NCBI RefSeq assembly: GCF_900102005.1
Contig: NZ_LT627736.1
Location: 1 to 64,000 of the forward strand
Source: Microbacterium sp. LKL04
GTDB lineage: Bacteria > Actinomycetota > Actinomycetes > Actinomycetales > Microbacteriaceae
Direction: 5' to 3'
DNA length: 64,000 nucleotides
In this document: positions 1 to 64,000 of the stretch, piece after piece
Position numbering within the stretch: position 1 is the first letter of the stretch
How the letters are laid out: every line of letters starts with the position of its first letter
The notes under the pieces: model-generated
Seen by the model: the letters and a program-made list of their open reading frames with translations, nothing else
Told to the model about the DNA's origin: nothing
Databases searched by the model: none
Program-made: the position numbers and the translations under genes

Positions 1-1146
1 GCGATCACCGCCTTCGAAGAGCTCCGCGCCGAGCAGAACGCGCACGGCAAGCGCGTCGCGAAGGCCCCGAAGGACGAGAAGGCCGCGCTGGTCGCCGAGG
101 CGAAGGACCTGAGCGAGCGCGTCAAGGCCGCGCAGCAGGCCGTGACCGTGGCGGAGGATGCCGCATCCGCCGCGCTCGCGCGCATCGAGAACATCGTCAT
201 CGACGGTGTCCCGGCCGGCGGCGAGGACGATTTCGTCACCCTTCGCACGCACGGCGAACCCGTCGCGTTCGACTTCGAGCCGCGCGACCACCTCGCCCTC
301 GGCGAGATGCTCGGCGCGATCGACACCGAGCGCGGCGCGAAGGTCTCGGGCGCCCGGTTCACCTTCCTCACCGGCATCGGGGCGCGCCTCGAGCTGGCCC
401 TCATGAACCTCGGCATGCAGCGCGCCCTCGAGGCGGGCTTCATCCCGATGATCCCGCCGACCCTCGTGCGCGCAGAGGTCATGCGCGGTACCGGCTTCCT
501 CGGTCAGCACGCCGACGAGGTCTACCACCTCGATGACGACGACCTGTATCTCGTGGGCACGAGCGAGGTGCCCCTCGCCGGCTACCACATGGACGAGATA
601 CTCGACCTCGAGCGCGGCGCAAAGCGCTACGCCGGCTGGTCGACCTGCTACCGCCGCGAAGCCGGGTCGTACGGCAAGGACACCCGCGGCATCATCCGTC
701 TGCACCAGTTCAACAAGCTCGAGATGTTCGTCTACACGACGCCCGCCGACGCCGAGGCCGAGCACCTGCGTCTCGTCGAGATGCAGGAGCGGATGCTGCA
801 GGATCTCGGCCTCTCATATCGGGTGATCGACGTCGCCGCGGGCGACCTGGGATCGTCGGCCGCCCGCAAGTACGACGTCGAGGCGTGGGTCCCGACGCAG
901 GGTGCGTACCGCGAGCTCACCTCGACGTCGAACTGCACGACGTACCAGGCGCGCCGTCTCGACATCCGCCACCGTCCCGAGGGCGGCCGCACCGCTCCCG
1001 TCGCGACGCTGAACGGCACGCTCGCGACGACCCGTTGGATCGTGGCCCTGCTCGAGACGCACCAACGCGAAGACGGCTCGGTCGTCATCCCCGAGGTCCT
1101 CCGCCCCTACCTGGGCGGCCTCGAGGTGGCGGAGCCCGTCGCGTGA
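1..1146 (+). CDS. serS: Seryl-tRNA synthetase, 5'-truncated by window edge
   Basis: Charges tRNA-Ser with serine in the cytoplasm. The reading frame is open from base 1, so the true start lies upstream. The first ~45 codons are Lys/Glu/Ala-rich and match the N-terminal coiled-coil arm that grips the long variable arm of tRNA-Ser. The class II catalytic core follows, with TSEVPL, the FNKLEMF stretch of motif 2 and a C-terminal motif 3 around [15 protein letters not shown]. It overlaps the next gene by four bases (GTGA). Two tRNA-Ser genes lie a little downstream, which may be coincidence. Family assignment is secure. Confidence 0.97.
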
Positions 1147-2051
1147 CGTCCGAGAGCGCCCCCGCCACCGGCAGCATCGAGGCGGTCTCGTTCGATGAGG
1201 CCGCCGACGTCGTCGAGGAGATCGTCGAGGATGCCGCATCCGCCCCCCGTGAGCGGCTGCTGATCGCGCTCGACATCGACGGCACGATCCTCCTCGAGGA
1301 CGAGACCTACAGCCCCGGCGTCGTCGACGCGGTCGCCGAGGCGCAGGGACTCGGGCACGAGGTGATGCTCGCGACCGGACGCTCGTGGGAGGGCACCCGG
1401 CACATCCTCGAGCACCTCGCCATCACGCCCGAGTACGTCGTCTGCTCCAACGGCGCCGTAATCCTCAAGCGGGTCGGCGCCGCCGACGCCGGCGCGTCCT
1501 ACGAGCGCTTCCACACGGAGGAATTCGACGCGACCGAGGTGCTGCAGCTGCTGCGCGACCACCTGCCCTCGGCCCGGTACATGGTCGAGCTGCCCGACGG
1601 GCGACGGCTGTACACCGACCACATGGACGAGTGGAACGTCTCGCGCGCCGACCGGGTGCCCTTCGAGCAGCTCTCCGCCCAACCCGTCTCCCGCGTCGTC
1701 GTCGTCTCGGAGGACGACACCGACGAGGACTTCGTCGACCTGGTCTCGCGGATCGGCCTCAACGAGGTGTCGTACGCGGTCGGCTGGTCGGCGTGGCTCG
1801 ACATCGCCCCGCAGGGCATCGACAAGGCCACGGGGCTCGAGCTGGTCCGCGACTGGCTCGGCATCGACGCGGCACGGGTCGTCGTCATCGGCGACGGTCG
1901 CAACGACATCGGCATGTTCCGGTGGGCGCGCGCCCACGGCGGGCGCGCGATCGCCATGGGCCAAGGCCCCGACGAGGTGCTGTCGGAGGCGTCGGAGCTC
2001 ACGGCATCCGTCACCGAAGGTGGCGTCACGGCGGTGCTGAAGGCCCTCTGA
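1143..2051 (+). CDS. Cof-type HAD-superfamily hydrolase (phosphatase)
   Basis: Predicted Mg-dependent phosphatase of the Cof/IIB haloacid dehalogenase group, cytosolic, 302 residues. Motif I is ALDIDGT with nucleophile Asp44. ATGRSW fits motif II and [10 protein letters not shown] motif IV. The cap domain lies between the core halves, as in Cof proteins. The first ~35 residues are an acidic extension not needed for the fold. The GTG start at 1143 overlaps the serS stop, which implies translational coupling; the pairing of serS with a HAD gene is common in actinobacteria. Substrate cannot be read from sequence; sugar phosphates or nucleotides are typical for the family. Confidence 0.9.
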
Positions 2052-2151
2052 CCGGCTCGTTCAGGGCTCGCCCAGGCGATCCCGCAAGAATGAATGGGTT
2101 CTGGGGTCGGCTAGACTCGGCCTGTTCGACCGGTGCCACTCGGTGCGGTCG

Positions 2152-2236
2152 GGAGGGTTGTCCGAGCGGCCGAAGGATCCGGTCTTGAAAACCGGTGGGC
2201 AGCAATGTCCCGTGGGTTCGAATCCCACACCCTCCG
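2152..2236 (+). tRNA. tRNA-Ser (anticodon TGA)
   Basis: Cloverleaf with acceptor arms GGAGGGT/ACCCTCC, TGA in the CTTGAAA anticodon loop, a long class II variable arm and the GTTCGAATC T-loop. CCA is not encoded. A TAGACT hexamer at 2112-2117 is a plausible -10 box. Confidence 0.97.
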
Positions 2237-2256
2237 CACTGTCCGAAAGGTGATCC

Positions 2257-3579
2257 GTGAGCGCAAGGCACGACGCGAAGGCGACGAAGTTCCGCCGTCA
2301 ACCCGTAGCCCGTCACGGAGCGCTGAGGTCGCCGCATCCGCTCCGTCAGGTCTTCACGATCCTGGCTGCGGTCGTCGCTGTCGTGCTCGTGAGCACCGCG
2401 GCGATCGGCGGATTCTACGTGTGGGATGCCGCGCGCAGCCTCAGCGACAACGGTGTCTCGATCGGAGACGACGACAAGCCCCTCCCGCCGCACATCGGCG
2501 AGATCGAGGGCGGCGTCAACATGCTGATCGCCGGAACCGACTCGTGCGAAGGGCAGGACCTCAAACTCTTCCCGCGCTGCGCGGACGATGAAGGGGGCGA
2601 GCGCAACGACGTCACGATGCTCGTGCACATCAGCGACGCGCCCCGCCGCGTGACGGTGGTCTCGTTCCCGCGCGACATGATCGTGCCCATCCCCTCCTGC
2701 ACGAAACCCGAGGGCGGGTCGTACTCGGCCATGAGCGCGCAGATGATCAACAACTCCTACGCGTACGGCGGACTCGGCTGCACGGTCGCCACGGTCGAGG
2801 CACTGACGGGCGTCGACATCCAGTTCGCCGGTGCCATCCGTTGGACCGGAGTCATCAACATGTCCGATGCGATCGGCGGCGTCGATGTCTGCCTCAGCGC
2901 CGACATCAACGACCGTCACACGGGTCTGCACCTGAAGAAGGGCGAGCAGAACCTCGTCGGTGCCCAGGCTCTGCAGTTCCTCCGCATCCGTCACGGCATC
3001 GGCGACGGGTCGGACCTCGGACGCATCTCCAACCAGCAGCAGTTCATGAGTTCCCTCGTGCGCAAGCTGCAGTCGGGCGCGGTCCTCTCGGACTACCCCG
3101 CACTGCTCAACCTGGCGAACACCGCCGTCCGCCAGGTGAACGAGAAGCAGCTGGTCCTCAGCGAGTCGCTCGCCAACCCGCAGCGGATGGCCCAGATCGC
3201 GATGGCCGTCGCCGACGTGCCGTACAAGGACATCGTCTTCGTGCAGTACCCCACGGTCTACGCCCCCGGTGGCGAGCGCGTTCTGCCGGTCACATCGGCA
3301 GCGGATGTCCTGTTCACGGCCCTGTCCGAGAACAAGCCGATCCGCATCACGGGCTCCGCCAGCGGCGGGAACGGCGTCGAGGTCGTCGGCGAGGCCGACG
3401 AGCCGGGTGGCGCGAAGCCGACGGAGACCCCGGAGGCCACCGGCACGCCGACCGGCGAGGCCACCCCCGACAAAACCGATGCGCCCGACGACGGCGAGGA
3501 GGCCGGCACCGTCGAGCTTCCAAGCCAGATCACGGGCCAGTCGGCGAACGAGGTCACCTGCACCGTCGCGCAGCAGTGA
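2257..3579 (+). CDS. LytR-CpsA-Psr (LCP) family cell-wall glycopolymer ligase
   Basis: Membrane-anchored enzyme predicted to transfer lipid-linked glycopolymer onto peptidoglycan outside the cell. It has 440 residues: a short basic cytoplasmic tail, one transmembrane helix at about 32-54, then the extracellular LCP domain. Family hallmarks include NMLIAGTDS, RNDVTMLVHI, VVSFPRDMIVPIP, the Asn-Tyr stretch INNSYAYGG, and LRIRHGIGDGSDLGRISNQQ with its conserved arginines. The C-terminal ~75 residues are a Thr/Glu/Pro-rich linker ending in a short tail with one cysteine. GTG start with GAAAGG seven bases upstream. Lies between two tRNA-Ser genes. Confidence 0.93.
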   Translation: MSARHDAKATKFRRQPVARHGALRSPHPLRQVFTILAAVVAVVLVSTAAIGGFYVWDAARSLSDNGVSIGDDDKPLPPHIGEIEGGVNMLIAGTDSCEGQDLKLFPRCADDEGGERNDVTMLVHISDAPRRVTVVSFPRDMIVPIPSCTKPEGGSYSAMSAQMINNSYAYGGLGCTVATVEALTGVDIQFAGAIRWTGVINMSDAIGGVDVCLSADINDRHTGLHLKKGEQNLVGAQALQFLRIRHGIGDGSDLGRISNQQQFMSSLVRKLQSGAVLSDYPALLNLANTAVRQVNEKQLVLSESLANPQRMAQIAMAVADVPYKDIVFVQYPTVYAPGGERVLPVTSAADVLFTALSENKPIRITGSASGGNGVEVVGEADEPGGAKPTETPEATGTPTGEATPDKTDAPDDGEEAGTVELPSQITGQSANEVTCTVAQQ

Positions 3580-3652
3580 CATCGGTTCGGATCAGCGTCC
3601 CGTACCCGTTATGCTTGCGTGGTGCGTTCGCGCCGTTCGCGGTCGGATGCCT

Positions 3653-3744
3653 GGAGACGTCGCATAGTCAGGCCTAGTGCACCACCCTGCTAAGGTGGAG
3701 TCCCCTCACGGGGACCGAGGGTTCAAATCCCTCCGTCTCCGCCA
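3653..3744 (+). tRNA. tRNA-Ser (anticodon GCT), CCA encoded
   Basis: Acceptor arms GGAGACG/CGTCTCC, GCT in the CTGCTAA anticodon loop, a long variable arm (GTCCCCTCACGGGGAC) and GTTCAAATC T-loop. Unlike the other two tRNAs here, the 3' CCA is encoded (3742-3744). A TATGCT hexamer at 3610-3615 could serve as -10 box. Confidence 0.97.
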
Positions 3745-3748
3745 CGAG

Positions 3749-3774
3749 AAAAGCCCCGGATATCCGGGGCTTTT
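3749..3774. terminator. Rho-independent terminator after tRNA-Ser(GCU)
   Basis: Perfect self-complementary hairpin AAAAGCCCCGGA/TCCGGGGCTTTT ending in T residues on either strand. It can serve both the tRNA and the convergent small gene at 3801-4115. Confidence 0.88.
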
Positions 3775-3800
3775 CGTCTGAGTGCGGGGGTGCGTCGGCC

Positions 3801-4115
3801 TCAGCCGGTGGCGGCGTCGTCCTGATCGGGCTCGGGAACGATCCGCAGCCCGCCCGGCGAGTTCGCCGTCGACATGAGCGCGTCGATCCATGCCGGGTTG
3901 AGCGGCCCGATCGCGCGCGAGTGGTAGCGGATGTCCCAGCTCGTCGACACTCCGACCCAGCGCGAGACCCGCCCGCTGCCGAGGCTGGGGTCAACGGTCC
4001 AGGTGAGGATGAACGGCTCACGCCGCCGCAGTTTCGTCACCATCACGACCTCGAGATGACCGAGGAGACGGTCATCGAGCGTGACCGTTTCGCTGCCGAA
4101 GGCCAAGCGTCCCAT
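3801..4115 (-). CDS. DUF7882-like small protein, paralogue 1
   Basis: Cytosolic protein of 104 residues with no signal or membrane helix. It belongs to the small Microbacteriaceae family often mislabelled ATP-dependent DNA ligase; at this length it cannot be a ligase. Diagnostic stretches are DRLLGHLEVVMVTKLRRRE near the N terminus, an aromatic strand FILTW, and the C-terminal ANSPGGLRIVPEPD. Four related copies lie at 24201, 27795, 28185 and 28696; this one is the most isolated. It is divergent from the TetR gene at 4184 across a perfect palindrome, so control by that repressor is likely. Function unknown. Confidence 0.8.
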   Translation of the reverse strand: MGRLAFGSETVTLDDRLLGHLEVVMVTKLRRREPFILTWTVDPSLGSGRVSRWVGVSTSWDIRYHSRAIGPLNPAWIDALMSTANSPGGLRIVPEPDQDDAATG

Positions 4116-4123
4116 TCCACCAA

Positions 4124-4138
4124 GCTTACGGCGTAAGC
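4124..4138. promoter_or_regulatory. Palindromic operator candidate for the adjacent TetR
   Basis: GCTTACG-G-CGTAAGC is a perfect 7-1-7 inverted repeat lying between the divergent start codons at 4115 and 4184. Location and symmetry fit autoregulation by the TetR protein plus control of the small gene; binding is inferred. Confidence 0.6.
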
Positions 4139-4183
4139 AGACAAAAGAGTGCGAGTCGGGGGAGGATCGGAGTGGAGGCTCCC

Positions 4184-4888
4184 ATGAGCAGTCAGTCTGA
4201 TCGATCGATCGGGTCGAGGTTGAGTCGCGACGCGATCATCGATGCCGCGCTGAGCCTCGTGGACCGCAAGGGGGCCGCAGGACTCTCCATGCGGGCCCTG
4301 GGCAACGAGCTGGGCGTCGAGGCGATGTCGCTCTACCGCCACGTGCACGGCAAGGAGGATCTCCTCGAGGGTGTCGTGGATGAGTTGACGGCCGAGCTCG
4401 TGGTCGTCATGGAGCGCGAGGCCCAGGCGCACTGGCAGACGTTCCTGCAGAACGTCGCCCATGCGGTTAGAGACATCGCCGTCGAGCATCCGCGGGCCTT
4501 CCCGCTGATCGCCACGAGGCATCCCGCCGCTCCGTGGCTCCGGCCACCGCTGCGGAGCATCGAGGCCGTCGACATCTTCCTCCGCGTGCTCTTGGCGCAG
4601 GGCTTCAGCGATGAGCAGGCCGTCGGCGCCTACCGGGGGTTCAGCAGCTTCCTCATCGGTCAGCTGCTGCTCGAAGCGGCCGTCCGCGGCGCCGACGTCG
4701 GTGGAACGATTGCGGGGCAAGGGGAGACCGGGCCGGTCCCCACCGGGGAGGCGCAGACGTCCTCGCTGGACGATGCCCCTGAAGTGCGGCGACTCCGTCC
4801 CCTGCTGAGCGAGGACCACAGCAAGGAGGAGTTCGACACCGCCCTCGAAATCCTGCTCGACCGGCTCGAGGTCGATCTCTCCCTGTAG
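4184..4888 (+). CDS. TetR family transcriptional repressor
   Basis: DNA-binding repressor of 234 residues. The N-terminal helix-turn-helix is clear: SRDAIIDAALSLVDRKGAAGLSM, then GVEAMSLYRHVHGKEDLLEGV. The C-terminal two thirds are helical and resemble the tetracycline-repressor-type ligand domain (TetR_C). ATG at 4184 has GGAGG five bases upstream; a GTG at 4172 is an in-frame alternative adding four residues. Divergent from a DUF7882-like gene with a palindrome between them. Ligand unknown. It precedes the met operon on the same strand, but a ~190-base gap with its own structure separates them. Confidence 0.88.
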   Translation: MSSQSDRSIGSRLSRDAIIDAALSLVDRKGAAGLSMRALGNELGVEAMSLYRHVHGKEDLLEGVVDELTAELVVVMEREAQAHWQTFLQNVAHAVRDIAVEHPRAFPLIATRHPAAPWLRPPLRSIEAVDIFLRVLLAQGFSDEQAVGAYRGFSSFLIGQLLLEAAVRGADVGGTIAGQGETGPVPTGEAQTSSLDDAPEVRRLRPLLSEDHSKEEFDTALEILLDRLEVDLSL

Positions 4889-5008
4889 CGGTCGCAGCGC
4901 GCGCACGCGCATCTACCACGATCCGGGGCCACGTTTCGACCCTTGCCGTGCGTGCGCGTCAAGGAAGGTAACGCCCGGTCATGGAGCGTCTCGCAACTCG
5001 TCGTCCAG

Positions 5009-5063
5009 GGTGCGTCGGGCTAGGAATGTCGCAGTCACTGCGAACATCCACGCCCGACGCACC
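5009..5063 (+). promoter_or_regulatory. Long hairpin in the metQ leader
   Basis: GGTGCGTCGGGC (5009-5020) pairs perfectly with GCCCGACGCACC (5052-5063). Inside the loop CGCAGT/ACTGCG (5030-5042) forms a nested stem. The structure ends three bases before the metQ ribosome-binding site (GAGGAG). I see no S-box/SAM riboswitch consensus. A cis-acting element that controls translation of the sulfur operon is inferred. Confidence 0.5.
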
Positions 5064-5079
5064 ACGAGGAGACCACCCC

Positions 5080-6066
5080 ATGTCCGACCAGAACCAGACC
5101 CCGCAGAGCGACCTTCGCGCCGCCGTCGCGGGTGACAAGAAGCGCACGCGCATCGGCCTGACCGTCGCCATCGCGATCGTTGCGGTCGCCGCGATCGTCG
5201 GCGGAGCCGCGCTCTTGATTCCCGCGCTCCGCCCCGCCGATGCCGCCGCGTCCGGCGGTGACGCCCCCGCGAAGCCGATCAGCGTCAAGATCGCCGTGTC
5301 CGAGGACAGCCCGTTCCAAGACGCCGTCAAGGAGGTCGCCGCCGAGAAGGGCCTCAACATCGAGTGGGTCAACGTCGAGGACTGGGTGCTGCCGAACACC
5401 GAGCTCGCCGCCGGCACGGTCGACGCCAACGCCTTCCAGCACATCCTGTACCTCAGCGCCTTCAACACCGAGAACGGCGCGGACCTCACCCCCGTCTTCT
5501 CGACGCTCATCACGCAGTGGGGGATCTTCTCCGCGACGGCCACGTCCCTCGACGACATCGCCGACGGTGCGAAGATCGCCATCCCCGACGACCCCTCCAA
5601 CGGCGGCCGCGCGCTGAACATCCTCGAAGCCGCCGGTCTCATCACCCTCTCGGCAGACAAGGGCGACTTCCCGGCGGTCGAGGACATCACCGCCAACCCG
5701 AAGAAGCTGCAGTTCGCGGAGATCCCGGCGACGTCGATCGCTCAGCAGTTCACCGACCCGAGCCTGGCTGCGGTCGTCGTCGGCACGTCGTACTTCGACC
5801 CGAGCCAGAACATCGGCTCCGACGACGCGCTCTTCCTCGACAAGGCGCTCTCCGAGCAGAACCTGCCTTACGTCAACGTCATCGCGACCCGCGAGGACAA
5901 CAAGGACAACCCCGCGTGGAAGATCCTCAAGGACGTCTACGCCGATGAGCGCGTCGCGGCCGCCAACGAGAAGGAGAACCAGGGCTCCGTGGTGCTCGTC
6001 GACGTGCCGGTGGAGCAGCTCCGGACCAAGCTCGCCGACCTCGAGAAGCAGGCCGCGAAGAACTGA
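5080..6066 (+). CDS. metQ: MetQ/NlpA-type methionine ABC transporter substrate-binding protein
   Basis: Extracellular binding protein for the MetNIQ importer, expected to bind methionine or a related sulfur compound. It has 328 residues from the ATG at 5080 (GAGGAG upstream). It starts with a polar ~25-residue cytoplasmic tail and a transmembrane helix (TVAIAIVAVAAIVGGAALL). There is no lipobox cysteine, so it is probably anchored by the helix rather than by lipid as in most Gram-positive MetQ proteins. The NlpA domain follows: WVLPNTELAAGTVDANAFQH, IPDDPSNGGRAL and the C-terminal stretch reaching into VDVPVEQL. First gene of a six-gene operon with metN, metI and three monooxygenase genes. 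Confidence 0.92.
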   Translation: MSDQNQTPQSDLRAAVAGDKKRTRIGLTVAIAIVAVAAIVGGAALLIPALRPADAAASGGDAPAKPISVKIAVSEDSPFQDAVKEVAAEKGLNIEWVNVEDWVLPNTELAAGTVDANAFQHILYLSAFNTENGADLTPVFSTLITQWGIFSATATSLDDIADGAKIAIPDDPSNGGRALNILEAAGLITLSADKGDFPAVEDITANPKKLQFAEIPATSIAQQFTDPSLAAVVVGTSYFDPSQNIGSDDALFLDKALSEQNLPYVNVIATREDNKDNPAWKILKDVYADERVAAANEKENQGSVVLVDVPVEQLRTKLADLEKQAAKN

Positions 6067-6109
6067 CCGCGGCTACTCGCGACTGCACCCGGCCCCAGAT
6101 GAGGAATCC

Positions 6110-7174
6110 ATGAGCACCGCCATCGCCTTCGAGAACGTCTCCAAGTCCTTCAGGTCGAAGGGCCGCACGGTCGACGCCCTCCGCGACGTCAGCCTGACGG
6201 TCGAGAAGGGGGAGATCTTCGGAATCGTCGGCTTCTCGGGCGCCGGCAAGTCGACGCTGCTGCGCACCGTGAATGCGCTGGAACGGCCGACGAGCGGCCG
6301 GGTGGTCGTCGACGGTCGCGAGATCTCGGCCCTGCAGGGTCGTGCGCTGTACGCGGCGCGGCAGCGGATCGGCATGGTGTTCCAGCAGTTCAATCTGCTC
6401 GAGTCGCGGAACGTCTACAAGAACATCGCCTACCCCCTGCGGCTCGCGGGCCTGTCCGAGGCGGAGACCCTCGATCGCGTCGAGGAGCTGCTGCGGTTCG
6501 TCGGTCTCACCGACAAGGCACTCGCGTATCCGTCGCAGCTGTCGGGTGGCCAGAAGCAACGCGTGGGCATCGCCCGCGCACTGGCCACCCGGCCCGACGT
6601 CCTGATCTCCGACGAGGCGACGAGCGCGCTCGATCCGCAGACGACGGGCGAGGTCCTGGCCCTCCTCCGGCGGGTGAACGAGGAGTACGGCGTGACCATC
6701 CTGCTCGTCACCCACGAGATCGACGTGGTCCGCGAGCTCGCTCACAAGGTCGCGGTCATGGAGGACGGTGCGGTCGTCGAGCACGGCAGCATCTACGACG
6801 TCTTCTCGTCGCCGCAGCATCCCACCACGCGGCGATTCGTGTCGTCGGTGCTTCATCACATCCCGTCGGCGGACGCCCTAGCGAAGATCCGCGCCGTCCA
6901 TCGCGGCCGCCTCGTCCAACTGCACGTCGAGGACCGCGACACCAATCACCCGTTCCTCTCGCAGGTCGCCCGCGAGCACGACGTCGACGTCAACGTCGTC
7001 TTCGGCGGCGTCGACGAGCTGCAGGGGCGTCTGTTCGGCAGCCTGACGGTGGAACTCCTCGGAACGGATGCCGCAGTGGATGCCGCCATCGAGGGTCTCC
7101 GCCAGACGACGACCGTCTCGGAGCTGCCGGCCACGGACGCCCGGACGATCGAGAAGGAGGCCGTCCATGCGTGA
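6110..7174 (+). CDS. metN: Methionine ABC transporter ATPase
   Basis: Energises uptake through MetI. It has 354 residues: Walker A GFSGAGKST, Q-loop region MVFQQFNLLESR, signature LSGGQKQRVGIARAL, Walker B VLISDEATSALD and H-loop LLVTHEID. The last ~75 residues form the NIL/ACT-like domain that in characterised MetN proteins binds methionine and inhibits transport. ATG start 43 bases after metQ; the metI start lies inside its 3' end. A GTG/ATG upstream in frame would overlap metQ and is rejected because the domain begins right after this ATG. Confidence 0.95.
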   Translation: MSTAIAFENVSKSFRSKGRTVDALRDVSLTVEKGEIFGIVGFSGAGKSTLLRTVNALERPTSGRVVVDGREISALQGRALYAARQRIGMVFQQFNLLESRNVYKNIAYPLRLAGLSEAETLDRVEELLRFVGLTDKALAYPSQLSGGQKQRVGIARALATRPDVLISDEATSALDPQTTGEVLALLRRVNEEYGVTILLVTHEIDVVRELAHKVAVMEDGAVVEHGSIYDVFSSPQHPTTRRFVSSVLHHIPSADALAKIRAVHRGRLVQLHVEDRDTNHPFLSQVAREHDVDVNVVFGGVDELQGRLFGSLTVELLGTDAAVDAAIEGLRQTTTVSELPATDARTIEKEAVHA

Positions 7175-7832
7175 CTTCGACCCGGATGCGTTCTTCCCCC
7201 GGTTCTGGAACGCCGTCGGCGAGACCGGACTCATGGTGGTCGTCGCCTTCGCGGGAGCCGCCGTCATCGGAGTGCTCCTCGGCCTCCTGCTCTACGCGAG
7301 CCGGCCCGGCAATCTGCTGCAGAACCGCGTGGTCTTCTCGGTCCTGAACCTCATCATCAACGTGGTCCGTCCGATCCCGTTCCTGATCGTGGCGATCGCG
7401 CTGATCCCGTTCACGCGGTTCCTCTTCGGCACGGGGCTCGGCCCCCTGCCCCAGACGATCCCGCTCATCATCGTCGCGTGCGTCGCGATCGCCCGTGTCT
7501 CGGAATCCAACCTCGTCGCCGTGAGCCCGGGGTCGATCGAGGCGGGTGCCGCGATGGGCGCGAGCCCGGCGCGGGTGCTGTTCACGATCGTCGTGCCCGA
7601 GGCCCTCGGTCCGCTCACGCTGGGGCTCACCTACATCCTCGTCGCACTCGTCGACGCGACCGCGGTCGCGGGGGTGCTCGGCGGTGGCGGGCTCGGGTCG
7701 CTGGCCATGAACTACGGGTACCAGCGCTTCGACTGGATCTCGGTCGGCATCGTCGTCCTCGCCCTCATCGTCCTGGTGCAGCTCGCGCAGCTGCTGGGGA
7801 ACACCGTCGCCCGGAAGGTGATGCACCGGTGA
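7167..7832 (+). CDS. metI: Methionine ABC transporter permease
   Basis: Membrane channel of MetNIQ with 221 residues and about five transmembrane helices. It carries the permease EAA-type loop (SIEAGAAMGASPARVLFTIVVPEA) that docks onto MetN, and the typical ending VDATAVAGVLGGGGLGSLAMNYGYQRFDW. GAGAAGGAGG lies just upstream of the ATG, which overlaps the metN stop by eight bases. The stop overlaps the following monooxygenase start (GTGA), so translation of transporter and enzyme is probably coupled. Confidence 0.95.
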   Translation: MRDFDPDAFFPRFWNAVGETGLMVVVAFAGAAVIGVLLGLLLYASRPGNLLQNRVVFSVLNLIINVVRPIPFLIVAIALIPFTRFLFGTGLGPLPQTIPLIIVACVAIARVSESNLVAVSPGSIEAGAAMGASPARVLFTIVVPEALGPLTLGLTYILVALVDATAVAGVLGGGGLGSLAMNYGYQRFDWISVGIVVLALIVLVQLAQLLGNTVARKVMHR

Positions 7833-9010
7833 CCGGGCGCTTCGACGAGTTCCTCGCCCGCATCGCACCGGACGCGCCGCAGCGTGAGCGCGAGCGGCGC
7901 CTGCTGACCGCGGAGCTCGCCGAGCTGCGCGATATCGGCTTCGGCACGTGGCGGGTGCCGGCGGCATCCGGGGGCTCGCCGATCACGCTGCAGGAGCAGT
8001 TCGCCCGTCTCATCCGGCTGTCGGCGGCGGACGCCAGCCTCGGCCATGTCTGGCGCGGGCATCTCGCGTTCGTCGAGTCGCTCCGGTTGCAGCCGATCGA
8101 GCAGGCCCAGCCGTGGTTCGAGCGGATCCTCGCGGGGGACTTCGTGGGCAACGCGCAGTCCGAACGGCACGACACGGCGCACCTCGAGACCCGCCTCGAC
8201 CGGTCGAGCGGCGAACCGCTGCTGTCGGGGACGAAGTACTACACGACCGGCAGCATCTACGCGGACTGGATCCACCTCGCCGCCCTCGACGGCGACGAGC
8301 GGGTCGCGGTCACGGTGTCGGCCCACCACCCGGGGGTCCGATCCACGGACGACTGGGACGGATTCGGCCAGCTGCTCACGGGAAGCGGCACCACGGTGTT
8401 CGACCGGGCGGCGGTGGGGGAGGACGGCATCCTCGTGTCGCCCGCCGAGGGCGCCGACGTGCGCGGGCATCACCTGGGGGCGATCCTTCAGCTCACCCTG
8501 CTCGCGGTGATCGCCGGCATCGCGCAACGCGCCCTCGACGACACCGTCGGCTTCGTCACCCCGCGGCGGCGGACCTTCGGATTCGCGGGCGAGACGCTTC
8601 CTCGCGAGGACCCGCTCGTGCAGCTGGTCGTCGGCGAGCTCGACGTCGTGGCGGCGACGACGCGACGGCTGGTGCTGTCGGTCGCCGCCGACCTGGGTGC
8701 GGCATCCGATCGTCGGGCGACCGCGGCCGAGATGCGTGAGATCCAGTTCGAGGTCTTCCGGCTCCAGGAGCTCGTGCCCCGCCTCGTCCTCGACGCGACG
8801 ACGCGCCTGTTCGAGGTCGGCGGCGCGTCGGCGGTCGGAACGGGCCGCGCGCTCGACCGGCACTGGCGCAACGTCCGCACGATCGCCTCGCACAATCCGG
8901 TCATCCAGCGCACGCGTGCGCTCGGTCAGGTGGCACTCACCGGGACCCTGCCGGAGTGGCAGGCGCCGGGAGCTGAGGCCCCACGGCCCGCCGAGGCTGC
9001 GCTCGCATGA
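7829..9010 (+). CDS. Acyl-CoA-dehydrogenase-like flavin monooxygenase (SfnB/DszC-type), copy 1
   Basis: Predicted FMNH2-dependent monooxygenase with the acyl-CoA dehydrogenase fold, 393 residues, cytosolic. Members of this group (DszC, SfnB/SfnC) oxidise organosulfur or related compounds rather than acyl-CoA. Visible features: LSGTKYYTTGSIYADW and FGQLLTGSGTTVFD in the middle beta-barrel, and the C-terminal TRLFEVGGASAVGTGRALDRHWRNVRTIASHNP typical of the DszC branch. The glutamate base of true acyl-CoA dehydrogenases is not evident. Overlaps metI and the next gene by four bases. A sulfur-scavenging role follows from the metNIQ context; substrate unknown. Confidence 0.85.
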   Translation: MTGRFDEFLARIAPDAPQRERERRLLTAELAELRDIGFGTWRVPAASGGSPITLQEQFARLIRLSAADASLGHVWRGHLAFVESLRLQPIEQAQPWFERILAGDFVGNAQSERHDTAHLETRLDRSSGEPLLSGTKYYTTGSIYADWIHLAALDGDERVAVTVSAHHPGVRSTDDWDGFGQLLTGSGTTVFDRAAVGEDGILVSPAEGADVRGHHLGAILQLTLLAVIAGIAQRALDDTVGFVTPRRRTFGFAGETLPREDPLVQLVVGELDVVAATTRRLVLSVAADLGAASDRRATAAEMREIQFEVFRLQELVPRLVLDATTRLFEVGGASAVGTGRALDRHWRNVRTIASHNPVIQRTRALGQVALTGTLPEWQAPGAEAPRPAEAALA

Positions 9011-10200
9011 GCCGCATCACCGACGCCGTGGCGCGTTTCGCGCCCGTCTTCGACGAGGTAGGCCGGGATGCCGTCGCCCGAGAACTCGCGCGGAGACTGC
9101 CGCACGAGGAGGTCGCGCTGCTCCGGCGCGCGGGGTTCACACGGGTCACGGTGCCCGAGGAGTTCGGCGGAGGCGGTGAGCCGCCGTCGGTGCTGTTCGC
9201 CCTCCTCGCCGAGCTCGGTCGTCGCGATCCGAACCTCGCCCAGCTGCTGCGGTCGCACTTCTCGTTCGTCGATCGGACGGTTCTCGCGACGCCGTCCGCC
9301 GAGCGATCGCGCAGGCTCGCCCTCGTCGCCGACGGCGCCATCATCGGCAACGCGACCCACGAGCGGTCGGGGGCGAAGGTCGGCTCGCTGTCCACGACGG
9401 TGACCGCTTCGGGCGACGGGCTCCGTCTGGACGGCACGAAGTACTACAGCACCGGGACGCTCTTCGCCGACCTCGTATCGGTGGCCGCGCAGGACGACGA
9501 GGGCGCCCTCGTCGCTGCGCTCGTCCCGGCGACGGCCGAGGGCGTCGACGTCATCGACGACTGGCGGGGCTTCGGGCAGCGCCTGACCGGGAGCGGGACG
9601 ACCGTCTTCCGCTCGGTCGTCATCGACGAGGATGCCGTCGCCCGCCGCGCCGTCGCCGGGCCGTCACACGGCGGGGCGTTCGTTCAATTGGTCCTGCTGG
9701 CGGCTGCCGCGGGCATCGGGCGGGCGATCGTCGACGACGCCGTGGCGTTCGTTCAGAAGCGCACCCGGACGTACAGTCATGCCTCGGCCGCGTCGGCCCG
9801 CGAGGATCCGCTCGTGCAGGAGATCGTCGGTCGGCTGTCGGCGCTGTCGTTCACGGCGGATGCCGCACTCACCGCCGCCGTCGTAGGACTCGACGAGTCG
9901 GTTGCGGCCCAATCGGCCGGTGTCGCGGGAGAGGCGCTCCGCGAGGTGATCGCCCCCGTCGAGGCGGCGACCGCTCGCGCGCAACTCGTCGTCCTCCCGG
10001 CCGTGCTCGAGGCGGCTACTCTGCTCTTCGAGGTCGGCGGAGCGAGCGCCGTCGACACCGACCTCGCGCTGGACCGGCACTGGCGGAACGCTCGAACCCT
10101 GGCATCCCACAATCCGCTCGCCTTCAAGGCGCGCGCGCTCGGCGACCTGCTGCTCAACGACACCCCCGTGCCCGGGTGGTGGAGCACGGGCGAAGCCTGA
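9007..10200 (+). CDS. Acyl-CoA-dehydrogenase-like flavin monooxygenase (SfnB/DszC-type), copy 2
   Basis: Tandem paralogue of the preceding gene, 397 residues, ATGA overlap. Shared signature stretches: LDGTKYYSTGTLFADL, GFGQRLTGSGTTVF and LLFEVGGASAVDTDLALDRHWRNARTLASHNPLAFK. Its N-terminal helical domain is closer to the classical family (FTRVTVPEEFGGGGEPPSVLF) than copy 1. Two adjacent copies suggest either two substrates or successive oxidation steps. Reduced flavin would have to come from a separate reductase; a candidate is encoded at 30136-30681. Function is inferred from family and operon. Confidence 0.85.
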   Translation: MSRITDAVARFAPVFDEVGRDAVARELARRLPHEEVALLRRAGFTRVTVPEEFGGGGEPPSVLFALLAELGRRDPNLAQLLRSHFSFVDRTVLATPSAERSRRLALVADGAIIGNATHERSGAKVGSLSTTVTASGDGLRLDGTKYYSTGTLFADLVSVAAQDDEGALVAALVPATAEGVDVIDDWRGFGQRLTGSGTTVFRSVVIDEDAVARRAVAGPSHGGAFVQLVLLAAAAGIGRAIVDDAVAFVQKRTRTYSHASAASAREDPLVQEIVGRLSALSFTADAALTAAVVGLDESVAAQSAGVAGEALREVIAPVEAATARAQLVVLPAVLEAATLLFEVGGASAVDTDLALDRHWRNARTLASHNPLAFKARALGDLLLNDTPVPGWWSTGEA

Positions 10201-10238
10201 CGCCGCAGAGAACCCCGACGTCTCCAGAAAGGACCCGC

Positions 10239-11627
10239 ATGGCGGAGCGCAAGAAGCTCATCCTCAATCTCTTCGAGATGAACACGGTCAGCCACATCAC
10301 GCACGGGCTGTGGTCGCTGCCGGGCAACAACCGGCACCGGATCAACGACATCTCGTATTGGATCGAGCTCGCGCAGATCCTCGAGCACGGCGGATTCGAC
10401 GGTGTCTTCCTCGCGGACGTGGTCGGTGCCTACGACGTCTTCCGGGGCGGCCCCGAGACCGCGATCCGCGAAGGGTTGCAGATCCCCTCGAACGACCCGC
10501 TCCTCGTCATCCCGGCGATGGCCGCCGTCACGGAGCGACTGGGCTTCGGCGTCACGTTCTCGACGAGCTACGAGCCGCCGTTCTCGTTCGCCCGCCGCAT
10601 GTCGACCCTCGACCACCTCACCCGTGGCCGGGTGGGCTGGAACATCGTGACCTCGTACCTGCCGAACGCGGCGCGCAACTTCGGGCTGGCCGACGAGATC
10701 CCGCACGATCGCCGTTACGCGATCGCCGACGAGTTCCTCGACGTCGTCTACAAGCTGTGGGAGGGCTCCTGGGATGACGGCGCCGTCATCGCGGATGCCG
10801 CGACCCGAACGTACACGGACCCGTCGAAGGTCCGGTACATCGACCACTCCGGGGAGAACTTCCGCGTCGCGGGTCCCCATCTGAGCCAGCCCTCGCCGCA
10901 GCGCACTCCCGTCCTCTACCAAGCGACCGGGTCGCCTGCCGGCATCGAGTTCGCCGGTCGCCACGCGGAGCTCGTCTTCACCGGCGGGCGCTCGACGGCG
11001 GACTTCATCCGCAACGTCGAGCAGATGCGGGCGGCGGCCGCCCGCCAGGGGCGCGGCGCAGACGACCTCCGCTTCATCGTGCAGGCGGGCGTCGTCGTCG
11101 GTCGCACCGAGGACGAAGCGGCCGAAAAGTGGCGGACGTACCGCGAGAACACGAGCGTCGACGGCATCCTCGCCCACGCCGGGTTCCCGTTCGACCCGAC
11201 CGCGTTCTCCCGCGAGACACTCGTCACCGACGCCCTGGCGCAGGTGGGCGTCGCCGCAGGCTCCGTGCCGACCGCCGGACCCGACACGACGATTGGACAG
11301 CTTCTGGACGGGATCGCCACGGGACGCGAGGGCCGCTTCTTCGTCGCGGGCACACCGACGGTCGTCGCCGACGAGATCGAGCGGTGGCTCGACGAGGACG
11401 GCATCGACGGCATCAACCTCCGGCAGTACCACTCCTTCGACACCGCTCGAGACTTCGCGGAACTCGTCGTGCCCGAGCTGCGGCGACGCGGACGGTTGCT
11501 GGAAGGCGGCCCGACGCTGCGGGAGCGTCTGTTCGAGCGCGGACCGCTGCTGCCCGAGAACCACATCGCCACGCGCTACCGAGGTGGAGCGAACCTCGAC
11601 ACCCCGGTGGCACCCCTGTTCGGCTGA
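10239..11627 (+). CDS. LLM-class flavin monooxygenase (NtaA/SnaA/DszA family)
   Basis: Luciferase-like FMNH2-dependent monooxygenase, 462 residues, cytosolic TIM barrel. Family motifs include the N-terminal KKLILNLFEMNTVSHITHGLW, GVFLADVVGAYDVF, GVTFSTSYEPPFSFARRMSTLDHLTRGRVGWNIVTSYLPNAARNFG, and the C-terminal GIDGINLRQYHSFDTARDFAELVVPELRRRG. DszA acts after DszC in dibenzothiophene desulfurisation, and this pairing of DszC-like and DszA-like genes behind metNIQ supports an organosulfur oxidation module. ATG with AGAAAGGA at the right spacing, 38 bases after the previous gene. Confidence 0.9.
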   Translation: MAERKKLILNLFEMNTVSHITHGLWSLPGNNRHRINDISYWIELAQILEHGGFDGVFLADVVGAYDVFRGGPETAIREGLQIPSNDPLLVIPAMAAVTERLGFGVTFSTSYEPPFSFARRMSTLDHLTRGRVGWNIVTSYLPNAARNFGLADEIPHDRRYAIADEFLDVVYKLWEGSWDDGAVIADAATRTYTDPSKVRYIDHSGENFRVAGPHLSQPSPQRTPVLYQATGSPAGIEFAGRHAELVFTGGRSTADFIRNVEQMRAAAARQGRGADDLRFIVQAGVVVGRTEDEAAEKWRTYRENTSVDGILAHAGFPFDPTAFSRETLVTDALAQVGVAAGSVPTAGPDTTIGQLLDGIATGREGRFFVAGTPTVVADEIERWLDEDGIDGINLRQYHSFDTARDFAELVVPELRRRGRLLEGGPTLRERLFERGPLLPENHIATRYRGGANLDTPVAPLFG

Positions 11628-11713
11628 AGGGCCGGGAGCGGGCCCCGCGTCGTTCGATCGCGCTCCGGCACGTCCGCCCTCGCGCTTCGCGCGTGGTCTG
11701 AGAGGATGGCGCC

Positions 11714-12100
11714 ATGATCATCGCCGGGTTGGTGTTCGCGGCGCTCGGCGCCGCCATCCACGTCTACATCTTCTTCCTCGAGTCGATCGCCTGGACCGGG
11801 CCCGCGGCGCGGCGCACCTTCGGGACGACGGACGCGACGGTCGACGTCACGAAGCCGTTCGCCTTCAATCAGGGCTTCTACAACCTGTTCCTCGCGATCG
11901 CGGTCTTCCTCGGCATCGTGTTCGTCGCCACCGGGTCGACGGCAGTCGGCGCGACCCTTGTGTTCGTCGGGGCGGGCTCGATGGTCGCGGCGGGCCTCGT
12001 GCTGCTCCTGTCGGATCGCTCGAAGGCGCGCGCGGCGCTCATCCAGCTGAGTGCGCCCCTGGTCGGAGTGGTGCTGCTCGCCATCGGGCTGGCCGTCTGA
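11714..12100 (+). CDS. DUF1304 family integral membrane protein
   Basis: Small membrane protein of 128 residues with four hydrophobic segments. The family signature is visible: AAIHVYIFFLESIAWTGP, then FAFNQGFYNLFLA. Function of DUF1304 is unknown. Separated from the monooxygenase operon by ~85 bases; one base from the following oxidoreductase start, so these two are probably co-transcribed. Confidence 0.88.
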   Translation: MIIAGLVFAALGAAIHVYIFFLESIAWTGPAARRTFGTTDATVDVTKPFAFNQGFYNLFLAIAVFLGIVFVATGSTAVGATLVFVGAGSMVAAGLVLLLSDRSKARAALIQLSAPLVGVVLLAIGLAV

Positions 12101-12101
12101 C

Positions 12102-13079
12102 GTGAACCTCGCTGTCGTCGGCGCGGGAAAGATCGTCGCCGAGTTCCTCCCGCACGCCTCCGGCGTCCCCGGGCTGACCGTGGCGGCGATCGTCGGTCGC
12201 GAGTCCAGCCGTGCCAACCTCGACGACGTGGCGTCGACCCACGGCATCCCCCTCGTCTTCACCGACCTCGACGAATGCCTCGCCGACGCCCGTGTAGACA
12301 CGGTGTGGGTCGCGTTGCCGAACTCCCTGCACGCGGACGTCGCCCGTCGTGCCCTGCTCGCAGGCAAGAACGTGATCTGCGAGAAGCCGTTCGTGCTCCG
12401 GCTCGAGGAGCTCGCGGAACTCCGCGTTCTCGCCGCGGAGCGCGACCTCATCCTCGTCGAAGCGATCAGCAACCAGTACCTCGCGAACGTCGAGTGGATG
12501 CGCGAGAACCTGTCCCGCCTCGGTGAGCTGCGGCTCGTGCAGTGCGAGTACTCGCAGTACTCCTCGCGCTACGACGCGTTCCGCACCGGGACGATCGCAC
12601 CCGCCTTCGACCCGGCGGCGGGCGGTGGTGCACTGATGGACCTCGGCATCTACACGCTGCACCTCGTGGTCGGACTCCTCGGCACCCCCGCGACGGTGGC
12701 GTACACGCCGCGGATGGAACGCGGCGTCGACACCTCGGGCGTGACGGTCCTCGGCTACGGCGATCTGACCGCCGTGTGCGTGGCCGCCAAGGATTCGCCC
12801 GGACCCTCGCGGACCAAGATCCAGGGCACCGACGGCACCATGGTCTTCGACGGGCCGCCCAACGAGGTGCCGGCCGTCGAGCTGCAGCTGCGGGACGGAA
12901 CGCACGAGCGCATCGCACTCGACGAGGATCCGCACCGGATGGTGGCGGAGTTCCGGTCGTTCGTCCGGCTGATCGCCGACCACGACATCGCCGAGCGGGA
13001 CCGTCGCCTGGATCACAGTGCCGCCGTGCTCGACGTCGCCGTCCGTGCGCTCGATTCGGCCGGCATCCGCCTCGGCTGA
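12102..13079 (+). CDS. Gfo/Idh/MocA family NAD(P)-dependent oxidoreductase
   Basis: Predicted sugar or inositol-type dehydrogenase, 325 residues. The N-terminal Rossmann fold begins NLAVVGAGKIVAEF; the EKPF motif (NVICEKPFVLRLEEL) marks the conserved lysine, and AGGGALMDLGIYTLHLVVGLLG is the usual C-domain stretch. GTG start immediately after the DUF1304 stop. A second, different member of the family is at 33174-34157. Substrate not identifiable. Confidence 0.9.
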   Translation: MNLAVVGAGKIVAEFLPHASGVPGLTVAAIVGRESSRANLDDVASTHGIPLVFTDLDECLADARVDTVWVALPNSLHADVARRALLAGKNVICEKPFVLRLEELAELRVLAAERDLILVEAISNQYLANVEWMRENLSRLGELRLVQCEYSQYSSRYDAFRTGTIAPAFDPAAGGGALMDLGIYTLHLVVGLLGTPATVAYTPRMERGVDTSGVTVLGYGDLTAVCVAAKDSPGPSRTKIQGTDGTMVFDGPPNEVPAVELQLRDGTHERIALDEDPHRMVAEFRSFVRLIADHDIAERDRRLDHSAAVLDVAVRALDSAGIRLG

Positions 13080-13172
13080 GCTTCGCGAGCGCGACGGCAC
13101 GATCCTCGCTACGCTGGCGGACAACTGTCGCAGTCGATCTCCTCGGCTGACTTCGGGCTGGGGAGCCGGACA

Positions 13173-14243
13173 ATGCACAGATCTTGGGGACGCACGGTGG
13201 CGCACGCGCCGGCCGACGAGGCGGACGCGACGCGCGTCGCACGAGTCGAATGGGTGGATGCCGCCAAGGCGATCGCCATCATCATGGTGGTGTTCCTGCA
13301 CACCGTCTTCAACCATGCCGGCAGCGGCGCTACCGGTCATTGGGGACCGTTCGTCGGCCTGCTCGACGCCTTCCGCTTGCCGCTGTTCTTCTTCACGGCG
13401 GGTCTGTTCGCCGGCAAGGTCCTCCGCCGACCGCTCGCGGTGCTGTTGCGTGAGCGCATCTCGCACCTGACCTGGATCTACGTCATCTGGTCGATCGTCG
13501 CGGTCATCGCCGTCCTGTATCTGCCGCTCACCGGCGCAACCGACCGGCCGCCGGCGCTCGCCCTGCTCCTGATCCCCGTCCTGCCCACCCCTGCCACATG
13601 GTTCATCTGGGCGCTGATCGTGCATTTCGTCCTGGCGTGGTTCGCCGTCCGCGTTCCGCCGGCGATCGGCCTGGGCGTCGCGACGGTCGTCAGTCTCGCC
13701 TTCGCCTCGGGCCTGCTGACCACGGGGACGCTGGAGATCGACAAGACGCTGTACCACCTCGTCTTCTTCCTGCTGGCTGTGCAGATCTCGGCCTGGGTCC
13801 GGCCGGCCGTGGCCTCCACCGGGATCTGGTGGGCGGTCGCGGCCGTCGTCGGCTTCGGCGCCGGGGCGGCTGTCGTGGCGAAGTTCTCCCTGCTCGACAT
13901 CGTCGGTGTGCGGCTCGTCCTGGGGCTGCTGGCGGTCGCGGCCGGGTGCCTGGTCGCGCGTCAGATCTCCGCGCTCCGAGGCTTCGCGTGGGTGTCCGCG
14001 CTCGGGCGCAACACCCTGCCCGTCTACCTGCTGCACTGGTACGTCCTGCTGCTCGTCTACGCCGTCGTCAACACGGTGTTCCCTCGCGGCGCCGGTGTCT
14101 TCACCGACGTGCTCGCTCCGGTGATGACGGCCCTCACGATCGCCGGATGCCTTCTCGTGCACCGCCTGACCCGGGCCGTTCCGGGGCTGTACGCGCGGCC
14201 GGCGTGGCTGATTCGCGCGCTGCGCCCGGCGCCGCCGGTGTGA
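13173..14243 (+). CDS. Integral membrane acyltransferase (acyltransferase 3 family)
   Basis: Polytopic membrane protein of 356 residues with about ten helices. The family opening is clear: RVEWVDAAKAIAIIMVVFLHTVFNH, with the histidine after helix 1 proposed as catalytic, then LDAFRLPLFFFTAGLFAGK. GRNTLPVYLLHWYVLLLVY is the late family motif. Related proteins O-acylate cell-surface sugars. The ATG at 13173 follows a weak GGGGAG site. No partner glycosyltransferases nearby, so the acceptor is unknown. Confidence 0.85.
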   Translation: MHRSWGRTVAHAPADEADATRVARVEWVDAAKAIAIIMVVFLHTVFNHAGSGATGHWGPFVGLLDAFRLPLFFFTAGLFAGKVLRRPLAVLLRERISHLTWIYVIWSIVAVIAVLYLPLTGATDRPPALALLLIPVLPTPATWFIWALIVHFVLAWFAVRVPPAIGLGVATVVSLAFASGLLTTGTLEIDKTLYHLVFFLLAVQISAWVRPAVASTGIWWAVAAVVGFGAGAAVVAKFSLLDIVGVRLVLGLLAVAAGCLVARQISALRGFAWVSALGRNTLPVYLLHWYVLLLVYAVVNTVFPRGAGVFTDVLAPVMTALTIAGCLLVHRLTRAVPGLYARPAWLIRALRPAPPV

Positions 14244-14249
14244 GGATCC

Positions 14250-14290
14250 CGTGAGGAGTGCTCACGCGGGCGTATGGATTCCGTGAGCAC
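14250..14290 (+). promoter_or_regulatory. Alternative hairpins upstream of the kdp operon
   Basis: Three arms can pair in two exclusive ways: CGTGAG (14250-14255) with CTCACG (14261-14266), or GTGCTCACG (14258-14266) with CGTGAGCAC (14282-14290). It lies just after the acyltransferase stop and ~100 bases before the first kdp-linked ORF. It could be a switch, a terminator without a T-run, or a protein site. No c-di-AMP (ydaO) riboswitch consensus is visible. Confidence 0.35.
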
Positions 14291-14389
14291 AGCGGGAAGG
14301 GTCTTCGCCGGGGTGTTCCATCAGGGATGCGCCCCACCGGCGTGCCGGTCCGATCAGGGCCCGCGTCCCTCGAAATCGGAGCCTCCCTC

Positions 14390-14473
14390 GTGCTCGACAT
14401 CGTCTACGTCCTGGGCGTCCTCGCCCTGTTCGTGATCATCGGTCTGTTCGCCAAGGCGGTGGATCGGCTGTGA
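14390..14473 (+). CDS. 27-residue membrane peptide upstream of kdpF
   Basis: GTG-initiated ORF encoding one hydrophobic helix with a charged end ([19 protein letters not shown] then AKAVDRL). Its stop overlaps the kdpF start in a GTGA arrangement, like the other junctions in the operon, which supports translation. It resembles KdpF in size and topology but lacks the KdpF ending KPEKF. Possibly an extra small subunit or stabiliser of the Kdp complex. Too short for gene callers; coding status is inferred from hydrophobicity and overlap. Confidence 0.55.
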
Positions 14474-14559
14474 GCGTCTTCGACATCGTCGCCGCCGTCC
14501 TCGGCGTCGCCGTCCTCGTCTACCTCTTCGTCGCTCTCGTGAAGCCGGAGAAGTTCTGA
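14470..14559 (+). CDS. kdpF: KdpF, small subunit of the K+-transporting ATPase
   Basis: 29 residues: a single transmembrane helix ([21 protein letters not shown]) followed by the hallmark KPEKF terminus. KdpF stabilises the KdpABC complex in bacteria. GTG start overlaps the preceding small ORF, and the stop overlaps the kdpA ATG (TGATG). Confidence 0.9.
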
Positions 14560-16232
14560 TGGCGTGGCTCCCCGCGGTCCTCACCCTCGCCACTCTCGCC
14601 CTGATCCTGGCTGTGGCCTACCGTCCGCTGGGCGACTACATGGCCTGGGTCTACGGTGCGCCGAAAGATGCCCGGGCTGAGCGCGGCCTCTACCGCGTGA
14701 TCGGCGTCGACCCGGCATCCGGCCAGACCTGGCAGGCATACGCCCGCAGCGTCCTCGCGTTCTCCGCGATCGGTGTCCTCCTCGTCTACGGCCTGCAGCG
14801 CATCCAGCAGTGGCTGCCCTGGTCGCTCGGGCTCCCCGCCCCGAGCGAAGCCCTGTCGTTCAACACGGCCGTCTCGTTCGTGACGAACACGAACTGGCAG
14901 TCCTACTCGCCCGAGCTGACCCTCGGCTACACGGTGCAGTTCGCGGCGCTCTCGGTGCAGAACTTCGTGTCGGCCGCCGTCGGTCTCGCCGTCGCCGTCG
15001 CCCTCGTCCGCGGTCTCGTCTTCCGCCGCACCGGCACGATCGGCAACTTCTGGGTCGATCTGACCCGTGGCACCTTCCGTCTGCTCCTGCCTCTCTCGGT
15101 GATCGCGGCGGTCGTCCTGCTCGCGGGCGGCGTCATCCAGAACGTCGCCGGCTTCAGCGACGCGACGACCGTCGCCGGTGCGACCCAGAGCATCCCCGGC
15201 GGCCCTGTCGCATCGCAGGAGGCGATCAAGCTCCTCGGCACCAACGGCGGCGGCTTCTTCAACGCGAACTCGGCGCACCCGTTCGAGAACCCGACGGGCT
15301 GGACGAACCTGTTCGAGATCGTCCTCATGCTGATCATCCCGTTCTCGCTGCCGCGGACCTTCGGCACGATGCTCGGCGACAGGCGTCAGGGCTACGCGAT
15401 CCTCGGCGCGATGGGTGTCCTCTTCGTCGCCTCGTCGGTGATCCTCACTGCGGTCGAACTCGCCGGCCGCGGCACGGCTCCCGAGCTCGCGGGCGCGGCG
15501 ATGGAAGGCAAGGACATCCGGTTCGGCATCGTCGGCTCGACCCTCTTCGGATCCACGAGCACGCTCACCTCGACCGGCGCCGTCAACTCGATGCACGACT
15601 CGTACACGGCATTCGGCGGCATGATGCCGATGCTCAACATGATGCTCGGCGAGCTCGCTCCCGGCGGTGTCGGGTCGGGGCTCTACGGCATCCTCGTGAT
15701 GGCGGTCATCGCCGTCTTCATCGCGGGGCTCCTCGTCGGGCGCACCCCGGAGTACCTGGGCAAGAAGATCGGCCCCCGCGAGATCACCCTCGCGAGCATC
15801 TACATCCTCGTGACGCCGATCCTCGTCCTGGGCGGCACGGCCCTCAGCTTCGCCATCCCCGGCGTGCGTGAGGACGTCACGACGACCTCGATCTGGAACC
15901 CCGGCATCCACGGCTTCAGCGAGGTTCTGTACGCCTTCACCTCGGCGGCGAACAACAACGGGTCCGCCTTCGCGGGGCTCACGGCGAACACACCGTGGCT
16001 CAACACGGCCCTCGGGGTCGCGATGCTGCTCGGCCGCTTCGTGCCGATCGTGCTCGTGCTGGCTCTCGCCGGCTCGTTCGCCGCGCAGGACCGGGTACCC
16101 GCGACGGCGGGCACGCTCCCGACCCATCGCCCCCTCTTCGTGGGGCTGCTCGTCGGCGTGATCGTCATCGTCACCGCTCTCACCTACTTCCCCGTACTCG
16201 CGCTGGGCCCCCTGGCAGAAGGACTGATCTGA
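14559..16232 (+). CDS. kdpA: Potassium-transporting ATPase subunit A (K+ channel-like)
   Basis: K+-selective membrane subunit of KdpFABC, 557 residues, about ten transmembrane helices. Selectivity-filter-type stretches [40 protein letters not shown] and [11 protein letters not shown] correspond to the four KdpA pore loops. Translationally coupled to kdpF; kdpB starts two bases after its stop. Expected to be induced under K+ limitation by the KdpDE pair encoded downstream. Confidence 0.97.
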
Positions 16233-16234
16233 CC

Positions 16235-18376
16235 ATGTCCACACTCACCACTCCCGAACCCGCCACGGCGTCCGCGCCCCGTCGCGGCATCGACGGCGCC
16301 GCGATCGCCGCGGCCCTGCCGGGGGCGTTCCGGAAGCTCGACCCCCGCGCGCAGTGGCGGAACCCCGTCATGTTCATCGTCTGGCTCGGCGCCGCCCTCA
16401 CGACCGTCCTCGCGATCGTCGAGCCCTTCACGGGCGGACCGTCCGACTCGGGCGGCACGCCCGTCCCCGTCTCGTTCACCGGGGTCATCGCCGCCTGGCT
16501 GTGGCTCACGGTCCTCTTCGCAGGCGTCGCCGAGTCCGTCGCAGAGGGTCGCGGCAAGGCGCAGGCCGAGACGCTGCGCAAGACCCGCACGAGCACGGTG
16601 GCCCACCGGGTGACCGGGTACGACGAGCGGACGGATGCCGCGGCCGACCGCGTCGCGATCGACGACGTCTCGTCGGCGGACCTCACCCTCGGCGACGTGG
16701 TCGTCGTCGCGGCCGGCGACCTCATCCCGGGTGACGGTGACGTCGTCCACGGCATCGCCTCGGTGGACGAGTCCGCGATCACGGGAGAGTCGGCCCCCGT
16801 CATCCGCGAATCCGGCGGCGACCGCAGCGCCGTCACGGGCGGCACCCGGGTGCTCTCGGACCGCATCGTCGTGCGCATCACGTCGAAGCCCGGCGAGACC
16901 TTCGTCGACCGGATGATCGCCCTCGTCGAGGGCGCCGCACGGCAGAAGACACCGAACGAGATCGCGCTGAACATCCTGCTGGCGAGCCTGTCGATCATCT
17001 TCGTGGTCGTGGCGCTCATCTTGAACCCGGTCGCGTCCTACGCCGCGGCACCGGTCAGCATCCCCGTGCTGGTCGCGCTCCTCGTGTGCCTCATCCCGAC
17101 GACGATCGGCGCCCTCCTGTCGGCGATCGGCATCGCCGGCATGGACCGGCTCGTGCAGCGGAACGTCCTCGCCATGTCGGGCCGAGCGGTCGAGGCCGCC
17201 GGTGATGTGACCACGCTGCTCCTCGACAAGACGGGCACGATCACCTACGGCAACCGCCAGGCGTCCGAGTTCGTCCCGCTCGAGGGGATGGCGCAGGTCG
17301 AGCTCACCCGTGCGGCGGCGCTGTCGTCGCTCGCCGACCCGACTCCCGAGGGCAGCTCGATCGTCGACCTGGCCACCCGCCGCGGCATCGACGTGACCGG
17401 CGACACCCAGGGCGTCATCGTCCCGTTCACCGCGCAGACCCGCATGAGCGGTCTCGACCTGCCGGACGGCTCATCGATCCGCAAGGGCGCCGGCTCCGCG
17501 ATCATCGGCTGGCTCGAGCAGGGCGGCACGCCGTTGCCCGACGGCATCCGGGCAGATCTGACCGCACGCACCGAACAGATCTCGCAGTCGGGCGGCACCC
17601 CGCTGGTGGTGGCGACGAAGGATGCCGTCGGTGCCGGGCGCGTGCTCGGCGTCGTGCACCTGAAGGACGTCGTCAAGGACGGGCTCAGCGAGCGCTTCGC
17701 CGAGCTGCGTTCCATGGGCATCCGGACGGTCATGATCACGGGCGACAACCCGTTGACCGCCGCGGCGATCGCGAAGGAGGCCGGTGTCGACGACTTCCTC
17801 GCCGAGGCGACCCCCGAGGACAAGCTCGCCTACATCCGCACCGAGCAGGAGGGCGGCAACCTCGTCGCTATGACCGGCGACGGCACGAACGACGCGCCCG
17901 CGCTCGCACAGGCGGACGTAGGCGTCGCGATGAACTCGGGCACATCAGCCGCGAAGGAGGCCGGCAACATGGTCGACCTCGACTCCGACCCGACCAAGCT
18001 CATCGACATCGTCCGCATCGGCAAGCAGCTGCTCATCACGCGCGGCGCGCTCACGACGTTCTCGATCGCGAACGACATCGCCAAGTACTTCGCCATCATC
18101 CCGGCGATGTTCATGGGTGTCTTCCCACAGCTCGGGGCGCTCAACATCATGGGCCTGCACTCACCGGCATCCGCTGTGCTCTCCGCGATCGTCTTCAACG
18201 CGCTCATCATCGTCGTCCTCATCCCGCTCGCCCTCCGTGGCGTGCGCTACCGGGCGGGCGGTGCTTCGTCGATCCTCGGCCGCAACCTCGCCGTCTACGG
18301 TCTCGGCGGCGTCGTCGCCCCCTTCCTCGGCATCTGGCTGATCGACCTCCTCGTCCGCCTCATCCCCGGCTTCTGA
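16235..18376 (+). CDS. kdpB: Potassium-transporting ATPase subunit B (P-type ATPase)
   Basis: ATP-hydrolysing subunit of the K+ pump, 713 residues. P-type ATPase motifs are all present: TGES in the actuator domain, DKTGT phosphorylation site within [21 protein letters not shown] in the nucleotide-binding domain and [19 protein letters not shown] in the hinge. The inter-helix motif [11 protein letters not shown] is typical for KdpB. A Ser/Thr/Pro/Ala-rich N-terminal extension of ~35 residues precedes the domain. Located between kdpA and kdpC. Confidence 0.97.
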
Positions 18377-18393
18377 CTCAAGGACTCGCCGTC

Positions 18394-19008
18394 ATGAACA
18401 GTTCCTCCCGCGCCACTGGGCGCACCGTCCTCGTCGCCGTCCGCGCCCTGGCCGTCCTGACCGTGATCCTCGGCCTCGGCTACACGGCGCTCATCACCCT
18501 CGTCGGACAGGTCGCCCTGCCCGCACAGGCGAACGGCTCCCTCCTGCGAAGCGCCTCGGGCGAGGTCGTCGGCTCGTCGCTGATCGGTCAGTCCTTCACG
18601 GATGCCGACGGTGCCGCGCTCCCGCAGTACTTCCAGTCCCGGCCCTCCGCGGCCGGTGACGGCTACGACGCCGGAGCGTCATCGGGCTCGAACCTGGGCC
18701 CCGAGAACGCAGACCTCGTCGCCGCCATCCGGGAGCGCAGGGAGGCCGTCGCCGCGCGCGAGGGCGTCGCGGAGTCCGACGTTCCCGCCGACGCGGTGAC
18801 CGCCTCGGCATCCGGACTCGACCCCGACATCAGCCCCGCGTACGCTTCGATCCAGGTCGAGCGCGTCGCCGCGGCCCGGAAGCTCCCGGCGTCGGAGGTC
18901 CGCGGACTCGTCGCGGAGCACACTCGGGGACCCGATCTCGGGTACCTCGGCGACCCGACCGTGAACGTCGTGGAGCTCAATCTCGCCCTCGACCGGCTAG
19001 GAGGCTGA
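18394..19008 (+). CDS. kdpC: Potassium-transporting ATPase subunit C
   Basis: Single-span subunit of KdpFABC, 204 residues: N-terminal helix around residues 10-35, then a soluble extracytoplasmic domain. Family motifs: GSLIGQSFTD, YFQSRPSAAGDGYDAGASSGSNLGPEN and VTASASGLDPDISPAYASIQVERVAAAR. Follows kdpB by 17 bases and ends three bases before kdpD. Confidence 0.96.
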   Translation: MNSSSRATGRTVLVAVRALAVLTVILGLGYTALITLVGQVALPAQANGSLLRSASGEVVGSSLIGQSFTDADGAALPQYFQSRPSAAGDGYDAGASSGSNLGPENADLVAAIRERREAVAAREGVAESDVPADAVTASASGLDPDISPAYASIQVERVAAARKLPASEVRGLVAEHTRGPDLGYLGDPTVNVVELNLALDRLGG

Positions 19009-19010
19009 CA

Positions 19011-21494
19011 GTGGGTGGACGGGGGCGCTTGCGCGTGCTGCTGGGCGCGGCCCCCGGTGTCGGCAAGACCTACGCGATGCTCGAAGAGGGTAGGCGCCTC
19101 GCGGGGGAGGGGACCGACGTCGTCATCGCGGTCGTCGAGACCCATGGTCGCGCGGCCACGGCGCGCATGACCGACGGGCTCGAGCAGGTTCCCCGTCGCG
19201 AGGTCACCCACCGCGGCGTCACGCTGACCGAGATGGACCTCGCCGCGGTGATCGCGCGGCACCCGGGTGTCGCCCTCGTCGACGAACTCGCCCACACCAA
19301 TGCCCCGGGTTCGACGAACGAGAAGCGCTGGGAGGACGTGCGGCAGCTGCTGGATGCCGGTATCTCGGTCATCTCGACCGTCAACATCCAGCACATCGAA
19401 TCCCTCAACGACGTCGTCGAGCAGATCACCGGCGCCCCGCAGCGCGAGACGGTCCCCGACGAGGTCCTCCGCACCGCCGATCAGGTGGAGGTCGTGGACC
19501 TCGCCCCGCAGGCCCTCCGCGATCGGCTGGCGGGAGGGCTCGTCTACCCGGCGGAGCGGGTGGATGCCGCCCTCTCGAACTACTTCCGCCTCGGCAACCT
19601 CACGGCCTTGCGCGAACTCGCGCTCCTGTGGCTCGCCGACGAGGTGGATCAGGCGCTCACGTCCTACCGCGCCGAGCACGGGATCGACAGCCGGTGGGAG
19701 GCGCGCGAGCGGGTGGTCGTCACCCTCACGGGTGGTCCCGAAGGCGAGACGCTCCTGCGCCGCGGCGCCCGCATCGCGGCGAGATCGGCGGGCGGTCAGC
19801 TGCTCGCCGTGCACGTCACGAGCAACGACGGGCTGCGCAGCGCCGACCCGGGCGCCCTCGCCGAGCAGCGCGCCCTCGTCGAGAAGCTGGGCGGCACCTT
19901 CCATCAGGTCGTCGGGGACGACGTGCCCACCGCCCTCGTCGAGTTCGCGCGGTCGGTCAACGCGACGCAGCTCGTCCTCGGAGTGAGCCGCCGCAGCCGT
20001 CTCGCGGCCCTCGTCACCGGCCCGGGCATCGGCGCGACCGTCATCCGCGAATCGGGCGACATCGACGTCCACATCGTCACCCACTCCGCCGCGGGCGGTC
20101 GGTTCGCGCTGCCGCGGCTCGGTGGCGCCCTGTCGATGCGCCGACGGATCGCGGGCTTCGCGCTCGCCTTCCTCGGGGGGCCGCTGCTGACGTGGCTCCT
20201 CGTCGCCTTCCGGTCGACCGAGTCGATCACGAGCGACGTCCTCAGCTACCAGCTGCTCGTCGTCGTCGTCGCCCTCATCGGCGGGCTGTGGCCGGCGCTG
20301 TGGGCTGCGGTCCTGAGCGGTGTGACCCTCAACTTCTTCTTCGTCGAGCCCCTCTACACGGTGCAGGTCAAATCCCCGCGCGAAGTGCTCGCCCTCGCGC
20401 TCTACGTGATCACCGGCATCCTCGTGAGCGTCGTCGTCGACCGCGCCGCCCGGACGACGCGGGTCGCGCGACGCGCGGCGGCCGAGGCGGAACTCCTGCA
20501 GACCGTCGCCGGCAGCGTCCTCCGCGGCGGGGGCGCGATCGAGGCGCTCGTCGAGTGGACCCGAGAGGCGTTCCGGCTGGCCGGTGTCCGTCTGGTCTCG
20601 GGCGAGACGACGCTCGCCTCGAGCGGAGAGCCGTTGCGCGACGGGCGGCACACCGCGATGCCGGTCGGTGACCGAGCGGTGCTCGAGCTGCACGGGCACG
20701 ACCTGCCGTCGTCCGAGCGCCGCATCCTCGCCGCGATCGTCTCGCAGCTCGACGCCGCGCTGCAACGGCAGGACCTCGCCGAGGTCGCGAGCGGGCTCGC
20801 GCCCCTCGAGGCGTCCGACCGGGTGCGAAGTGCGCTGCTGTCCGCTCTCAGCCACGACCTGCGCCGCCCCCTCGCCGCCGCGACCGCCGCCGTCGGCGGC
20901 CTCCGCAGCGGGACCTACAGCGATCGAGACCGCGACGAGCTCCTGCAGACCGCCGACGAATCCCTCGGCACGCTCGCGTCGCTCGTCACGGACCTCCTCG
21001 ACGTCAGCCGACTGCAGGCGGGCGCGCTCGCCGTCTCGCTGTTCGCGATCGATCCGGCCGACGCGATCCTCCCCGCGCTCGAGGAGTTGGATGCGGGACC
21101 CGCGTCCGTCGACATCCATCTCGAACCGGATGCCGCCGTCCTCGCCGACCCCGTCCTCTTGCAGCGTGTCGTGGTGAACCTCCTCGCGAACGCCCTGCGG
21201 CACTCGCCGGAGGGGCGCAAGGTCCGCGTTGCCACGAGCAGCTTCGGTCGGGTCGTCGAGATCCGGATCATCGACCACGGTCCGGGCATTCCCGCCGAGC
21301 GGCGCGATGACGTCTTCGTTCCCTTCCAGCGCCTCGGCGACACCGACAACAGCACCGGGCTCGGGCTCGGGCTCGCTCTCTCGAAGGGATTCGTCGAAGG
21401 GATGGGCGGTACGCTCACCCCCGAGGACACCCCGGGTGGGGGACTGACGATGGTGGTCTCGTTGCCGGTCGCCGAAGAGGAGGAGCACGCGTGA
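19011..21494 (+). CDS. kdpD: Osmosensitive K+ channel sensor histidine kinase KdpD
   Basis: Membrane sensor kinase responding to K+ and turgor signals, 827 residues. N-terminal KdpD domain with Walker-type GAAPGVGKTY and DELAHTNAPGS, then a universal-stress-like domain, four transmembrane helices at about 375-480, a GAF-like linker, and the kinase core: H-box LSALSHDLRRPLAA, N-box NLLANALRHSPEG, G-boxes DHGPGIPAERR and GLGLGLALSKGF. GTG start with AGGAGG spaced correctly. Its stop overlaps the kdpE start. Confidence 0.96.
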   Translation: MGGRGRLRVLLGAAPGVGKTYAMLEEGRRLAGEGTDVVIAVVETHGRAATARMTDGLEQVPRREVTHRGVTLTEMDLAAVIARHPGVALVDELAHTNAPGSTNEKRWEDVRQLLDAGISVISTVNIQHIESLNDVVEQITGAPQRETVPDEVLRTADQVEVVDLAPQALRDRLAGGLVYPAERVDAALSNYFRLGNLTALRELALLWLADEVDQALTSYRAEHGIDSRWEARERVVVTLTGGPEGETLLRRGARIAARSAGGQLLAVHVTSNDGLRSADPGALAEQRALVEKLGGTFHQVVGDDVPTALVEFARSVNATQLVLGVSRRSRLAALVTGPGIGATVIRESGDIDVHIVTHSAAGGRFALPRLGGALSMRRRIAGFALAFLGGPLLTWLLVAFRSTESITSDVLSYQLLVVVVALIGGLWPALWAAVLSGVTLNFFFVEPLYTVQVKSPREVLALALYVITGILVSVVVDRAARTTRVARRAAAEAELLQTVAGSVLRGGGAIEALVEWTREAFRLAGVRLVSGETTLASSGEPLRDGRHTAMPVGDRAVLELHGHDLPSSERRILAAIVSQLDAALQRQDLAEVASGLAPLEASDRVRSALLSALSHDLRRPLAAATAAVGGLRSGTYSDRDRDELLQTADESLGTLASLVTDLLDVSRLQAGALAVSLFAIDPADAILPALEELDAGPASVDIHLEPDAAVLADPVLLQRVVVNLLANALRHSPEGRKVRVATSSFGRVVEIRIIDHGPGIPAERRDDVFVPFQRLGDTDNSTGLGLGLALSKGFVEGMGGTLTPEDTPGGGLTMVVSLPVAEEEEHA

Positions 21495-22192
21495 GGATCC
21501 TCATCGCAGACGATGACCCGCAGATCGTCCGGGCACTGCGCATCACCCTCGCCGCGCGTGGCTACGAGGTGTTCACGGCAGCCGACGGCGCGCAGGCGAT
21601 CTCCGCCGCGGTGGATCACCACCCCGACATCTTCCTCCTCGATCTCGGAATGCCGCAGCTCGACGGCATCGAGGTGATCCACGCGATCCGCGGCTGGTCC
21701 GAAGCGCCGATCCTCGTCGTGTCGGGGCGTACCGGAGCAGCCGACAAGGTCGACGCGCTCGACGCCGGCGCCGACGACTACGTCACGAAGCCCTTCTCGA
21801 TCGATGAGCTCCTGGCGCGCATCCGCGCGCTCACGCGTCGGGCCCCGCAGCAGGAGCCCGACCCCGTCACCGAGTTCGGTGCCATCTCGGTCGACCTCGC
21901 CGCCCGCAGCGTCACGAAGACGACGGGCGATCACACCGAGCGCGTCCGATTGACCCCGACGGAATGGCAGCTGCTCGAGATCCTGCTGCGCAACCCCGGC
22001 AAGCTCGTCACCCGGCAGACGATCCTCACGTCCATCTGGGGGAGCGAGCACGTGAGCGACACCGGATACCTCCGGCTGTACGTGTCGCAGCTGCGCCGCA
22101 AGCTCGAGGAGGATCCGACGCACCCACGGCACATCCTCACCGAGGCGGGCATGGGTTACCGCTTCGAGCTGGGGGCTCCCATCCGGGACTGA
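21491..22192 (+). CDS. kdpE: Response regulator KdpE
   Basis: OmpR-type DNA-binding regulator of the kdp operon, 233 residues. Receiver domain with acidic pocket DDD near residue 8, phospho-acceptor Asp51 (FLLDLGMPQLDG) and conserved Lys100 (YVTKPF). The C-terminal winged helix has RLTPTEWQLLEILLRNPGKLVTR and the YLRLYVSQLRRKLE recognition region. GTG start overlaps kdpD by four bases. Confidence 0.96.
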   Translation: MRILIADDDPQIVRALRITLAARGYEVFTAADGAQAISAAVDHHPDIFLLDLGMPQLDGIEVIHAIRGWSEAPILVVSGRTGAADKVDALDAGADDYVTKPFSIDELLARIRALTRRAPQQEPDPVTEFGAISVDLAARSVTKTTGDHTERVRLTPTEWQLLEILLRNPGKLVTRQTILTSIWGSEHVSDTGYLRLYVSQLRRKLEEDPTHPRHILTEAGMGYRFELGAPIRD

Positions 22193-22271
22193 CACGTCCT
22201 CTCCGCACGCGCAACCCCCTCCCTCCTCCGGACTCCTCCGAGCAGGCTCGCCCGGAACCTGAGGAGGATCG

Positions 22272-23417
22272 ATGAAGGCGATGACCTATCGCGGACCGTA
22301 CAAGATCCGCGTCGACCGCAAGCCCGACCCCGTGATCGCGCATCCGAACGATGCCATCGTGCGCGTCGAGCTGGCGTCGATCTGCGGTTCCGACCTGCAC
22401 CTGTACCACGGCATGATGCCCGACACGCGTGTCGGGCACACCTTCGGGCACGAGTTCATCGGCTGGGTCGAGGAGGTCGGTCCGTCTGTGCGGAACCTCA
22501 AGCCCGGTGACCGCGTCATGGTCCCCTTCAACATCTACTGCGGCTCCTGCTTCTTCTGCGCCCGAGGGCTGTACTCGAACTGCCACAACGTCAATGCCAA
22601 CGCGACCGCGATCGGCGGGATCTACGGGTACTCCCACTCGACCGGCGGGTTCGACGGCGGCCAGGCCGAGCTCGTGCGCGTGCCGTTCGCCGACGTGGGC
22701 CCGCAGGTGATCCCGGGCGACATCGCCTCGGAGGACGCACTGCTGCTCACCGACGCGTTCTCGACGGGCTACTTCGGGTCGCAGCTCGCCGACATCGTCG
22801 AGGGGGACACCGTCGTCGTGCTGGGTGCAGGCCCCGTCGGTCTCTCTGCCGCTCGCTCGAGCTGGCTGATGGGTGCCGGGCGCGTCATCGTCGTCGACCA
22901 CCTCGACTACCGCCTTCAGAAGGCGCGCGAATTCGCGTTCGCCGAGACGGTGCACTTCGGCGAGGTCGACGACATCGTGCTGACGCTGAAGAAGATGACG
23001 GACGGGCTCGGCGCCGACGCGGTGATCGAGGCCGTCGGCGCTGAGGCTGACGGGCACGTCCTGCAGCACGTCACCGCTGCGAAGCTCAAGCTCCAGGGCG
23101 GTTCGCCCGTGGCGCTCAACTGGGCCATCGACGCGGTCCGGAAGGGCGGCACCGTCTCGGTCATGGGCGCCTACGGTCCCCTGTTCAGTGCAATCAAGTT
23201 CGGCGACGCGATGAACAAGGGGCTCACGATCCGCGCCAACCAGGCGCCGGTGAAGCGGCAGTGGCCGCGGCTGCTCGACCACATCCGTGCAGGGCACATC
23301 GCCCCGCGCGACCTCATCACCCATCGCTTCGACCTCGACGACATCGCCGAGGGGTACCACGTGTTCTCGTCGAAACTCGACGGCATCGTCAAGCCCGTCG
23401 TCACATTCGGCGCCTGA
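22272..23417 (+). CDS. Zinc-dependent medium-chain alcohol dehydrogenase
   Basis: NAD(P)-dependent dehydrogenase of 381 residues, cytosolic. Catalytic zinc ligands Cys38 (ASICGSDLHLYHG) and His60-Glu61 (GHEF); structural zinc cysteines in CGSCFFCARGLYSNC. GAGPVGL is the cofactor loop. The closest general group appears to be glutathione-independent formaldehyde/threonine-type dehydrogenases with the insertion around NANATAIGGIYGYSHSTGG, so formaldehyde or an aldehyde/alcohol is a plausible substrate. AGGAGG precedes the ATG; a 191-residue orphan follows 20 bases later. A smaller relative lies at 47162. Confidence 0.9.
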   Translation: MKAMTYRGPYKIRVDRKPDPVIAHPNDAIVRVELASICGSDLHLYHGMMPDTRVGHTFGHEFIGWVEEVGPSVRNLKPGDRVMVPFNIYCGSCFFCARGLYSNCHNVNANATAIGGIYGYSHSTGGFDGGQAELVRVPFADVGPQVIPGDIASEDALLLTDAFSTGYFGSQLADIVEGDTVVVLGAGPVGLSAARSSWLMGAGRVIVVDHLDYRLQKAREFAFAETVHFGEVDDIVLTLKKMTDGLGADAVIEAVGAEADGHVLQHVTAAKLKLQGGSPVALNWAIDAVRKGGTVSVMGAYGPLFSAIKFGDAMNKGLTIRANQAPVKRQWPRLLDHIRAGHIAPRDLITHRFDLDDIAEGYHVFSSKLDGIVKPVVTFGA

Positions 23418-23437
23418 CCGGCACCCGAGGAGGAACC

Positions 23438-24013
23438 ATGCCGTACACCGCAGACAAGCCCGGCCAGACCCCCGATCCTGACGAGCTCCGTCGCCGCATC
23501 CCCGGGTGGGGTGCGGACCTCGATCCGGCGGACCGCCCCGCCTTCCCGCGCGAGCAGCCGGGGATCGAGACGGGCGCGCACTGGGACATCCCCGAGCAGC
23601 AGCCGGAGGGCGCCGGGCGCGAGCGCTCGATCGAGCACCAGCGCCTCACGCCGGTCTTCGGCACCGCGCAGCCGCTCCACGGTCTCTCGGGCGTCATCCG
23701 GCGCATCGCCTACGCGCGTTACAGCGAGGGGCAGACCCCGCACTGGATGCTGCTGATCTTCGGCGACCGCGTCGAGTCGGCCGGCGCGCACGTGAGGTCC
23801 CTGTTCTCGCGGCATCCTGACGACCCGATCACCCAGTCCGGGGTGTTCGGCGAACGCGGGCGGCGCCCGCTCGCGTCGCGGTTCGGTCGCGGCCGCGTCG
23901 ACATGAAGCACGCCTGGCTGGATCCCCTCCTCGTCCTGGGTCCGTGGGTCGTGGCCGCCGTCGTCGTGTTCCGGATCGCACGCGCGGCGCTCGTCCCGGC
24001 ATCCCGCCGCTGA
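23438..24013 (+). CDS. Conserved hypothetical protein with C-terminal membrane helix
   Basis: 191 residues. The first ~75 are polar and Pro/Glu/Arg-rich (DELRRRIPGWGADLDPADRPAFPRE). The middle segment LTPVFGTAQPLHGLSGVIRRIAYARYSEGQTPHWMLLIFGDRV reads as a short conserved domain, and one transmembrane helix near the C terminus (LDPLLVLGPWVVAAVVVFRIA) would tail-anchor it. AGGAGG six bases before the ATG; 20 bases after the dehydrogenase, so co-expression is likely. I recognise the type from actinobacterial genomes but no function is known. Confidence 0.75.
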   Translation: MPYTADKPGQTPDPDELRRRIPGWGADLDPADRPAFPREQPGIETGAHWDIPEQQPEGAGRERSIEHQRLTPVFGTAQPLHGLSGVIRRIAYARYSEGQTPHWMLLIFGDRVESAGAHVRSLFSRHPDDPITQSGVFGERGRRPLASRFGRGRVDMKHAWLDPLLVLGPWVVAAVVVFRIARAALVPASRR

Positions 24014-24200
24014 CGGCGCCGCATTCGACACGCCCGGGGCGACATCGGGACCGCCGTGCGTACGGGTCCGAGGTTGTGCCCGGCGGTGCAAGCGAGGAAC
24101 GTGGCTCTTCAACGGAGGAGCGCCGCCCCGCGGATCCGCAGCACCGCCCACGCGATGTGTTCGCAGTCGGTGGAGGGCTCCTCGACCGGAGGGCCGCCTC

Positions 24201-24530
24201 ATGGGCCGATTCAACTACAGCAGTCAGGTGAAGACCGAGGTCGAGGACAGGGCGCTCGCGCATTTGCAGGTCGTCATCGGCAACAAGCTCCGCCGGGGTG
24301 AATCCTTCTTCTTCACGTGGCGTGATGACGTGAGCGTCGGCGACGGACGGCGATCCGTCTGGATCCACCCGTCCGCGGACCTGCACTTCAAGTACTACGG
24401 CTCGGGCGCGCCGACCATGAACCGAACGTGGCTCGAGAAGCTGGCGCACGCCGCGAACTCGACGGGCGGGCTGTTCATCATGTCCGAACCCGCGGACGAC
24501 GTGTCCACGGGTTCCGTGGAGACCATCTGA
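24201..24530 (+). CDS. DUF7882-like small protein, paralogue 2
   Basis: 109 residues, cytosolic. Aligns closely to paralogue 4: MGRFNYSSQVKTEVEDRALA, then HLQVVIGNKLRRGESFFFTWRDD, WIHPSADLHFKYYGSG, and ANSTGGLFIMSEPADD. Start ATG at 24201 by match to the paralogue N termini, preceded by a GGAGGG-like site. Sits between a conserved orphan gene and a lytic transglycosylase. Role unknown; repeated occurrence next to stress-type genes is the main clue. Confidence 0.82.
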   Translation: MGRFNYSSQVKTEVEDRALAHLQVVIGNKLRRGESFFFTWRDDVSVGDGRRSVWIHPSADLHFKYYGSGAPTMNRTWLEKLAHAANSTGGLFIMSEPADDVSTGSVETI

Positions 24531-24621
24531 GGCGTCACCTCGAGGGTGCCTGCGGTCATGTGCGATGCGCGCCGACGGAGGCGGGTTAGCGTTGATCCGG
24601 CATCGAATCGGGGAGGCGCAC

Positions 24622-25431
24622 ATGGCGGCACGCCGCACGCGTTCCGCGACGCGCGCCGCAAGGCGACGGACGGCGGCGCTCGCCGTCGGGATCGGCGTCG
24701 CACCGGCCACGGTCGTCATCCTCCTCGCTGCCTGTCTGCCCCCAGCCACCACGTCGTCCGAGCCGCGGGGGACCCCGCTACCGCCGGTGTCTTCGAGGTG
24801 GGCCGATAGCCCGCCGCCGCCGGCGGTCGCCGTCGCGGGAGCAGACCCGTCGCGCGCGCCTGCGGTCGACCTCGTCGACGGCGCTTGGGCGTCGCGGGTC
24901 TCGGATGCCACCGGCATCCCGCGTCGCGCCGTCATCGCCTACGCGGCAGCCGATCTCACCGTCGCGCACGAGCAACCCTCGTGCGCGATCGCCTGGAACA
25001 CCCTCGCCGGGATCGGGTGGGTGGAGTCCCGGCACGGCTCCTACGGCGGCGCGCGGCTGGGCGACGACGGTCTCGTGTCGCCCCGCATCCTCGGACCCCG
25101 CTTGACCGGTGAGGGGGTCGCGGCCATCGAAGACACCGACGGTGGTGACCTCGACGGCGACGACCGGTGGGATCGTGCCGTCGGTCCGCTGCAGTTCATT
25201 CCCGAGACCTGGCGGCGATGGGGCGCGGACGGTAACGCCGACGGCACCCGGGATCCGAACCAGATCGACGACGCGGCGCTCGCGGCGGCTCGCTACCTCT
25301 GCCGCCGGGGGCCGCTGGCGACCGAGACCGCTTGGCGGGATGCCGTGTTCACGTACAACCCGCTGACCCGCTATATCGACGACGTCGCGACCCGCGCCAA
25401 CCAGTACGCGCAGAGCGTCGCCGTCAGCTGA
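24622..25431 (+). CDS. Secreted lytic transglycosylase / lysozyme-like protein
   Basis: Predicted peptidoglycan-cleaving enzyme exported to the cell surface, 269 residues. A twin-Arg-rich basic N terminus leads into a hydrophobic segment ending LLAACLPPATTS; the cysteine after LLAA could be a lipobox. After a Pro/Ala linker, the SLT fold: YAAADLTVAH, WNTLAGIGWVESRHGSYGG with Glu as catalytic acid, VGPLQFIPETWRRWGADGN and DDAALAAARYLC. ATG 24622 is chosen for its GGGGAGG site; an upstream ATG at 24565 would add 19 residues. Followed by a strong terminator. Confidence 0.87.
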   Translation: MAARRTRSATRAARRRTAALAVGIGVAPATVVILLAACLPPATTSSEPRGTPLPPVSSRWADSPPPPAVAVAGADPSRAPAVDLVDGAWASRVSDATGIPRRAVIAYAAADLTVAHEQPSCAIAWNTLAGIGWVESRHGSYGGARLGDDGLVSPRILGPRLTGEGVAAIEDTDGGDLDGDDRWDRAVGPLQFIPETWRRWGADGNADGTRDPNQIDDAALAAARYLCRRGPLATETAWRDAVFTYNPLTRYIDDVATRANQYAQSVAVS

Positions 25432-25437
25432 CACGAC

Positions 25438-25466
25438 GAAGGCCGCACCTGTGAGGTGCGGCCTTC
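25438..25466. terminator. Bidirectional terminator
   Basis: Perfect hairpin GAAGGCCGCACCT / AGGTGCGGCCTTC with a GTG loop between the convergent transglycosylase and the small minus-strand gene. Confidence 0.85.
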
Positions 25467-25482
25467 GGAGTCGCGGTCGGGG

Positions 25483-25674
25483 TCAGTCGTCCGTGCGGTT
25501 CAGTGATCTGCTCGAGTCCGCGGAGTCGGGGTCGACGCCTGGCTCCACCCGCTCGATCGGGACGGCCTCATCGTCTGCCGCAGCCTGCGACACCGCCTCG
25601 ATGGGGTCTTCATCGGGCAGGTCGCCACCGGGGACGGGGGCCTCCGAGTCGGGAACGGCCTGGTGATCGGTCAT
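25483..25674 (-). CDS. Small acidic hypothetical protein
   Basis: 63 residues, strongly acidic and Pro/Asp/Ser-rich, no hydrophobic segment, probably unstructured: SEAPVPGGDLPDEDPIEAVS in the middle. GAGAGGAG precedes the ATG on the minus strand. I recognise no domain. It opens the cluster of small stress-type genes and ends against the terminator it shares with the transglycosylase gene. Confidence 0.65.
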   Translation of the reverse strand: MTDHQAVPDSEAPVPGGDLPDEDPIEAVSQAAADDEAVPIERVEPGVDPDSADSSRSLNRTDD

Positions 25675-26055
25675 GAGTGCTCCTCTCGTTCCCGCGAACC
25701 TACGTCGCCGACTGGACCGGTCCGAGCCCCTTGCAAAGGTGAGGCCCCGGCGATAAGCCCGATCGCCGGGGCCTGTCATAAGCGTGGGAGAGGATCGGTG
25801 ACCCGAACACCTCACGTCTCGACCGTTCGCCTATTTACCTTGCGGTTATCACCGTACGTGCGCGAAGGAATCGCCATGGGGGCATTGACTGCGAGAGTCG
25901 CCGTCTGCTACTTGATTCGCCGCGGGTAACTCTGCTCCCGCGCGGTGTCAAGCCCCTCAGATCCCGAGCTCGGCGGAGCGATGGTGAGGGTCGTACAAGC
26001 CTCGCCCTGCAGCGGTCATCGTCGATCGCTGCTCGCGTCACCTCGGAGGTGCATC
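25675..26055. other. 381-base intergenic region with one strong hairpin
   Basis: Contains a perfect stem AGGCCCCGGCGAT/ATCGCCGGGGCCT (25742-25754 with 25762-25774) with a 7-base loop and no T-run. The rest shows promoter-like low-GC patches near 25825-25850 and a 17-codon ORF at 25876-25929 that I do not accept as a gene. No other feature seen. Confidence 0.5.
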
Positions 26056-26346
26056 ATGAGTGCGGACCCCGTCCCACACCTGTCGTTGGAGCCGCTGTCT
26101 CCCACGACGTGGCGACTCTGCGACACGCGTGTCGCCCGATCGGACGCCGCGAGCGTTCTCGCCTACGTCGAAGAATCGGATCGCGGCGGCTATGACGTCA
26201 CATGGGTCCACGGCGGTGCGGGAACCGCGTGGTTCCGCGGGATGGACGAGCTGCTGGTCGGCGCAGTCCAACACCTCGCCGCGTGTGCCTCGCGGCGCCG
26301 GAAGCCGAAGCCGATCGCTCATCGGCCGCCCCTCGCGGCTCTGTGA
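26056..26346 (+). CDS. Small conserved hypothetical protein
   Basis: 96 residues, cytosolic, no signal or membrane helix. The centre reads as a compact domain: TWRLCDTRVARSDAASVLAYVEESDRGGYDVTWV, ending with a basic Arg/Lys/Pro tail. The ATG has TCGGAGGTG upstream. Proteins of this size with a DxxVLAYVE...G.YDV.W core occur in Microbacteriaceae; function unknown. Belongs to the run of small stress-type genes preceding Dps. Confidence 0.7.
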   Translation: MSADPVPHLSLEPLSPTTWRLCDTRVARSDAASVLAYVEESDRGGYDVTWVHGGAGTAWFRGMDELLVGAVQHLAACASRRRKPKPIAHRPPLAAL

Positions 26347-26449
26347 GGCAGCCTTAAGCCCGAGCCCCGCGACCTGTCAAGAAGGTGACACGCGGCCGGA
26401 GAGGCCGGAAGCTGGATGCCGGAAATCCGACGGAAGTCGAAAGGACGCG

Positions 26450-26767
26450 ATGACCCGCATCGACATCTCCTACGGCGGCCAGTGGTACAGCGTCGGCGAC
26501 CGGACCCTCGAGGACGTGCACCGCGAGATCCAAGAGGGTGCTCGCGATGGCCAGCACTGGCTCGCCGTCAACGACGGCGAAGGGAGCGCCAGCCCGGCGT
26601 ATCTGTTCATCACCCCCGGCGTGCCCATCGCCGTCATCCCCGTGCCGGAACCCCGCGAGACGCCCGCCGAGGGACACGTCGCCGCGTTCGAGGACACGGA
26701 GCACGAGGGCGTCGCGCCGCTGTGGAACGGCCCGACCATCCACCCCGACCGGCCTCGCCTCCACTGA
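26450..26767 (+). CDS. Small conserved hypothetical protein
   Basis: 105 residues. N terminus TRIDISYGGQWYSVGDRTLEDVHREIQEG leads into WLAVNDGEGSASPAYLFITPGVPIAVIPVP, a short beta-rich domain, with a polar tail. AAAGGA lies just before the ATG at 26450. No signal peptide. Unknown function; same orientation and style as its neighbours, with ~100-base gaps suggesting separate promoters. Confidence 0.72.
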   Translation: MTRIDISYGGQWYSVGDRTLEDVHREIQEGARDGQHWLAVNDGEGSASPAYLFITPGVPIAVIPVPEPRETPAEGHVAAFEDTEHEGVAPLWNGPTIHPDRPRLH

Positions 26768-26836
26768 GACATATCCACCCCTCCGGCACCGGTCAAGGGG
26801 ATGACCGCCGCGCATGCCTGCGCGCACACTGGCGTC

Positions 26837-27076
26837 ATGAGTGATCCACAGGATGCCGGTCGTCCCGGCGAAGCGATCCAGTCCGAGCCCGCCATGTCGC
26901 AGAATCCCGCCGATGCCACGCAGAAGCTCGACGGCATCGTGGTGCAGACGCGCGCGGACCTCGCCGGCCAGCACGGGCTCGATGGCGCGAGCGTGCTCGC
27001 CCAGCGACTGCGGGATGCGGGCATCGACCTCACCGACGACGAAATGGCCGCCGCCGTCGCCCGCGTCCAGGCCTGA
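26837..27076 (+). CDS. Small helical hypothetical protein
   Basis: 79 residues, predicted all-helical after a polar ~25-residue lead. The end, VLAQRLRDAGIDLTDDEMAAAVARV, looks like a degenerate helix-turn-helix or dimerisation element. Starts at ATG 26837; another ATG 57 bases downstream is possible. No Shine-Dalgarno is obvious, so a leaderless transcript is possible. Function unknown. Confidence 0.6.
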   Translation: MSDPQDAGRPGEAIQSEPAMSQNPADATQKLDGIVVQTRADLAGQHGLDGASVLAQRLRDAGIDLTDDEMAAAVARVQA

Positions 27077-27185
27077 TCCAGACTCCGAATTATCACCGGT
27101 ACCGGGGTCGCGCAACCCGCTGACGACCCCCGTGCCTCCGATCTAGCGTGGAACCACCACGTTCCGCTACAGAAGGGTGTGTCCC

Positions 27186-27734
27186 ATGACGACCACGCAG
27201 ACGAAGCCCGCCACCCGCAACAAGCGCCGCCCCGCAAAGTCGGGTGCGCAGCTGACCGACGAGCAGAACGCCGAGCGCGGCTTCACCGCCTCGAAGAAGC
27301 TGAGCGACAACCTGCAGGCAGTCCTCGTCGACCTCCTCGAACTGGCGATCCAGGGCAAGCAGGCCCACTGGAACGTCGTCGGCAAGAACTTTCGCGACAC
27401 GCACCTCCAGCTCGACGAGATCATCGACGCGGCGCGCGAGTTCAGCGACACGGTCGCCGAGCGGATGCGGGCGCTCCACGCCGTCCCCGACGGCCGCAGT
27501 GACACGGTCGCCGAGACGACCACCCTCCCCGAGTTCCCCCACGGCGAGGTCCTGACCGCCGACGTCATCGATCTCGTCACCGAACGTCTCGAGGCCGTCA
27601 TCGGCACGTGCCGCGAGGTCCACGATGAGGTCGACGACGAGGACCCCACGAGCGCGGACATCCTGCACAGCATCCTCGAAAGCCTCGAGCAGTTCGCGTG
27701 GATGATCAGTGCGGAGAACCGCACCCCTCGGTGA
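27186..27734 (+). CDS. dps: Dps-family ferritin-like DNA protection protein
   Basis: Forms dodecamers that oxidise and store iron and shield DNA during starvation or oxidative stress. 182 residues. The ferroxidase-centre stretch is QGKQAHWNVVGKNFRDTHLQLDEIIDAAREFSDTVAERMRAL with the conserved His, Asp and Glu. The Lys/Arg-rich N-terminal tail (TKPATRNKRRPAKSG) fits DNA binding. ATG 27186 is preceded by AGAAGG; the upstream GTG at 27177 is less likely. Followed by a strong terminator shared with the convergent DUF7882-like gene. Confidence 0.93.
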   Translation: MTTTQTKPATRNKRRPAKSGAQLTDEQNAERGFTASKKLSDNLQAVLVDLLELAIQGKQAHWNVVGKNFRDTHLQLDEIIDAAREFSDTVAERMRALHAVPDGRSDTVAETTTLPEFPHGEVLTADVIDLVTERLEAVIGTCREVHDEVDDEDPTSADILHSILESLEQFAWMISAENRTPR

Positions 27735-27760
27735 CCCCGGGGCAGCGTGCCAGCGGCTGA

Positions 27761-27792
27761 ACGGCGGTGACGGCTGAGGCCGTCACCGCCGT
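27761..27792. terminator. Bidirectional terminator between dps and DUF7882-like paralogue 3
   Basis: Perfect 14-base stem ACGGCGGTGACGGC/GCCGTCACCGCCGT with TGAG loop, located in the 60-base gap between convergent stops. Confidence 0.85.
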
Positions 27793-27794
27793 CG

Positions 27795-28124
27795 TCATTC
27801 CGCTGTCGTGCGCTTCGCGTCGTCCTCGAACATGCGCGCGGTGAGCTGGATTCCCCCGGAGGAGCTGGCGGATGCCGCGAGTTCCTCGATCCACTGCCGG
27901 TCGAGCGTCGGGGGCTCCGCCTCATCGAAGACGAACCGGAGCGGGATCGCGGGGTGCAGCCAGATGGTGGTGCGCCCGGCCGGTGAGTCGTCCGGGTGCG
28001 ACCAGGAGACCGTGAAACTCTCCGCACGGCGAAGCTTGGTCGCGACCACGACCTTCAGATGAGCGAGCGCTCGGTCGTCGATGCGGATGGGCATCGCCGA
28101 GCCGCCGTAGTAGATCAAGCCCAT
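27795..28124 (-). CDS. DUF7882-like small protein, paralogue 3
   Basis: 109 residues. Start at MGLIYYGGS, aligned with paralogue 5 (MGSLYYGN). Core: IDDRALAHLKVVVATKLRRAESFTVSW, GRTTIWLHPAIPLRFVFDE and a C-terminal segment SASSSGGIQL in which the usual ANS is changed. A longer frame to 28604 exists but has no family match upstream of this ATG. Divergent from paralogue 4, with only 60 bases between start codons. Function unknown. Confidence 0.8.
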   Translation of the reverse strand: MGLIYYGGSAMPIRIDDRALAHLKVVVATKLRRAESFTVSWSHPDDSPAGRTTIWLHPAIPLRFVFDEAEPPTLDRQWIEELAASASSSGGIQLTARMFEDDAKRTTAE

Positions 28125-28149
28125 GGGGACACCATAATGGGAGGGCGCC

Positions 28150-28173
28150 GTCTCGAAACCGAGATGACGAGAC
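28150..28173. promoter_or_regulatory. Inverted repeats in the 60-base divergent promoter
   Basis: GTCTCG (28150-28155) can pair with CGAGA (28160-28164) or CGAGAC (28168-28173). It lies between the starts of paralogues 3 and 4 and just before the GAGGAG site of the latter. Operator or RNA hairpin; inferred. Confidence 0.35.
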
Positions 28174-28184
28174 GAGGAGCCGCT

Positions 28185-28508
28185 GTGGGCAAGTTCATCT
28201 ATGAGGATTCCATCAAGGTGGACTTCGAAGACCGCACGCTCGCGCATCTGCAGCAGGTGATCGGCAACAAGCTCCGTCGCGGGGAGTCGTTCCACTTCAC
28301 GTGGCGCGATGACAAGAGCATCGGCGAGGGCCGCACCTCGGTGTGGCTGCACCCGCACGCGTCGCTCGTCTTCAAGTACTACGGCAGCCGTCAGTCGCGC
28401 ATCAACCGCGCGTGGTCGGAGGCCCTCATGTACGCCGCGAACTCGCCGGCGGGCCTCCACTTGGTCCCCGAGCCCGCGGACGCGGGAGAGGCAGACGCCG
28501 GCGCCTGA
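28185..28508 (+). CDS. DUF7882-like small protein, paralogue 4
   Basis: 107 residues from GTG 28185 (GAGGAG four bases upstream), matching the N terminus of paralogue 2: VGKFIYEDSIKVDFEDRTLA, HLQQVIGNKLRRGESFHFTW, WLHPHASLVFKYYGSR, then ANSPAGLHLVPEPAD. An in-frame ATG at 28164 would add seven residues with no family support. Pair 2/4 and pair 3/5 form two subgroups, so the cluster holds at least two ancient types. Confidence 0.83.
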   Translation: MGKFIYEDSIKVDFEDRTLAHLQQVIGNKLRRGESFHFTWRDDKSIGEGRTSVWLHPHASLVFKYYGSRQSRINRAWSEALMYAANSPAGLHLVPEPADAGEADAGA

Positions 28509-28526
28509 GGCGCGGCATCCGCTCGC

Positions 28527-28578
28527 AAAAAAACATGCCGCCCCATCGACACCGTGGGGGGCGGTGGATGGGGCGGCA
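28527..28578 (-). terminator. Terminator of the minus-strand small-gene operon
   Basis: TGCCGCCCCATC (28536-28547) pairs perfectly with GATGGGGCGGCA (28567-28578). Read on the minus strand the stem is followed by a run of seven T residues, a textbook intrinsic terminator for the operon at 28601-29240. It also sits after the convergent paralogue 4. Confidence 0.88.
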
Positions 28579-28600
28579 CGAGTCGTCGGCCGAGGCGGTG

Positions 28601-28699
28601 TCACACCAGCAACGGCGGAGTACCGAATCGCTCGGTGAAGTCCGCGGCGAGCGCGTCCTCGTAGGCGTCGGCCTCGTCGATGAGGTCGGGGTGGCTCAT
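28601..28699 (-). CDS. 32-residue acidic peptide coupled to DUF7882-like paralogue 5
   Basis: ORF of 32 codons starting with an ATG that overlaps the stop of paralogue 5 (ATGA), and ending 22 bases before the terminator stem. Sequence features: HPDLIDEADAYEDALAADFT then a Pro/Leu end. Acidic, amphipathic, no membrane helix. The coupling, orientation and terminator position argue that it is translated. It could be a partner peptide of the DUF7882-like protein. No homologue known to me. Confidence 0.6.
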   Translation of the reverse strand: MSHPDLIDEADAYEDALAADFTERFGTPPLLV

Positions 28700-29049
28700 G
28701 CCGCTGCGACCGGACGGCGGGACTCGGGTCGTGCGGCGGAGATCTCGGGGATGTCGAGGTCAGCGTCGAGGACGAGTCCGCCGTTGGAGGTGGCCTGGTC
28801 GGCCATCTCGCGCAGCGTTGCCGGGTTCAGAGCGATCGCTGCCGACTGCTCGTAGACGAAGCGCAGCGGGATCGCGGGCTGGAACCACAGCGTGGTGCGG
28901 CCCTCGCCGTCCTCGCCGGTTCCCTTCCAGGAGACGACGAAGCTCTCGCTCCGGCGCAGCTTGGTCGTCGCGATGGCAGCGAGGTGGGCGAGGATGCGGT
29001 CGGGCATGACGATGGGGGATTCGACGTTCCCGTAGTAGAGGCTTCCCAT
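28696..29049 (-). CDS. DUF7882-like small protein, paralogue 5
   Basis: 117 residues; core MPDRILAHLAAIATTKLRRSESFVVSWKG, GRTTLWFQPAIPLRFVYEQ and TSNGGLVLDADLDIP, plus a 15-residue Arg/Pro/Ala tail the other copies lack. Middle gene of a three-gene minus-strand operon between a 51-codon and a 32-codon ORF. The AGGAGA site sits seven bases before the ATG. Promoter region shared with the MarR cluster at 29257-29346. Confidence 0.82.
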   Translation of the reverse strand: MGSLYYGNVESPIVMPDRILAHLAAIATTKLRRSESFVVSWKGTGEDGEGRTTLWFQPAIPLRFVYEQSAAIALNPATLREMADQATSNGGLVLDADLDIPEISAARPESRRPVAAA

Positions 29050-29084
29050 GACGTTCTCCTGGTGTGGGTGCGGGTGAGTGGGGG

Positions 29085-29240
29085 TCAGTGGCCGACGGCC
29101 CGTGCCGTTGTGCGGTGCGGGCGCTGTCGCGTGAGCGCATCGAGGATGCGCGCCCGCAGACCCGTGCGCGGCTCGGGGATGAGCGCGACGCCGATCGCCG
29201 CGAAAGGCGCCGGGATGGGGTGTGCGGGTGTAGGTGTCAT
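29085..29240 (-). CDS. 51-residue Pro/Arg-rich small protein, first gene of minus-strand operon
   Basis: Fifty-one codons ending in a TGA 35 bases before the start of paralogue 5. AGGAACGG upstream of the ATG gives a credible ribosome site. Composition: Pro/Ala-rich first half (HPIPAPFAAIGVALIPEPR) and a basic second half (RARILDALTRQRPHR), no signal. Likely cytosolic and possibly nucleic-acid binding, but that is only a guess from charge. Regulated with its operon by the palindromes at 29257-29346. Confidence 0.6.
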   Translation of the reverse strand: MTPTPAHPIPAPFAAIGVALIPEPRTGLRARILDALTRQRPHRTTARAVGH

Positions 29241-29256
29241 CGATCCGTTCCTGAAT

Positions 29257-29346
29257 TACTAGCTAAACAATACATCTAGTAGATTTCACAAGTCATGTCT
29301 ATCATTGATTTCGACAAGGACACGAACTGTCACAGACTTAGACATG
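29257..29346. promoter_or_regulatory. Divergent control region with two inverted repeats
   Basis: A markedly AT-rich stretch. TACTAG (29257-29262) mirrors CTAGTA (29276-29281), and CATGTCTA (29294-29301) mirrors TAGACATG (29339-29346). It separates the minus-strand small-gene operon from the plus-strand orphan/MarR pair. The MarR protein at 29609 is the natural candidate to bind here; inferred. Confidence 0.55.
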
Positions 29347-29362
29347 TAAGGTGGTGAAGCCG

Positions 29363-29575
29363 ATGGAGGTGCTCGACTTGTTCAGCTCCGTGGACGTCAG
29401 TGAGGAGACCGCGACGTGGCACGAAGTGGAGAAGGGCTTCTGGGTCGGCAACACCCATGGACGGTTCGTAGGAACCGTCGAGAAGAGCCGCTCCGGTTGG
29501 ATCGCCCGAGATCACGCCAGGCGTCTCGTGGGAACGTATCCGGATGCAGCCGAGGCTCGGGCGGCAGTCGGATGA
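29363..29575 (+). CDS. Small conserved hypothetical protein upstream of marR
   Basis: 70 residues from ATG 29363 (GTG at 29351 in frame adds four). Sequence: MEVLDLFSSVDVSEETATWH, then EVEKGFWVGNTHGRFVGTVE and a C-terminal helix DAAEARAAVG. The pattern WVGNTxGxFxGTVE resembles a small beta-rich domain seen in Microbacteriaceae orphans. Ends 33 bases before the MarR gene and probably shares its transcript. Confidence 0.65.
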   Translation: MEVLDLFSSVDVSEETATWHEVEKGFWVGNTHGRFVGTVEKSRSGWIARDHARRLVGTYPDAAEARAAVG

Positions 29576-29608
29576 TGTCGATGAATCTTCACGAGCCGAG
29601 GAGTTGAC

Positions 29609-30115
29609 ATGCCTCAGTCCATCGTCCGGCACGAGCACACCCACCTCTACGCCGCTGAGCCCCAGTCCGAGGCAGGCCGGCGGCTGAGCAGTGCGATCTT
29701 GGAGCTCCGTCACGCCGAGCAGGTGCAAGCCGACCGTTCGCAGCGCATCTCCGGTCTCGGCGGCATCGACCTGACGGCGCTCCGCTATCTCGTGCAGGCC
29801 CGCCGCGAAGAGCGCGAGATCAGCCCGAAAGACCTCATCGTGATGCTCGGTACCTCGAGCGCAACGGTGACCAATGTGATCGAGCGCCTCGTCGGCAAGG
29901 GCTACGTCCTTCGCGAGCAGCACCCCACCGACCGGCGCGCGCACTACCTGCTGCCGACGGAATCCGCGAACCACCTCGTGGACGAGGTGTACGGGGCTCA
30001 CCACGCCGCAGTCGTTTCCGTGATCGACAGCCTCGACGAGAAGGACGCGGCGACCACCGCGGAGACCATCCGGCGAATCGCCTCAGCTCTCGAGGAGCTC
30101 GCCCGCCGGGCCTGA
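29609..30115 (+). CDS. MarR family transcriptional regulator
   Basis: Winged-helix dimeric regulator of 168 residues. The wHTH region: GIDLTALRYLVQARREEREISPKDLIVMLGTSSATVTNVIERLVGKGYVLREQHPTDRRAHYLLPT, with the DRR wing motif intact. An N-terminal ~25-residue extension (VRHEHTHLYAAEPQSE) is His-rich. GAGGAG lies upstream of the ATG. Likely controls its own orphan neighbour and the divergent small-gene operon via 29257-29346. Signal unknown. Confidence 0.9.
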   Translation: MPQSIVRHEHTHLYAAEPQSEAGRRLSSAILELRHAEQVQADRSQRISGLGGIDLTALRYLVQARREEREISPKDLIVMLGTSSATVTNVIERLVGKGYVLREQHPTDRRAHYLLPTESANHLVDEVYGAHHAAVVSVIDSLDEKDAATTAETIRRIASALEELARRA

Positions 30116-30135
30116 GGCCGGGCGGTGACGCCTGA

Positions 30136-30681
30136 TCAGAGGGCGGTGTCAGGTCCCAGCCGGTGCCACGTCCGGTTGTGGTAAACGAGCGGCGCGGTCG
30201 ACTCGCGTGCGATGTTCGCCTGGACGGCGTGCGCGGCGATGACGGTGGAGCCACCGGCATCCATCCGATCGATGACGGCGCACCGCACCCATGCGCGCAC
30301 CCCGTTGTACACCGGCTCGCCCGTCACGAGGCGCGACCAGGGGAGCTCGGCGAAGCGGTCGATCCCGCTCGTGGCGCCCACCTCGGCGACCCGGAGGTCG
30401 TCCGAATCGAGGAGGTGGACGACGACGGTCTCCGCCGCGGCCAGGACGGGCGCGGCCGACGACTGAGCGGACACCGAGAAGATGAGCAGGGGCGGGTCGG
30501 CGCTGACCGACGACACCGACGTCGCCGTGAGTGCGACGGGGCCGTCCCCGGCGTCGGCGGTGATGACGGCGACGCCGCCCGGGTGACCGCGGAACACGGC
30601 TTTGAACTCGTCGGGGGACAGCGACTCCGAGAACCCGGAGGCGGCCCGGTCGTCCGGTGCGGCGTGTGCGGGGGAAGTCAT
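30136..30681 (-). CDS. Flavin reductase family protein
   Basis: Predicted NAD(P)H:flavin oxidoreductase of 181 residues that binds FMN and supplies reduced flavin to two-component monooxygenases. Signature: FKAVFRGHPGGVAVITADAGDGPVALTATSVSSVSADPPLLIFSVSAQSSAAPVL, typical of the HpaC-like fold. It could serve the DszC/DszA-like monooxygenases at 7829-11627, although it is 18 kb away. Divergent from the transsulfuration genes; shares a 223-base promoter region with their cysteine leader. Confidence 0.9.
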   Translation of the reverse strand: MTSPAHAAPDDRAASGFSESLSPDEFKAVFRGHPGGVAVITADAGDGPVALTATSVSSVSADPPLLIFSVSAQSSAAPVLAAAETVVVHLLDSDDLRVAEVGATSGIDRFAELPWSRLVTGEPVYNGVRAWVRCAVIDRMDAGGSTVIAAHAVQANIARESTAPLVYHNRTWHRLGPDTAL

Positions 30682-30781
30682 ACGACGAACCTACGTTCGC
30701 GCAGCGGCAGCGAGGGCCATGTGTCCGAACCTTTCCTTCTGTTGCGGCAGATGACGACCGCCGCGGATGCCGGGCGTCCGC

Positions 30782-30787
30782 TATTCT
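30782..30787 (+). promoter_or_regulatory. -10 box of the transsulfuration operon
   Basis: TATTCT placed so that the expected start of transcription, about seven bases downstream, falls on the GTG of the leader ORF at 30794. This predicts a leaderless leader-peptide transcript. No clear -35 box. Confidence 0.5.
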
Positions 30788-30793
30788 GATCGG

Positions 30794-30823
30794 GTGCTGA
30801 CTCTTCGCTGTTGTCGTCGCTGA
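30794..30823 (+). CDS. Candidate cysteine attenuation leader peptide (MLTLRCCRR)
   Basis: Nine codons GTG-CTG-ACT-CTT-CGC-TGT-TGT-CGT-CGC followed by TGA. Two adjacent Cys codons, flanked by Arg, sit just before the stop of a tiny ORF upstream of a cysteine-forming operon. Cys-rich leader peptides controlling sulfur genes have been described in mycobacteria. Downstream, before the gene, two stems are visible: GCCGG/CCGGC near 30825 and CCGCAC/GTGCGG (30867-30886). Role in ribosome-mediated attenuation is inferred. Confidence 0.6.
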   Translation: MLTLRCCRR

Positions 30824-30904
30824 CCGCCGGTTCCCCGGCGACCTCCGCGACCCCACACAGCGACCGCACCTCTGCGAGTGCGGCATCCCGTCAGGAAGAA
30901 TCAC

Positions 30905-31894
30905 GTGCGTTACGCCAGCTCCATCGCCGATCTCGTCGGCAACACCCCGCTTGTCCGCTTGAACGCGGTCACCGAAGGCATCGCCGCCACGGTGCTCGCG
31001 AAGGTCGAGTACTTCAACCCCGGCAGCTCCGCGAAGGACCGCATCGCGCGGAACATCATCGATGCCGCGGAGCGCGACGGCCACCTGAAGCCCGGTGGCA
31101 CGATCGTCGAGCCGACGAGCGGCAACACCGGCGTCGGTCTCGCTCTCATCGCGCAGCAGCGCGGCTACCGGATGATCTTCGTCGTCCCCGACAAGTTCGC
31201 CGGCGAGAAGGTCGCCGTCCTCAAGGCGTACGGCGCCGAGGTCGTCATGACGGCCACGAGTGTCCCGCCCGAGCACCCCGACTCCTACTACAGCGTGTCG
31301 GATCGCCTCGCGGCATCCATCCCCGGCGCGTTCAAGCCCAATCAGTTCGCCAACCACAACGGGCCGCGCGGGCACTACGAGACGACCGGCCCCGAGATCT
31401 GGCGCGACACCGACGGTACGGTGACCCACTTCGTCGCCGGCGTCGGCACAGGCGGCACGATCAGCGGCACGGGACGGTTCCTCAAGGAGGCGTCCTCCGG
31501 GCAGGTCACCGTCGTGGGAGCCGACCCGGAAGGGTCGATCTACTCGGGTGGGGACATCCACGGCTACCTCGTCGAGGGCGTCGGCGAGGACTTCATGCCC
31601 GCGACCTTCGACCCGACGGTCGTCGACGCGTACGAGCGGGTAGGGGACGCCGAGGCGTTCGCGATGACGCGTCGCCTGGCGCGCGAGGAGGGACTGCTCG
31701 TCGGCGGATCCTCGGGCATGGCGGTCGTGGCGGCCCTGCGCGTCGCCCGCGACCTGCCCGCGGATGCCGTCCTCGTCGTGATCCTGCCCGACCACGGCCG
31801 CGGCTACCTCAGCAAGATCTACGACGACGACTGGATGACCGACCACGGCTTCTCCATCGCCACCGAATCCGAGACCACCGGGAGCCTCGCATGA
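30905..31894 (+). CDS. Cystathionine beta-synthase / cysteine synthase family PLP enzyme
   Basis: Fold-type II PLP enzyme of 329 residues. PLP lysine Lys44 in NPGSSAKDRIA, phosphate-binding and substrate loop EPTSGNTGVGLAL, and GVGTGGTISGTGR. It lacks C-terminal CBS regulatory domains. Paired with a gamma-type PLP enzyme, so condensation of homocysteine and serine (reverse transsulfuration) is the likeliest reaction; O-acetylserine sulfhydrylase activity is the alternative. GTG 30905 has AGGAAG upstream. Likely under cysteine control through the leader peptide at 30794. Confidence 0.9.
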   Translation: MRYASSIADLVGNTPLVRLNAVTEGIAATVLAKVEYFNPGSSAKDRIARNIIDAAERDGHLKPGGTIVEPTSGNTGVGLALIAQQRGYRMIFVVPDKFAGEKVAVLKAYGAEVVMTATSVPPEHPDSYYSVSDRLAASIPGAFKPNQFANHNGPRGHYETTGPEIWRDTDGTVTHFVAGVGTGGTISGTGRFLKEASSGQVTVVGADPEGSIYSGGDIHGYLVEGVGEDFMPATFDPTVVDAYERVGDAEAFAMTRRLAREEGLLVGGSSGMAVVAALRVARDLPADAVLVVILPDHGRGYLSKIYDDDWMTDHGFSIATESETTGSLA

Positions 31895-33048
31895 GTGCAC
31901 AGTCCTCCGCTCGCGGCTTCGCGAGCCTCGCCGTCCACGCAGGTCAAGAGCCCGACGAGGCGACCGGCGCCGTCATCCCCCCGGTCCACTTCTCGACGAC
32001 CTACGCCCAGGACGGCATCGGCGGCCTTCGCGGCGGGTACGAGTACGGCCGCAGCGGCAACCCGACCCGAACGGCGCTGCAGACTCAGCTCGCCGCGATC
32101 GAGGGCGGTGCGCACGCCCTATCGTTCGCCTCGGGCCTCGCCGCCGAGGACGCGCTGCTGCGCGCCGTGCTGCGCCCCGGCGACGAGGTCCTCCTCGGCA
32201 ACGACGTCTACGGCGGAACGTTCCGTCTCATCTCCCGCGTGCTCGGCGACTGGGGCGTGACGCTCCGCGTCGTCGACATGAGCGACCTCGACGCCGTCCG
32301 CTCCGCGGTCGCCGAGAAGGCGCCGCGCATCCTCTGGGTCGAGACGCCGTCCAACCCGCTGCTGCGCATCACCGACATCGCCGGCCTCGCCGAGGTCGGC
32401 CACTCCGCCGGCGCGCTCGTCGTCGTCGACAACACCTTCGCCACGCCCGCGCTGCAGCGCCCCCTCTCGTTCGGGGCCGACGTCGTCGTGCACTCGACCA
32501 CGAAGTACCTCGGCGGCCACTCCGACGTCGTGGGCGGTGCGCTCGTGCTGAACGACGACGAGCTCGCCGAGAAGATCGGCTTCCTCCAGTTCGCGGTCGG
32601 CGCCGTGTCCGGACCCCTCGACGCGTGGCTGACGACGCGCGGCATCAAGACGCTCGCCGTGCGGATGCGTCAGCACAGCGAGAACGGGCTCGCCGTGGCA
32701 TCCTTCCTCGACGGACACGATCGGGTCGCGCGGGTGTACTACCCCGGCCTGTCGTCGCACCCCGGGCACGAGCTCGCGTCGCGGCAGATGACCGGCTTCG
32801 GCGGCATCGTCTCGCTCGCGCTCGAATCGGGCGAGGCGGCGCGCCGCTTCGCCGAGTCGCTGCGGCTGTTCACGCTGGCCGAGTCGCTCGGCGGCGTCGA
32901 GTCGCTCGTGAACTACCCCGACGCGATGACGCACGCCTCGGTGCGCGGCACCGAGGCGGCCGTGCCGGTCGAGGTCGTCCGGTTGTCGGTCGGCATCGAG
33001 GACATCGACGACCTGCTCGCCGACATCCAGCACGCGCTCGAGGCCTGA
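31891..33048 (+). CDS. Cystathionine gamma-synthase/gamma-lyase (Cys/Met metabolism PLP enzyme)
   Basis: PLP enzyme of 385 residues. Conserved EYGRSGNPTR near residue 55, DNTFATPALQRPLSFGADVVVHSTTKYLGGHSDVVGG with PLP lysine Lys205, and the C-terminal LAESLGGVESLVNYPDAMTHA. It would either split cystathionine to cysteine (with the preceding CBS-like gene) or make cystathionine from an activated homoserine; sequence alone does not separate the two. ATGA overlap with the previous gene. Confidence 0.93.
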   Translation: MSAQSSARGFASLAVHAGQEPDEATGAVIPPVHFSTTYAQDGIGGLRGGYEYGRSGNPTRTALQTQLAAIEGGAHALSFASGLAAEDALLRAVLRPGDEVLLGNDVYGGTFRLISRVLGDWGVTLRVVDMSDLDAVRSAVAEKAPRILWVETPSNPLLRITDIAGLAEVGHSAGALVVVDNTFATPALQRPLSFGADVVVHSTTKYLGGHSDVVGGALVLNDDELAEKIGFLQFAVGAVSGPLDAWLTTRGIKTLAVRMRQHSENGLAVASFLDGHDRVARVYYPGLSSHPGHELASRQMTGFGGIVSLALESGEAARRFAESLRLFTLAESLGGVESLVNYPDAMTHASVRGTEAAVPVEVVRLSVGIEDIDDLLADIQHALEA

Positions 33049-33173
33049 CGGCGGCGGCGCCACGGCGCTGCGCGTGCCGAGTGCAGGGAGAACGGTGCCA
33101 TCGGGTCCCCTCCGGCATCCGAAGCGCTGCTGAACCTGCATTCGGTCCGCGGCGCGGGCGATAGCGTGGCCGG

Positions 33174-34157
33174 ATGACACACGCACGTTGGGCCATCATC
33201 GGTGCCGGAGCGATCAGCGGCGACTTCGCCCACGCGCTCCCCGACTCGGAGTCCGGACGCCTCCACGCGGTCGGCGCGCGCGACGTGTCGCGTGCGGAGG
33301 AGTTCGCCGCGGCCCACGGCGCAGCCGTCGTCGGCACGTACGACGAGATCCTCGACCGCGACGACATCGACGCGGTTTACATCGGCACGGTCCACACGAC
33401 GCACACCGAGCTCGTCCACCGGGCGCTCGCCGCGGGCAAGGCCGTCCTCTGCGAGAAGCCGCTCGGCGTCTCGCCGGAGGAGACGGATGCCGCGGTCCGC
33501 GCCGCGCGCGAGGCGGGACTCCCTCTCATCGAGGCGTTCAAGTACCGCTTCGGCCCGTTCGCCGACCGCCTGCGGGAGCTCGTCGGCGGCGGCGCGCTCG
33601 GCGACCTCGTCGAGATCGAGTCGTCGCTCGGCTTCGCCGCCGGCTCCCAGACGGGCAGGCTGTTCGACCCCGCGACGGCGGGCGGGGCGATCCTCGACGT
33701 CGGCTGCTACCCGCTGTCGCTCGTCGTCGGCGTCGCGGCCTGGACGGGACGCGACCTCTCGGGACTGGCCGTGCAGGCGGCGGCGGGCACGATCGGCGAG
33801 ACGGGCGTCGACGTGAGCGCGGCGGCATCCATCAATCTGGGCGGTGCGTCGGCGAACATCCGCACGGCGATCGTGCACGACCTGCCGCGTCTGACGCGCA
33901 TCGTCGGGCGGGACGCGACGCTCGAGATCCCGAACGCGTGGGGGAGCCGCACCGACAGCACGGAGGCGGCGACCCTCATCCGGACCGACGGCACGCGCGA
34001 CGAGATCGAGGTGCCGACGGTGCAGCCGATGGCGGCCGAGGCGGATGCGACGATCCTTGCGCTCCGCGAGGGGCGCACCGAGGCGCCGGAGGTCCCGTGG
34101 GACGAGACCCGCACGATCGCGCGCCTGCTCGCCGAGTGGCGCGCAGCGATCGGCTGA
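33174..34157 (+). CDS. Gfo/Idh/MocA family oxidoreductase
   Basis: NAD(P)-dependent dehydrogenase of 327 residues. Rossmann motif IIGAGAISGDFAHAL, the catalytic-lysine motif VLCEKPLGVSPEE, and FKYRFGPFADRLRELV with FDPATAGGAILDVGCYPLSLVVG in the C-terminal domain, as in dimeric dihydrodiol/xylose-type members. ATG start 125 bases after the transsulfuration pair; likely separate transcription. Substrate unknown. Convergent with the following DUF1992 gene, three bases apart. Confidence 0.9.
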   Translation: MTHARWAIIGAGAISGDFAHALPDSESGRLHAVGARDVSRAEEFAAAHGAAVVGTYDEILDRDDIDAVYIGTVHTTHTELVHRALAAGKAVLCEKPLGVSPEETDAAVRAAREAGLPLIEAFKYRFGPFADRLRELVGGGALGDLVEIESSLGFAAGSQTGRLFDPATAGGAILDVGCYPLSLVVGVAAWTGRDLSGLAVQAAAGTIGETGVDVSAAASINLGGASANIRTAIVHDLPRLTRIVGRDATLEIPNAWGSRTDSTEAATLIRTDGTRDEIEVPTVQPMAAEADATILALREGRTEAPEVPWDETRTIARLLAEWRAAIG

Positions 34158-34160
34158 GCC

Positions 34161-34730
34161 CTACCGCCGCCGCCAGCGCCGACGCTTGGTCTCGGGTGGG
34201 GCGGGAGGATCGGATGCCGCGGCCCGCGCCGCGCGCCGTTCCCGCCACGCCGCGACCTCGGCGTCGGGGTCGCGCGTCGGGGTGACGACGGGAGGCCCGC
34301 CCTGCAGCTGCCGACGCGCCTCGACGACGCGGCGCGAGAAGTCGGCGGTGTACTCGCGGACGTCCTCCTCGCGGTGGAAGGCGTCGACGCGGTCCTCGAA
34401 CTCGGCGTGCTCGATCCGCAGGCGGAGGGCGGGTGGACCGAGCCCGCTGAGCTGCTCGGTCTGGATCTTGCGCTTGATCCACCAGTCCGGGTCGTGCGAG
34501 CCGCCGAGTCCCTCGAGGGGCTTGCCCGCTCCTGGAAGGTCATCGAAATCGCCGCGGCGGATCGCCTGCTGAATCGCAGTCTCGACGTACATCGCGCGTT
34601 CGAGGCCGGTCGGGGTGCCCGCGTGACGCTCGGGTTCGGCGGGTCGCTCCTCGCCGTTCTCCTGCGCCGCCTTCTCGACGCGGTAGCGCGCGGCGGTCAG
34701 ACGGGGGTCGTCGTCGGCTCGTTCGACCAT
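34161..34730 (-). CDS. DUF1992 (DnaJ homologue subfamily C member 28-like) protein
   Basis: 189 residues, cytosolic. The DUF1992 signature is clear: YVETAIQQAIRRGDFDDLPGAGKPLEGLGG followed by DPDWWIKRKIQTEQLSG. No J domain is present despite the family name. The C terminus is strongly basic (RRRWRRR). The start is set at the ATG at 34730, the only one in frame that keeps the domain without running into the PadR gene on the other strand. Function unknown. Divergent from padR; shares its promoter region. Confidence 0.88.
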   Translation of the reverse strand: MVERADDDPRLTAARYRVEKAAQENGEERPAEPERHAGTPTGLERAMYVETAIQQAIRRGDFDDLPGAGKPLEGLGGSHDPDWWIKRKIQTEQLSGLGPPALRLRIEHAEFEDRVDAFHREEDVREYTADFSRRVVEARRQLQGGPPVVTPTRDPDAEVAAWRERRAARAAASDPPAPPETKRRRWRRR

Positions 34731-34770
34731 TGCTCCAGCGTAAGACGAGACGGCGTTGCGACGGCGTTGC

Positions 34771-34810
34771 CCGGTATGCATATACTCAGAAAACACATAC
34801 CCGGTATGCA
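34771..34810. promoter_or_regulatory. PadR operator and promoter candidate
   Basis: CCGGTATGCA occurs twice (34771-34780 and 34801-34810), 30 bases apart, and GGTATG (34773-34778) also mirrors CATACC (34796-34801). A TATACT -10 hexamer (34781-34786) lies between the copies, so a protein bound here would block transcription of padR and the ABC genes. Confidence 0.6.
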
Positions 34811-34823
34811 GCGAGGAGTCCCG

Positions 34824-35441
34824 ATGTCGGTACGACAGAGCCTGCTGGCGATCCTGGATCAGGGTCCCTGCTACGGCTATCAGCTGCGCGCGGAGTTCGA
34901 CCGCCGCACCGGGTCCACCTGGCCCCTCAACGTGGGGCAGATCTACAACACGCTCGACCGGCTCGAACGCGACGGCCTCGTCGAAAAGGGCGACGTCGAC
35001 GAGCAGGGTCACGTGTACTGGCAGATCACGGATGCCGGATCCGCCGAGGTGCAGGCCTGGCTCGACGCACCCGTCGAGCGCGCGCAGGGGACGCGCGACG
35101 AGCTCGCCATCAAGCTCGCCGTCGCGGCGACCCTGCCGGGCGTCGACCTGGGCGCCGTCATCCAGCGACAGCGGTCCGCATCGCTGCGCCAGCTTCAGGA
35201 GCTCAACCGGGCCAAGTACGCCGGGGCCAACCCGGACGGTCCCGAAGAGCTCGCCTGGTCTCTCGTCGTGGACTCGATGATCTTCGCCGCCGAGGCCGAG
35301 GCGCGATGGCTCGACCACACCGAGCAGCGGCTCGCGCGGCATCCGCATCGTACGATGGGGCTCGAGCTGTCCACAGAGACTCCCAAACGGGGGAGGCCCG
35401 CCAAATCCGAGGCGAGCAACACCGAGGCGGTCGTCGGATGA
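34824..35441 (+). CDS. PadR family transcriptional regulator
   Basis: Winged-helix repressor of 205 residues. N-terminal PadR domain SVRQSLLAILDQGPCYGYQLRAEFDRRTGSTWPLNVGQIYNTLDRLERDGLVEKGD, followed by the alpha-helical dimerisation part. Ends with a basic KRGRPAKSE tail. GAGGAG precedes the ATG. ATGA overlap with the ABC ATPase gene, so it is the first gene of padR-ATPase-permease. Such arrangements usually sense a compound exported by the transporter. Confidence 0.93.
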   Translation: MSVRQSLLAILDQGPCYGYQLRAEFDRRTGSTWPLNVGQIYNTLDRLERDGLVEKGDVDEQGHVYWQITDAGSAEVQAWLDAPVERAQGTRDELAIKLAVAATLPGVDLGAVIQRQRSASLRQLQELNRAKYAGANPDGPEELAWSLVVDSMIFAAEAEARWLDHTEQRLARHPHRTMGLELSTETPKRGRPAKSEASNTEAVVG

Positions 35442-36157
35442 GCGCCGCCGTTCTGCAGCTGGTGGGGGTCACGCAGCAGTACGGCGAGGGCGAGACGAGC
35501 GTCTCAGCACTGTCGGGCGTCGATCTGACGGTCGACAAGGGTGAGCTCGTCGCGATCATGGGAGCGTCCGGTTCGGGCAAATCCACGCTCCTGTCGATCG
35601 CGGGCGGGTTGCAGAAGCCCACCAGCGGCGAAGTCGTCGTCGAGGGGACCTACCTCTCGACGGCGACACGTCGCGATCTCGCGCAGCTCCGGCGGCGCTC
35701 CCTGGGGTTCGTCTTCCAGGACTTCAATCTCATCCCGACCCTCACGGCCGTCGAGAACGTGACGCTGCCGCTCGAGCTCGACGGCTTCCGAGCCCGGGTG
35801 GCGCGCCGTGCGGGCCGGGATGCCCTCGCCTCGGTCGGCCTCGAGGACAAACTCGACGCCTACCCCGACGATCTGTCGGGCGGTCAGCAGCAGCGCGTCG
35901 CGATCGCCCGCGCCGTGGTCGGCGGGCGCCGGCTGATCCTCGCCGACGAGCCGACCGGCGCACTCGACTCGGTGACGGGGGAGGCGGTCATGAAGATGAT
36001 CCGGCACCGCGTCGACCAGGGGGCCGCCGGCATCCTCGTCACGCATGAGCCGCGCCACGCGGCGTGGGCGGACCGCATCGTGTTCCTCCGCGACGGCCGC
36101 ATCGTCGACGAGTCCGCCCGCCGCGGTGCCGACGCGCTCTTGTCGGACGCGCGATGA
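35438..36157 (+). CDS. ABC transporter ATPase (MacB/LolD-like)
   Basis: 239 residues. Walker [11 protein letters not shown]-loop [18 protein letters not shown], signature [15 protein letters not shown], Walker [14 protein letters not shown]-loop ILVTHEPR. The [15 protein letters not shown] stretch and overall size are typical of ATPases that partner FtsX-type permeases. Overlaps padR and the permease by four bases each. Confidence 0.95.
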
Positions 36158-39012
36158 CCGCGGTGCAGGACCGGCCCCGAGCGGATGCCGGGGCGCGGCG
36201 TCGCGCCGAACGACCGAAGCCGTCGCGCACGGCGCGTCTGCGGGTGTCTGCGCGCATCGCGCGGCGTCAGGTGCGCCGCGCGTGGGTGTCGTCGCTGCTG
36301 ATCATGTCGCTCATCGCGTTGCCGATCGCCGGGATGGCGGGGGTCGCGGTGATGGTCTCCAGCACATTCGCCACGCCCGCGGAGCGGGTCACCGTGCAGC
36401 TGGGGAGGATGTCGGCGTGGGTGGAGCCTGTCTGGGCGGCCGACGCCGGCTTCTGGCAGGACCCGGAGGACCCTTACGAGTACGGCAACGAGTCGCAGTG
36501 GGGCGGGTCCGACGGATCGACGGAACCGGATCCGACTGCCGACCCGGCGCGTGTGCTCGATCCGGGCACGGAGATCGTGCCGCTGTCGTTCGGCGACGAG
36601 CGTATCGAGACGGTCGCCGGAAGCGCCGGTGCCCGCGCCATAGCGGGCGACGTGGCGGACGAGCGCTTCGCGGGCGCATATGCGCTGATCGACGGCCGGG
36701 CGCCGTCGAGCGACGGTGAGGTCTTGGTGTCCCCCGCCGTGCTCGAGCGCGCGGGGCTCACCATCGGCCGGACCTTGACACTCACCAATGGCGAGCAGTT
36801 CACCATCACGGGAACGTTCGACGACGCCACCGCCGCCAACGCCGACCCCGTGCTGGCGTTCTTCGACGCGGACAGGTACAGCCCGGTCCGATCGTTTCTG
36901 CCGGATATCGACATCGACACGGACCTGCTGAGCGCGCTGAACGCGGCCGGTTTCGGTGTCTATGCGCGAGAGTTCGTCGTGGATCCGCCTCCGTTCGATC
37001 AGCCGTTCGACGACTACTCCATTCCGACAACCGCCGAGCTCGATCAGCAGCGCGAGCTCGGCCTCGCGGCGGGTATCGGGGGTGGCGGACTCGCGGCGGG
37101 GTACATGGTCGTCATGCTCGCCGCTGCGGCCTTCGCCGTCAGTGCGCGCCGACAGCAGCGCGCCCTCGCGATCGCCGCCAGCGTCGGTGCCGAGCCCCGG
37201 GACCTGCGCCGCATCGTCCTCTTCCAGGGGGCCGTCCTCGGTCTCATCGCCGGTGGTGTCGGTCTCGCGGTGGGCGTGGCCGGCGCGGCGATCCTCATGC
37301 CGCTCCTGGCCAACGGATCCGCGACGGCGTTCTGGGGGTTCCACGTGCCCTGGCTGCTGCTCGTAGGGGTTCTGGTCTTCGCGGTCCTCGTCGGTTCGGC
37401 ATCGGCGTGGATGCCGGCGCGGACGGTAGGTAGGTCCGACACGATCTCCGCGCTGCGGGGGGCGCGTCGGCCGATGAAGGTGACGGCCGCGCGACCGCTG
37501 TGGGGATCCCTCTTGATCATCGTCGGCATCGCGGTCACCATCGTCTCGGGCATCGCTGCCGGCGCCGTCGCGATCAGCACCACGATTCCGTGGGATTCGC
37601 CGCTGCGGTGGCTTCCGATCGTGGGAATCGTGGGCGGCCCGATTCTGGCGCAGGTCGGCATCCTCGTGTCGGGACGGTGGCTCCTCTGGCTTGCCTCGCG
37701 CCTGCTCTCCCGCGTCGGGCTCGCTGCACGGCTGGCATCGCGGGATGCAGTCGCCAACGGCGCGCGGACCGTCCCGGCATTCGCGGCGATCGGTGCAACC
37801 GTGTTCGTCGGCGTCTTCGCCGTCGCGATGGGGATGATGAGTGCCGAGCAGTCGGCGCGGAACTACGGCTACAGCGCGCCGGTGGGAACGGTCGTCGCGG
37901 ACATCGGCCCCATGGACGACCCGCTTCTCAGCGCGCAGGTCGCCGAGAAGGCCGCGAAGGAGGCTGAGCGGCTGTTCGAGTCATCAGGAGCGCTCGAGCT
38001 GCGCGTCGTGAGCTCCCAGCCGGACGTGTTCTACGTCGAGACCTCCGCGGATCTGCCGGCCGATTTGGATCACGCGATGCTCGTCAAGCCGGCCAGGTCG
38101 TTGCTCTCGCCCGAGGAGGACGGCGGGCGGGGAGTCTCCTACTCCGGTGATCCCACCGACAACATCGCGGTGGTGGACGTGGACGGCCTCGAGACCGCCA
38201 TGGGCATCGCGCTGACTCCAGCGCAGCGCGAGGCGTACAACGATGGGGCCGTGATCGTCACCGATGACACGTACATCACTGGCGGCCGCGTCGAGGCGGC
38301 TGCATGGAGCGCCCGGGACTACTTCGAGCGCAGCGTCCCCAGCAACGTCTGGCACGACGAGGTCGGTATGGCCGACCCGCGATGGGAGCGCAGTGCGCCG
38401 GCGATCCCGGTCGCGGCGCCGCATCAGAGGATCATCAGCGCAGTCGCTCCTTCGACGGCTCGCGCCTGGGGCATGGGTGTGGTTCCGCGCCACGTCCTGG
38501 CGACATTCCCCGAGGGGTCGCAGATGAATTCGCAGGACCACCTCTCCGAACTCGCAGAGGCTCTCACGACCGACGACTACCAGATCTCCCTCTACCGCGA
38601 GACGGGCCCCGCCAGCCCCGCCGTCTGGCTCGTCCCCCTGCTCGCGGCCGTCGCCGTCCTCGTCCTCGGCGCGAGCGCCGTCGCCCTCGGGCTCGCTCGC
38701 TTCGAGCGGCGCCCTGACGACGCGACGCTCGCCGCGGTCGGCGGCACGCCTGGCCTCCGGCGCCGCATCGGTCTGTGGCAGGGCCTCGTGATCGCGGGGT
38801 TCGGTACCTTCGCGGGGGCGACCGCCGGCATCCTTCCGCCCATCGGGTTCTGGCTGCAGTCGCAGACCGGGTACGAGCCGCTCAGCCTGGCCGATATCCC
38901 GTGGTGGCTGCTCGGCGTACTCGCTGTCGCGCTGCCGCTGGGGATCGCGGCCGTCAACTGGCTGGTGCCGCCGCGGGAGCCCGAGCTCACGCGACGCAAC
39001 GTCATCGCCTGA
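36154..39012 (+). CDS. FtsX-like ABC permease
   Basis: Large membrane protein of 952 residues, partner of the preceding ATPase. After a basic N terminus there is one helix (WVSSLLIMSLIALPIAGMAGVAVMV), a long extracytoplasmic domain (~60-300), then two FtsX-type blocks of three to four helices each (about 305-450 and 800-945) separated by further helices and a second extracytoplasmic domain. The cytosolic motif SARRQQRALAIAASVGAEPRDLRRIVLFQGAVLG is the characteristic coupling region; a degenerate copy is ERRPDDATLAAVGGTPGLRRRIGLWQGLV. Probably exports a peptide or lipid-like drug, as PadR control suggests. Confidence 0.9.
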   Translation: MTAVQDRPRADAGARRRAERPKPSRTARLRVSARIARRQVRRAWVSSLLIMSLIALPIAGMAGVAVMVSSTFATPAERVTVQLGRMSAWVEPVWAADAGFWQDPEDPYEYGNESQWGGSDGSTEPDPTADPARVLDPGTEIVPLSFGDERIETVAGSAGARAIAGDVADERFAGAYALIDGRAPSSDGEVLVSPAVLERAGLTIGRTLTLTNGEQFTITGTFDDATAANADPVLAFFDADRYSPVRSFLPDIDIDTDLLSALNAAGFGVYAREFVVDPPPFDQPFDDYSIPTTAELDQQRELGLAAGIGGGGLAAGYMVVMLAAAAFAVSARRQQRALAIAASVGAEPRDLRRIVLFQGAVLGLIAGGVGLAVGVAGAAILMPLLANGSATAFWGFHVPWLLLVGVLVFAVLVGSASAWMPARTVGRSDTISALRGARRPMKVTAARPLWGSLLIIVGIAVTIVSGIAAGAVAISTTIPWDSPLRWLPIVGIVGGPILAQVGILVSGRWLLWLASRLLSRVGLAARLASRDAVANGARTVPAFAAIGATVFVGVFAVAMGMMSAEQSARNYGYSAPVGTVVADIGPMDDPLLSAQVAEKAAKEAERLFESSGALELRVVSSQPDVFYVETSADLPADLDHAMLVKPARSLLSPEEDGGRGVSYSGDPTDNIAVVDVDGLETAMGIALTPAQREAYNDGAVIVTDDTYITGGRVEAAAWSARDYFERSVPSNVWHDEVGMADPRWERSAPAIPVAAPHQRIISAVAPSTARAWGMGVVPRHVLATFPEGSQMNSQDHLSELAEALTTDDYQISLYRETGPASPAVWLVPLLAAVAVLVLGASAVALGLARFERRPDDATLAAVGGTPGLRRRIGLWQGLVIAGFGTFAGATAGILPPIGFWLQSQTGYEPLSLADIPWWLLGVLAVALPLGIAAVNWLVPPREPELTRRNVIA

Positions 39013-39027
39013 GCCCGGGAGCCCGGC

Positions 39028-40389
39028 TCAGCGCATCGTGTCCAAAATGCCGACGAGGTCCTCGAACGTCGTGCGGGGGTTCAGGATCGCGAAGCGGGCG
39101 TTGGTGCGGCCCGCGTGGCTCGACGGCGTGACGAAGGCGTGCTGGTCGTCGAGCAGGCGATTCGACCAAACGGTGTAGTCGTCCTTCGTCCACCCGCGCC
39201 GTTCGAACACGACGACGCTCAGCTGCGGGCGGCGCACGAGCTCGAACTCGTCGCGCGACTCGATCTCGGCGGCGATGCGTTCGGCGAGCGTGATGGACGA
39301 CGTGATCGCCTCGCGGTAGACCTCGGCGCCGTAGGTCGCGAGCGAGAACCACAGCGGCAGGCCACGGGCCCGGCGCGTGAGGTGCGCGGCGAAGTCCGAC
39401 GGGCTCCAGTCGCTCGTCTCGGTGAGGGTGTCGAGGTACTCGGCGTGCTGCGTGTGCGCGCGGCGGCCGAGCTCGGGATCGCGGTAGAGCAGTGCGCACG
39501 CGTCGAACGGTGCGAACAGCCACTTGTGCGGGTCCACGATGAGCGAGTCGGCGTGCTCCAACCCGGAGAAGTAGTGCCGCGCCTCGGTCGAGAGGGCGGC
39601 CGCGAGCCCGTAGGCGCCGTCGACGTGCAGCCACACGCCGAACTCCCGGGTCGCATCGGCGACCGACGCGATGTCGTCGACGATCCCGAAGTTCGTCGAC
39701 CCGGCGGTCGCGACCACGGCGAACACGCTGTCGCCGTGCTCCTCGAGCGCGGCGCGCACCGCATCTCCGCGCAGCACACCCCCGGCATCCGGGGCGACCG
39801 GGACGACCTCGACGTCCATGACACGCGCCGCCGACGCGATCGACGAGTGGGCCTCCGCCGAGCAGACGACGCGCCAGCGGTCGGGACGGATGCCGCGCTC
39901 CCGGGCGGTCTCCCGCGCGGCGACGAGCGCCGACAGGTTGCCGAGCGTCCCGCCCTGCACGAACACGCCACCGGCGGTCGCGGGCAGGCCGAACTCGTTC
40001 GCCAGCCAGCGGAGCACCTCGTTCTCGGCGTGTACGGCGCCCGCGCCTTCGAGCCAGGACCCGCCGTAGAGTGCGCTTGCCGAGACGACGAGGTCGAACG
40101 CCGCGGCCGCTTTCGACGGCGCACTGGGGATGAACGAGAGGTACCGCGGGTCGTCGGTCGTGATGCAGGCCGGCGCCAGTACGTGCTCGAAGACGCCCAA
40201 CGCCTTGCGCGCGCCGATGCCCTGCTCGCTGATCGTCACGCCGGCGAGGCGGGCGAGCTCGGCCGGGGGCAGCGGCTTGTCGAGCGGGTTGTCGTCGGTG
40301 AGCAGCCGCTGCCGCGAGTAGTCGAGGACGAGGTCGACGATCTGACGGGTCTCGTCGGTCACGTCGTGCATGCGTGCGGGCTGGGTCAT
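39028..40389 (-). CDS. Group II PLP-dependent amino acid decarboxylase
   Basis: 453 residues. Signature: ACITTDDPRYLSFIPSAPSKAAAAFDLVVS, GVFVQGGTLGNLSALVAAR, WLHVDGAYGLAAALS and the PLP lysine motif DPHKWLFAPFDACALLYRD. Related enzymes act on aromatic amino acids, diaminobutyrate or glutamate. Last gene of the operon aguA-like, amidase, decarboxylase, and overlaps the amidase by four bases. In this context a role in amine or polyamine turnover is plausible; substrate unproven. In-frame ATGs at 40389 and 40371 are both possible starts. Confidence 0.9.
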   Translation of the reverse strand: MTQPARMHDVTDETRQIVDLVLDYSRQRLLTDDNPLDKPLPPAELARLAGVTISEQGIGARKALGVFEHVLAPACITTDDPRYLSFIPSAPSKAAAAFDLVVSASALYGGSWLEGAGAVHAENEVLRWLANEFGLPATAGGVFVQGGTLGNLSALVAARETARERGIRPDRWRVVCSAEAHSSIASAARVMDVEVVPVAPDAGGVLRGDAVRAALEEHGDSVFAVVATAGSTNFGIVDDIASVADATREFGVWLHVDGAYGLAAALSTEARHYFSGLEHADSLIVDPHKWLFAPFDACALLYRDPELGRRAHTQHAEYLDTLTETSDWSPSDFAAHLTRRARGLPLWFSLATYGAEVYREAITSSITLAERIAAEIESRDEFELVRRPQLSVVVFERRGWTKDDYTVWSNRLLDDQHAFVTPSSHAGRTNARFAILNPRTTFEDLVGILDTMR

Positions 40390-42098
40390 CGGGTCTCCGA
40401 GGTGGTGCGGGGGAGCGCGGGTGTGCGCGGTGGCGGCGTCCGGCGGGTACCCAGACGTTCGAAGGCTACGCCGAGGCGCAGCAGGGCGGAATCGTCGTAG
40501 GCGCGACCGGCGATGGTGAGGCCCACCGGCATCCGGGTGTCGGTCATCGTCCCCATCGGGACGGTGACGGTGGGGATGCCGAGGTGCCGGATCGCGAGGT
40601 TGCCGTTCGCGATCCACACCCCGTTGCGCCAGCCGAGGTCGGCCGAGGCCGGGTTCACGTCCATGTCGGCGGCGCCCACGTCGGCGACGGCGGGGAGCAC
40701 GACGGCGTCCAGGCCGGCGGCATCCATCCACTCCTCGAGATCGGTGCGGCGGATGCGTTCGAGGGCGCGCAGGCCCGCCTCGAGCTCGGGCATGTCGTCG
40801 AGCGTCGCGCCCGGGTGCGCGCGCACCCACTCGGGGTACTCGGCGATGTCGTCGTCGAACCCGGTGTAGCGGTCGGGCAGGGCGCCGGGCGGGTGCGGGA
40901 AGATCGTCGCGCCGTCGACATCCGCAAGGGTGCTGAGCGCCGGATCGCCGTTCGCCTCGAGGAAGTCCTCCCACGCCCATGCCGACAGGTCCACGATCTC
41001 GCGGTGCAGGTATCCCTGGGGCAGACGGTCGGCGATCGTCGATGCGCCGGCCCGGTCGCCCTCGTAGTCGCTCACGACGGGGAAGTCGACCTCGACGACG
41101 GTCGCTCCCGCGGCCTCGAGGTCTGCGCGCGCGGAGCGCCACAGCTCGAGGACCGACTCCCGGGTCTCGATGCGCCGGCCGGTCGGGCCGCCGATGCCGG
41201 TGCCGGTCCCGGCATCCGGATCGGCGTTCACGTACATCCGCGGGATGCCGAGACGCACCCCGTCGAGCGAGGCGCCCTGCGCGAGCGCCGGGTACGACTC
41301 GGGCCGCACGATCGACGCAGCGGGAAGCTGGACCCAGGGCTGGACGCGCCAGAAGTCGCCGCGCGTCTCGGGGTCGTCGGCGACGACGACGTCGAGCACC
41401 TCGAGCAGGTCGGCCATCGTGCGGGTGTGCGGCACGACGACGTCCATCGTCGGGACGAGCTGCCAGTTGCCGCGCGCGGAGATGACGCCGCGCGAGGGCG
41501 TGTAGGCGCAGAGCGCGTTGTTCGAGGCGGGACCGCGTCCCGACGACCAGGTCTCCTCGCCCAGGCCGAACGCGGCGAAGCTCGCGGCGGTGGCCGTGCC
41601 CGACCCGTTCGACGAGCCGCTGGCGAACGGCGCGGTGAGCCAGTCCGCGTTGTAGGGGCTCTCGGCGCGGCCGTAGACGCCGCGCTGCATCCCGCCGTTG
41701 GCCATCGGCGGCATGTTGGTGAGGCCGAGGCAGATCGCCCCGCCGGCGCGCAGTCGCTCGATCGTGAACGCGTCGCGCTGGGCGACGAGCTCGGCGAAGG
41801 CGGGGGAGCCGGCCGCGGCGGTCAGCCCTCGCACGAGGTAGCTGTCCTTCGCCGTGTACGGGATGCCGTCGAGCGGTCCGAGGGTCTCGCCACGGGCGCG
41901 ACGGGAATCGGATGCCGCGGCCTCGGCGCGCGCGTCGGGGTTCCTCACCACGACGGCGTTCAGTGCGGTCTCGGTGCCCGGCCCGTCGTACGCGTCGATG
42001 CGCGCGAGGTACGCGTCGACGAGCTCGGCCGCGGTCGCGTCGCCCGCGTCGAGCGCCGCGCGAAGGTCGGCGATGGACGCCTCGACGACGTCGATCAT
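40386..42098 (-). CDS. Amidase-signature family amidase
   Basis: Ser-Ser-Lys hydrolase of 570 residues. Catalytic lysine in GIPYTAKDSYLVRG; the signature region FASGSSNGSGTATAASFAAFGLGEETWSSGRGPASNN supplies the serines. IPTVTVPMGTMTDTRMPVGLTIAGRAYDD is the usual C-terminal end. Overlaps agmatine deiminase and decarboxylase genes by four bases. It might hydrolyse N-carbamoylputrescine in place of the usual nitrilase-type AguB, but that is inference from the neighbour only. Confidence 0.92.
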   Translation of the reverse strand: MIDVVEASIADLRAALDAGDATAAELVDAYLARIDAYDGPGTETALNAVVVRNPDARAEAAASDSRRARGETLGPLDGIPYTAKDSYLVRGLTAAAGSPAFAELVAQRDAFTIERLRAGGAICLGLTNMPPMANGGMQRGVYGRAESPYNADWLTAPFASGSSNGSGTATAASFAAFGLGEETWSSGRGPASNNALCAYTPSRGVISARGNWQLVPTMDVVVPHTRTMADLLEVLDVVVADDPETRGDFWRVQPWVQLPAASIVRPESYPALAQGASLDGVRLGIPRMYVNADPDAGTGTGIGGPTGRRIETRESVLELWRSARADLEAAGATVVEVDFPVVSDYEGDRAGASTIADRLPQGYLHREIVDLSAWAWEDFLEANGDPALSTLADVDGATIFPHPPGALPDRYTGFDDDIAEYPEWVRAHPGATLDDMPELEAGLRALERIRRTDLEEWMDAAGLDAVVLPAVADVGAADMDVNPASADLGWRNGVWIANGNLAIRHLGIPTVTVPMGTMTDTRMPVGLTIAGRAYDDSALLRLGVAFERLGTRRTPPPRTPALPRTTSETR

Positions 42099-43129
42099 CG
42101 AGTCACCGCCGGCTGCTGCTGCGTGATGCAGTGGATGCCGCCGCCTCGGGCAAACAGCGGACGGGCGTCGACCGTGACGACCTCGCGCCCCGGGTAGGCG
42201 TCCGCGAGGATCGCGCGGGCGTGCGCGTCGGCCTTCTCCTCGCCGAAGCCGCAGGCGATGACGCCGCCGTTCACGACGAGGTGGTTGACGTAGCTCCAGT
42301 CCACGGGGCCGTGTGCGTCGGTGAGGGTCTCGGGTGCGGGGAGCGACACGATCTCGAAGCGGCGGCCGGCGGCATCCGTCTGCTCCTCGAGCTCCGTGCG
42401 CAGCTGCGCGCTGACGGGGTGGTCGGGATGGGACGCGTCGCGCTGGTCGTGGAGCAGGATGCGGCCCGGCGAGGGGATCGTCGCGACGATGTCGACGTGA
42501 CCGTTGGTGCCGAGGTCGTCGTAGTCGCGGGTGAGCCCCTGGCTCAACCAGACGGCGCGGGTCGCGCCGAGCGTCCGGGCCATCTCCGCCTCGATGCGTG
42601 CCCGGTCGGCGAAGGGGTTGCGTCGCAGGTCGAGCTGCACCGTCTGCGTCAGGAGGACGGTGCCCTCGCCGTCGACGTGGATGCCGCCGCCCTCGTTGAC
42701 GATGTCGGAGGGGATCAGCTCGGCGCCGACTTCGCCGGCGATCAGCCGGGCGTGGGCGGCCGACTTCTGCCACTCCGCCCAGTCGGGCGCTCCCCAGCCG
42801 TTGAAGATCCAATCGACGGCGCCGAGGACGCCTGGCCGCTCGTCGTCGACGACGAAGGTGGGGCCGTGGTCCCGCATCCAGAACTCGTCGACGGGGGCCT
42901 CGACGATGGTCACGTCGCCCGGGAGCATGCGCCGCGCGCGGGTGAGTTCGGTCGGGTCGACGACCATCGTCACCGGCTCGAAGCGCGCTACCGCGGCGGC
43001 GACGGCCGTCCAGGTGGCGTAGCCCTCGTCGCGGGCGGCATCGGTGTCGCCAAGGGTGAAGCCCTCACGGGGGAAGGCCATCCAGGTGCGCTCGTGAGAG
43101 GCGGTCTCGCTCGGCATCCGCCAGGCCAT
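42095..43129 (-). CDS. Agmatine deiminase family protein
   Basis: Guanidino-group-modifying enzyme of 344 residues, converting agmatine to N-carbamoylputrescine in characterised members. Family landmarks: TWMAFPREG, VDEFWMRDHGPTFVVDD, WIFNGWG, NEGGGIHVDGEGTVLLT, NGHVDIVATI, and catalytic Cys334 in GGGIHCITQQQP. First gene of a three-gene minus-strand operon and divergent from a TetR gene, with a palindromic operator 30 bases upstream of the start. Confidence 0.93.
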   Translation of the reverse strand: MAWRMPSETASHERTWMAFPREGFTLGDTDAARDEGYATWTAVAAAVARFEPVTMVVDPTELTRARRMLPGDVTIVEAPVDEFWMRDHGPTFVVDDERPGVLGAVDWIFNGWGAPDWAEWQKSAAHARLIAGEVGAELIPSDIVNEGGGIHVDGEGTVLLTQTVQLDLRRNPFADRARIEAEMARTLGATRAVWLSQGLTRDYDDLGTNGHVDIVATIPSPGRILLHDQRDASHPDHPVSAQLRTELEEQTDAAGRRFEIVSLPAPETLTDAHGPVDWSYVNHLVVNGGVIACGFGEEKADAHARAILADAYPGREVVTVDARPLFARGGGIHCITQQQPAVTR

Positions 43130-43158
43130 GGCGTCTCCCTCGGGTGTCGGGTAGCTTA

Positions 43159-43174
43159 TTGATCGTTTGATCAA
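43159..43174. promoter_or_regulatory. TetR operator candidate
   Basis: TTGATC-GTTT-GATCAA is a perfect inverted repeat between the divergent agmatine deiminase and TetR genes. Likely bound by the TetR protein at 43197. Confidence 0.65.
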
Positions 43175-43196
43175 CAAGGGGGAGGCTACCGAGGAG

Positions 43197-43820
43197 ATGA
43201 CCGAGACGTCAACCGTCCGCCGGGCGCGGAAGACCCCCGCCGAGAGACGGGAGGAGATCGCGCTCGCCGCCCGCGAGATCGCGCTCACCGACGGTCTCGA
43301 CGCCGTCACGCTGCGCGCCGTCGCCGCCCGCGTCGGTGTGGCGCCCGGGCTCGTCGCGCATCACGCCGACGGCATGGACGCGCTCGTAGCCGAGGCCTTC
43401 GGTGCCGTCGTCGCCGAGGAGCTGCGCGCGGTGCGGGCCGCGATGCGGGTGACGGATGCCGCGACGACGCGCCTCGGCATCCTGCTCGACACCGTCTTCG
43501 GTGAAGAGCCGAACGAGGTCACGCTCGTCTGGGTGCAGGGGTGGGCGCTGGGCACCCGCAATGAGGAGCTCGCCGTGCGGGTGCGCGCCGAGATGGATGC
43601 GTGGCAGCGCGCGCTCGCCGCCGAGATCGACCGCGGCCGCGCGCGTGGCGAGTTCGGCGCCGTCGACGCCGACGCGATCGCCTGGCACCTGCTCGCGATC
43701 ATCGATGGCCTCGGCGCGCAGGGTCTCGTCCGCTGGCGCGCCGACCCGTCCCGGACCGACCTGACCCGCCGCGCGCTCGCCGCCCTGCTCGGCGTCACGC
43801 CCGACGCGCTGCGCCCCTGA
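43197..43820 (+). CDS. TetR family transcriptional regulator
   Basis: 207 residues. HTH: TPAERREEIALAAREIALTDGLDAVTLRAVAARVGVAPGLVAHHADGMDALVAEAF, similar to BetI-like regulators. ATG at 43197 follows GGGGGAGG at 12 bases; a TTG at 43167 in frame would lie inside the palindrome and is unlikely. Divergent from the agmatine deiminase-amidase-decarboxylase operon, which it probably represses until an amine or related ligand appears. Confidence 0.9.
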   Translation: MTETSTVRRARKTPAERREEIALAAREIALTDGLDAVTLRAVAARVGVAPGLVAHHADGMDALVAEAFGAVVAEELRAVRAAMRVTDAATTRLGILLDTVFGEEPNEVTLVWVQGWALGTRNEELAVRVRAEMDAWQRALAAEIDRGRARGEFGAVDADAIAWHLLAIIDGLGAQGLVRWRADPSRTDLTRRALAALLGVTPDALRP

Positions 43821-44115
43821 CCCGACGCCGAGCCGTCGCACCTGGTCGTCCCACCGCCGCAGACGCGACCATCTGAGACGCCCCGAGCCGACGGGAACGG
43901 CGGCCATTCGAGAGAGATGGATGCCGTTTGCGTCGGGTCGAGGGGCACCTCATAAGAAACGTTCAGGATGCCGATCGTCGCCCGGAAACACGCGGGAGAC
44001 ACGAGCTGATCACCTTCCGGTCGGCGGCTCCGGCGGCATCCGGTCCAATCCGATCTCGGGGGGTGTCCGGAAAACCCATCGTGCGAAAGCCGCACTGAAG
44101 GAAGGAAAACACCCC

Positions 44116-44661
44116 ATGCGTACCAACCTGAAGCGGACCATCGTCCTCGGCTCGACCGGCCTCGCGGCCGTCGCCCTCACCGCGGGATTCGCCCTTCCGG
44201 CGAACGCCGCGCAGAGCGAGGACACCACCACGACCACCACGGCGGCAGAGGGCTTCACCGACTTCCTCAACGCCAACAACGACCTCGCGGCGTCGGTCTC
44301 GTCGCTCCTCGACAGCCAGCTGCTGGGCGACGTCTCCACCGGTGACCTCTCCGTCGGCGACATCGGCTCCGGCAACGACGCTCCTATCGGTTCGGGCAAC
44401 AGCGTCGACGCCCCCATCGGCTCGGGCAACGACACCTCGGTCGACGCCCCCGTCGGCTCGGGCAACGAGGTCGGCAACGGCAACGACGTCGGCTCGGGCA
44501 ACGACACGAACGTCTCGCCGGACACGGACGTCGCGCCCCAGACCGACGTCTCGTCGAAGACCGGCGACCTGGTCAAGGACATCACGAGCGACGTCGACAA
44601 CACGGTCGGCGACGTCTCCTCGAGCGTGAACGACCTCGTCGACGGCGTTCTGGGCAACTGA
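44116..44661 (+). CDS. Secreted repeat protein, GSGN-type, unknown function
   Basis: 181 residues. Sec signal peptide: basic start RTNLKRTIVLGSTGLAAVAL ending ALPANA-AQ. The mature part is acidic: a Thr run, a helical patch FTDFLNANNDLAASVSSLLDSQLLGDV, then irregular repeats of DAP(I/V)GSGN and (G/D)SGND-type units at about residues 85-140, and a hydrophobic-heptad tail VKDITSDVDNTVGDVSSSVNDLVDGVL. The repeats recall calcium-binding RTX turns but do not match GGxGxDxUx. AGGAAGGAAAAC precedes the ATG. Followed by a terminator. Possibly a cell-surface or matrix protein. Confidence 0.8.
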   Translation: MRTNLKRTIVLGSTGLAAVALTAGFALPANAAQSEDTTTTTTAAEGFTDFLNANNDLAASVSSLLDSQLLGDVSTGDLSVGDIGSGNDAPIGSGNSVDAPIGSGNDTSVDAPVGSGNEVGNGNDVGSGNDTNVSPDTDVAPQTDVSSKTGDLVKDITSDVDNTVGDVSSSVNDLVDGVLGN

Positions 44662-44695
44662 TCGCCCGCATGCGGTAGTGCCGCACCCCTGACAC

Positions 44696-44726
44696 ATGCC
44701 GGGGCCCCTCATCGGGGTCCCGGCAT
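44696..44726 (+). terminator. Terminator after the secreted repeat protein
   Basis: Stem ATGCCGGGGCCCC / GGGGTCCCGGCAT with TCATC loop and one G-U pair. Confidence 0.75.
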
Positions 44727-44743
44727 CGTCGTGTTCGGCGCCG

Positions 44744-44802
44744 TCGAGAGGTCGCGGATGGTCACCCCACCTGGCGCAGAGCGACCATCCGCGACCCCTC
44801 GA
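44744..44802. repeat. 20-bp inverted repeat
   Basis: 44744-44763 (TCGAGAGGTCGCGGATGGTC) mirrors 44783-44802 with a single mismatch; spacer 19 bases. Non-coding. Looks like the arms of a small palindromic intergenic element. Confidence 0.7.
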
Positions 44803-44846
44803 GGTGGGGGGTGGGAGGCCGCATCCGCTGTCTTGCGCGCCCCCTG

Positions 44847-44932
44847 TCGCCGAATCACCACTCAGGAGCCGAGTCACCATCGAGGTGCGCACCAGCGGGT
44901 GGTGATTCGGCACGTGTGTGGTGATTCGGCGA
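44847..44932. repeat. REP-like element: 15-bp inverted repeat with an extra copy
   Basis: TCGCCGAATCACCAC (44847-44861) mirrors GTGGTGATTCGGCGA (44918-44932) perfectly, and a third copy GTGGTGATTCGGC lies at 44899-44911 in direct orientation to the latter. Resembles a dispersed palindromic repeat; copies elsewhere in the genome are predicted but cannot be seen in this window. Confidence 0.65.
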
Positions 44933-45037
44933 GGAGGCGGCCGGGCGAGGGGTCTTCGCATGCTGGCCGCAGCGCCCCCGCCGAAGCGCCCCCGCCGCAG
45001 CGCCCCGCCGCAGCTCGTCCGTCGTACAGTCAGGGGC

Positions 45038-45880
45038 ATGACGCGTGCGCGACTGATCACCCCCGCAGAGCTCGACGACCTGATCCGGGATGCCGCTCCG
45101 CTGACGGTCCTCGACGTCCGGTGGCGTCTCGACCGACCCGACGGCCGCAGCGACTACGAGGCGGGTCACGTCCCGACGGCGGTCTACGTGAGCCTCGACG
45201 ACGAACTGGCCGCCCACGGCGCACCGGAGGACGGGAGGCATCCGCTGCCCGAGATCGCCGACCTGCAGACCGCGGCGCGGCGTTGGGGCATCGACCGGGG
45301 CCACTCGGTCGTCGTTTACGACGACTGGCAGACATTCGGTGCCGCCCGTGCCTGGTGGGTGCTGACGGATGCCGGTGTCTCCGACGTCCGCGTCCTCGAC
45401 GGCGGCCTGCAGGCCTGGCGCGACGCCGGACTGCCGCTCGAATCCGGACCCGTGCACGCCGCCCGCGGCGACGTCGCCCTCACCCCGGGGCACCTGGCCC
45501 GCCTCGACATCGACGAGGCCGCCGCGTTGCCGGCCACCGGCATCCTGTTCGATGTCCGCGCACCCGAGCGTTACCGGGGCGACGTCGAACCGATGGACCC
45601 GCGAGCCGGTCACATCCCGGGCGCGGTGAATGCGCCGACCGGCGGGAACGTCGACGACCACGGGCGGTTCCGCTCTCCGGATGAGCTGCGTGCGCGGTAC
45701 GAGGCGCTCGGGGTCACGGGCGACACGACCGTCGGCGTGAGCTGCGGCTCGGGGGTGTCGGCCGCGCAGGCGGCGTTCGCGCTCAGCCTCGCCGGTATCG
45801 ACGCAGCGCTGTACGGCGGATCGTGGAGCCAGTGGTCGAACCACCCCGACCGCCCTGTCGCGACCGGCGATCAGCCCTGA
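45038..45880 (+). CDS. Sulfurtransferase, tandem rhodanese domains (3-mercaptopyruvate type)
   Basis: 280 residues with two rhodanese domains. The first (VLDVRWRLDRPDGRSDYEAGHVPTAVYV) lacks the active cysteine. The second carries Cys236 in CGSGVSA; a CGSGV(T/S) loop is typical of 3-mercaptopyruvate sulfurtransferases, while thiosulfate rhodaneses have CRKGVT. Would move sulfur from mercaptopyruvate to an acceptor such as cyanide or thioredoxin. Convergent with, and overlapping by ten bases, the flavoprotein gene. Adds to the sulfur theme of the window. Confidence 0.93.
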   Translation: MTRARLITPAELDDLIRDAAPLTVLDVRWRLDRPDGRSDYEAGHVPTAVYVSLDDELAAHGAPEDGRHPLPEIADLQTAARRWGIDRGHSVVVYDDWQTFGAARAWWVLTDAGVSDVRVLDGGLQAWRDAGLPLESGPVHAARGDVALTPGHLARLDIDEAAALPATGILFDVRAPERYRGDVEPMDPRAGHIPGAVNAPTGGNVDDHGRFRSPDELRARYEALGVTGDTTVGVSCGSGVSAAQAAFALSLAGIDAALYGGSWSQWSNHPDRPVATGDQP

Positions 45881-47109
45881 CCGAGCACTGCCGCAGCCGC
45901 CCGCTCGCCTGACACGAGCGCGCCCGCGATCGACGGCGTCTCACGGTGATCCCCCGCGACGATCACGCGCTCCGACAGTCTCACCGGGGACGCGCGCCGC
46001 ATCGGCGGCGCGAGTGCGGGCAGCGCGTGCGGGATGTCGTCGCGTCGAAGCAGCTCCCACGACGCCGCCTCGTCGCCCCACATCCGCGCGAGCTGCGCGT
46101 GCACGGCCGCCTCGTCGGCGGCATCCCGCAGCAGGCAGCTCGCGGCCACGAGGTGCCGTCCCTCGGGCGCGTACCCGGGAGCGGTGCGCGACATCACGAC
46201 GCTGTTCACGATCGGACCCGCGCGCTCGCCGTCGACCGCGAGCAGAGCGGATGCCGGTGCCTCCGCTCCCGTCCCGAACCACCACGTCTGCAGCCCGCGC
46301 ATCGGCGGCGCCGGTTCGCCCGTCAGCTGCGACAGGTGCTCGCCGCCGACCGCGACGATCACCTCGCGCGCCGACACGCCGCCCTCGAGCTCGACCCGGT
46401 CGCTGCGCACCGTCACGCCGTCGACCGGATGCGACAGTCGGATCTCCGCCCCGGCTGCGCGGGCGAGCTCGGCGAGCCGTCGCGGCAGCACGGCGACGCC
46501 CGCCGCCGGAACGCCGGGACGCCCGACCGCGAACAACCGCGCGATCAGCGTCGCGTAAGCCGCCGAGGTCTCGCCGCCGTCGTCGGCGAGCACCCCGGTC
46601 AGGAATGGCTCGAGCACCGACCGCCGCAGCGGCCCCGTGAGGCCGGCGCGACCCCACGCCTCGTGCAGCGTCTCATCCGGGCCGTGGGCGACGGATGCCG
46701 GTCGCACGAGTGCCGGCAGCAGCCACCGCACGGCGCCCACGACGTCCGCCGGCGCCACGAGTCCCGACAGCGCGCCCGCGACCGTCGCGGGCAGCATCCC
46801 GGGGTGGCGCACGGGGTGAGCGAGGACGTTCGACCGGGCGCCGCGCACGACGCGGACGCCGACGGGGAAGGAGCGCAGATCGAGGTCGGCGGGGTCGACC
46901 GCGCGGGCCAGCGCGTCGTAACGAGGATTGATCACCTGGAACCCGCGGTCGAGCAGGAACCCGTCGACGCGATCGGTGCGCTGCCGGCCCCCGACCTCGT
47001 CCTGCGCCTCGACCACGACGACGTCGCGTCCGGCACGGGCGAGCAGGGTCGCGGCGCGGAGCCCTGCGAGGCCCGCGCCGACGACCGCCACATCATGGAC
47101 CGCGCTCAT
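45871..47109 (-). CDS. FAD/NAD(P)-binding amine-oxidase-like oxidoreductase
   Basis: 412 residues. N-terminal dinucleotide-binding motif VAVVGAGLAGLRAATLLARAGRDVVVVEAQDEVGGRQRTD; GFLLDRGFQVINPRYDALAR follows, a pattern of phytoene-desaturase/amine-oxidase-like proteins. C-terminal FAD contact: VIVAGDHRETPSIAGALVSGERAA. ATG 47109 chosen; a GTG six bases upstream is in frame. Substrate unknown. The final part overlaps the sulfurtransferase gene on the opposite strand. Confidence 0.87.
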   Translation of the reverse strand: MSAVHDVAVVGAGLAGLRAATLLARAGRDVVVVEAQDEVGGRQRTDRVDGFLLDRGFQVINPRYDALARAVDPADLDLRSFPVGVRVVRGARSNVLAHPVRHPGMLPATVAGALSGLVAPADVVGAVRWLLPALVRPASVAHGPDETLHEAWGRAGLTGPLRRSVLEPFLTGVLADDGGETSAAYATLIARLFAVGRPGVPAAGVAVLPRRLAELARAAGAEIRLSHPVDGVTVRSDRVELEGGVSAREVIVAVGGEHLSQLTGEPAPPMRGLQTWWFGTGAEAPASALLAVDGERAGPIVNSVVMSRTAPGYAPEGRHLVAASCLLRDAADEAAVHAQLARMWGDEAASWELLRRDDIPHALPALAPPMRRASPVRLSERVIVAGDHRETPSIAGALVSGERAAAAVLGQG

Positions 47110-47161
47110 GCCCACAGCCTGGCACGGCGCGCGGGCGCGGCATCCGTAGTTGAATCGGAGG

Positions 47162-48196
47162 ATGCGAGCTGCTTACATGTACGGCCCCGGCGACGTTCGC
47201 GTGGTCGACGCCCCCGAACCCCGGATCGAACAGCCCACCGACGCCGTGCTCCGCACCGTCGTGGCGTGCGTGTGCGGCAGCGACCTGCATCCGTACCACT
47301 CCATGCAGCCGAGCGACGCGGGCCGGTCGATGGGGCACGAGATGATCGGCGTCGTCGAAGAGGTCGGCGCGGACGTCCGCACCGTGAAGCCGGGCGATGT
47401 CGTCATCGTGCCGTTCGTCTTCTCGTGCGGCGAGTGCGAGTTCTGCCGCGCGGGTCTGCAGACCTCGTGCGTGAACGCGGGGACCACGAAGCCCACGGGC
47501 GCCGGCGGCGCGCAGGCCGAACGGCGCCGCGCCCCCTTCGCCGACGGCACGCTGTACCGCGTGGATGTCGCCGAAGACGATGAGCGGATGCCGGGGCTCC
47601 TCACCCTGAGCGACGTGTACGGCACCGGCTGGCACGCCGCGGTGACCGGCGGCGCCGCACCGGGCAAGGACGTGGTGGTCATCGGTGACGGCGCGGTGGG
47701 CCTGCTCGCCGTCCTGTCGGCGCGACAGCTCGGCGCGGAGCGCATCATCCTCATGGGGCGCCACGAGGCGCGCACCGACCTCGGCCGCCGCTACGGCGCG
47801 ACGGACGTCATCGCGGAGCGGGGCGAAGAGGGCGTCGCCGCCGTCCGCGAGCTCACCGGCGGGTTCGGCGCGCACGTCGTCATCGACGCCGTCGGCCACC
47901 TCCCGGCCTACGAGCAGGCGCTCGGTGCGGTCCGCCCGGGCGGCACGATGTCGCGCGTCGGCGCTCCGCAGTACACCGACGCTCCGCTCCAGCGGAAGCA
48001 GTTCGAGAAGAACGTCACCGTCACGGGCGGCGTGGCTCCCGTCCGCGCGTACATCGACCGTCTCCTGCCGGGCGTGCTCGACGGTACAGTCGACCCCGGG
48101 GCCGTCTTCGATCGCGAGCTGGGCCTCGGCGAGGCCGCCGACGGCTACCGCCTGATGGATGACCGCGCCGCCCTGAAAGTGATGCTCCGCCCGTGA
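47162..48196 (+). CDS. Zinc-dependent alcohol dehydrogenase
   Basis: 344 residues, medium-chain dehydrogenase. Catalytic zinc ligands Cys38 (CVCGSDLHPYHS) and His59-Glu60 (GHEM). The structural-zinc loop CGECEFCRAGLQTSC is present. Cofactor loop GDGAVGLLAVL has Asp in place of the more usual Ala. GGAGG lies directly before the ATG, which is tight; a downstream ATG (MYGPG) could be the true start. Coupled to an aldose epimerase by a GTGA overlap, suggesting a sugar or polyol substrate. Confidence 0.9.
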   Translation: MRAAYMYGPGDVRVVDAPEPRIEQPTDAVLRTVVACVCGSDLHPYHSMQPSDAGRSMGHEMIGVVEEVGADVRTVKPGDVVIVPFVFSCGECEFCRAGLQTSCVNAGTTKPTGAGGAQAERRRAPFADGTLYRVDVAEDDERMPGLLTLSDVYGTGWHAAVTGGAAPGKDVVVIGDGAVGLLAVLSARQLGAERIILMGRHEARTDLGRRYGATDVIAERGEEGVAAVRELTGGFGAHVVIDAVGHLPAYEQALGAVRPGGTMSRVGAPQYTDAPLQRKQFEKNVTVTGGVAPVRAYIDRLLPGVLDGTVDPGAVFDRELGLGEAADGYRLMDDRAALKVMLRP

Positions 48197-49149
48197 CCTC
48201 AGCCCCCGCCCCGCTCTCGGGCGTCCAGTTCTCGCTGCGCTCCGGCGCCTACGACGCCGTCATCGCCTCGGTCGGTGCGACGCTCCGCGAGCTGCGCCAC
48301 GACGGTCGCGACCTCGTGGTCCCGTTCGAGGCCGACCAGGTGCGGCCCGACTTCCGAGGTGCAACCCTCGCGCCCTGGCCGAACCGCATCGTCGACGGGA
48401 CGTACACGTTCGACGGCGAGGAACTCGTCACCGCCCTGACCGAGCCGAATCGCTCGCACGCCCTCCACGGGCTCGTCGCCTGGCTCGAGTTCGCCGAGGT
48501 CGAGCGCTCCGATGACAGCGTGACCCTCGCGGCCGTCATCGAGCCCCAGACCGGCTATCCGTGGCGGGTGCGCGTCGAGACGACGTTCGCGCTCGCCGCC
48601 GACGGTCTCACCCAGACGGTCCGGGCGCGCAACCTCGGCACGTCGCCCGCGCCCTTCGGCACCGGCCCGCACCCTTACGTCGTCGCCGGCCCCGCGCCAC
48701 TCGACGAATGGACGCTCGCGCTGCCCGCGGCATCCGTCCTCGAGGTGACACCCGACCGGCTCAGCCCCGTCGCCGTGCACGCGGTCACCGACTACGAGCC
48801 GGACCGCTTCGACCGACGCGCGCCGCGCGTCCTCGGCGACGTCGAGCTCGACCACGCGTTCACCGGGATCGAGGCGGATGCCGACGGCACCGCCACGGTC
48901 CGCGTCACCGACCCGTCGGGTGTCGGCGTCGCGGTCACCTGGGGCGCCGAGTGCCCGTGGGTGCAGGTGCACACCGCCGACAAGCCGGCCGGAGCAGCCC
49001 ACCCGGGCCACCGGAAGGGTCTCGCCGTCGAGCCGATGACGTGCGCGCCCGACGCCTTCAACGCGAGCGCTTACGACTACGACGCGGGACTGCTCGTGCT
49101 GGCGCCCGGCGCGACGTTCGCGGCATCCTGGCGCATCTCGGCCCTCTGA
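48193..49149 (+). CDS. Aldose 1-epimerase family protein
   Basis: 318 residues, beta-sandwich galactose-mutarotase fold. Motifs: FRGATLAPWPNRIVDGTYTFDGEE, NRSHALHGLVAWLEF with the conserved His, FGTGPHPYVVAG, and EPMTCAPDAFN with the catalytic Glu. Interconverts anomers of aldohexoses. GTG start overlapping the dehydrogenase stop, so the two probably act on related sugars. Confidence 0.93.
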   Translation: MTSAPAPLSGVQFSLRSGAYDAVIASVGATLRELRHDGRDLVVPFEADQVRPDFRGATLAPWPNRIVDGTYTFDGEELVTALTEPNRSHALHGLVAWLEFAEVERSDDSVTLAAVIEPQTGYPWRVRVETTFALAADGLTQTVRARNLGTSPAPFGTGPHPYVVAGPAPLDEWTLALPAASVLEVTPDRLSPVAVHAVTDYEPDRFDRRAPRVLGDVELDHAFTGIEADADGTATVRVTDPSGVGVAVTWGAECPWVQVHTADKPAGAAHPGHRKGLAVEPMTCAPDAFNASAYDYDAGLLVLAPGATFAASWRISAL

Positions 49150-49174
49150 TAGCGGCCGTCCCTAGGATGGCGGC

Positions 49175-50650
49175 ATGACGTCGACGTCCTCCTCCCTGCC
49201 CCGGTCCACTCCGTCAGAGCAGGGGGTGGATGCCGCCGGTGTCGACCGCCTGATCGATGCGATCGGGCAGACCGACACCGAGATGCACAGCCTCATGGTC
49301 GTGCGCCACGGACACGTCATCGCCGAGGGGTGGTGGGCGCCGTTCGCGCCCGACCTGAAGCATCTCGTCTACTCGCTGTCGAAGACGTTCACCTCGGCAG
49401 CGGCGGGCCTCGCGATCGCGGAGGGGCGCTTCGGGCTCGACGACGTGATGGTCGATCACTTCCCCGAGCTGGTTCCCGACGACCTCGACGAGAAGTACCG
49501 CCGCTACCTCGTGCGGCACGCCCTCTCCATGTCGAGCGGCCATGAGGGCGAGGCCCTCGACCGTGCGGCGGCCGCCTCGCGTGAGGTGGGGGGCGACCTG
49601 CTGGGCGGTTTCTTCCGCGTCGCGCCGGACCGCGAACCGGGCACCGTGTTCGCCTACAACCAGCCCACGATCTATGGAGTCGGGCGCCTGGTCGCGAAGA
49701 CGACCGGTGGAACGATCCTCGACTACCTGCGCCCGCGTCTGCTCGAGCCGCTCGGCATCGACGAGGCGCAGTGGATGATGCTGGGCGACGTCGAGATGGG
49801 CTTCAGCGGCATCCACGTCTTCACCGAGTCGCTCGCCAAGACCGGTCAGCTCATGCTCGACAAGGGGCGCTGGCAGGGCGAGCAGATCCTCGACCCCGAG
49901 TGGGTCGCCACGGCCACCTCGACGCAGATGCAGAACGACACGGCTCACCGCGGGCCGGGCGCCCCCGACCCGATCGACTGGCAGCAGGGGTACGGCTTCC
50001 AGTACTGGATGAACCGGCACGGGTTCCGCGGCGACGGAGCGTACGGGCAGTTCATCATCGTGTGGCCCGAAGAGGACGCCGTCATCATCACGACGGCCGA
50101 GACGATCGACATGCAGACCCTTCTGAGCCTCATCACCGAGCACCTGCGTCCGGCGATGGCGGGTGCGGGGTCCGCGGAGGCGGATGCCGCCCTCGCGGAG
50201 CGGCTGTCGTCGCTGGCGCTCCCCGTGCCCGACGACAGCGGTGCCGGATTCGCGGGCACCTTCGACGTCGATGCGACCTCCTACCCGCCCGGACCGTTCA
50301 CGAGCGGCGGCCCGGTGCCGGGTGCGGAGCGGGTCGAGGTCGTCGAGACCGGTGACGGCTGGACCATCCGCTTCGTCGGTGACGGCGTCGATGTCGAGCT
50401 GCCGGTCGGCCGCGGCGGCTGGGCCGCGGGGGAGTGGCCGGCTCCGGCCGGCGACCTCGATGCGGTGCCGTTCCGCTCCGTCGCCGGCGTGGACGCCGAC
50501 GGTGCGTGGTACGCGCGGCTGCGCATGATCCAGACGCCGCACACGCTGCACGTCGGCATTTCTCCCGACGGCATGGCATCGCTCGCCTGGCGGTTCCCGC
50601 CGCTGCGCGGTGACGGGCCCGCAGGGCACGCACTGCGGTCGCTCGACTGA
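49175..50650 (+). CDS. Serine hydrolase (class C beta-lactamase / esterase family)
   Basis: 491 residues. Catalytic SxxK as Ser67-Leu-Ser-Lys70 (HLVYSLSKTFTSAAAGLA); second motif FAYNQPTIYGVG provides the Tyr-x-Asn-like element; RHGFRGDGAYGQFIIVWP near residue 285 replaces the KTG strand. No signal peptide, so a cytosolic esterase or peptidase is more likely than a beta-lactamase. A ~130-residue C-terminal beta-rich extension follows the catalytic domain. ATG 25 bases after the epimerase stop. Confidence 0.88.
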   Translation: MTSTSSSLPRSTPSEQGVDAAGVDRLIDAIGQTDTEMHSLMVVRHGHVIAEGWWAPFAPDLKHLVYSLSKTFTSAAAGLAIAEGRFGLDDVMVDHFPELVPDDLDEKYRRYLVRHALSMSSGHEGEALDRAAAASREVGGDLLGGFFRVAPDREPGTVFAYNQPTIYGVGRLVAKTTGGTILDYLRPRLLEPLGIDEAQWMMLGDVEMGFSGIHVFTESLAKTGQLMLDKGRWQGEQILDPEWVATATSTQMQNDTAHRGPGAPDPIDWQQGYGFQYWMNRHGFRGDGAYGQFIIVWPEEDAVIITTAETIDMQTLLSLITEHLRPAMAGAGSAEADAALAERLSSLALPVPDDSGAGFAGTFDVDATSYPPGPFTSGGPVPGAERVEVVETGDGWTIRFVGDGVDVELPVGRGGWAAGEWPAPAGDLDAVPFRSVAGVDADGAWYARLRMIQTPHTLHVGISPDGMASLAWRFPPLRGDGPAGHALRSLD

Positions 50651-50693
50651 CCGGCATCCGGCACCCCTTGCTCGGTAGACTGGGAGGCGAGGG

Positions 50694-51344
50694 GTGAGCG
50701 TGACGGACAATGAGCGGGTCAAGACCCGAGACGTCGTCGCCGAGGGGCTCTACATCGCGTCCGCGGCGACACGTTTGGCGTTGAAGAACCGCATCCTGGT
50801 CGACATCCTCGTCGAGGGCGACGACTTCGATTCGGATCGCTTTCTGGGCGACGCCCGCGACATCCTGGTCTCGCTCGCCGAGGAGGCCGAAGCGGATGCC
50901 GCCCGCACCGAGCGCGAGCGCAAAGCGGCACGCACCCGGTACTCCGACTCGAGCGGGACGCACGATTACCGCAGTCGGGACGTCCGCAATCTGAGGCGCC
51001 GGCGCAAGCAGTCCCTGCACGTCGCGAAGGAACTGCGAGCTCGTGCGGATGACGAGGACGAGCTGCGCAAGCTCATCGCCGACGCCCGCGACGCCGCCTG
51101 GGCCGAGGTCTCGAAGAACATCGATCGCTCGTTGCGCATCTCCGCGGCGCGCCCCGACCTCGACGCCGACTATGAGCGGATGCGGGTGGCCCGGATGCAG
51201 GCGCTGCGCCTCGTCGACCTGCCGAAGCTCCGCGCGCACCGTCGGAGCGTCGCGAAGCAGCAGGCGCTCCGCGATGGCGGCGTCGAACCCGAGCCGATCC
51301 TCGAGTCCGATCCCGCCGGTATCGACCCGGGCGAGCTGGAGTAG
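50694..51344 (+). CDS. Conserved actinobacterial hypothetical protein, helical and highly charged
   Basis: 216 residues, cytosolic. Strongly charged with long predicted helices (LVSLAEEAEADAARTERERKAARTRY, then RNLRRRRKQSLHVAKELRARADDEDELRKLIADARDAAWAEV). The family is widespread in Microbacteriaceae and sometimes mislabelled asparagine synthase; it has none of that enzyme's motifs. GTG start with GCGAGGGG upstream. Located right before tRNA-Arg, the last core gene before the island. Function unknown. Confidence 0.78.
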   Translation: MSVTDNERVKTRDVVAEGLYIASAATRLALKNRILVDILVEGDDFDSDRFLGDARDILVSLAEEAEADAARTERERKAARTRYSDSSGTHDYRSRDVRNLRRRRKQSLHVAKELRARADDEDELRKLIADARDAAWAEVSKNIDRSLRISAARPDLDADYERMRVARMQALRLVDLPKLRAHRRSVAKQQALRDGGVEPEPILESDPAGIDPGELE

Positions 51345-51408
51345 CGGCTCGATTTCGGATTGGGGCCCGACGTGACGTATGCTGTTCCTCGGCCCGGAAA
51401 CAGGCCAT

Positions 51409-51481
51409 GCGCCCGTAGCTCAATGGATAGAGCATCTGACTACGGATCAGAAGGTTAGGGGTTCGAGTCCCTTCGGGCGCA
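51409..51481 (+). tRNA. tRNA-Arg (anticodon ACG), island integration target
   Basis: Acceptor arms GCGCCCG/CGGGCGC, ACG in the CTACGGA anticodon loop, GGTTCGAGTCC T-loop; CCA not encoded. A TATGCT hexamer at 51378-51383 is a plausible -10 box. Its 3' half and terminator are repeated imperfectly at 62768-62857. Confidence 0.97.
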
Positions 51482-51535
51482 CACTGTGTTGAGACAGTCT
51501 GAGAAAGGCCCCGCTTCGGCGGGGCTTTTCTTGTT
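51444..51535 (+). repeat. attL-like direct repeat (tRNA-Arg 3' part plus terminator)
   Basis: From the anticodon stem through the T-arm and terminator, to TTCTTGTT. Matches 62768-62857 over ~90 bases in direct orientation with about a dozen differences and two short gaps. Marks the left edge of the island. Confidence 0.8.
51504..51528 (+). terminator. Terminator of tRNA-Arg
   Basis: Stem GGCCCCGC/GCGGGGC with TTCG tetraloop and a following TTTTC tract. Part of the ~90-bp sequence duplicated at the far end of the island. Confidence 0.85.
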
Positions 51536-51929
51536 GAGCGGCTGCTCCACGCGGTCTGATCGGCGCTTGGTTAGTGACGCGGCGCTCGTCGCCAGTGCTC
51601 GTCTGACACAGGCTGGTCAGCGCGCGTCCGAGCTCCGCAATGCGAGCACGCAGGTGGACACCGGAGCGACTCCGGCTGGTGTGCGCTGGTCGTACCGTCA
51701 TCGCGCGATCGCCCGGGCGGGCTATCCGGGACGAAGGCGAGGCCCCTGCGACGGCGTCGCGAACCTCGACTCTGCTGCGGTCGAGAGAGGACCGGCCTAC
51801 GCGCGCTCACCTACCCACAGCCGCCCGAGGCGCGCTATTCACTGTCGACGCCGCACGAGCGTTACGGCCGATCGCGGATGCGGCGCTGTCGGATCCCTCA
51901 TACTGTGCTTGCCAGGGGAAGAGGTACGC
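51536..51929. other. Non-coding left end of the island (394 bases)
   Basis: No convincing ORF in either direction; open frames here have atypical codon use and no start signals. The GGGGAAGAGG at 51915-51924 is the ribosome site of the next gene. A remnant of deleted element ends, perhaps including the missing integrase, is possible. Confidence 0.5.
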
Positions 51930-53897
51930 GTGAGTGACCAGGTCGAGGAAGTGCGCCGGGTGCGGTTCTATGGGCCGAACGACATGGCAACGGGGTTGTT
52001 TGTTCAGCGGGTTGCCGAGTTAGTTAAGGCATTTGATCCAGACGAACCGCCTCGGAGTACGGCGGACATCCTCGAACTTCACAACGTGCAGCAGTACCTC
52101 GAACACGGATTCCTCCCATTGGGTTACACCGATGAAGAGCGGGATCGAGCGCTTGAGCGGATCCCCGCAATCCGAAGCGCAGTCGCCCGCCACTTCTCCG
52201 CAATGGACGAAGTCGGGTTTGCGGTTGCCGTCCATGGCGTCGGCCGCGAGTACAGCGCTGACCTCATTGACCTGCTCGGCCGGAACGGGGTGTTTCGACG
52301 GATTCCCAGCACGACGGTGCTTCCAGCGCTTTATGCCGCCGGTGCTCACCTCGGCGACATGCTCGCGAGCAAGAAGCTCGTAGACGCTTACGACGCCGAG
52401 ATGTTCGACGAACTGCGCAATGCTCCGCGAGGCGCCGAGCATTTGATCCGACGTTACCTGCAAGCCGACGTGCGCGAGGAAGTGCATCTCCCGTCGAGTC
52501 TGACACCAGCCGCCGCGCGCGCGGTTATCGAGCGGTACATAGACGGCGTCGACGCGAACCCCAACTACGTCGGGCTAATCGCGACTGCCAAGAACACTCC
52601 GCAGGTTGGAGTGGACGCCAAACTCAGGCTTCGAGCAAGGCGACGGTCGAAACAGATGACCGAGGCCTTCTTCGCTGAGAACTCGGGCCTCAAGACAGGA
52701 TGCGACGTCGGCATCTCTGAAACCCAGAACGCGCCCGTCACGTCCGAGGTCGACACCTCTGACGGATGGATAGCTCGCTATCGGTACAGCAGGCGGTGGC
52801 TGGAAGAATCGTGTGACTACCCAAGTATCCTCAACAACTTTCAACACCTTTTCGGCTTCGTCGATCAGCAAGCGCTCCTGGTGTTGCCGTCCTACCCCGC
52901 GCAGCTCGGGGTCATGGAGCGCATCATTGGCACGACCGGAAAGCACGAGTACAAAGTCGGTGCAGAGTTCCAGTCAACAGACATACGAACAATGCTGCAG
53001 ACACGGCTATATCACTTCTTTCTCGATTCGAAAGGCATTGAGCTGGAGTGGGTGATCGCGTGGTTCTTCGAGAAGTACCTTGTCGAGCAGTTCGGAGCGA
53101 AGGGCTTCTCATTCACCCCGTCAGACAGGAATGCTTCGCACCTTCAGCGGGTCAGACATCTGTTCGTGGAGATGGAGAGCGCGGCGAACCAGTACAACCA
53201 GTACGTCCAGGAGGGTGAACTCGATCGCGAACTGCTCGAAGTCGCATCCGAGCAAGTTCGATACCGGGAAATCCCGAGTCTGGTGACCGGAAAGTACCTC
53301 TACCCGACCGGCAGCGACGACCTCAACGCCATCATCCACCTGCTGTTCTCAGACCAGTCCTCTCTGGCCTACATCAACGAGGACCTGAAGTCGGACTCTG
53401 CCGCGAGACTCCTCGTCGAGAATGAGGTGGCCTACGACGACTTCGAGGACTACCAGCGGCCGAGCATCGACTTCCTGATCGAACAGGACGTTGTGCGCAA
53501 CACGGGATCCCGGGTTTGCATCATCAACCCGGAGCGGTTCCAGATTCTCGCGGCACTGTTCTCGACAGAAGCGGCAAACTTTTTCCATCTCTCGGAGGCG
53601 GGGCGCGCACAAGCTGGCGCCATGGTCGCCAAGGGTTGGACCACGCGCCGCTCGTCTCTTCTCACGGACGCCGAAGCCGACTACTTCAACTACATGCTCA
53701 ACTCAGTGGACTTCAGCAACGGACCTCGCTTACGAAACCGATACCTCCACGGGTCGCAAGCCAACCGTGACAGCGAAGACGAACACTTCGCGACTTACAT
53801 CAACGCGCTGCGACTGACCATTGCGTTGGTCGTCAAGATCAACGATGACTTCTGCATCGCGTCCTCCCACCAGCAGGCGAACCCTTTCCACGCGTGA
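51930..53897 (+). CDS. Large orphan protein with C-terminal HEPN-like R-N-x3-H motif
   Basis: 655 residues from GTG 51930 (GGGGAAGAGG five bases upstream); the frame is open further left but without coding character. No signal or membrane helix. The last ~55 residues contain RNRYLHG (Arg602 to His607), then a helix FATYINALRLTIALVVKINDDF. This R-N-x3-H geometry is the active-site signature of HEPN ribonucleases, usually in a two-helix context as here. The rest is helical with no recognised domain. An RNase toxin or antiphage effector is the leading hypothesis. Followed 283 bases later by the nuclease-like gene. Confidence 0.8.
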   Translation: MSDQVEEVRRVRFYGPNDMATGLFVQRVAELVKAFDPDEPPRSTADILELHNVQQYLEHGFLPLGYTDEERDRALERIPAIRSAVARHFSAMDEVGFAVAVHGVGREYSADLIDLLGRNGVFRRIPSTTVLPALYAAGAHLGDMLASKKLVDAYDAEMFDELRNAPRGAEHLIRRYLQADVREEVHLPSSLTPAAARAVIERYIDGVDANPNYVGLIATAKNTPQVGVDAKLRLRARRRSKQMTEAFFAENSGLKTGCDVGISETQNAPVTSEVDTSDGWIARYRYSRRWLEESCDYPSILNNFQHLFGFVDQQALLVLPSYPAQLGVMERIIGTTGKHEYKVGAEFQSTDIRTMLQTRLYHFFLDSKGIELEWVIAWFFEKYLVEQFGAKGFSFTPSDRNASHLQRVRHLFVEMESAANQYNQYVQEGELDRELLEVASEQVRYREIPSLVTGKYLYPTGSDDLNAIIHLLFSDQSSLAYINEDLKSDSAARLLVENEVAYDDFEDYQRPSIDFLIEQDVVRNTGSRVCIINPERFQILAALFSTEAANFFHLSEAGRAQAGAMVAKGWTTRRSSLLTDAEADYFNYMLNSVDFSNGPRLRNRYLHGSQANRDSEDEHFATYINALRLTIALVVKINDDFCIASSHQQANPFHA

Positions 53898-54179
53898 GAG
53901 TTTCACTCTGGCGCTTCGCGACCCTTCCGTCACGCTAGGACGATCGGCAATGATGCCGGACGATCGTGGGTCCTATCTCGCCGACCGATCGGCTCACTGG
54001 TGGACGGTGGTGAAAGCGGTTAGGCGCGATCCCGAGCGGATCCACCGACGGCTGGGACGCGAGCAGTCACGACCGCCCTCAAGAGGACCGTGGATCGGGC
54101 GCTCGCGCCCGGCTATATGTGAGTAACGCGTGCGTCGCTGAAGCTCGGGCATGTCGGGGACAGATGGTTGGGTATACGC

Positions 54180-56630
54180 ATGACGCAACGAAAGTCTCGG
54201 AGGCAGAAGCCCAACCGACGCGCGGCACGAGCTCGAACTAGCTCGCTCGACCCCCACGGTCAGTCCATTGCGGAGTCCGTCGATCGTCAGATCGCGCTGA
54301 TGATGGAACTGGCGGACCACGAGTCACCGCTGGACGAACTCGACCGTCGCATCGATGCCAAACTGACGGGGCTCTGCGACGCACTCGCCCCCCATAAGCC
54401 CGAAAGGATCGTGGAGCTCGCGCGCATCGCTTGCCTACCGTGGTCAATGGCAGGACAGGTCAAGCCTGACACTGAGGGCGGCATCGTCAAGGCAGAGCTT
54501 TTAACACTTCTGGCGCAAACGGCCAGTGTCGGGGATAGTGACGGTTCGGCTGCGAATGAAGAGCCGAACTCCCTCTATCGTGCTGCCCACGACTGGGCCG
54601 AGTCGGTGGGATTGCTGATCGAGCTAGTGCAGACGCGGACACTGATCACGCTTCGCGATCGCCCAGCAGACGATCTTGACTTTCTCGCGTTCTCCGCGCG
54701 GTCCACGTCGGTCTGGATACGGAGCACGTCCTACCCGGACATGGTGCAAGCCACCTACGACGCATTGTTTGGGCAGGAGGAAGTGCGGGATGCACTGACA
54801 GCCCATCTTGGGTTCAACGAGGGCGACGCAGTAGCCGTCCTCACGCGTCTGCACGACTTGCAGGTCGCAAGAATGAACGACCGCTTGGAGGCAGGATTCC
54901 AGTCACTCTTTGACGCATACGAGGCGTCGAAGCGAGGAGCAACCTCCCCCGACGCTGAGACTCGAAACCGGGCGCGGGCTGCGCACAATGTCGGGTGGCA
55001 GCCGACCGCAGATCTGGTCGCCATCCCGGCGTCAGAAATCGCTGACTCTCTGGGACGGGACATCGGGGTTGTCGAGGCCGTGCTCAACCGATTCGCGCTC
55101 GATCTCGGGGGATCCAATGCTCGCGAGAGGCTGGACGCGTTCATCGGCGGCGACAATCCGCTACGAACCAACCCTGTGGTGCGCACCGGACGGGGAACCT
55201 TCATGCTCGTGCACGACGCACTCGTCCTGCCCGCCGTCCGCGAGAACCTGGAGCAGGAACTGAAGGCGCTTCCCGAATGGGAGCGGTACCAGAAGTGGCG
55301 TGGCACGCTCCTTGAAAATCTCGGGAGAGCCGCCTTCGAAGGGCTGCTACCGGGAGTCACTACTTACGCTTCGTTTGACTACTTCGCACCGGCAAGCGAC
55401 ACAGAGGCCGCAGGCCCACCGACGGGATACACGAAGAAGGTCGAAGGTGACCTCCTGTTCCTGCTGGATGACGTCGCGATCATCGTCGAAGCCAAAGCCG
55501 TAGCCATCACTCCCGAGACCCGTGCCGGCGAGACACGCCGGTTGCGTCGTGATCTCACAGGCATCATCACCAAAGCCTCGGAGCAGGCCAGTCGTCTACA
55601 GGAACGCCTCGAGAACGACGACGGTGTAAGGCTGCACCAAGAGGGATGGCTGGACCTCGCCCACGTCCGCGAAATCCACACCGTGGCGCTGAGCCTCGAA
55701 GACCTCTCCGGCGTCGCGACAGCGACCAGCGACCTCGTCGCTGCCAGCGTGCTCCACGCAGAGCACATCCCTTGGGTCGTATCTATTCACGACCTCCAGC
55801 TGATCGCTCGAATCGTGGAGCGGCCAGCTGAGTTCCTTCTATACCTTCGCCGTCGACGCGACCCGGAGGTATCGCTCGCGTACACGGCCCCAGACGAACT
55901 CGACCTCTTCCTCTACTTCTACGAGGCTGGTCTGTACGTCTCACCCGACCCGAACATCATGGTCGCTGAGCTTCCGTACGTCACCGCACCACGCACCGCG
56001 GACGTTCGACGACGCACGCAGCAGCGACCGACCCTCATCACAAGCCGAACCGACCCGCTCGATGCTTGGCACTACGCCGAACTTGACCCAGACCGTCCCC
56101 CTATCGCTAAGCCCCGCCTCACCGGGTCCCCGATGACCGAGTTTGTGGACGAGCTGCAGAGCCGCAAGTCGTTCGGCTGGCTCAGCACCGGTGCAACATT
56201 GCTATCCGCGTCGACGAAGGCTCAAGCGGACATGGTTCGGATTCCAAAGAAGTTGCTGGCTGCACCCGACGCGAGGGGACGGGAACGCACGCAGACGGTG
56301 CCACTCGGCACAAGACTGAGTGACGCCTGGTTGCTGGTGTGGATGACAAACCCGGCACCCCAAGCACTCAAGCAGGTCGCGGACTTGGCCCGCGACTATG
56401 TACGGGCCAAGAAATACCAATTGAAGTTCAATCGGGGCGCCGTCTTCATTTTCGACCAGGAAACGGCGGCCCTCGTCGAGGTTATTTACGATGGCACTCT
56501 CCCAACACCCGACCCCGAAATGGATCGCTTGATAGTTGGGCTCTTTCCGCCTGACAAGATGTCGAGCCCTCCACCTCCGACTCGCCGGCCCGCGACCCGA
56601 AGCAAGGATAAGAAGCGCAAGCGGAGGTAG
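54180..56630 (+). CDS. Large orphan protein with PD-(D/E)xK nuclease signature
   Basis: 816 residues. A very basic N terminus (RKSRRQKPNRRAARAR) and C terminus (SKDKKRKRR) suggest nucleic-acid binding. In the middle: Glu387 (GRAAFEGLLPG), Asp424 in VEGDLLFLLDD, then Glu437-x-Lys439 in VAIIVEAKA, i.e. the E...D...ExK order of the PD-(D/E)xK fold, as in NERD and restriction-like nucleases. Surrounding regions are alpha-helical and unassigned. ATG 54180; a TTG 12 bases upstream is in frame. Same strand as the HEPN-like gene; the two probably form a module. Function inferred only. Confidence 0.8.
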   Translation: MTQRKSRRQKPNRRAARARTSSLDPHGQSIAESVDRQIALMMELADHESPLDELDRRIDAKLTGLCDALAPHKPERIVELARIACLPWSMAGQVKPDTEGGIVKAELLTLLAQTASVGDSDGSAANEEPNSLYRAAHDWAESVGLLIELVQTRTLITLRDRPADDLDFLAFSARSTSVWIRSTSYPDMVQATYDALFGQEEVRDALTAHLGFNEGDAVAVLTRLHDLQVARMNDRLEAGFQSLFDAYEASKRGATSPDAETRNRARAAHNVGWQPTADLVAIPASEIADSLGRDIGVVEAVLNRFALDLGGSNARERLDAFIGGDNPLRTNPVVRTGRGTFMLVHDALVLPAVRENLEQELKALPEWERYQKWRGTLLENLGRAAFEGLLPGVTTYASFDYFAPASDTEAAGPPTGYTKKVEGDLLFLLDDVAIIVEAKAVAITPETRAGETRRLRRDLTGIITKASEQASRLQERLENDDGVRLHQEGWLDLAHVREIHTVALSLEDLSGVATATSDLVAASVLHAEHIPWVVSIHDLQLIARIVERPAEFLLYLRRRRDPEVSLAYTAPDELDLFLYFYEAGLYVSPDPNIMVAELPYVTAPRTADVRRRTQQRPTLITSRTDPLDAWHYAELDPDRPPIAKPRLTGSPMTEFVDELQSRKSFGWLSTGATLLSASTKAQADMVRIPKKLLAAPDARGRERTQTVPLGTRLSDAWLLVWMTNPAPQALKQVADLARDYVRAKKYQLKFNRGAVFIFDQETAALVEVIYDGTLPTPDPEMDRLIVGLFPPDKMSSPPPPTRRPATRSKDKKRKRR

Positions 56631-56633
56631 CAG

Positions 56634-56676
56634 GCGACCGTCAGCGTCGCATCTCCGGGCAACGCCCGTATTGGGA
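56634..56676 (+). repeat. Island short repeat, copy 1 (hairpin)
   Basis: Begins three bases after the nuclease-like gene stop. GCGACCGTCAGCG, then CCGGGCAACGCCCGTATTGGGAT, with stem CGGGC/GCCCG. A second copy with the same order lies at 60676-60729, also right after a stop codon. Confidence 0.55.
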
Positions 56677-56726
56677 TCGCCCGAGGCAGGCTTGAGCAGT
56701 CGCGGCCATGACCCGACCGCTGGTAG

Positions 56727-56951
56727 CGTCGAAATGATCGTTGGCTGAAGCCCATCGCGGGAGCCCCAGCTCCGGGCGCATTTTTCTGGTTGGTCGGAGG
56801 ATTCCTCCTCCTCTACGTCGCACTCCTCGCAATTCGCTGTTTCGGAACTCGGTTCCCCAATCTGCGGAAGGTGGTCACGCGTATGAATGAAGCAATTCAT
56901 GTTTGGTCAGCCTCAACGCTGGCACTATCGGCGTCTGGAGCATGGACTTGA
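56727..56951 (+). pseudogene. Membrane-helix ORF without a normal start codon
   Basis: Open frame that reads GAFFWLVGGFLLLYVALLAI, then a positively charged RFPNLRKVVTRMNEA and a short tail to TGA. A coding-like hydrophobic helix followed by positive charge, but no ATG or GTG precedes the helix; only TTG/CTG. Either a start-lost remnant or a gene with a rare start. Its 3' end overlaps the following ORF in another frame. Confidence 0.3.
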
Positions 56952-57384
56952 GCCAACGATCGATAGCGAACACCCGGACGATCGCCTCTTGTGCACTAGC
57001 GTCGCTGAGGTGAGCAGGCACGAGACCCACGAGCCCGATTTCGAGGCGAACTGGCCGCACGGTCACGTTGGTGTCGCCGAGGAGGCCGACGGCGCAGACC
57101 CGCTTGGGCGGCTGAACGCTGCCAAGGTAGCGGCCGCACGCACCGATGCCGACGCCGATGAGTGCATGGTGGTGCGCCTCGGGGTGCACGACCACTTCCT
57201 GCATGCTCAGACGACCAAGGCTCTGTTGCACATGGTTAACGCCCACGGCGACCGGGCCGCCGCCGTCACCGTGCATGGCGTCACGCACCTCCTCGACCCA
57301 GCAGCTGTGCGGGCACTCTCCGAAGAGCTCGACGCAGTCGTCGTCGGGTTCTTCGGCGACCCGAGTATCGACCCCCGCGAGTGA
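56887..57384 (+). CDS. Orphan hypothetical protein
   Basis: 165 residues. The N-terminal third is His/Arg/Glu-rich (WHYRRLEHGLEPTIDSEHPDD). The C-terminal half looks like a folded alpha/beta domain: DECMVVRLGVHDHFLHAQTTKALLHMVNAHGDRAAAVTVHGVTHLLDPAAVRALSEELDAVVVGFFGD. A 215-codon frame on the opposite strand covers the same DNA; this strand is preferred because its residue pattern has regular amphipathic helices and the neighbours share orientation, but the choice is not certain. No ribosome site is clear. Confidence 0.5.
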   Translation: MKQFMFGQPQRWHYRRLEHGLEPTIDSEHPDDRLLCTSVAEVSRHETHEPDFEANWPHGHVGVAEEADGADPLGRLNAAKVAAARTDADADECMVVRLGVHDHFLHAQTTKALLHMVNAHGDRAAAVTVHGVTHLLDPAAVRALSEELDAVVVGFFGDPSIDPRE

Positions 57385-58022
57385 TCCCGGCCTAAGCAGG
57401 GCGCTGGCCTCTTTGCAGAGCTTTGTACCGAACACCTCAGCGGCCCATCGTCCGAAGGTTATGTTCGTGATCACGAGATGGGCAAGCCATCTTCCGAGCC
57501 GAATCTGCCAACCCACCCACACGCCTCCACGACCGAGGCACCGAAGACGACGAAGGAGACGCAGAGCGCGAACCAGCTCCTTATGGACGATCGAGGCAGT
57601 GACGACGATGCGCTCACTCGCGCATGTTAGCGACTATGTTTCAGAAGGCCGTCTGCGCTGCGGGCGGGAGCACGCGCCCTACCGATCCCCTTCGTAGTGA
57701 TCGCCTTGCCCTCGGTATCAATGCGCGGCTTGGGTGCCATCGACGGCTCCCGGCTGACGACCGCACCGCAACGCTACGAGCACAGCGGGGAGCCGCAAGC
57801 GATCGTCGCCCAGATGAGGATCCGAGTGGTTATCGCGTTAGGGCGCGGTATGGTACGCGAGGGCGACCAGCGCGGCGGACAGTAGCAATCGCCCACGACG
57901 GCCCCGCTTGCTTTTCGTTGCCCGAATAGCGATTCGGGTCGCGCTTGGCCCGCCCGGGGCGACCAAATTCCTCCCCCGCAGTTCCCCTGTCTCATGAACC
58001 GGTTCCCGCGGTCTCTGGGCGG
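57385..58022. other. 638-base region without a convincing gene
   Basis: Several short frames exist (for example 57478-57630 and 57697-57885, plus strand) but none has a ribosome site, typical codon use or a recognisable domain. Probably decayed island DNA between the plus-strand block and the minus-strand genes. Confidence 0.5.
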
Positions 58023-59168
58023 TCAGCGAGGGTGTTGCGAGGTCGGCACCCGATTGTCCTCTCCCAACTCCACGCCAGCATCGACTCGCCACTGCCCAGT
58101 AATACGAGCAATGCTCTCGAAGTCGCGCCCCTTTGCAGCCTCCCCTAATGGCTCGAACATCGTCACGACGCGCGCATCGTCGAGCGTTTCCAACCACTTG
58201 GTGTATGCATTTCGGCTCTCTTCGCCGTCTTCGGCCACCATCATGTCCGCAATGTCGCTTCGCAGCGCGATTGCCTGCATACGCACGTTTGCTCTGACTG
58301 CCGCGGACATGGGTCTAGCTGCCGTCCACGCGTCCTTCGCGCGGTTGTATCCGCGGTTCGTGTCGAGGTGCGGCCGGAGCTCGGGGAGGTCGGTTCGCCC
58401 AGCGATGAGGATGGGCAGAGCGATGCGACGAACCCACTCTTCTATCTCGCGCACTTCCCACATGAGGGTTCGTAGCTCGCCTGTGTGGGGACGGCGCACA
58501 GCCACCTGCGGCCACACTGACACGCCCTCCCGCGTACCCCGAGGCACAGAAACAATTACTGAGCCGATATCACCGATGCCGGTCTCTTGAAGATCCCGCG
58601 GGGCCGAGTCGAGCTGCACCTTCCCGACACGGACGGTCGTGAGCGCCGGCGCCTGGTGCTTAGCCGCGTTGGTGTGCGCGACGAGCCGCCGTAGTGGATG
58701 CAGGTCGGAATCTTTGCGGTTCCAGGGCTGGAGTCGAGCCAGCCGCTCACCGAGGTCAGACCCCCTCGCGAACAATCCGTGCGATTTGCGGTGTTTGTGC
58801 CGCGTCCAAGCGTCGAACGCTTCCTCTGAGCCGGTCGCCGGGACCTCGATCGCTCGAGCCTCGTCGGTCGTGATGCCGCGCGCGAGTCGGTGGTCCACCT
58901 CCGCCTTGAGCGAGTGCTCGAGGACGTTTCGCATTTGGTTGAGAGCGTCCGCGAGCAGGCGCGGTACAGACTGAGGCAATGGTGCGACACCGACGAGGAT
59001 GACGTCCTCCGTCGTGAGCGTGAGGCGGGAGCGAATGTCGAGCGGCCCAGGGGGACGGAGATAGGTTTCGAGCACCATCGACAATTGCTCGATGGTCGAG
59101 TCCACGTGAGTAGCGGTGTAGAGCGCATGGGTCTGATGGTCGGGCAACCAGAACATGGGCGCAGGCAC
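58023..59168 (-). CDS. Orphan protein with N-terminal R-N-x3-H motif and DKHR-like region
   Basis: 381 residues from GTG 59168 (ATG 59156 also possible). Near residue 75: LLADALNQMRNVLEHSLKAE, with Arg80 to His85 in HEPN-type spacing. Later, LARLQPWNRKDSDLHPLRRLVAHTNAAKHQAPAL resembles a widespread uncharacterised family in which LRSALDHL is followed by LQPY and then NIDKHR. The C-terminal third is helical. Cytosolic. Possibly a second RNase-like effector of the island, or a non-toxic relative; undetermined. Confidence 0.75.
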   Translation of the reverse strand: MPAPMFWLPDHQTHALYTATHVDSTIEQLSMVLETYLRPPGPLDIRSRLTLTTEDVILVGVAPLPQSVPRLLADALNQMRNVLEHSLKAEVDHRLARGITTDEARAIEVPATGSEEAFDAWTRHKHRKSHGLFARGSDLGERLARLQPWNRKDSDLHPLRRLVAHTNAAKHQAPALTTVRVGKVQLDSAPRDLQETGIGDIGSVIVSVPRGTREGVSVWPQVAVRRPHTGELRTLMWEVREIEEWVRRIALPILIAGRTDLPELRPHLDTNRGYNRAKDAWTAARPMSAAVRANVRMQAIALRSDIADMMVAEDGEESRNAYTKWLETLDDARVVTMFEPLGEAAKGRDFESIARITGQWRVDAGVELGEDNRVPTSQHPR

Positions 59169-59424
59169 AAGTCCAGCGTATTTGTGCCCCGCGAGCGTCT
59201 ACCCCAGCGCGCGGGGACCTCCCCGATCACGTTCTTGGCCGATCGAGCCGAAAACCCCTGCAGGCGGCGGCGTTGACCACGAACGCTCCAGAATCCAGCG
59301 CACGAGATGTAGCCCGCTCGCGAACCACCCCGATGGGCAGTGCCCGGAAATCGACCACGAACGAAGCTGCCGGGCGGCGTACCGATGGCGCCTTGATCGG
59401 CTAAGGATCGACCGCTCGGCGGAG

Positions 59425-59913
59425 TCAGGCGCTGTGCGGGCGACGGCCTTCCCGGAACGCCAGTTCTCGTTCATCACGTAGCGCGCCAGCCGTGCGTTGC
59501 GCGATGACCCACTCGGCGACTTCCATGATCACGACCGATACGGCGCCAGCGATCGTTCCGACCAAGAGCGATGACAGCCAGACACTGCCGAGGCTGTGGC
59601 TGGTCGGCGGCCACACAACGAGAACCACCGCGTACGAAGCAACGAGAGCTGCGGTCGTCGTCCAGATTCGCCAGCGGCGGACGAGTCGTTGATCCGTCGC
59701 GTTCCACGCGTTCAGGTCTTTCGCCAGTGCGGTGAGAGTGACACCGAGTTCTGTCCGTTCGATTGAATCAGGTAGCGCGGCGTGAGCTTGACCGAGCTTC
59801 CTGATGCGCGCGAGTAGTCGACCCTCCTTGCGCCAGCGTGGACCAACCCAACCGACAACAGCGATGAGCGACGCTGCCACCGCGCTCAGCACGGATCCGA
59901 GTTCGATACTCAC
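59425..59913 (-). CDS. Orphan membrane protein, three helices
   Basis: 162 residues. An N-terminal helix (SVLSAVAASLIAVVGWVG) is followed by ~65 polar, largely helical residues (RKEGRLLARIRKLGQAHAAL, DLNAWNATDQRLVRRW), and two further helices (TTAALVASYAVVLVVW and SSLLVGTIAGAVSVVIMEVAEW). The topology resembles small membrane effectors with a cytoplasmic coiled region, but I cannot assign a family. Transcribed toward the R-N-x3-H gene, with a 256-base gap. Confidence 0.65.
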   Translation of the reverse strand: MSIELGSVLSAVAASLIAVVGWVGPRWRKEGRLLARIRKLGQAHAALPDSIERTELGVTLTALAKDLNAWNATDQRLVRRWRIWTTTAALVASYAVVLVVWPPTSHSLGSVWLSSLLVGTIAGAVSVVIMEVAEWVIAQRTAGALRDERELAFREGRRPHSA

Positions 59914-60047
59914 TACCTGAAGCTATCGCGTCGTGGCGATGCTCTCGCGATTTTCGCGACGCGGTCATAGAGGCGATCCCTCAACGAGCAGCGCCCGCTG
60001 AGGGATCGGTTTCCAACAAGGTCGCGCCGCGCCGCTAGGGTTCTAGG

Positions 60048-60677
60048 GTGATTGAGTGGGCCACCGAGGCGATCAGCTCGGTCGCCGATTTCGTTAGAAA
60101 GATTGGACCAGGGAGTTGGGCGGATTGGTTCGCGGCTGTAGGGACCGTGGGCGCGCTCGCTGCAACAGCGGTCATTTACGCCTGGGATAGACGCCGTGCG
60201 CGAAGAGCACAGGCAGATGACCTCAACGCCTGGACAGAATCTGCTCTAAGCCGCGAGACGGGTTGGCGAGTCGTCCTCCATCTTGAGAACGTGAGCGATC
60301 GAACGATCCCCGATATCTACATTCGTTCGCACCCGCACGCCCGGATGCAATCGCGGGGAGTGCTCAACGACACTGACGAATTCGGGTTGCGGCCAGGCGC
60401 CCGCGCGTCGATCACTCTCCTCTATGGCGCGTCGCCACCGATGCTCCCTGGGGCCAAAGGCTCTAGCGCTCGCGTCGATGACCGGCTCTTCCTATTCTTC
60501 TCAGATTCGCGTGGCAGCCGCTGGGTCCGCGACGTACGTCGGAACCGGTACGTCGGTCGAATTCGCTCTAGGTTGCTGAAGGCGCGAATGGAACTTCGCG
60601 ACGCGCGCACGCGGGCGAGTGTGACTCGAAGGCTGCAAGGCGCCTTCAGCCCAACTCCGCCTGCGCGCGAGAGCTAG
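60048..60677 (+). CDS. Orphan membrane-anchored protein
   Basis: 209 residues: N-terminal amphipathic part, one membrane helix (WFAAVGTVGALAATAVIYAW) followed by a basic stop-transfer RRRARRAQ, so the C-terminal soluble domain is probably cytoplasmic. That domain is beta-rich (WRVVLHLENVSDRTIPDIYIRS, RPGARASITLLYG), ending in an Arg-rich helical tail. A TAGGGT hexamer at 60036-60041 puts transcription start at the GTG, so the mRNA may be leaderless. Function unknown. Confidence 0.68.
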   Translation: MIEWATEAISSVADFVRKIGPGSWADWFAAVGTVGALAATAVIYAWDRRRARRAQADDLNAWTESALSRETGWRVVLHLENVSDRTIPDIYIRSHPHARMQSRGVLNDTDEFGLRPGARASITLLYGASPPMLPGAKGSSARVDDRLFLFFSDSRGSRWVRDVRRNRYVGRIRSRLLKARMELRDARTRASVTRRLQGAFSPTPPARES

Positions 60678-60729
60678 CGATCGTCAGCGCACGGTCAGAC
60701 TCCGTCACCGGGCATCGCCCGATTAGGGA
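60676..60729 (+). repeat. Island short repeat, copy 2 (hairpin)
   Basis: GCGATCGTCAGCG overlapping the preceding stop codon, then CCGGGCATCGCCCGATTAGGGAT 18 bases later. Same order and spacing class as 56634-56676. Stem CGGGC/GCCCG could end transcripts. Confidence 0.55.
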
Positions 60730-60930
60730 TGGTGATCGGCTAACAGCCGAAGGTCGCCGTCGACAGCATCGTTAACGACCCGGCCCTTTCCGGCGTCACG
60801 TCGGAGTCTTCCGACACCCCCCGAGGTGCCACGCGATCGCCGACGACCGCCGCAACGCGTGACCGACGCTATCGGCGTTCGCTCGTCGCGGCTGTGAGGA
60901 GAGCTAGCATCGCCCCGTTACATTGATTCA

Positions 60931-61473
60931 ATGACATGGGAAGGACTAGCGCAGGCCAGTACGATTGTTACGCTTTCGGCGGGCTTGATTACCCTGCTGT
61001 CGGTCATCGCCTACGTCTGCACGCGCCCGAAGGCCGATCTGCGCCTGAATGAGCACGGTGTCGTCGGGGTACACAACACGGGCAGCAATCAGTCCATCAA
61101 GAACATCCGCCTGGGATGGCACATCCTGCGGGCGGACGGGACGGCTCACTCTGGCACCGGGGCGGACCCGTGGGGTCAGGACATCCCCCCGAGGACCGGA
61201 CGGTGGATGTTCCTCCGCAGCTCTGATGATCCCAACGATCTCGGAATCGGGACGCACGACGGCTACACCAACGAGATCGTCTCCGCGGTCGGCGAGGGCA
61301 TCATCATCGAGTTCTATTGGCAGCACCCGTTCGTTCCATGGTTGATCCAGCGCACGATCGTGCTTTCGGAGCCGACGCGCGACCTCGGTTCGCAGAAGGC
61401 GGTGAGACTCTCCCGCCGCAAAGGCAAGAAGGAATGGGCATGGCGAGTGCCCCGTCCAGGACAAGAGGCGTGA
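60931..61473 (+). CDS. Orphan membrane-anchored protein with beta-rich domain
   Basis: 180 residues: one N-terminal helix (ASTIVTLSAGLITLLSVIAYV), then a beta-rich soluble domain (ADLRLNEHGVVGVHNTGSNQSIKNIRLGWHILRADG, WMFLRSSDD, GIIIEFYWQHPFVPW) and a basic C terminus. Architecture matches the gene at 60048, though sequence similarity is not obvious. TACATT (60919-60924) lies seven bases before the ATG, and no Shine-Dalgarno is present, suggesting a leaderless transcript. Confidence 0.68.
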   Translation: MTWEGLAQASTIVTLSAGLITLLSVIAYVCTRPKADLRLNEHGVVGVHNTGSNQSIKNIRLGWHILRADGTAHSGTGADPWGQDIPPRTGRWMFLRSSDDPNDLGIGTHDGYTNEIVSAVGEGIIIEFYWQHPFVPWLIQRTIVLSEPTRDLGSQKAVRLSRRKGKKEWAWRVPRPGQEA

Positions 61474-61807
61474 CTTACCGCGCGAGCTGACGGGCGCCGC
61501 GTTCACGGCGTGGGACTGATCGAGGCCATTGCATGAGACCCTCGCGGTGTTCCTCGAAATCGTTGCGCATCAGCAGCGGTCGCGAGAGGACATGCACCAG
61601 AGCGTCGTAGATCGCAGTCGACGGCTCGCCAGCCGACCGGCCACTCCCGGCTGAGCCGAGATGCGCGCTTCGCAGCTTGACGCGCCGTTGCCCGTAAGGC
61701 GATGGGGGGCAGGCTCAAGCACGATTCGTCCCCCCGCGGGCGGTGCTCGGGTGATACGACGCGCGAGCTCTTGCGGCGGTTCTAGGAGCAGCGATACGTT
61801 CGGCGCC

Positions 61808-62179
61808 ATGCCTGAGAACTTCTACGATGCAGAGGACGAGCGGTCCGCGTCGCTGTATGAGGTATTGGACGAACACTCCGCCCACACGGAGGTCCTGGCA
61901 AGCCGCATAGGTCAGCGGGTCGCACAAGTGGACAAGTGGTCGGGCGCATCAAACTTCGTGGTGGCAATTCTCGGCCTGATTCTGGTCGCCTCAGCACTCC
62001 TCCCGGGGAGCTTGCCGTCTGTCGCCTATGTCGTCGCGCTGATAGTCATCGTGACGCTGGTCATCTCGACGGCGATCTGGCGACTGACGACGTTGTCGCG
62101 ACTCGAGCAGGAAGGCAGGCAAGCCGCGCGGGAACTGCGGACCCTGACAGCCGAGATTGCTGCTGCGCATGGGGGCTGA
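61808..62179 (+). CDS. Small two-helix membrane protein (possible 2TM effector)
   Basis: 123 residues. A polar N-terminal helix region (LYEVLDEHSAHTEVLASRIGQRV), two membrane helices (NFVVAILGLILVASALL and VAYVVALIVIVTLVISTAIW), and a C-terminal coiled segment (LSRLEQEGRQAARELRTLTAEI). This layout is like SLATT-type two-helix effectors of nucleotide-signalling systems, but no signalling enzyme is encoded beside it, so the comparison is structural only. TTGCGG (61771-61776), an 18-base spacer and TACGTT (61795-61800) precede the ATG, implying a leaderless start. Overlaps the next gene. Confidence 0.68.
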   Translation: MPENFYDAEDERSASLYEVLDEHSAHTEVLASRIGQRVAQVDKWSGASNFVVAILGLILVASALLPGSLPSVAYVVALIVIVTLVISTAIWRLTTLSRLEQEGRQAARELRTLTAEIAAAHGG

Positions 62180-62555
62180 CCCGAAGCGGAGAGCGAAGGC
62201 CGCTCGACAACGCGCGGAGTCCGCCGCCAAGCGCGCGGAAGACGCAGCCAAGCCAGAGGAGCGCGGGTTCCGGGGTTGGATCCGAACGACAACCGCGGCC
62301 GTCTTAGTCGCGACCTCGGCGGCCTTTGCCGCGCCCACGGTCGAAGTGGTTAGCGATGCGTTCACCCCTCCGCTGTTCGACTGCATCAGCATCAGTCAGG
62401 AGCTCCGTGACTCGGCTGAAGACGGCAGCAGTTACCTGCTACCGCTCGACGACCCGCGTGAAGTCGCATGCGGAATCAACGATGCAACGGTCAAGGATTT
62501 CCCGGAGCTACAGGATGATCTAGACGATATGAAGGAAGAGGCTGAAGCACAGTAG
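62169..62555 (+). CDS. Small single-span orphan protein
   Basis: 128 residues from the ATG at 62169, which overlaps the previous stop by 11 bases; a TTG at 62157 is in frame. The N terminus is very basic and helical (KRRAKAARQRAESAAKRAEDAAK). One hydrophobic segment follows (TTTAAVLVATSAAFAAPTV), then an acidic extracytoplasmic part with two cysteines (FDCISISQELRD and VACGINDATV) that could form a disulfide. Likely partner of the two-helix protein upstream. Last island gene. Confidence 0.65.
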   Translation: MGADPKRRAKAARQRAESAAKRAEDAAKPEERGFRGWIRTTTAAVLVATSAAFAAPTVEVVSDAFTPPLFDCISISQELRDSAEDGSSYLLPLDDPREVACGINDATVKDFPELQDDLDDMKEEAEAQ

Positions 62556-62767
62556 ATCGGACGGCTCACCCGAGCAGCCGCTCTGTTGAACGCGGTGGAC
62601 CTATCCTGCCCAGGACGTCCGTCAAACGCACACTGCCCGCAAAAGGATCCTCATCGCGCGCGGAGTCGGCGATGCGCTTCAGGCCGATGCTGGAGTATGC
62701 GCCATGCATTTGCGGTCGGCATCCAAGATGCAGGACCGCGCGCTTCTTGTCGGGCGGCTGTGCGCAT

Positions 62768-62857
62768 GGATCAGAACGTTAGGGGTTCGAGTTCCTTCGG
62801 CACAGACTGTTTGTGACAGTCAGAGAAAAGCTCCGCTTCGGCGGGGCTGTTCTTGTT
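62768..62857 (+). repeat. attR-like direct repeat (degenerate tRNA-Arg 3' end plus terminator)
   Basis: GGATCAGAACGTTAGGGGTT continues through the T-arm (GTTCGAGTTCC) and a GCTCCGC/GCGGGGC hairpin to TTCTTGTT. The acceptor 3' strand is damaged (CGGCACAG instead of CGGGCGCAC), so it cannot be a tRNA. Right edge of the island. The 210 bases before it (62556-62767) contain no gene I can support. Confidence 0.8.
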
Positions 62858-62866
62858 CTGGGAGCG

Positions 62867-63499
62867 TCAGGCGAGCAGCCAGCGACTGAGCCGCCGGACG
62901 ACCTCCGGAGCGAGCGGCGACGCGTACGCCGCCGCGTCGTGGCCGAGCGCGCTGTAGGCGGCGCGGCATCCGTCGCTCTCGTGCGTCCAGGCGAGCGGGT
63001 GCGCGACGCCGTCGGCGTCGTCGTGCACGAGCAGAACGTCGGCTTCGGGAGAGACCCGCAGCGCCGAGTACGCCTCGTCCACGGTGTCGAGGTCGGCCAG
63101 ATCCGCAACGGATGCCGAGAGGGCACGCACGCGCAGAGGGCCGCGCTCGGGGTGGAAGGTCACGTCGCGCACCCAGCGTCCGCCGAGACGCGCCTCCCAC
63201 GCCGCGTGCTCCGGCAGCAACGTCGCCGCGACGTGCAGGACGAGCAGCGGTCCGCGGTACCCCGCGATGATCTCAGCGAGGCGTGCGTCGAGCGGATGCG
63301 GCGCGGTGCCGCCGCCAGCGTTGATCACGACCAGGTCCGCAGCGTCGATCCGCGCGGCGAGGTCGTCCAGCGTGTCGACGACCGTGACGTCACCGCCGTC
63401 CTCGCGAAGCACCTCGGCCACGATCGCACAGGTTTCGGCGAACGGATGCCACGGGTCGGCGTAATCCGCACCGCCCGAGAAGACGAGTACACGACGCAT
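62867..63499 (-). CDS. ThuA-like glutamine amidotransferase-fold protein
   Basis: 210 residues, cytosolic. ThuA family pattern: RVLVFSGGADYADPWHPFAETCAIVAEVLREDGGDVTVVDTLDDL, then DLVVINAGGGTAP, LLVLHVAATLLPE, FHPERGPLRV, and LAWTHESDGCRAAYSALGHDAAAY. Family members are linked to trehalose or other sugar metabolism, with no proven reaction. First core gene beyond the island. Divergent from ohrR. Confidence 0.85.
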   Translation of the reverse strand: MRRVLVFSGGADYADPWHPFAETCAIVAEVLREDGGDVTVVDTLDDLAARIDAADLVVINAGGGTAPHPLDARLAEIIAGYRGPLLVLHVAATLLPEHAAWEARLGGRWVRDVTFHPERGPLRVRALSASVADLADLDTVDEAYSALRVSPEADVLLVHDDADGVAHPLAWTHESDGCRAAYSALGHDAAAYASPLAPEVVRRLSRWLLA

Positions 63500-63544
63500 C
63501 CGCTTACTCTACGAGCGATCCCGCCGACCGTTCACTCCTAGTTA

Positions 63545-63571
63545 AGTTGTGCGCAACTCAATTGCATGCAA
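63545..63571. promoter_or_regulatory. OhrR operator candidates
   Basis: AGTTGTGCGCAACT (63545-63558, near-perfect palindrome) and TTGCATGCAA (63562-63571, perfect palindrome) sit side by side just before the ohrR start, in an AT-rich gap between divergent genes. The TTG...CAA arms resemble known OhrR boxes. Confidence 0.6.
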
Positions 63572-63581
63572 CGATATTCAT

Positions 63582-64000
63582 ATGAGAGCGACTGACCAGA
63601 TGGTGTGCTTTGGGGTGTACTCGGCCAGCCACGCCTTCGGCCAGGCGTATCGGCGCGTGCTCGCGCCGTGGAAGCTGACGTACCCGCAGTACCTCGTCAT
63701 CGTCGCTCTCGGCGATCAGGAGCCCCGGTCGGTCAAGGAGTTGGGCGCAGAGCTCTTCCTCGACTCGGGCACCCTCTCGCCGCTCATCCGCCGCCTCGAG
63801 GCGCGCGGCATCGTCTCCCGTTCGCGCAGCCCTCACGACGACCGCGTCGTGGAGGTCTCGCTGACGGACGACGGCCGTGCGCTCCGCTCGGAGCTGTCCG
63901 TCGTCGGCGCGGAGATCGCGCGCTGCACCGGACTCGACGAGGAGAAGGCGCGGATGCTGCTCGACGTGGTCCACGACCTAAACCGCGTCATGCGTACCAC
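63582..64000 (+). CDS. ohrR: OhrR-type MarR regulator, 3'-truncated by window edge
   Basis: Organic-hydroperoxide-sensing repressor; 139 codons visible. The peroxidatic cysteine is Cys9 in QMVCFGVYSASHAFGQAY, the usual OhrR position. wHTH: LTYPQYLVIVALGDQEPRSVKELGAELFLDSGTLSPLIRRLEARGIVSRSRSPHDDRVVEVSLTDDGRAL, with the DDRVV wing. Usually represses the peroxidase gene ohr, which is not in view and may lie downstream. Likely autoregulated through the palindromes directly upstream. Confidence 0.9.
   Translation, partial: MRATDQMVCFGVYSASHAFGQAYRRVLAPWKLTYPQYLVIVALGDQEPRSVKELGAELFLDSGTLSPLIRRLEARGIVSRSRSPHDDRVVEVSLTDDGRALRSELSVVGAEIARCTGLDEEKARMLLDVVHDLNRVMRT

What the first reader, a model, noticed from the sequence alone, without database searches (positions are those of the whole stretch)
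51930..56630. Candidate two-gene conflict module: HEPN-like protein plus PD-(D/E)xK-like protein
The 655-residue protein ends with RNRYLHG (Arg602-His607) in a two-helix setting, the HEPN RNase signature. The 816-residue partner has Glu387, Asp424 and Glu437-x-Lys439, the order of a PD-(D/E)xK nuclease, with basic tails. An RNA-cutting and a DNA-cutting candidate side by side would be an unusual pairing, and both lack recognised sensor domains.
Basis: partly seen in the sequence, partly recalled or inferred. Interest (0 to 1): 0.85.

Follow-up and report, generated by a model that had tools for sequence, protein, structure and literature searches.

The report
Two unrelated defence genes sharing an island
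Two neighbouring genes in an actinobacterial genome look like anti-virus enzymes, one an RNA cutter and one a DNA cutter, but relatives elsewhere carry them separately, so they are probably two independent defence genes on the same small mobile island rather than one new system.

The parts
51409..51482 (+). tRNA-Arg (ACG), the insertion site of the island; left intact
   Evidence: ARAGORN; Rfam tRNA 71.9 bits at 51409-51481
51444..51535 (+). left repeat (attL-like): tRNA 3' part plus the terminator-like hairpin after it
   Evidence: direct repeats D1 and D2; empty-site alignment
51930..53897 (+). gene 1: 655-aa PDC-S56 protein, mostly helical, HEPN-like C-terminal part
   Evidence: PADLOC PDLC05039 E 4.1e-234, residues 3-648; 416 proteins at E<=1e-3, own included; model
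53733..53750 (+). codons for R602 to H607, the predicted HEPN catalytic motif
   Evidence: R602, N603, H607 in 47 of 47; kept as RNKYDHG in a 25%-identity relative
54180..56630 (+). gene 2: 816-aa Upx-like PD-(D/E)xK nuclease, basic N- and C-terminal tails
55278..55694 (+). codons 367-505 of gene 2: PD-(D/E)xK core with E379, D424, E437, K439, Q469
   Evidence: invariant in 56 of 56; helix-strand-strand-strand-helix-strand order
56875..62555 (.). rest of the island cargo: short reading frames; 12 of them scanned, none above a Pfam cut-off, no integrase recognised
62768..62857 (+). right repeat (attR-like): imperfect copy of the tRNA-Arg 3' part and hairpin
   Evidence: 94% over 33 nt and 89% over 47 nt; flanks contiguous in G662

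Best explanation
Two independent, probably single-gene anti-phage proteins lie side by side as cargo of an 11.3-kb genomic island inserted at tRNA-Arg. Gene 1 (PDC-S56) is inferred to be a metal-independent HEPN RNase: a helical N-terminal region would sense infection and release the C-terminal R602/H607 site to cut RNA, stopping growth or killing the infected cell. Gene 2 is inferred to be a metal-dependent PD-(D/E)xK endonuclease of Upx-like architecture: basic tails and a helical N-terminal region would hold DNA while E379/D424/E437/K439 cut incoming phage DNA. Shown: conservation, secondary-structure order, family match of gene 1, fold match of gene 2, island boundaries, lack of co-occurrence in the samples. 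Inferred: nuclease activity, substrates, triggers and defence phenotype.
Against: No activity is shown. PDC-S56 is a predicted candidate; one search found no paper naming it in the held library. Gene 1's own sequence has no DUF4209 hit at E<=1, comparison with one clear DUF4209 protein aligned only 25 residues at 1% probability, and P0196's weak DUF4209 hit fell at 451-481, away from its motif at 603. The fold test of gene 1 was inconclusive. Gene 2 has no PADLOC match at E<=1, so kinship with Upx rests on fold alone. Only 2 neighbourhoods tie gene-2 relatives to named defence systems in detail and there is no control. Samples are small for such rare genes, four of the gene-2 genomes rest on weak matches (E 1.3e-8 to 3.3e-18 or 1.9e-20), and the Glutamicibacter genus was chosen because one member carries gene 1. 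Flanks were incomplete at many loci. One Glutamicibacter arilaitensis protein pair (P0022, P0154) has the same 3,926,631-base longest contig, so both genes probably sit on one chromosome there; whether they are adjacent is unknown.
Confidence: 0.75

Rival explanations
1. A true two-gene conflict module: the RNase and DNase act together, for example gene 2 degrades phage DNA and gene 1 is the abortive back-up.
For: Adjacent, same strand, 282 bp apart, same GC anomaly and same island. One other organism seems to carry both on one chromosome.
Against: No other sampled genome or locus has both; apart from the gene itself, no neighbour family recurs in more than 4 of 26 gene-1 loci or 2 of 10 gene-2 loci.
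Confidence: 0.08
2. Gene 2 is a portable restriction component that works with a modification or recognition partner (Hma, BREX, R-M) rather than alone, and is orphaned here.
For: A relative lies inside hmaA-hmaB-hmaC with a 1-base overlap to hmaA; another just upstream of BREX; a type I restriction enzyme was among the 70 neighbours scanned.
Against: In 6 of the 7 plasmid neighbourhoods of gene-2 relatives that I viewed, no restriction, methylase or BREX gene is annotated (one search is the exception; the gene tables are incomplete); no methyltransferase was recognised among 12 cargo reading frames of this island.
Confidence: 0.2
3. One or both are island-maintenance toxins or decayed cargo with no role in phage defence.
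For: Mobile location with no recognised integrase; imperfect att-like repeats suggest an old element.
Against: Both frames are open and the catalytic residues are under strong constraint across wide divergence; PADLOC match of gene 1; Hma and BREX neighbours of gene-2 relatives.
Confidence: 0.12

Closest known systems
PDC-S56 (PADLOC phage defence candidate)
   Same: Gene 1 matches over residues 3-648 of 655, E 4.1e-234
   Different: No difference found; this is a member. I found no test of the family (held library only).
DUF4209 / C6orf70 branch of the HEPN superfamily
   Same: RNxxxHG motif and helical setting; homologue P0236 is above Pfam's cut-off with the match spanning its motif
   Different: Gene 1 itself has no hit, and 20 of 47 members have any hit at E<=1
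Upx, antiphage PD-(D/E)xK protein (PDB 9wuf; first described by Gao et al. 2020: recalled, not read)
   Different: 816 against 1212 residues, 12% identity, no PADLOC match
GapS1 (NCBIfam NF047931)
   Same: Weak match over the ExK region, residues 424-482, E 0.003
   Different: 16.5 bits against a cut-off of 320
Can2/Card1/Cdn1 and McrC, PD-(D/E)xK nucleases
   Different: No CARF domain recognised in gene 2 by Pfam

Membership tests
PDC-S56 | full-length match to the PADLOC profile | tested here: met
   E 4.1e-234, residues 3-648, profile 3-645 of 649
PDC-S56 | demonstrated phage defence | not testable with these tools
   candidate family; no paper found by that name
HEPN superfamily | conserved Rx4-6H with a polar residue after R | tested here: met
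   R602-N603-x3-H607, 47 of 47; definition from PMC3710099 passages
HEPN superfamily | motif at the end of helix 3 with an acidic residue in helix 2 | tested here: met
   helices 580-590 (E582), 601-607, 616-650; local confidence moderate
HEPN superfamily | fold match to a solved HEPN | tested here: inconclusive
   the C-terminal part was barely tested in a 655-residue query
DUF4209 (PF13910) | profile score above the curated cut-off | tested here: not met
   gene 1 itself has no hit; of ten homologues scanned singly one, P0236, passes
PD-(D/E)xK superfamily | E, D, (E/Q)xK in helix-strand-strand-strand-helix-strand order | tested here: met
Upx | sequence match to the Upx family | tested here: inconclusive
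   no PADLOC family at E<=1 and no PDB sequence match to Upx, but I did not check that these libraries hold an Upx model or the 9wuf sequence
Upx | shared architecture beyond the nuclease core | tested here: met
two-gene module | genes co-occur and are adjacent in other genomes | tested here: not met
   one unresolved organism
tRNA-integrated genomic island | flanking att-like repeats and an empty site in a relative | tested here: met
tRNA-integrated genomic island | own integrase | tested here: not met
   none recognised by Pfam in 12 cargo reading frames; very short frames not scanned

The most novel reading that the evidence does not exclude
Gene 2 founds an uncatalogued, mainly actinobacterial family of Upx-like nucleases carried on plasmids and islands, which can be plugged into modification-based systems (between hmaA and hmaB, or before BREX) as an interchangeable cutter.
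Probability: 0.35. Interest if true: 0.55.

Novelty: new member of a known kind. Interest (0 to 1): 0.33.

Why it matters
It takes a tempting two-enzyme system off the candidate list and leaves two testable single genes. Gene 1 gives a clean catalytic motif for a PADLOC candidate for which I found no test. Gene 2 is a nuclease family that PADLOC-DB 2.0.0 does not match (8 of 10 further relatives had no hit or only weak partial hits of the nuclease region) and whose relatives are named 'preprotein translocase subunit SecA' in at least 12 of the 120 rows, so defence scans are likely to miss it.

Full report
Anatomy. The window belongs to a 2.92-Mb single-contig genome; the assembly is unnamed, and Microbacterium is among the best named protein matches of gene 2. 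Gene 1 is open from 51486 and most likely starts at GTG 51930 (655 aa); gene 2 runs 54180-56630 (816 aa) after a 282-bp gap. GC is 0.704 left of the tRNA, 0.59 in gene 1 and 0.62 in gene 2.

Gene 1. PADLOC's PDC-S56 profile matches residues 3-648 (E 4.1e-234). The protein search returned 416 proteins at E<=1e-3, own included, 120 listed; I aligned 47 of these 120, own included. R602, N603, Y605, H607, G608 and E582 are invariant in 47 of 47. A 25%-identity relative still has the motif. DUF4209 is hit at E<=1 in 20 of 47 members, best 2.1e-5, and not in gene 1 itself. Of ten members scanned singly, P0236 passed Pfam's cut-off with a match at 589-625 around its motif at 602, P0145 was weaker at 594-624 with its motif at 601, P0196 was weak at 451-481 away from its motif, and seven had none. 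DUF4209/C6orf70 is described as a HEPN family with the conserved motif, and the Rx4-6H motif as lying at the end of helix 3 (PMC3710099, passages only). The model has that layout, at moderate local confidence. Against this, comparison with one strong DUF4209 protein aligned only 25 residues at the motif with 1% probability. I call gene 1 HEPN-like with good but incomplete support.

Are they a pair? In the family sample (299 genomes each) gene 1 is in 5 and gene 2 in 7, both only in this genome. In the phylum sample (296 each) the counts are 2 and 5, both only here. In 18 genomes of the genus of Glutamicibacter sp. JC586, relatives of gene 1 are in 2 and of gene 2 in 4, none shared (queries P0154 and P0022; the genus was picked because JC586 carries gene 1). 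All matches were listed; that paired calls drew the same genomes is inferred from equal sample sizes and shared listed handles. Some gene-2 matches are weak and partial (G067, G412, G518, G569). In 26 gene-1 loci tblastn or clustering of reading frames found no gene 2, and in 10 gene-2 loci clustering found no gene 1. The 5 plasmid records with gene 1 and 10 with gene 2 do not overlap. The samples cannot measure weak association, but they speak strongly against an obligate pair.

Why are they together? A 92-bp stretch covering the tRNA-Arg 3' end and the hairpin after it recurs, imperfectly, at 62768-62857. In relative G662 the left flanking gene (91% identity) and right flanking gene (85%) are about 210 bp apart, and the window's two flanks align to overlapping stretches of that site, which holds one tRNA-Arg copy. 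So an 11.3-kb segment was inserted at tRNA-Arg, and both genes are its tRNA-proximal cargo. No integrase was recognised among the reading frames scanned.

Defence context of gene 2. On Gordonia plasmid pGKT2 a 37%-identity relative overlaps hmaA by one base and is followed by hmaB and hmaC. In G143 a 29%-identity relative lies about 500 bp upstream of brxA, brxB, brxC. In the other 6 of 7 plasmid neighbourhoods viewed no restriction, methylase or BREX gene is annotated; 3 of the 10 plasmid records were not viewed. These two cases suggest, without a control, a family that moves among defence loci.

Mechanism. For gene 1 the likeliest is an infection-sensing helical region with a HEPN RNase causing abortive infection; for gene 2, direct DNA cutting in the manner proposed for Upx. 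The chemistry is inferred from motifs; trigger, target and phenotype are not shown.

Noticed in passing
window 58023-59168 (-): 381-aa island reading frame with MRNVLEH, which also fits Rx4H; no Pfam or PADLOC match at E<=1. It could be another HEPN-like cargo protein or chance.
   Followed up: no
window 59425-62555: Short island reading frames; two (59428-59913 and 61661-62176) have only sub-threshold hits, partly to membrane-protein families.
   Followed up: partly
homologues of gene 2, e.g. P0008, P0038, P0092: At least 12 of the 120 rows, and 4 of 10 plasmid records, are named 'preprotein translocase subunit SecA'; this looks like a propagated misnaming (my inference).
   Followed up: no
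L091 7890-9878: A distant gene-1 relative on an Enterococcus hirae plasmid (21% identity) sits beside an annotated TIR-domain protein and recombinases.
   Followed up: no
L088 4519-16691: Hma system on Gordonia plasmid pGKT2 with a gene-2 relative between hmaA and hmaB.
   Followed up: partly
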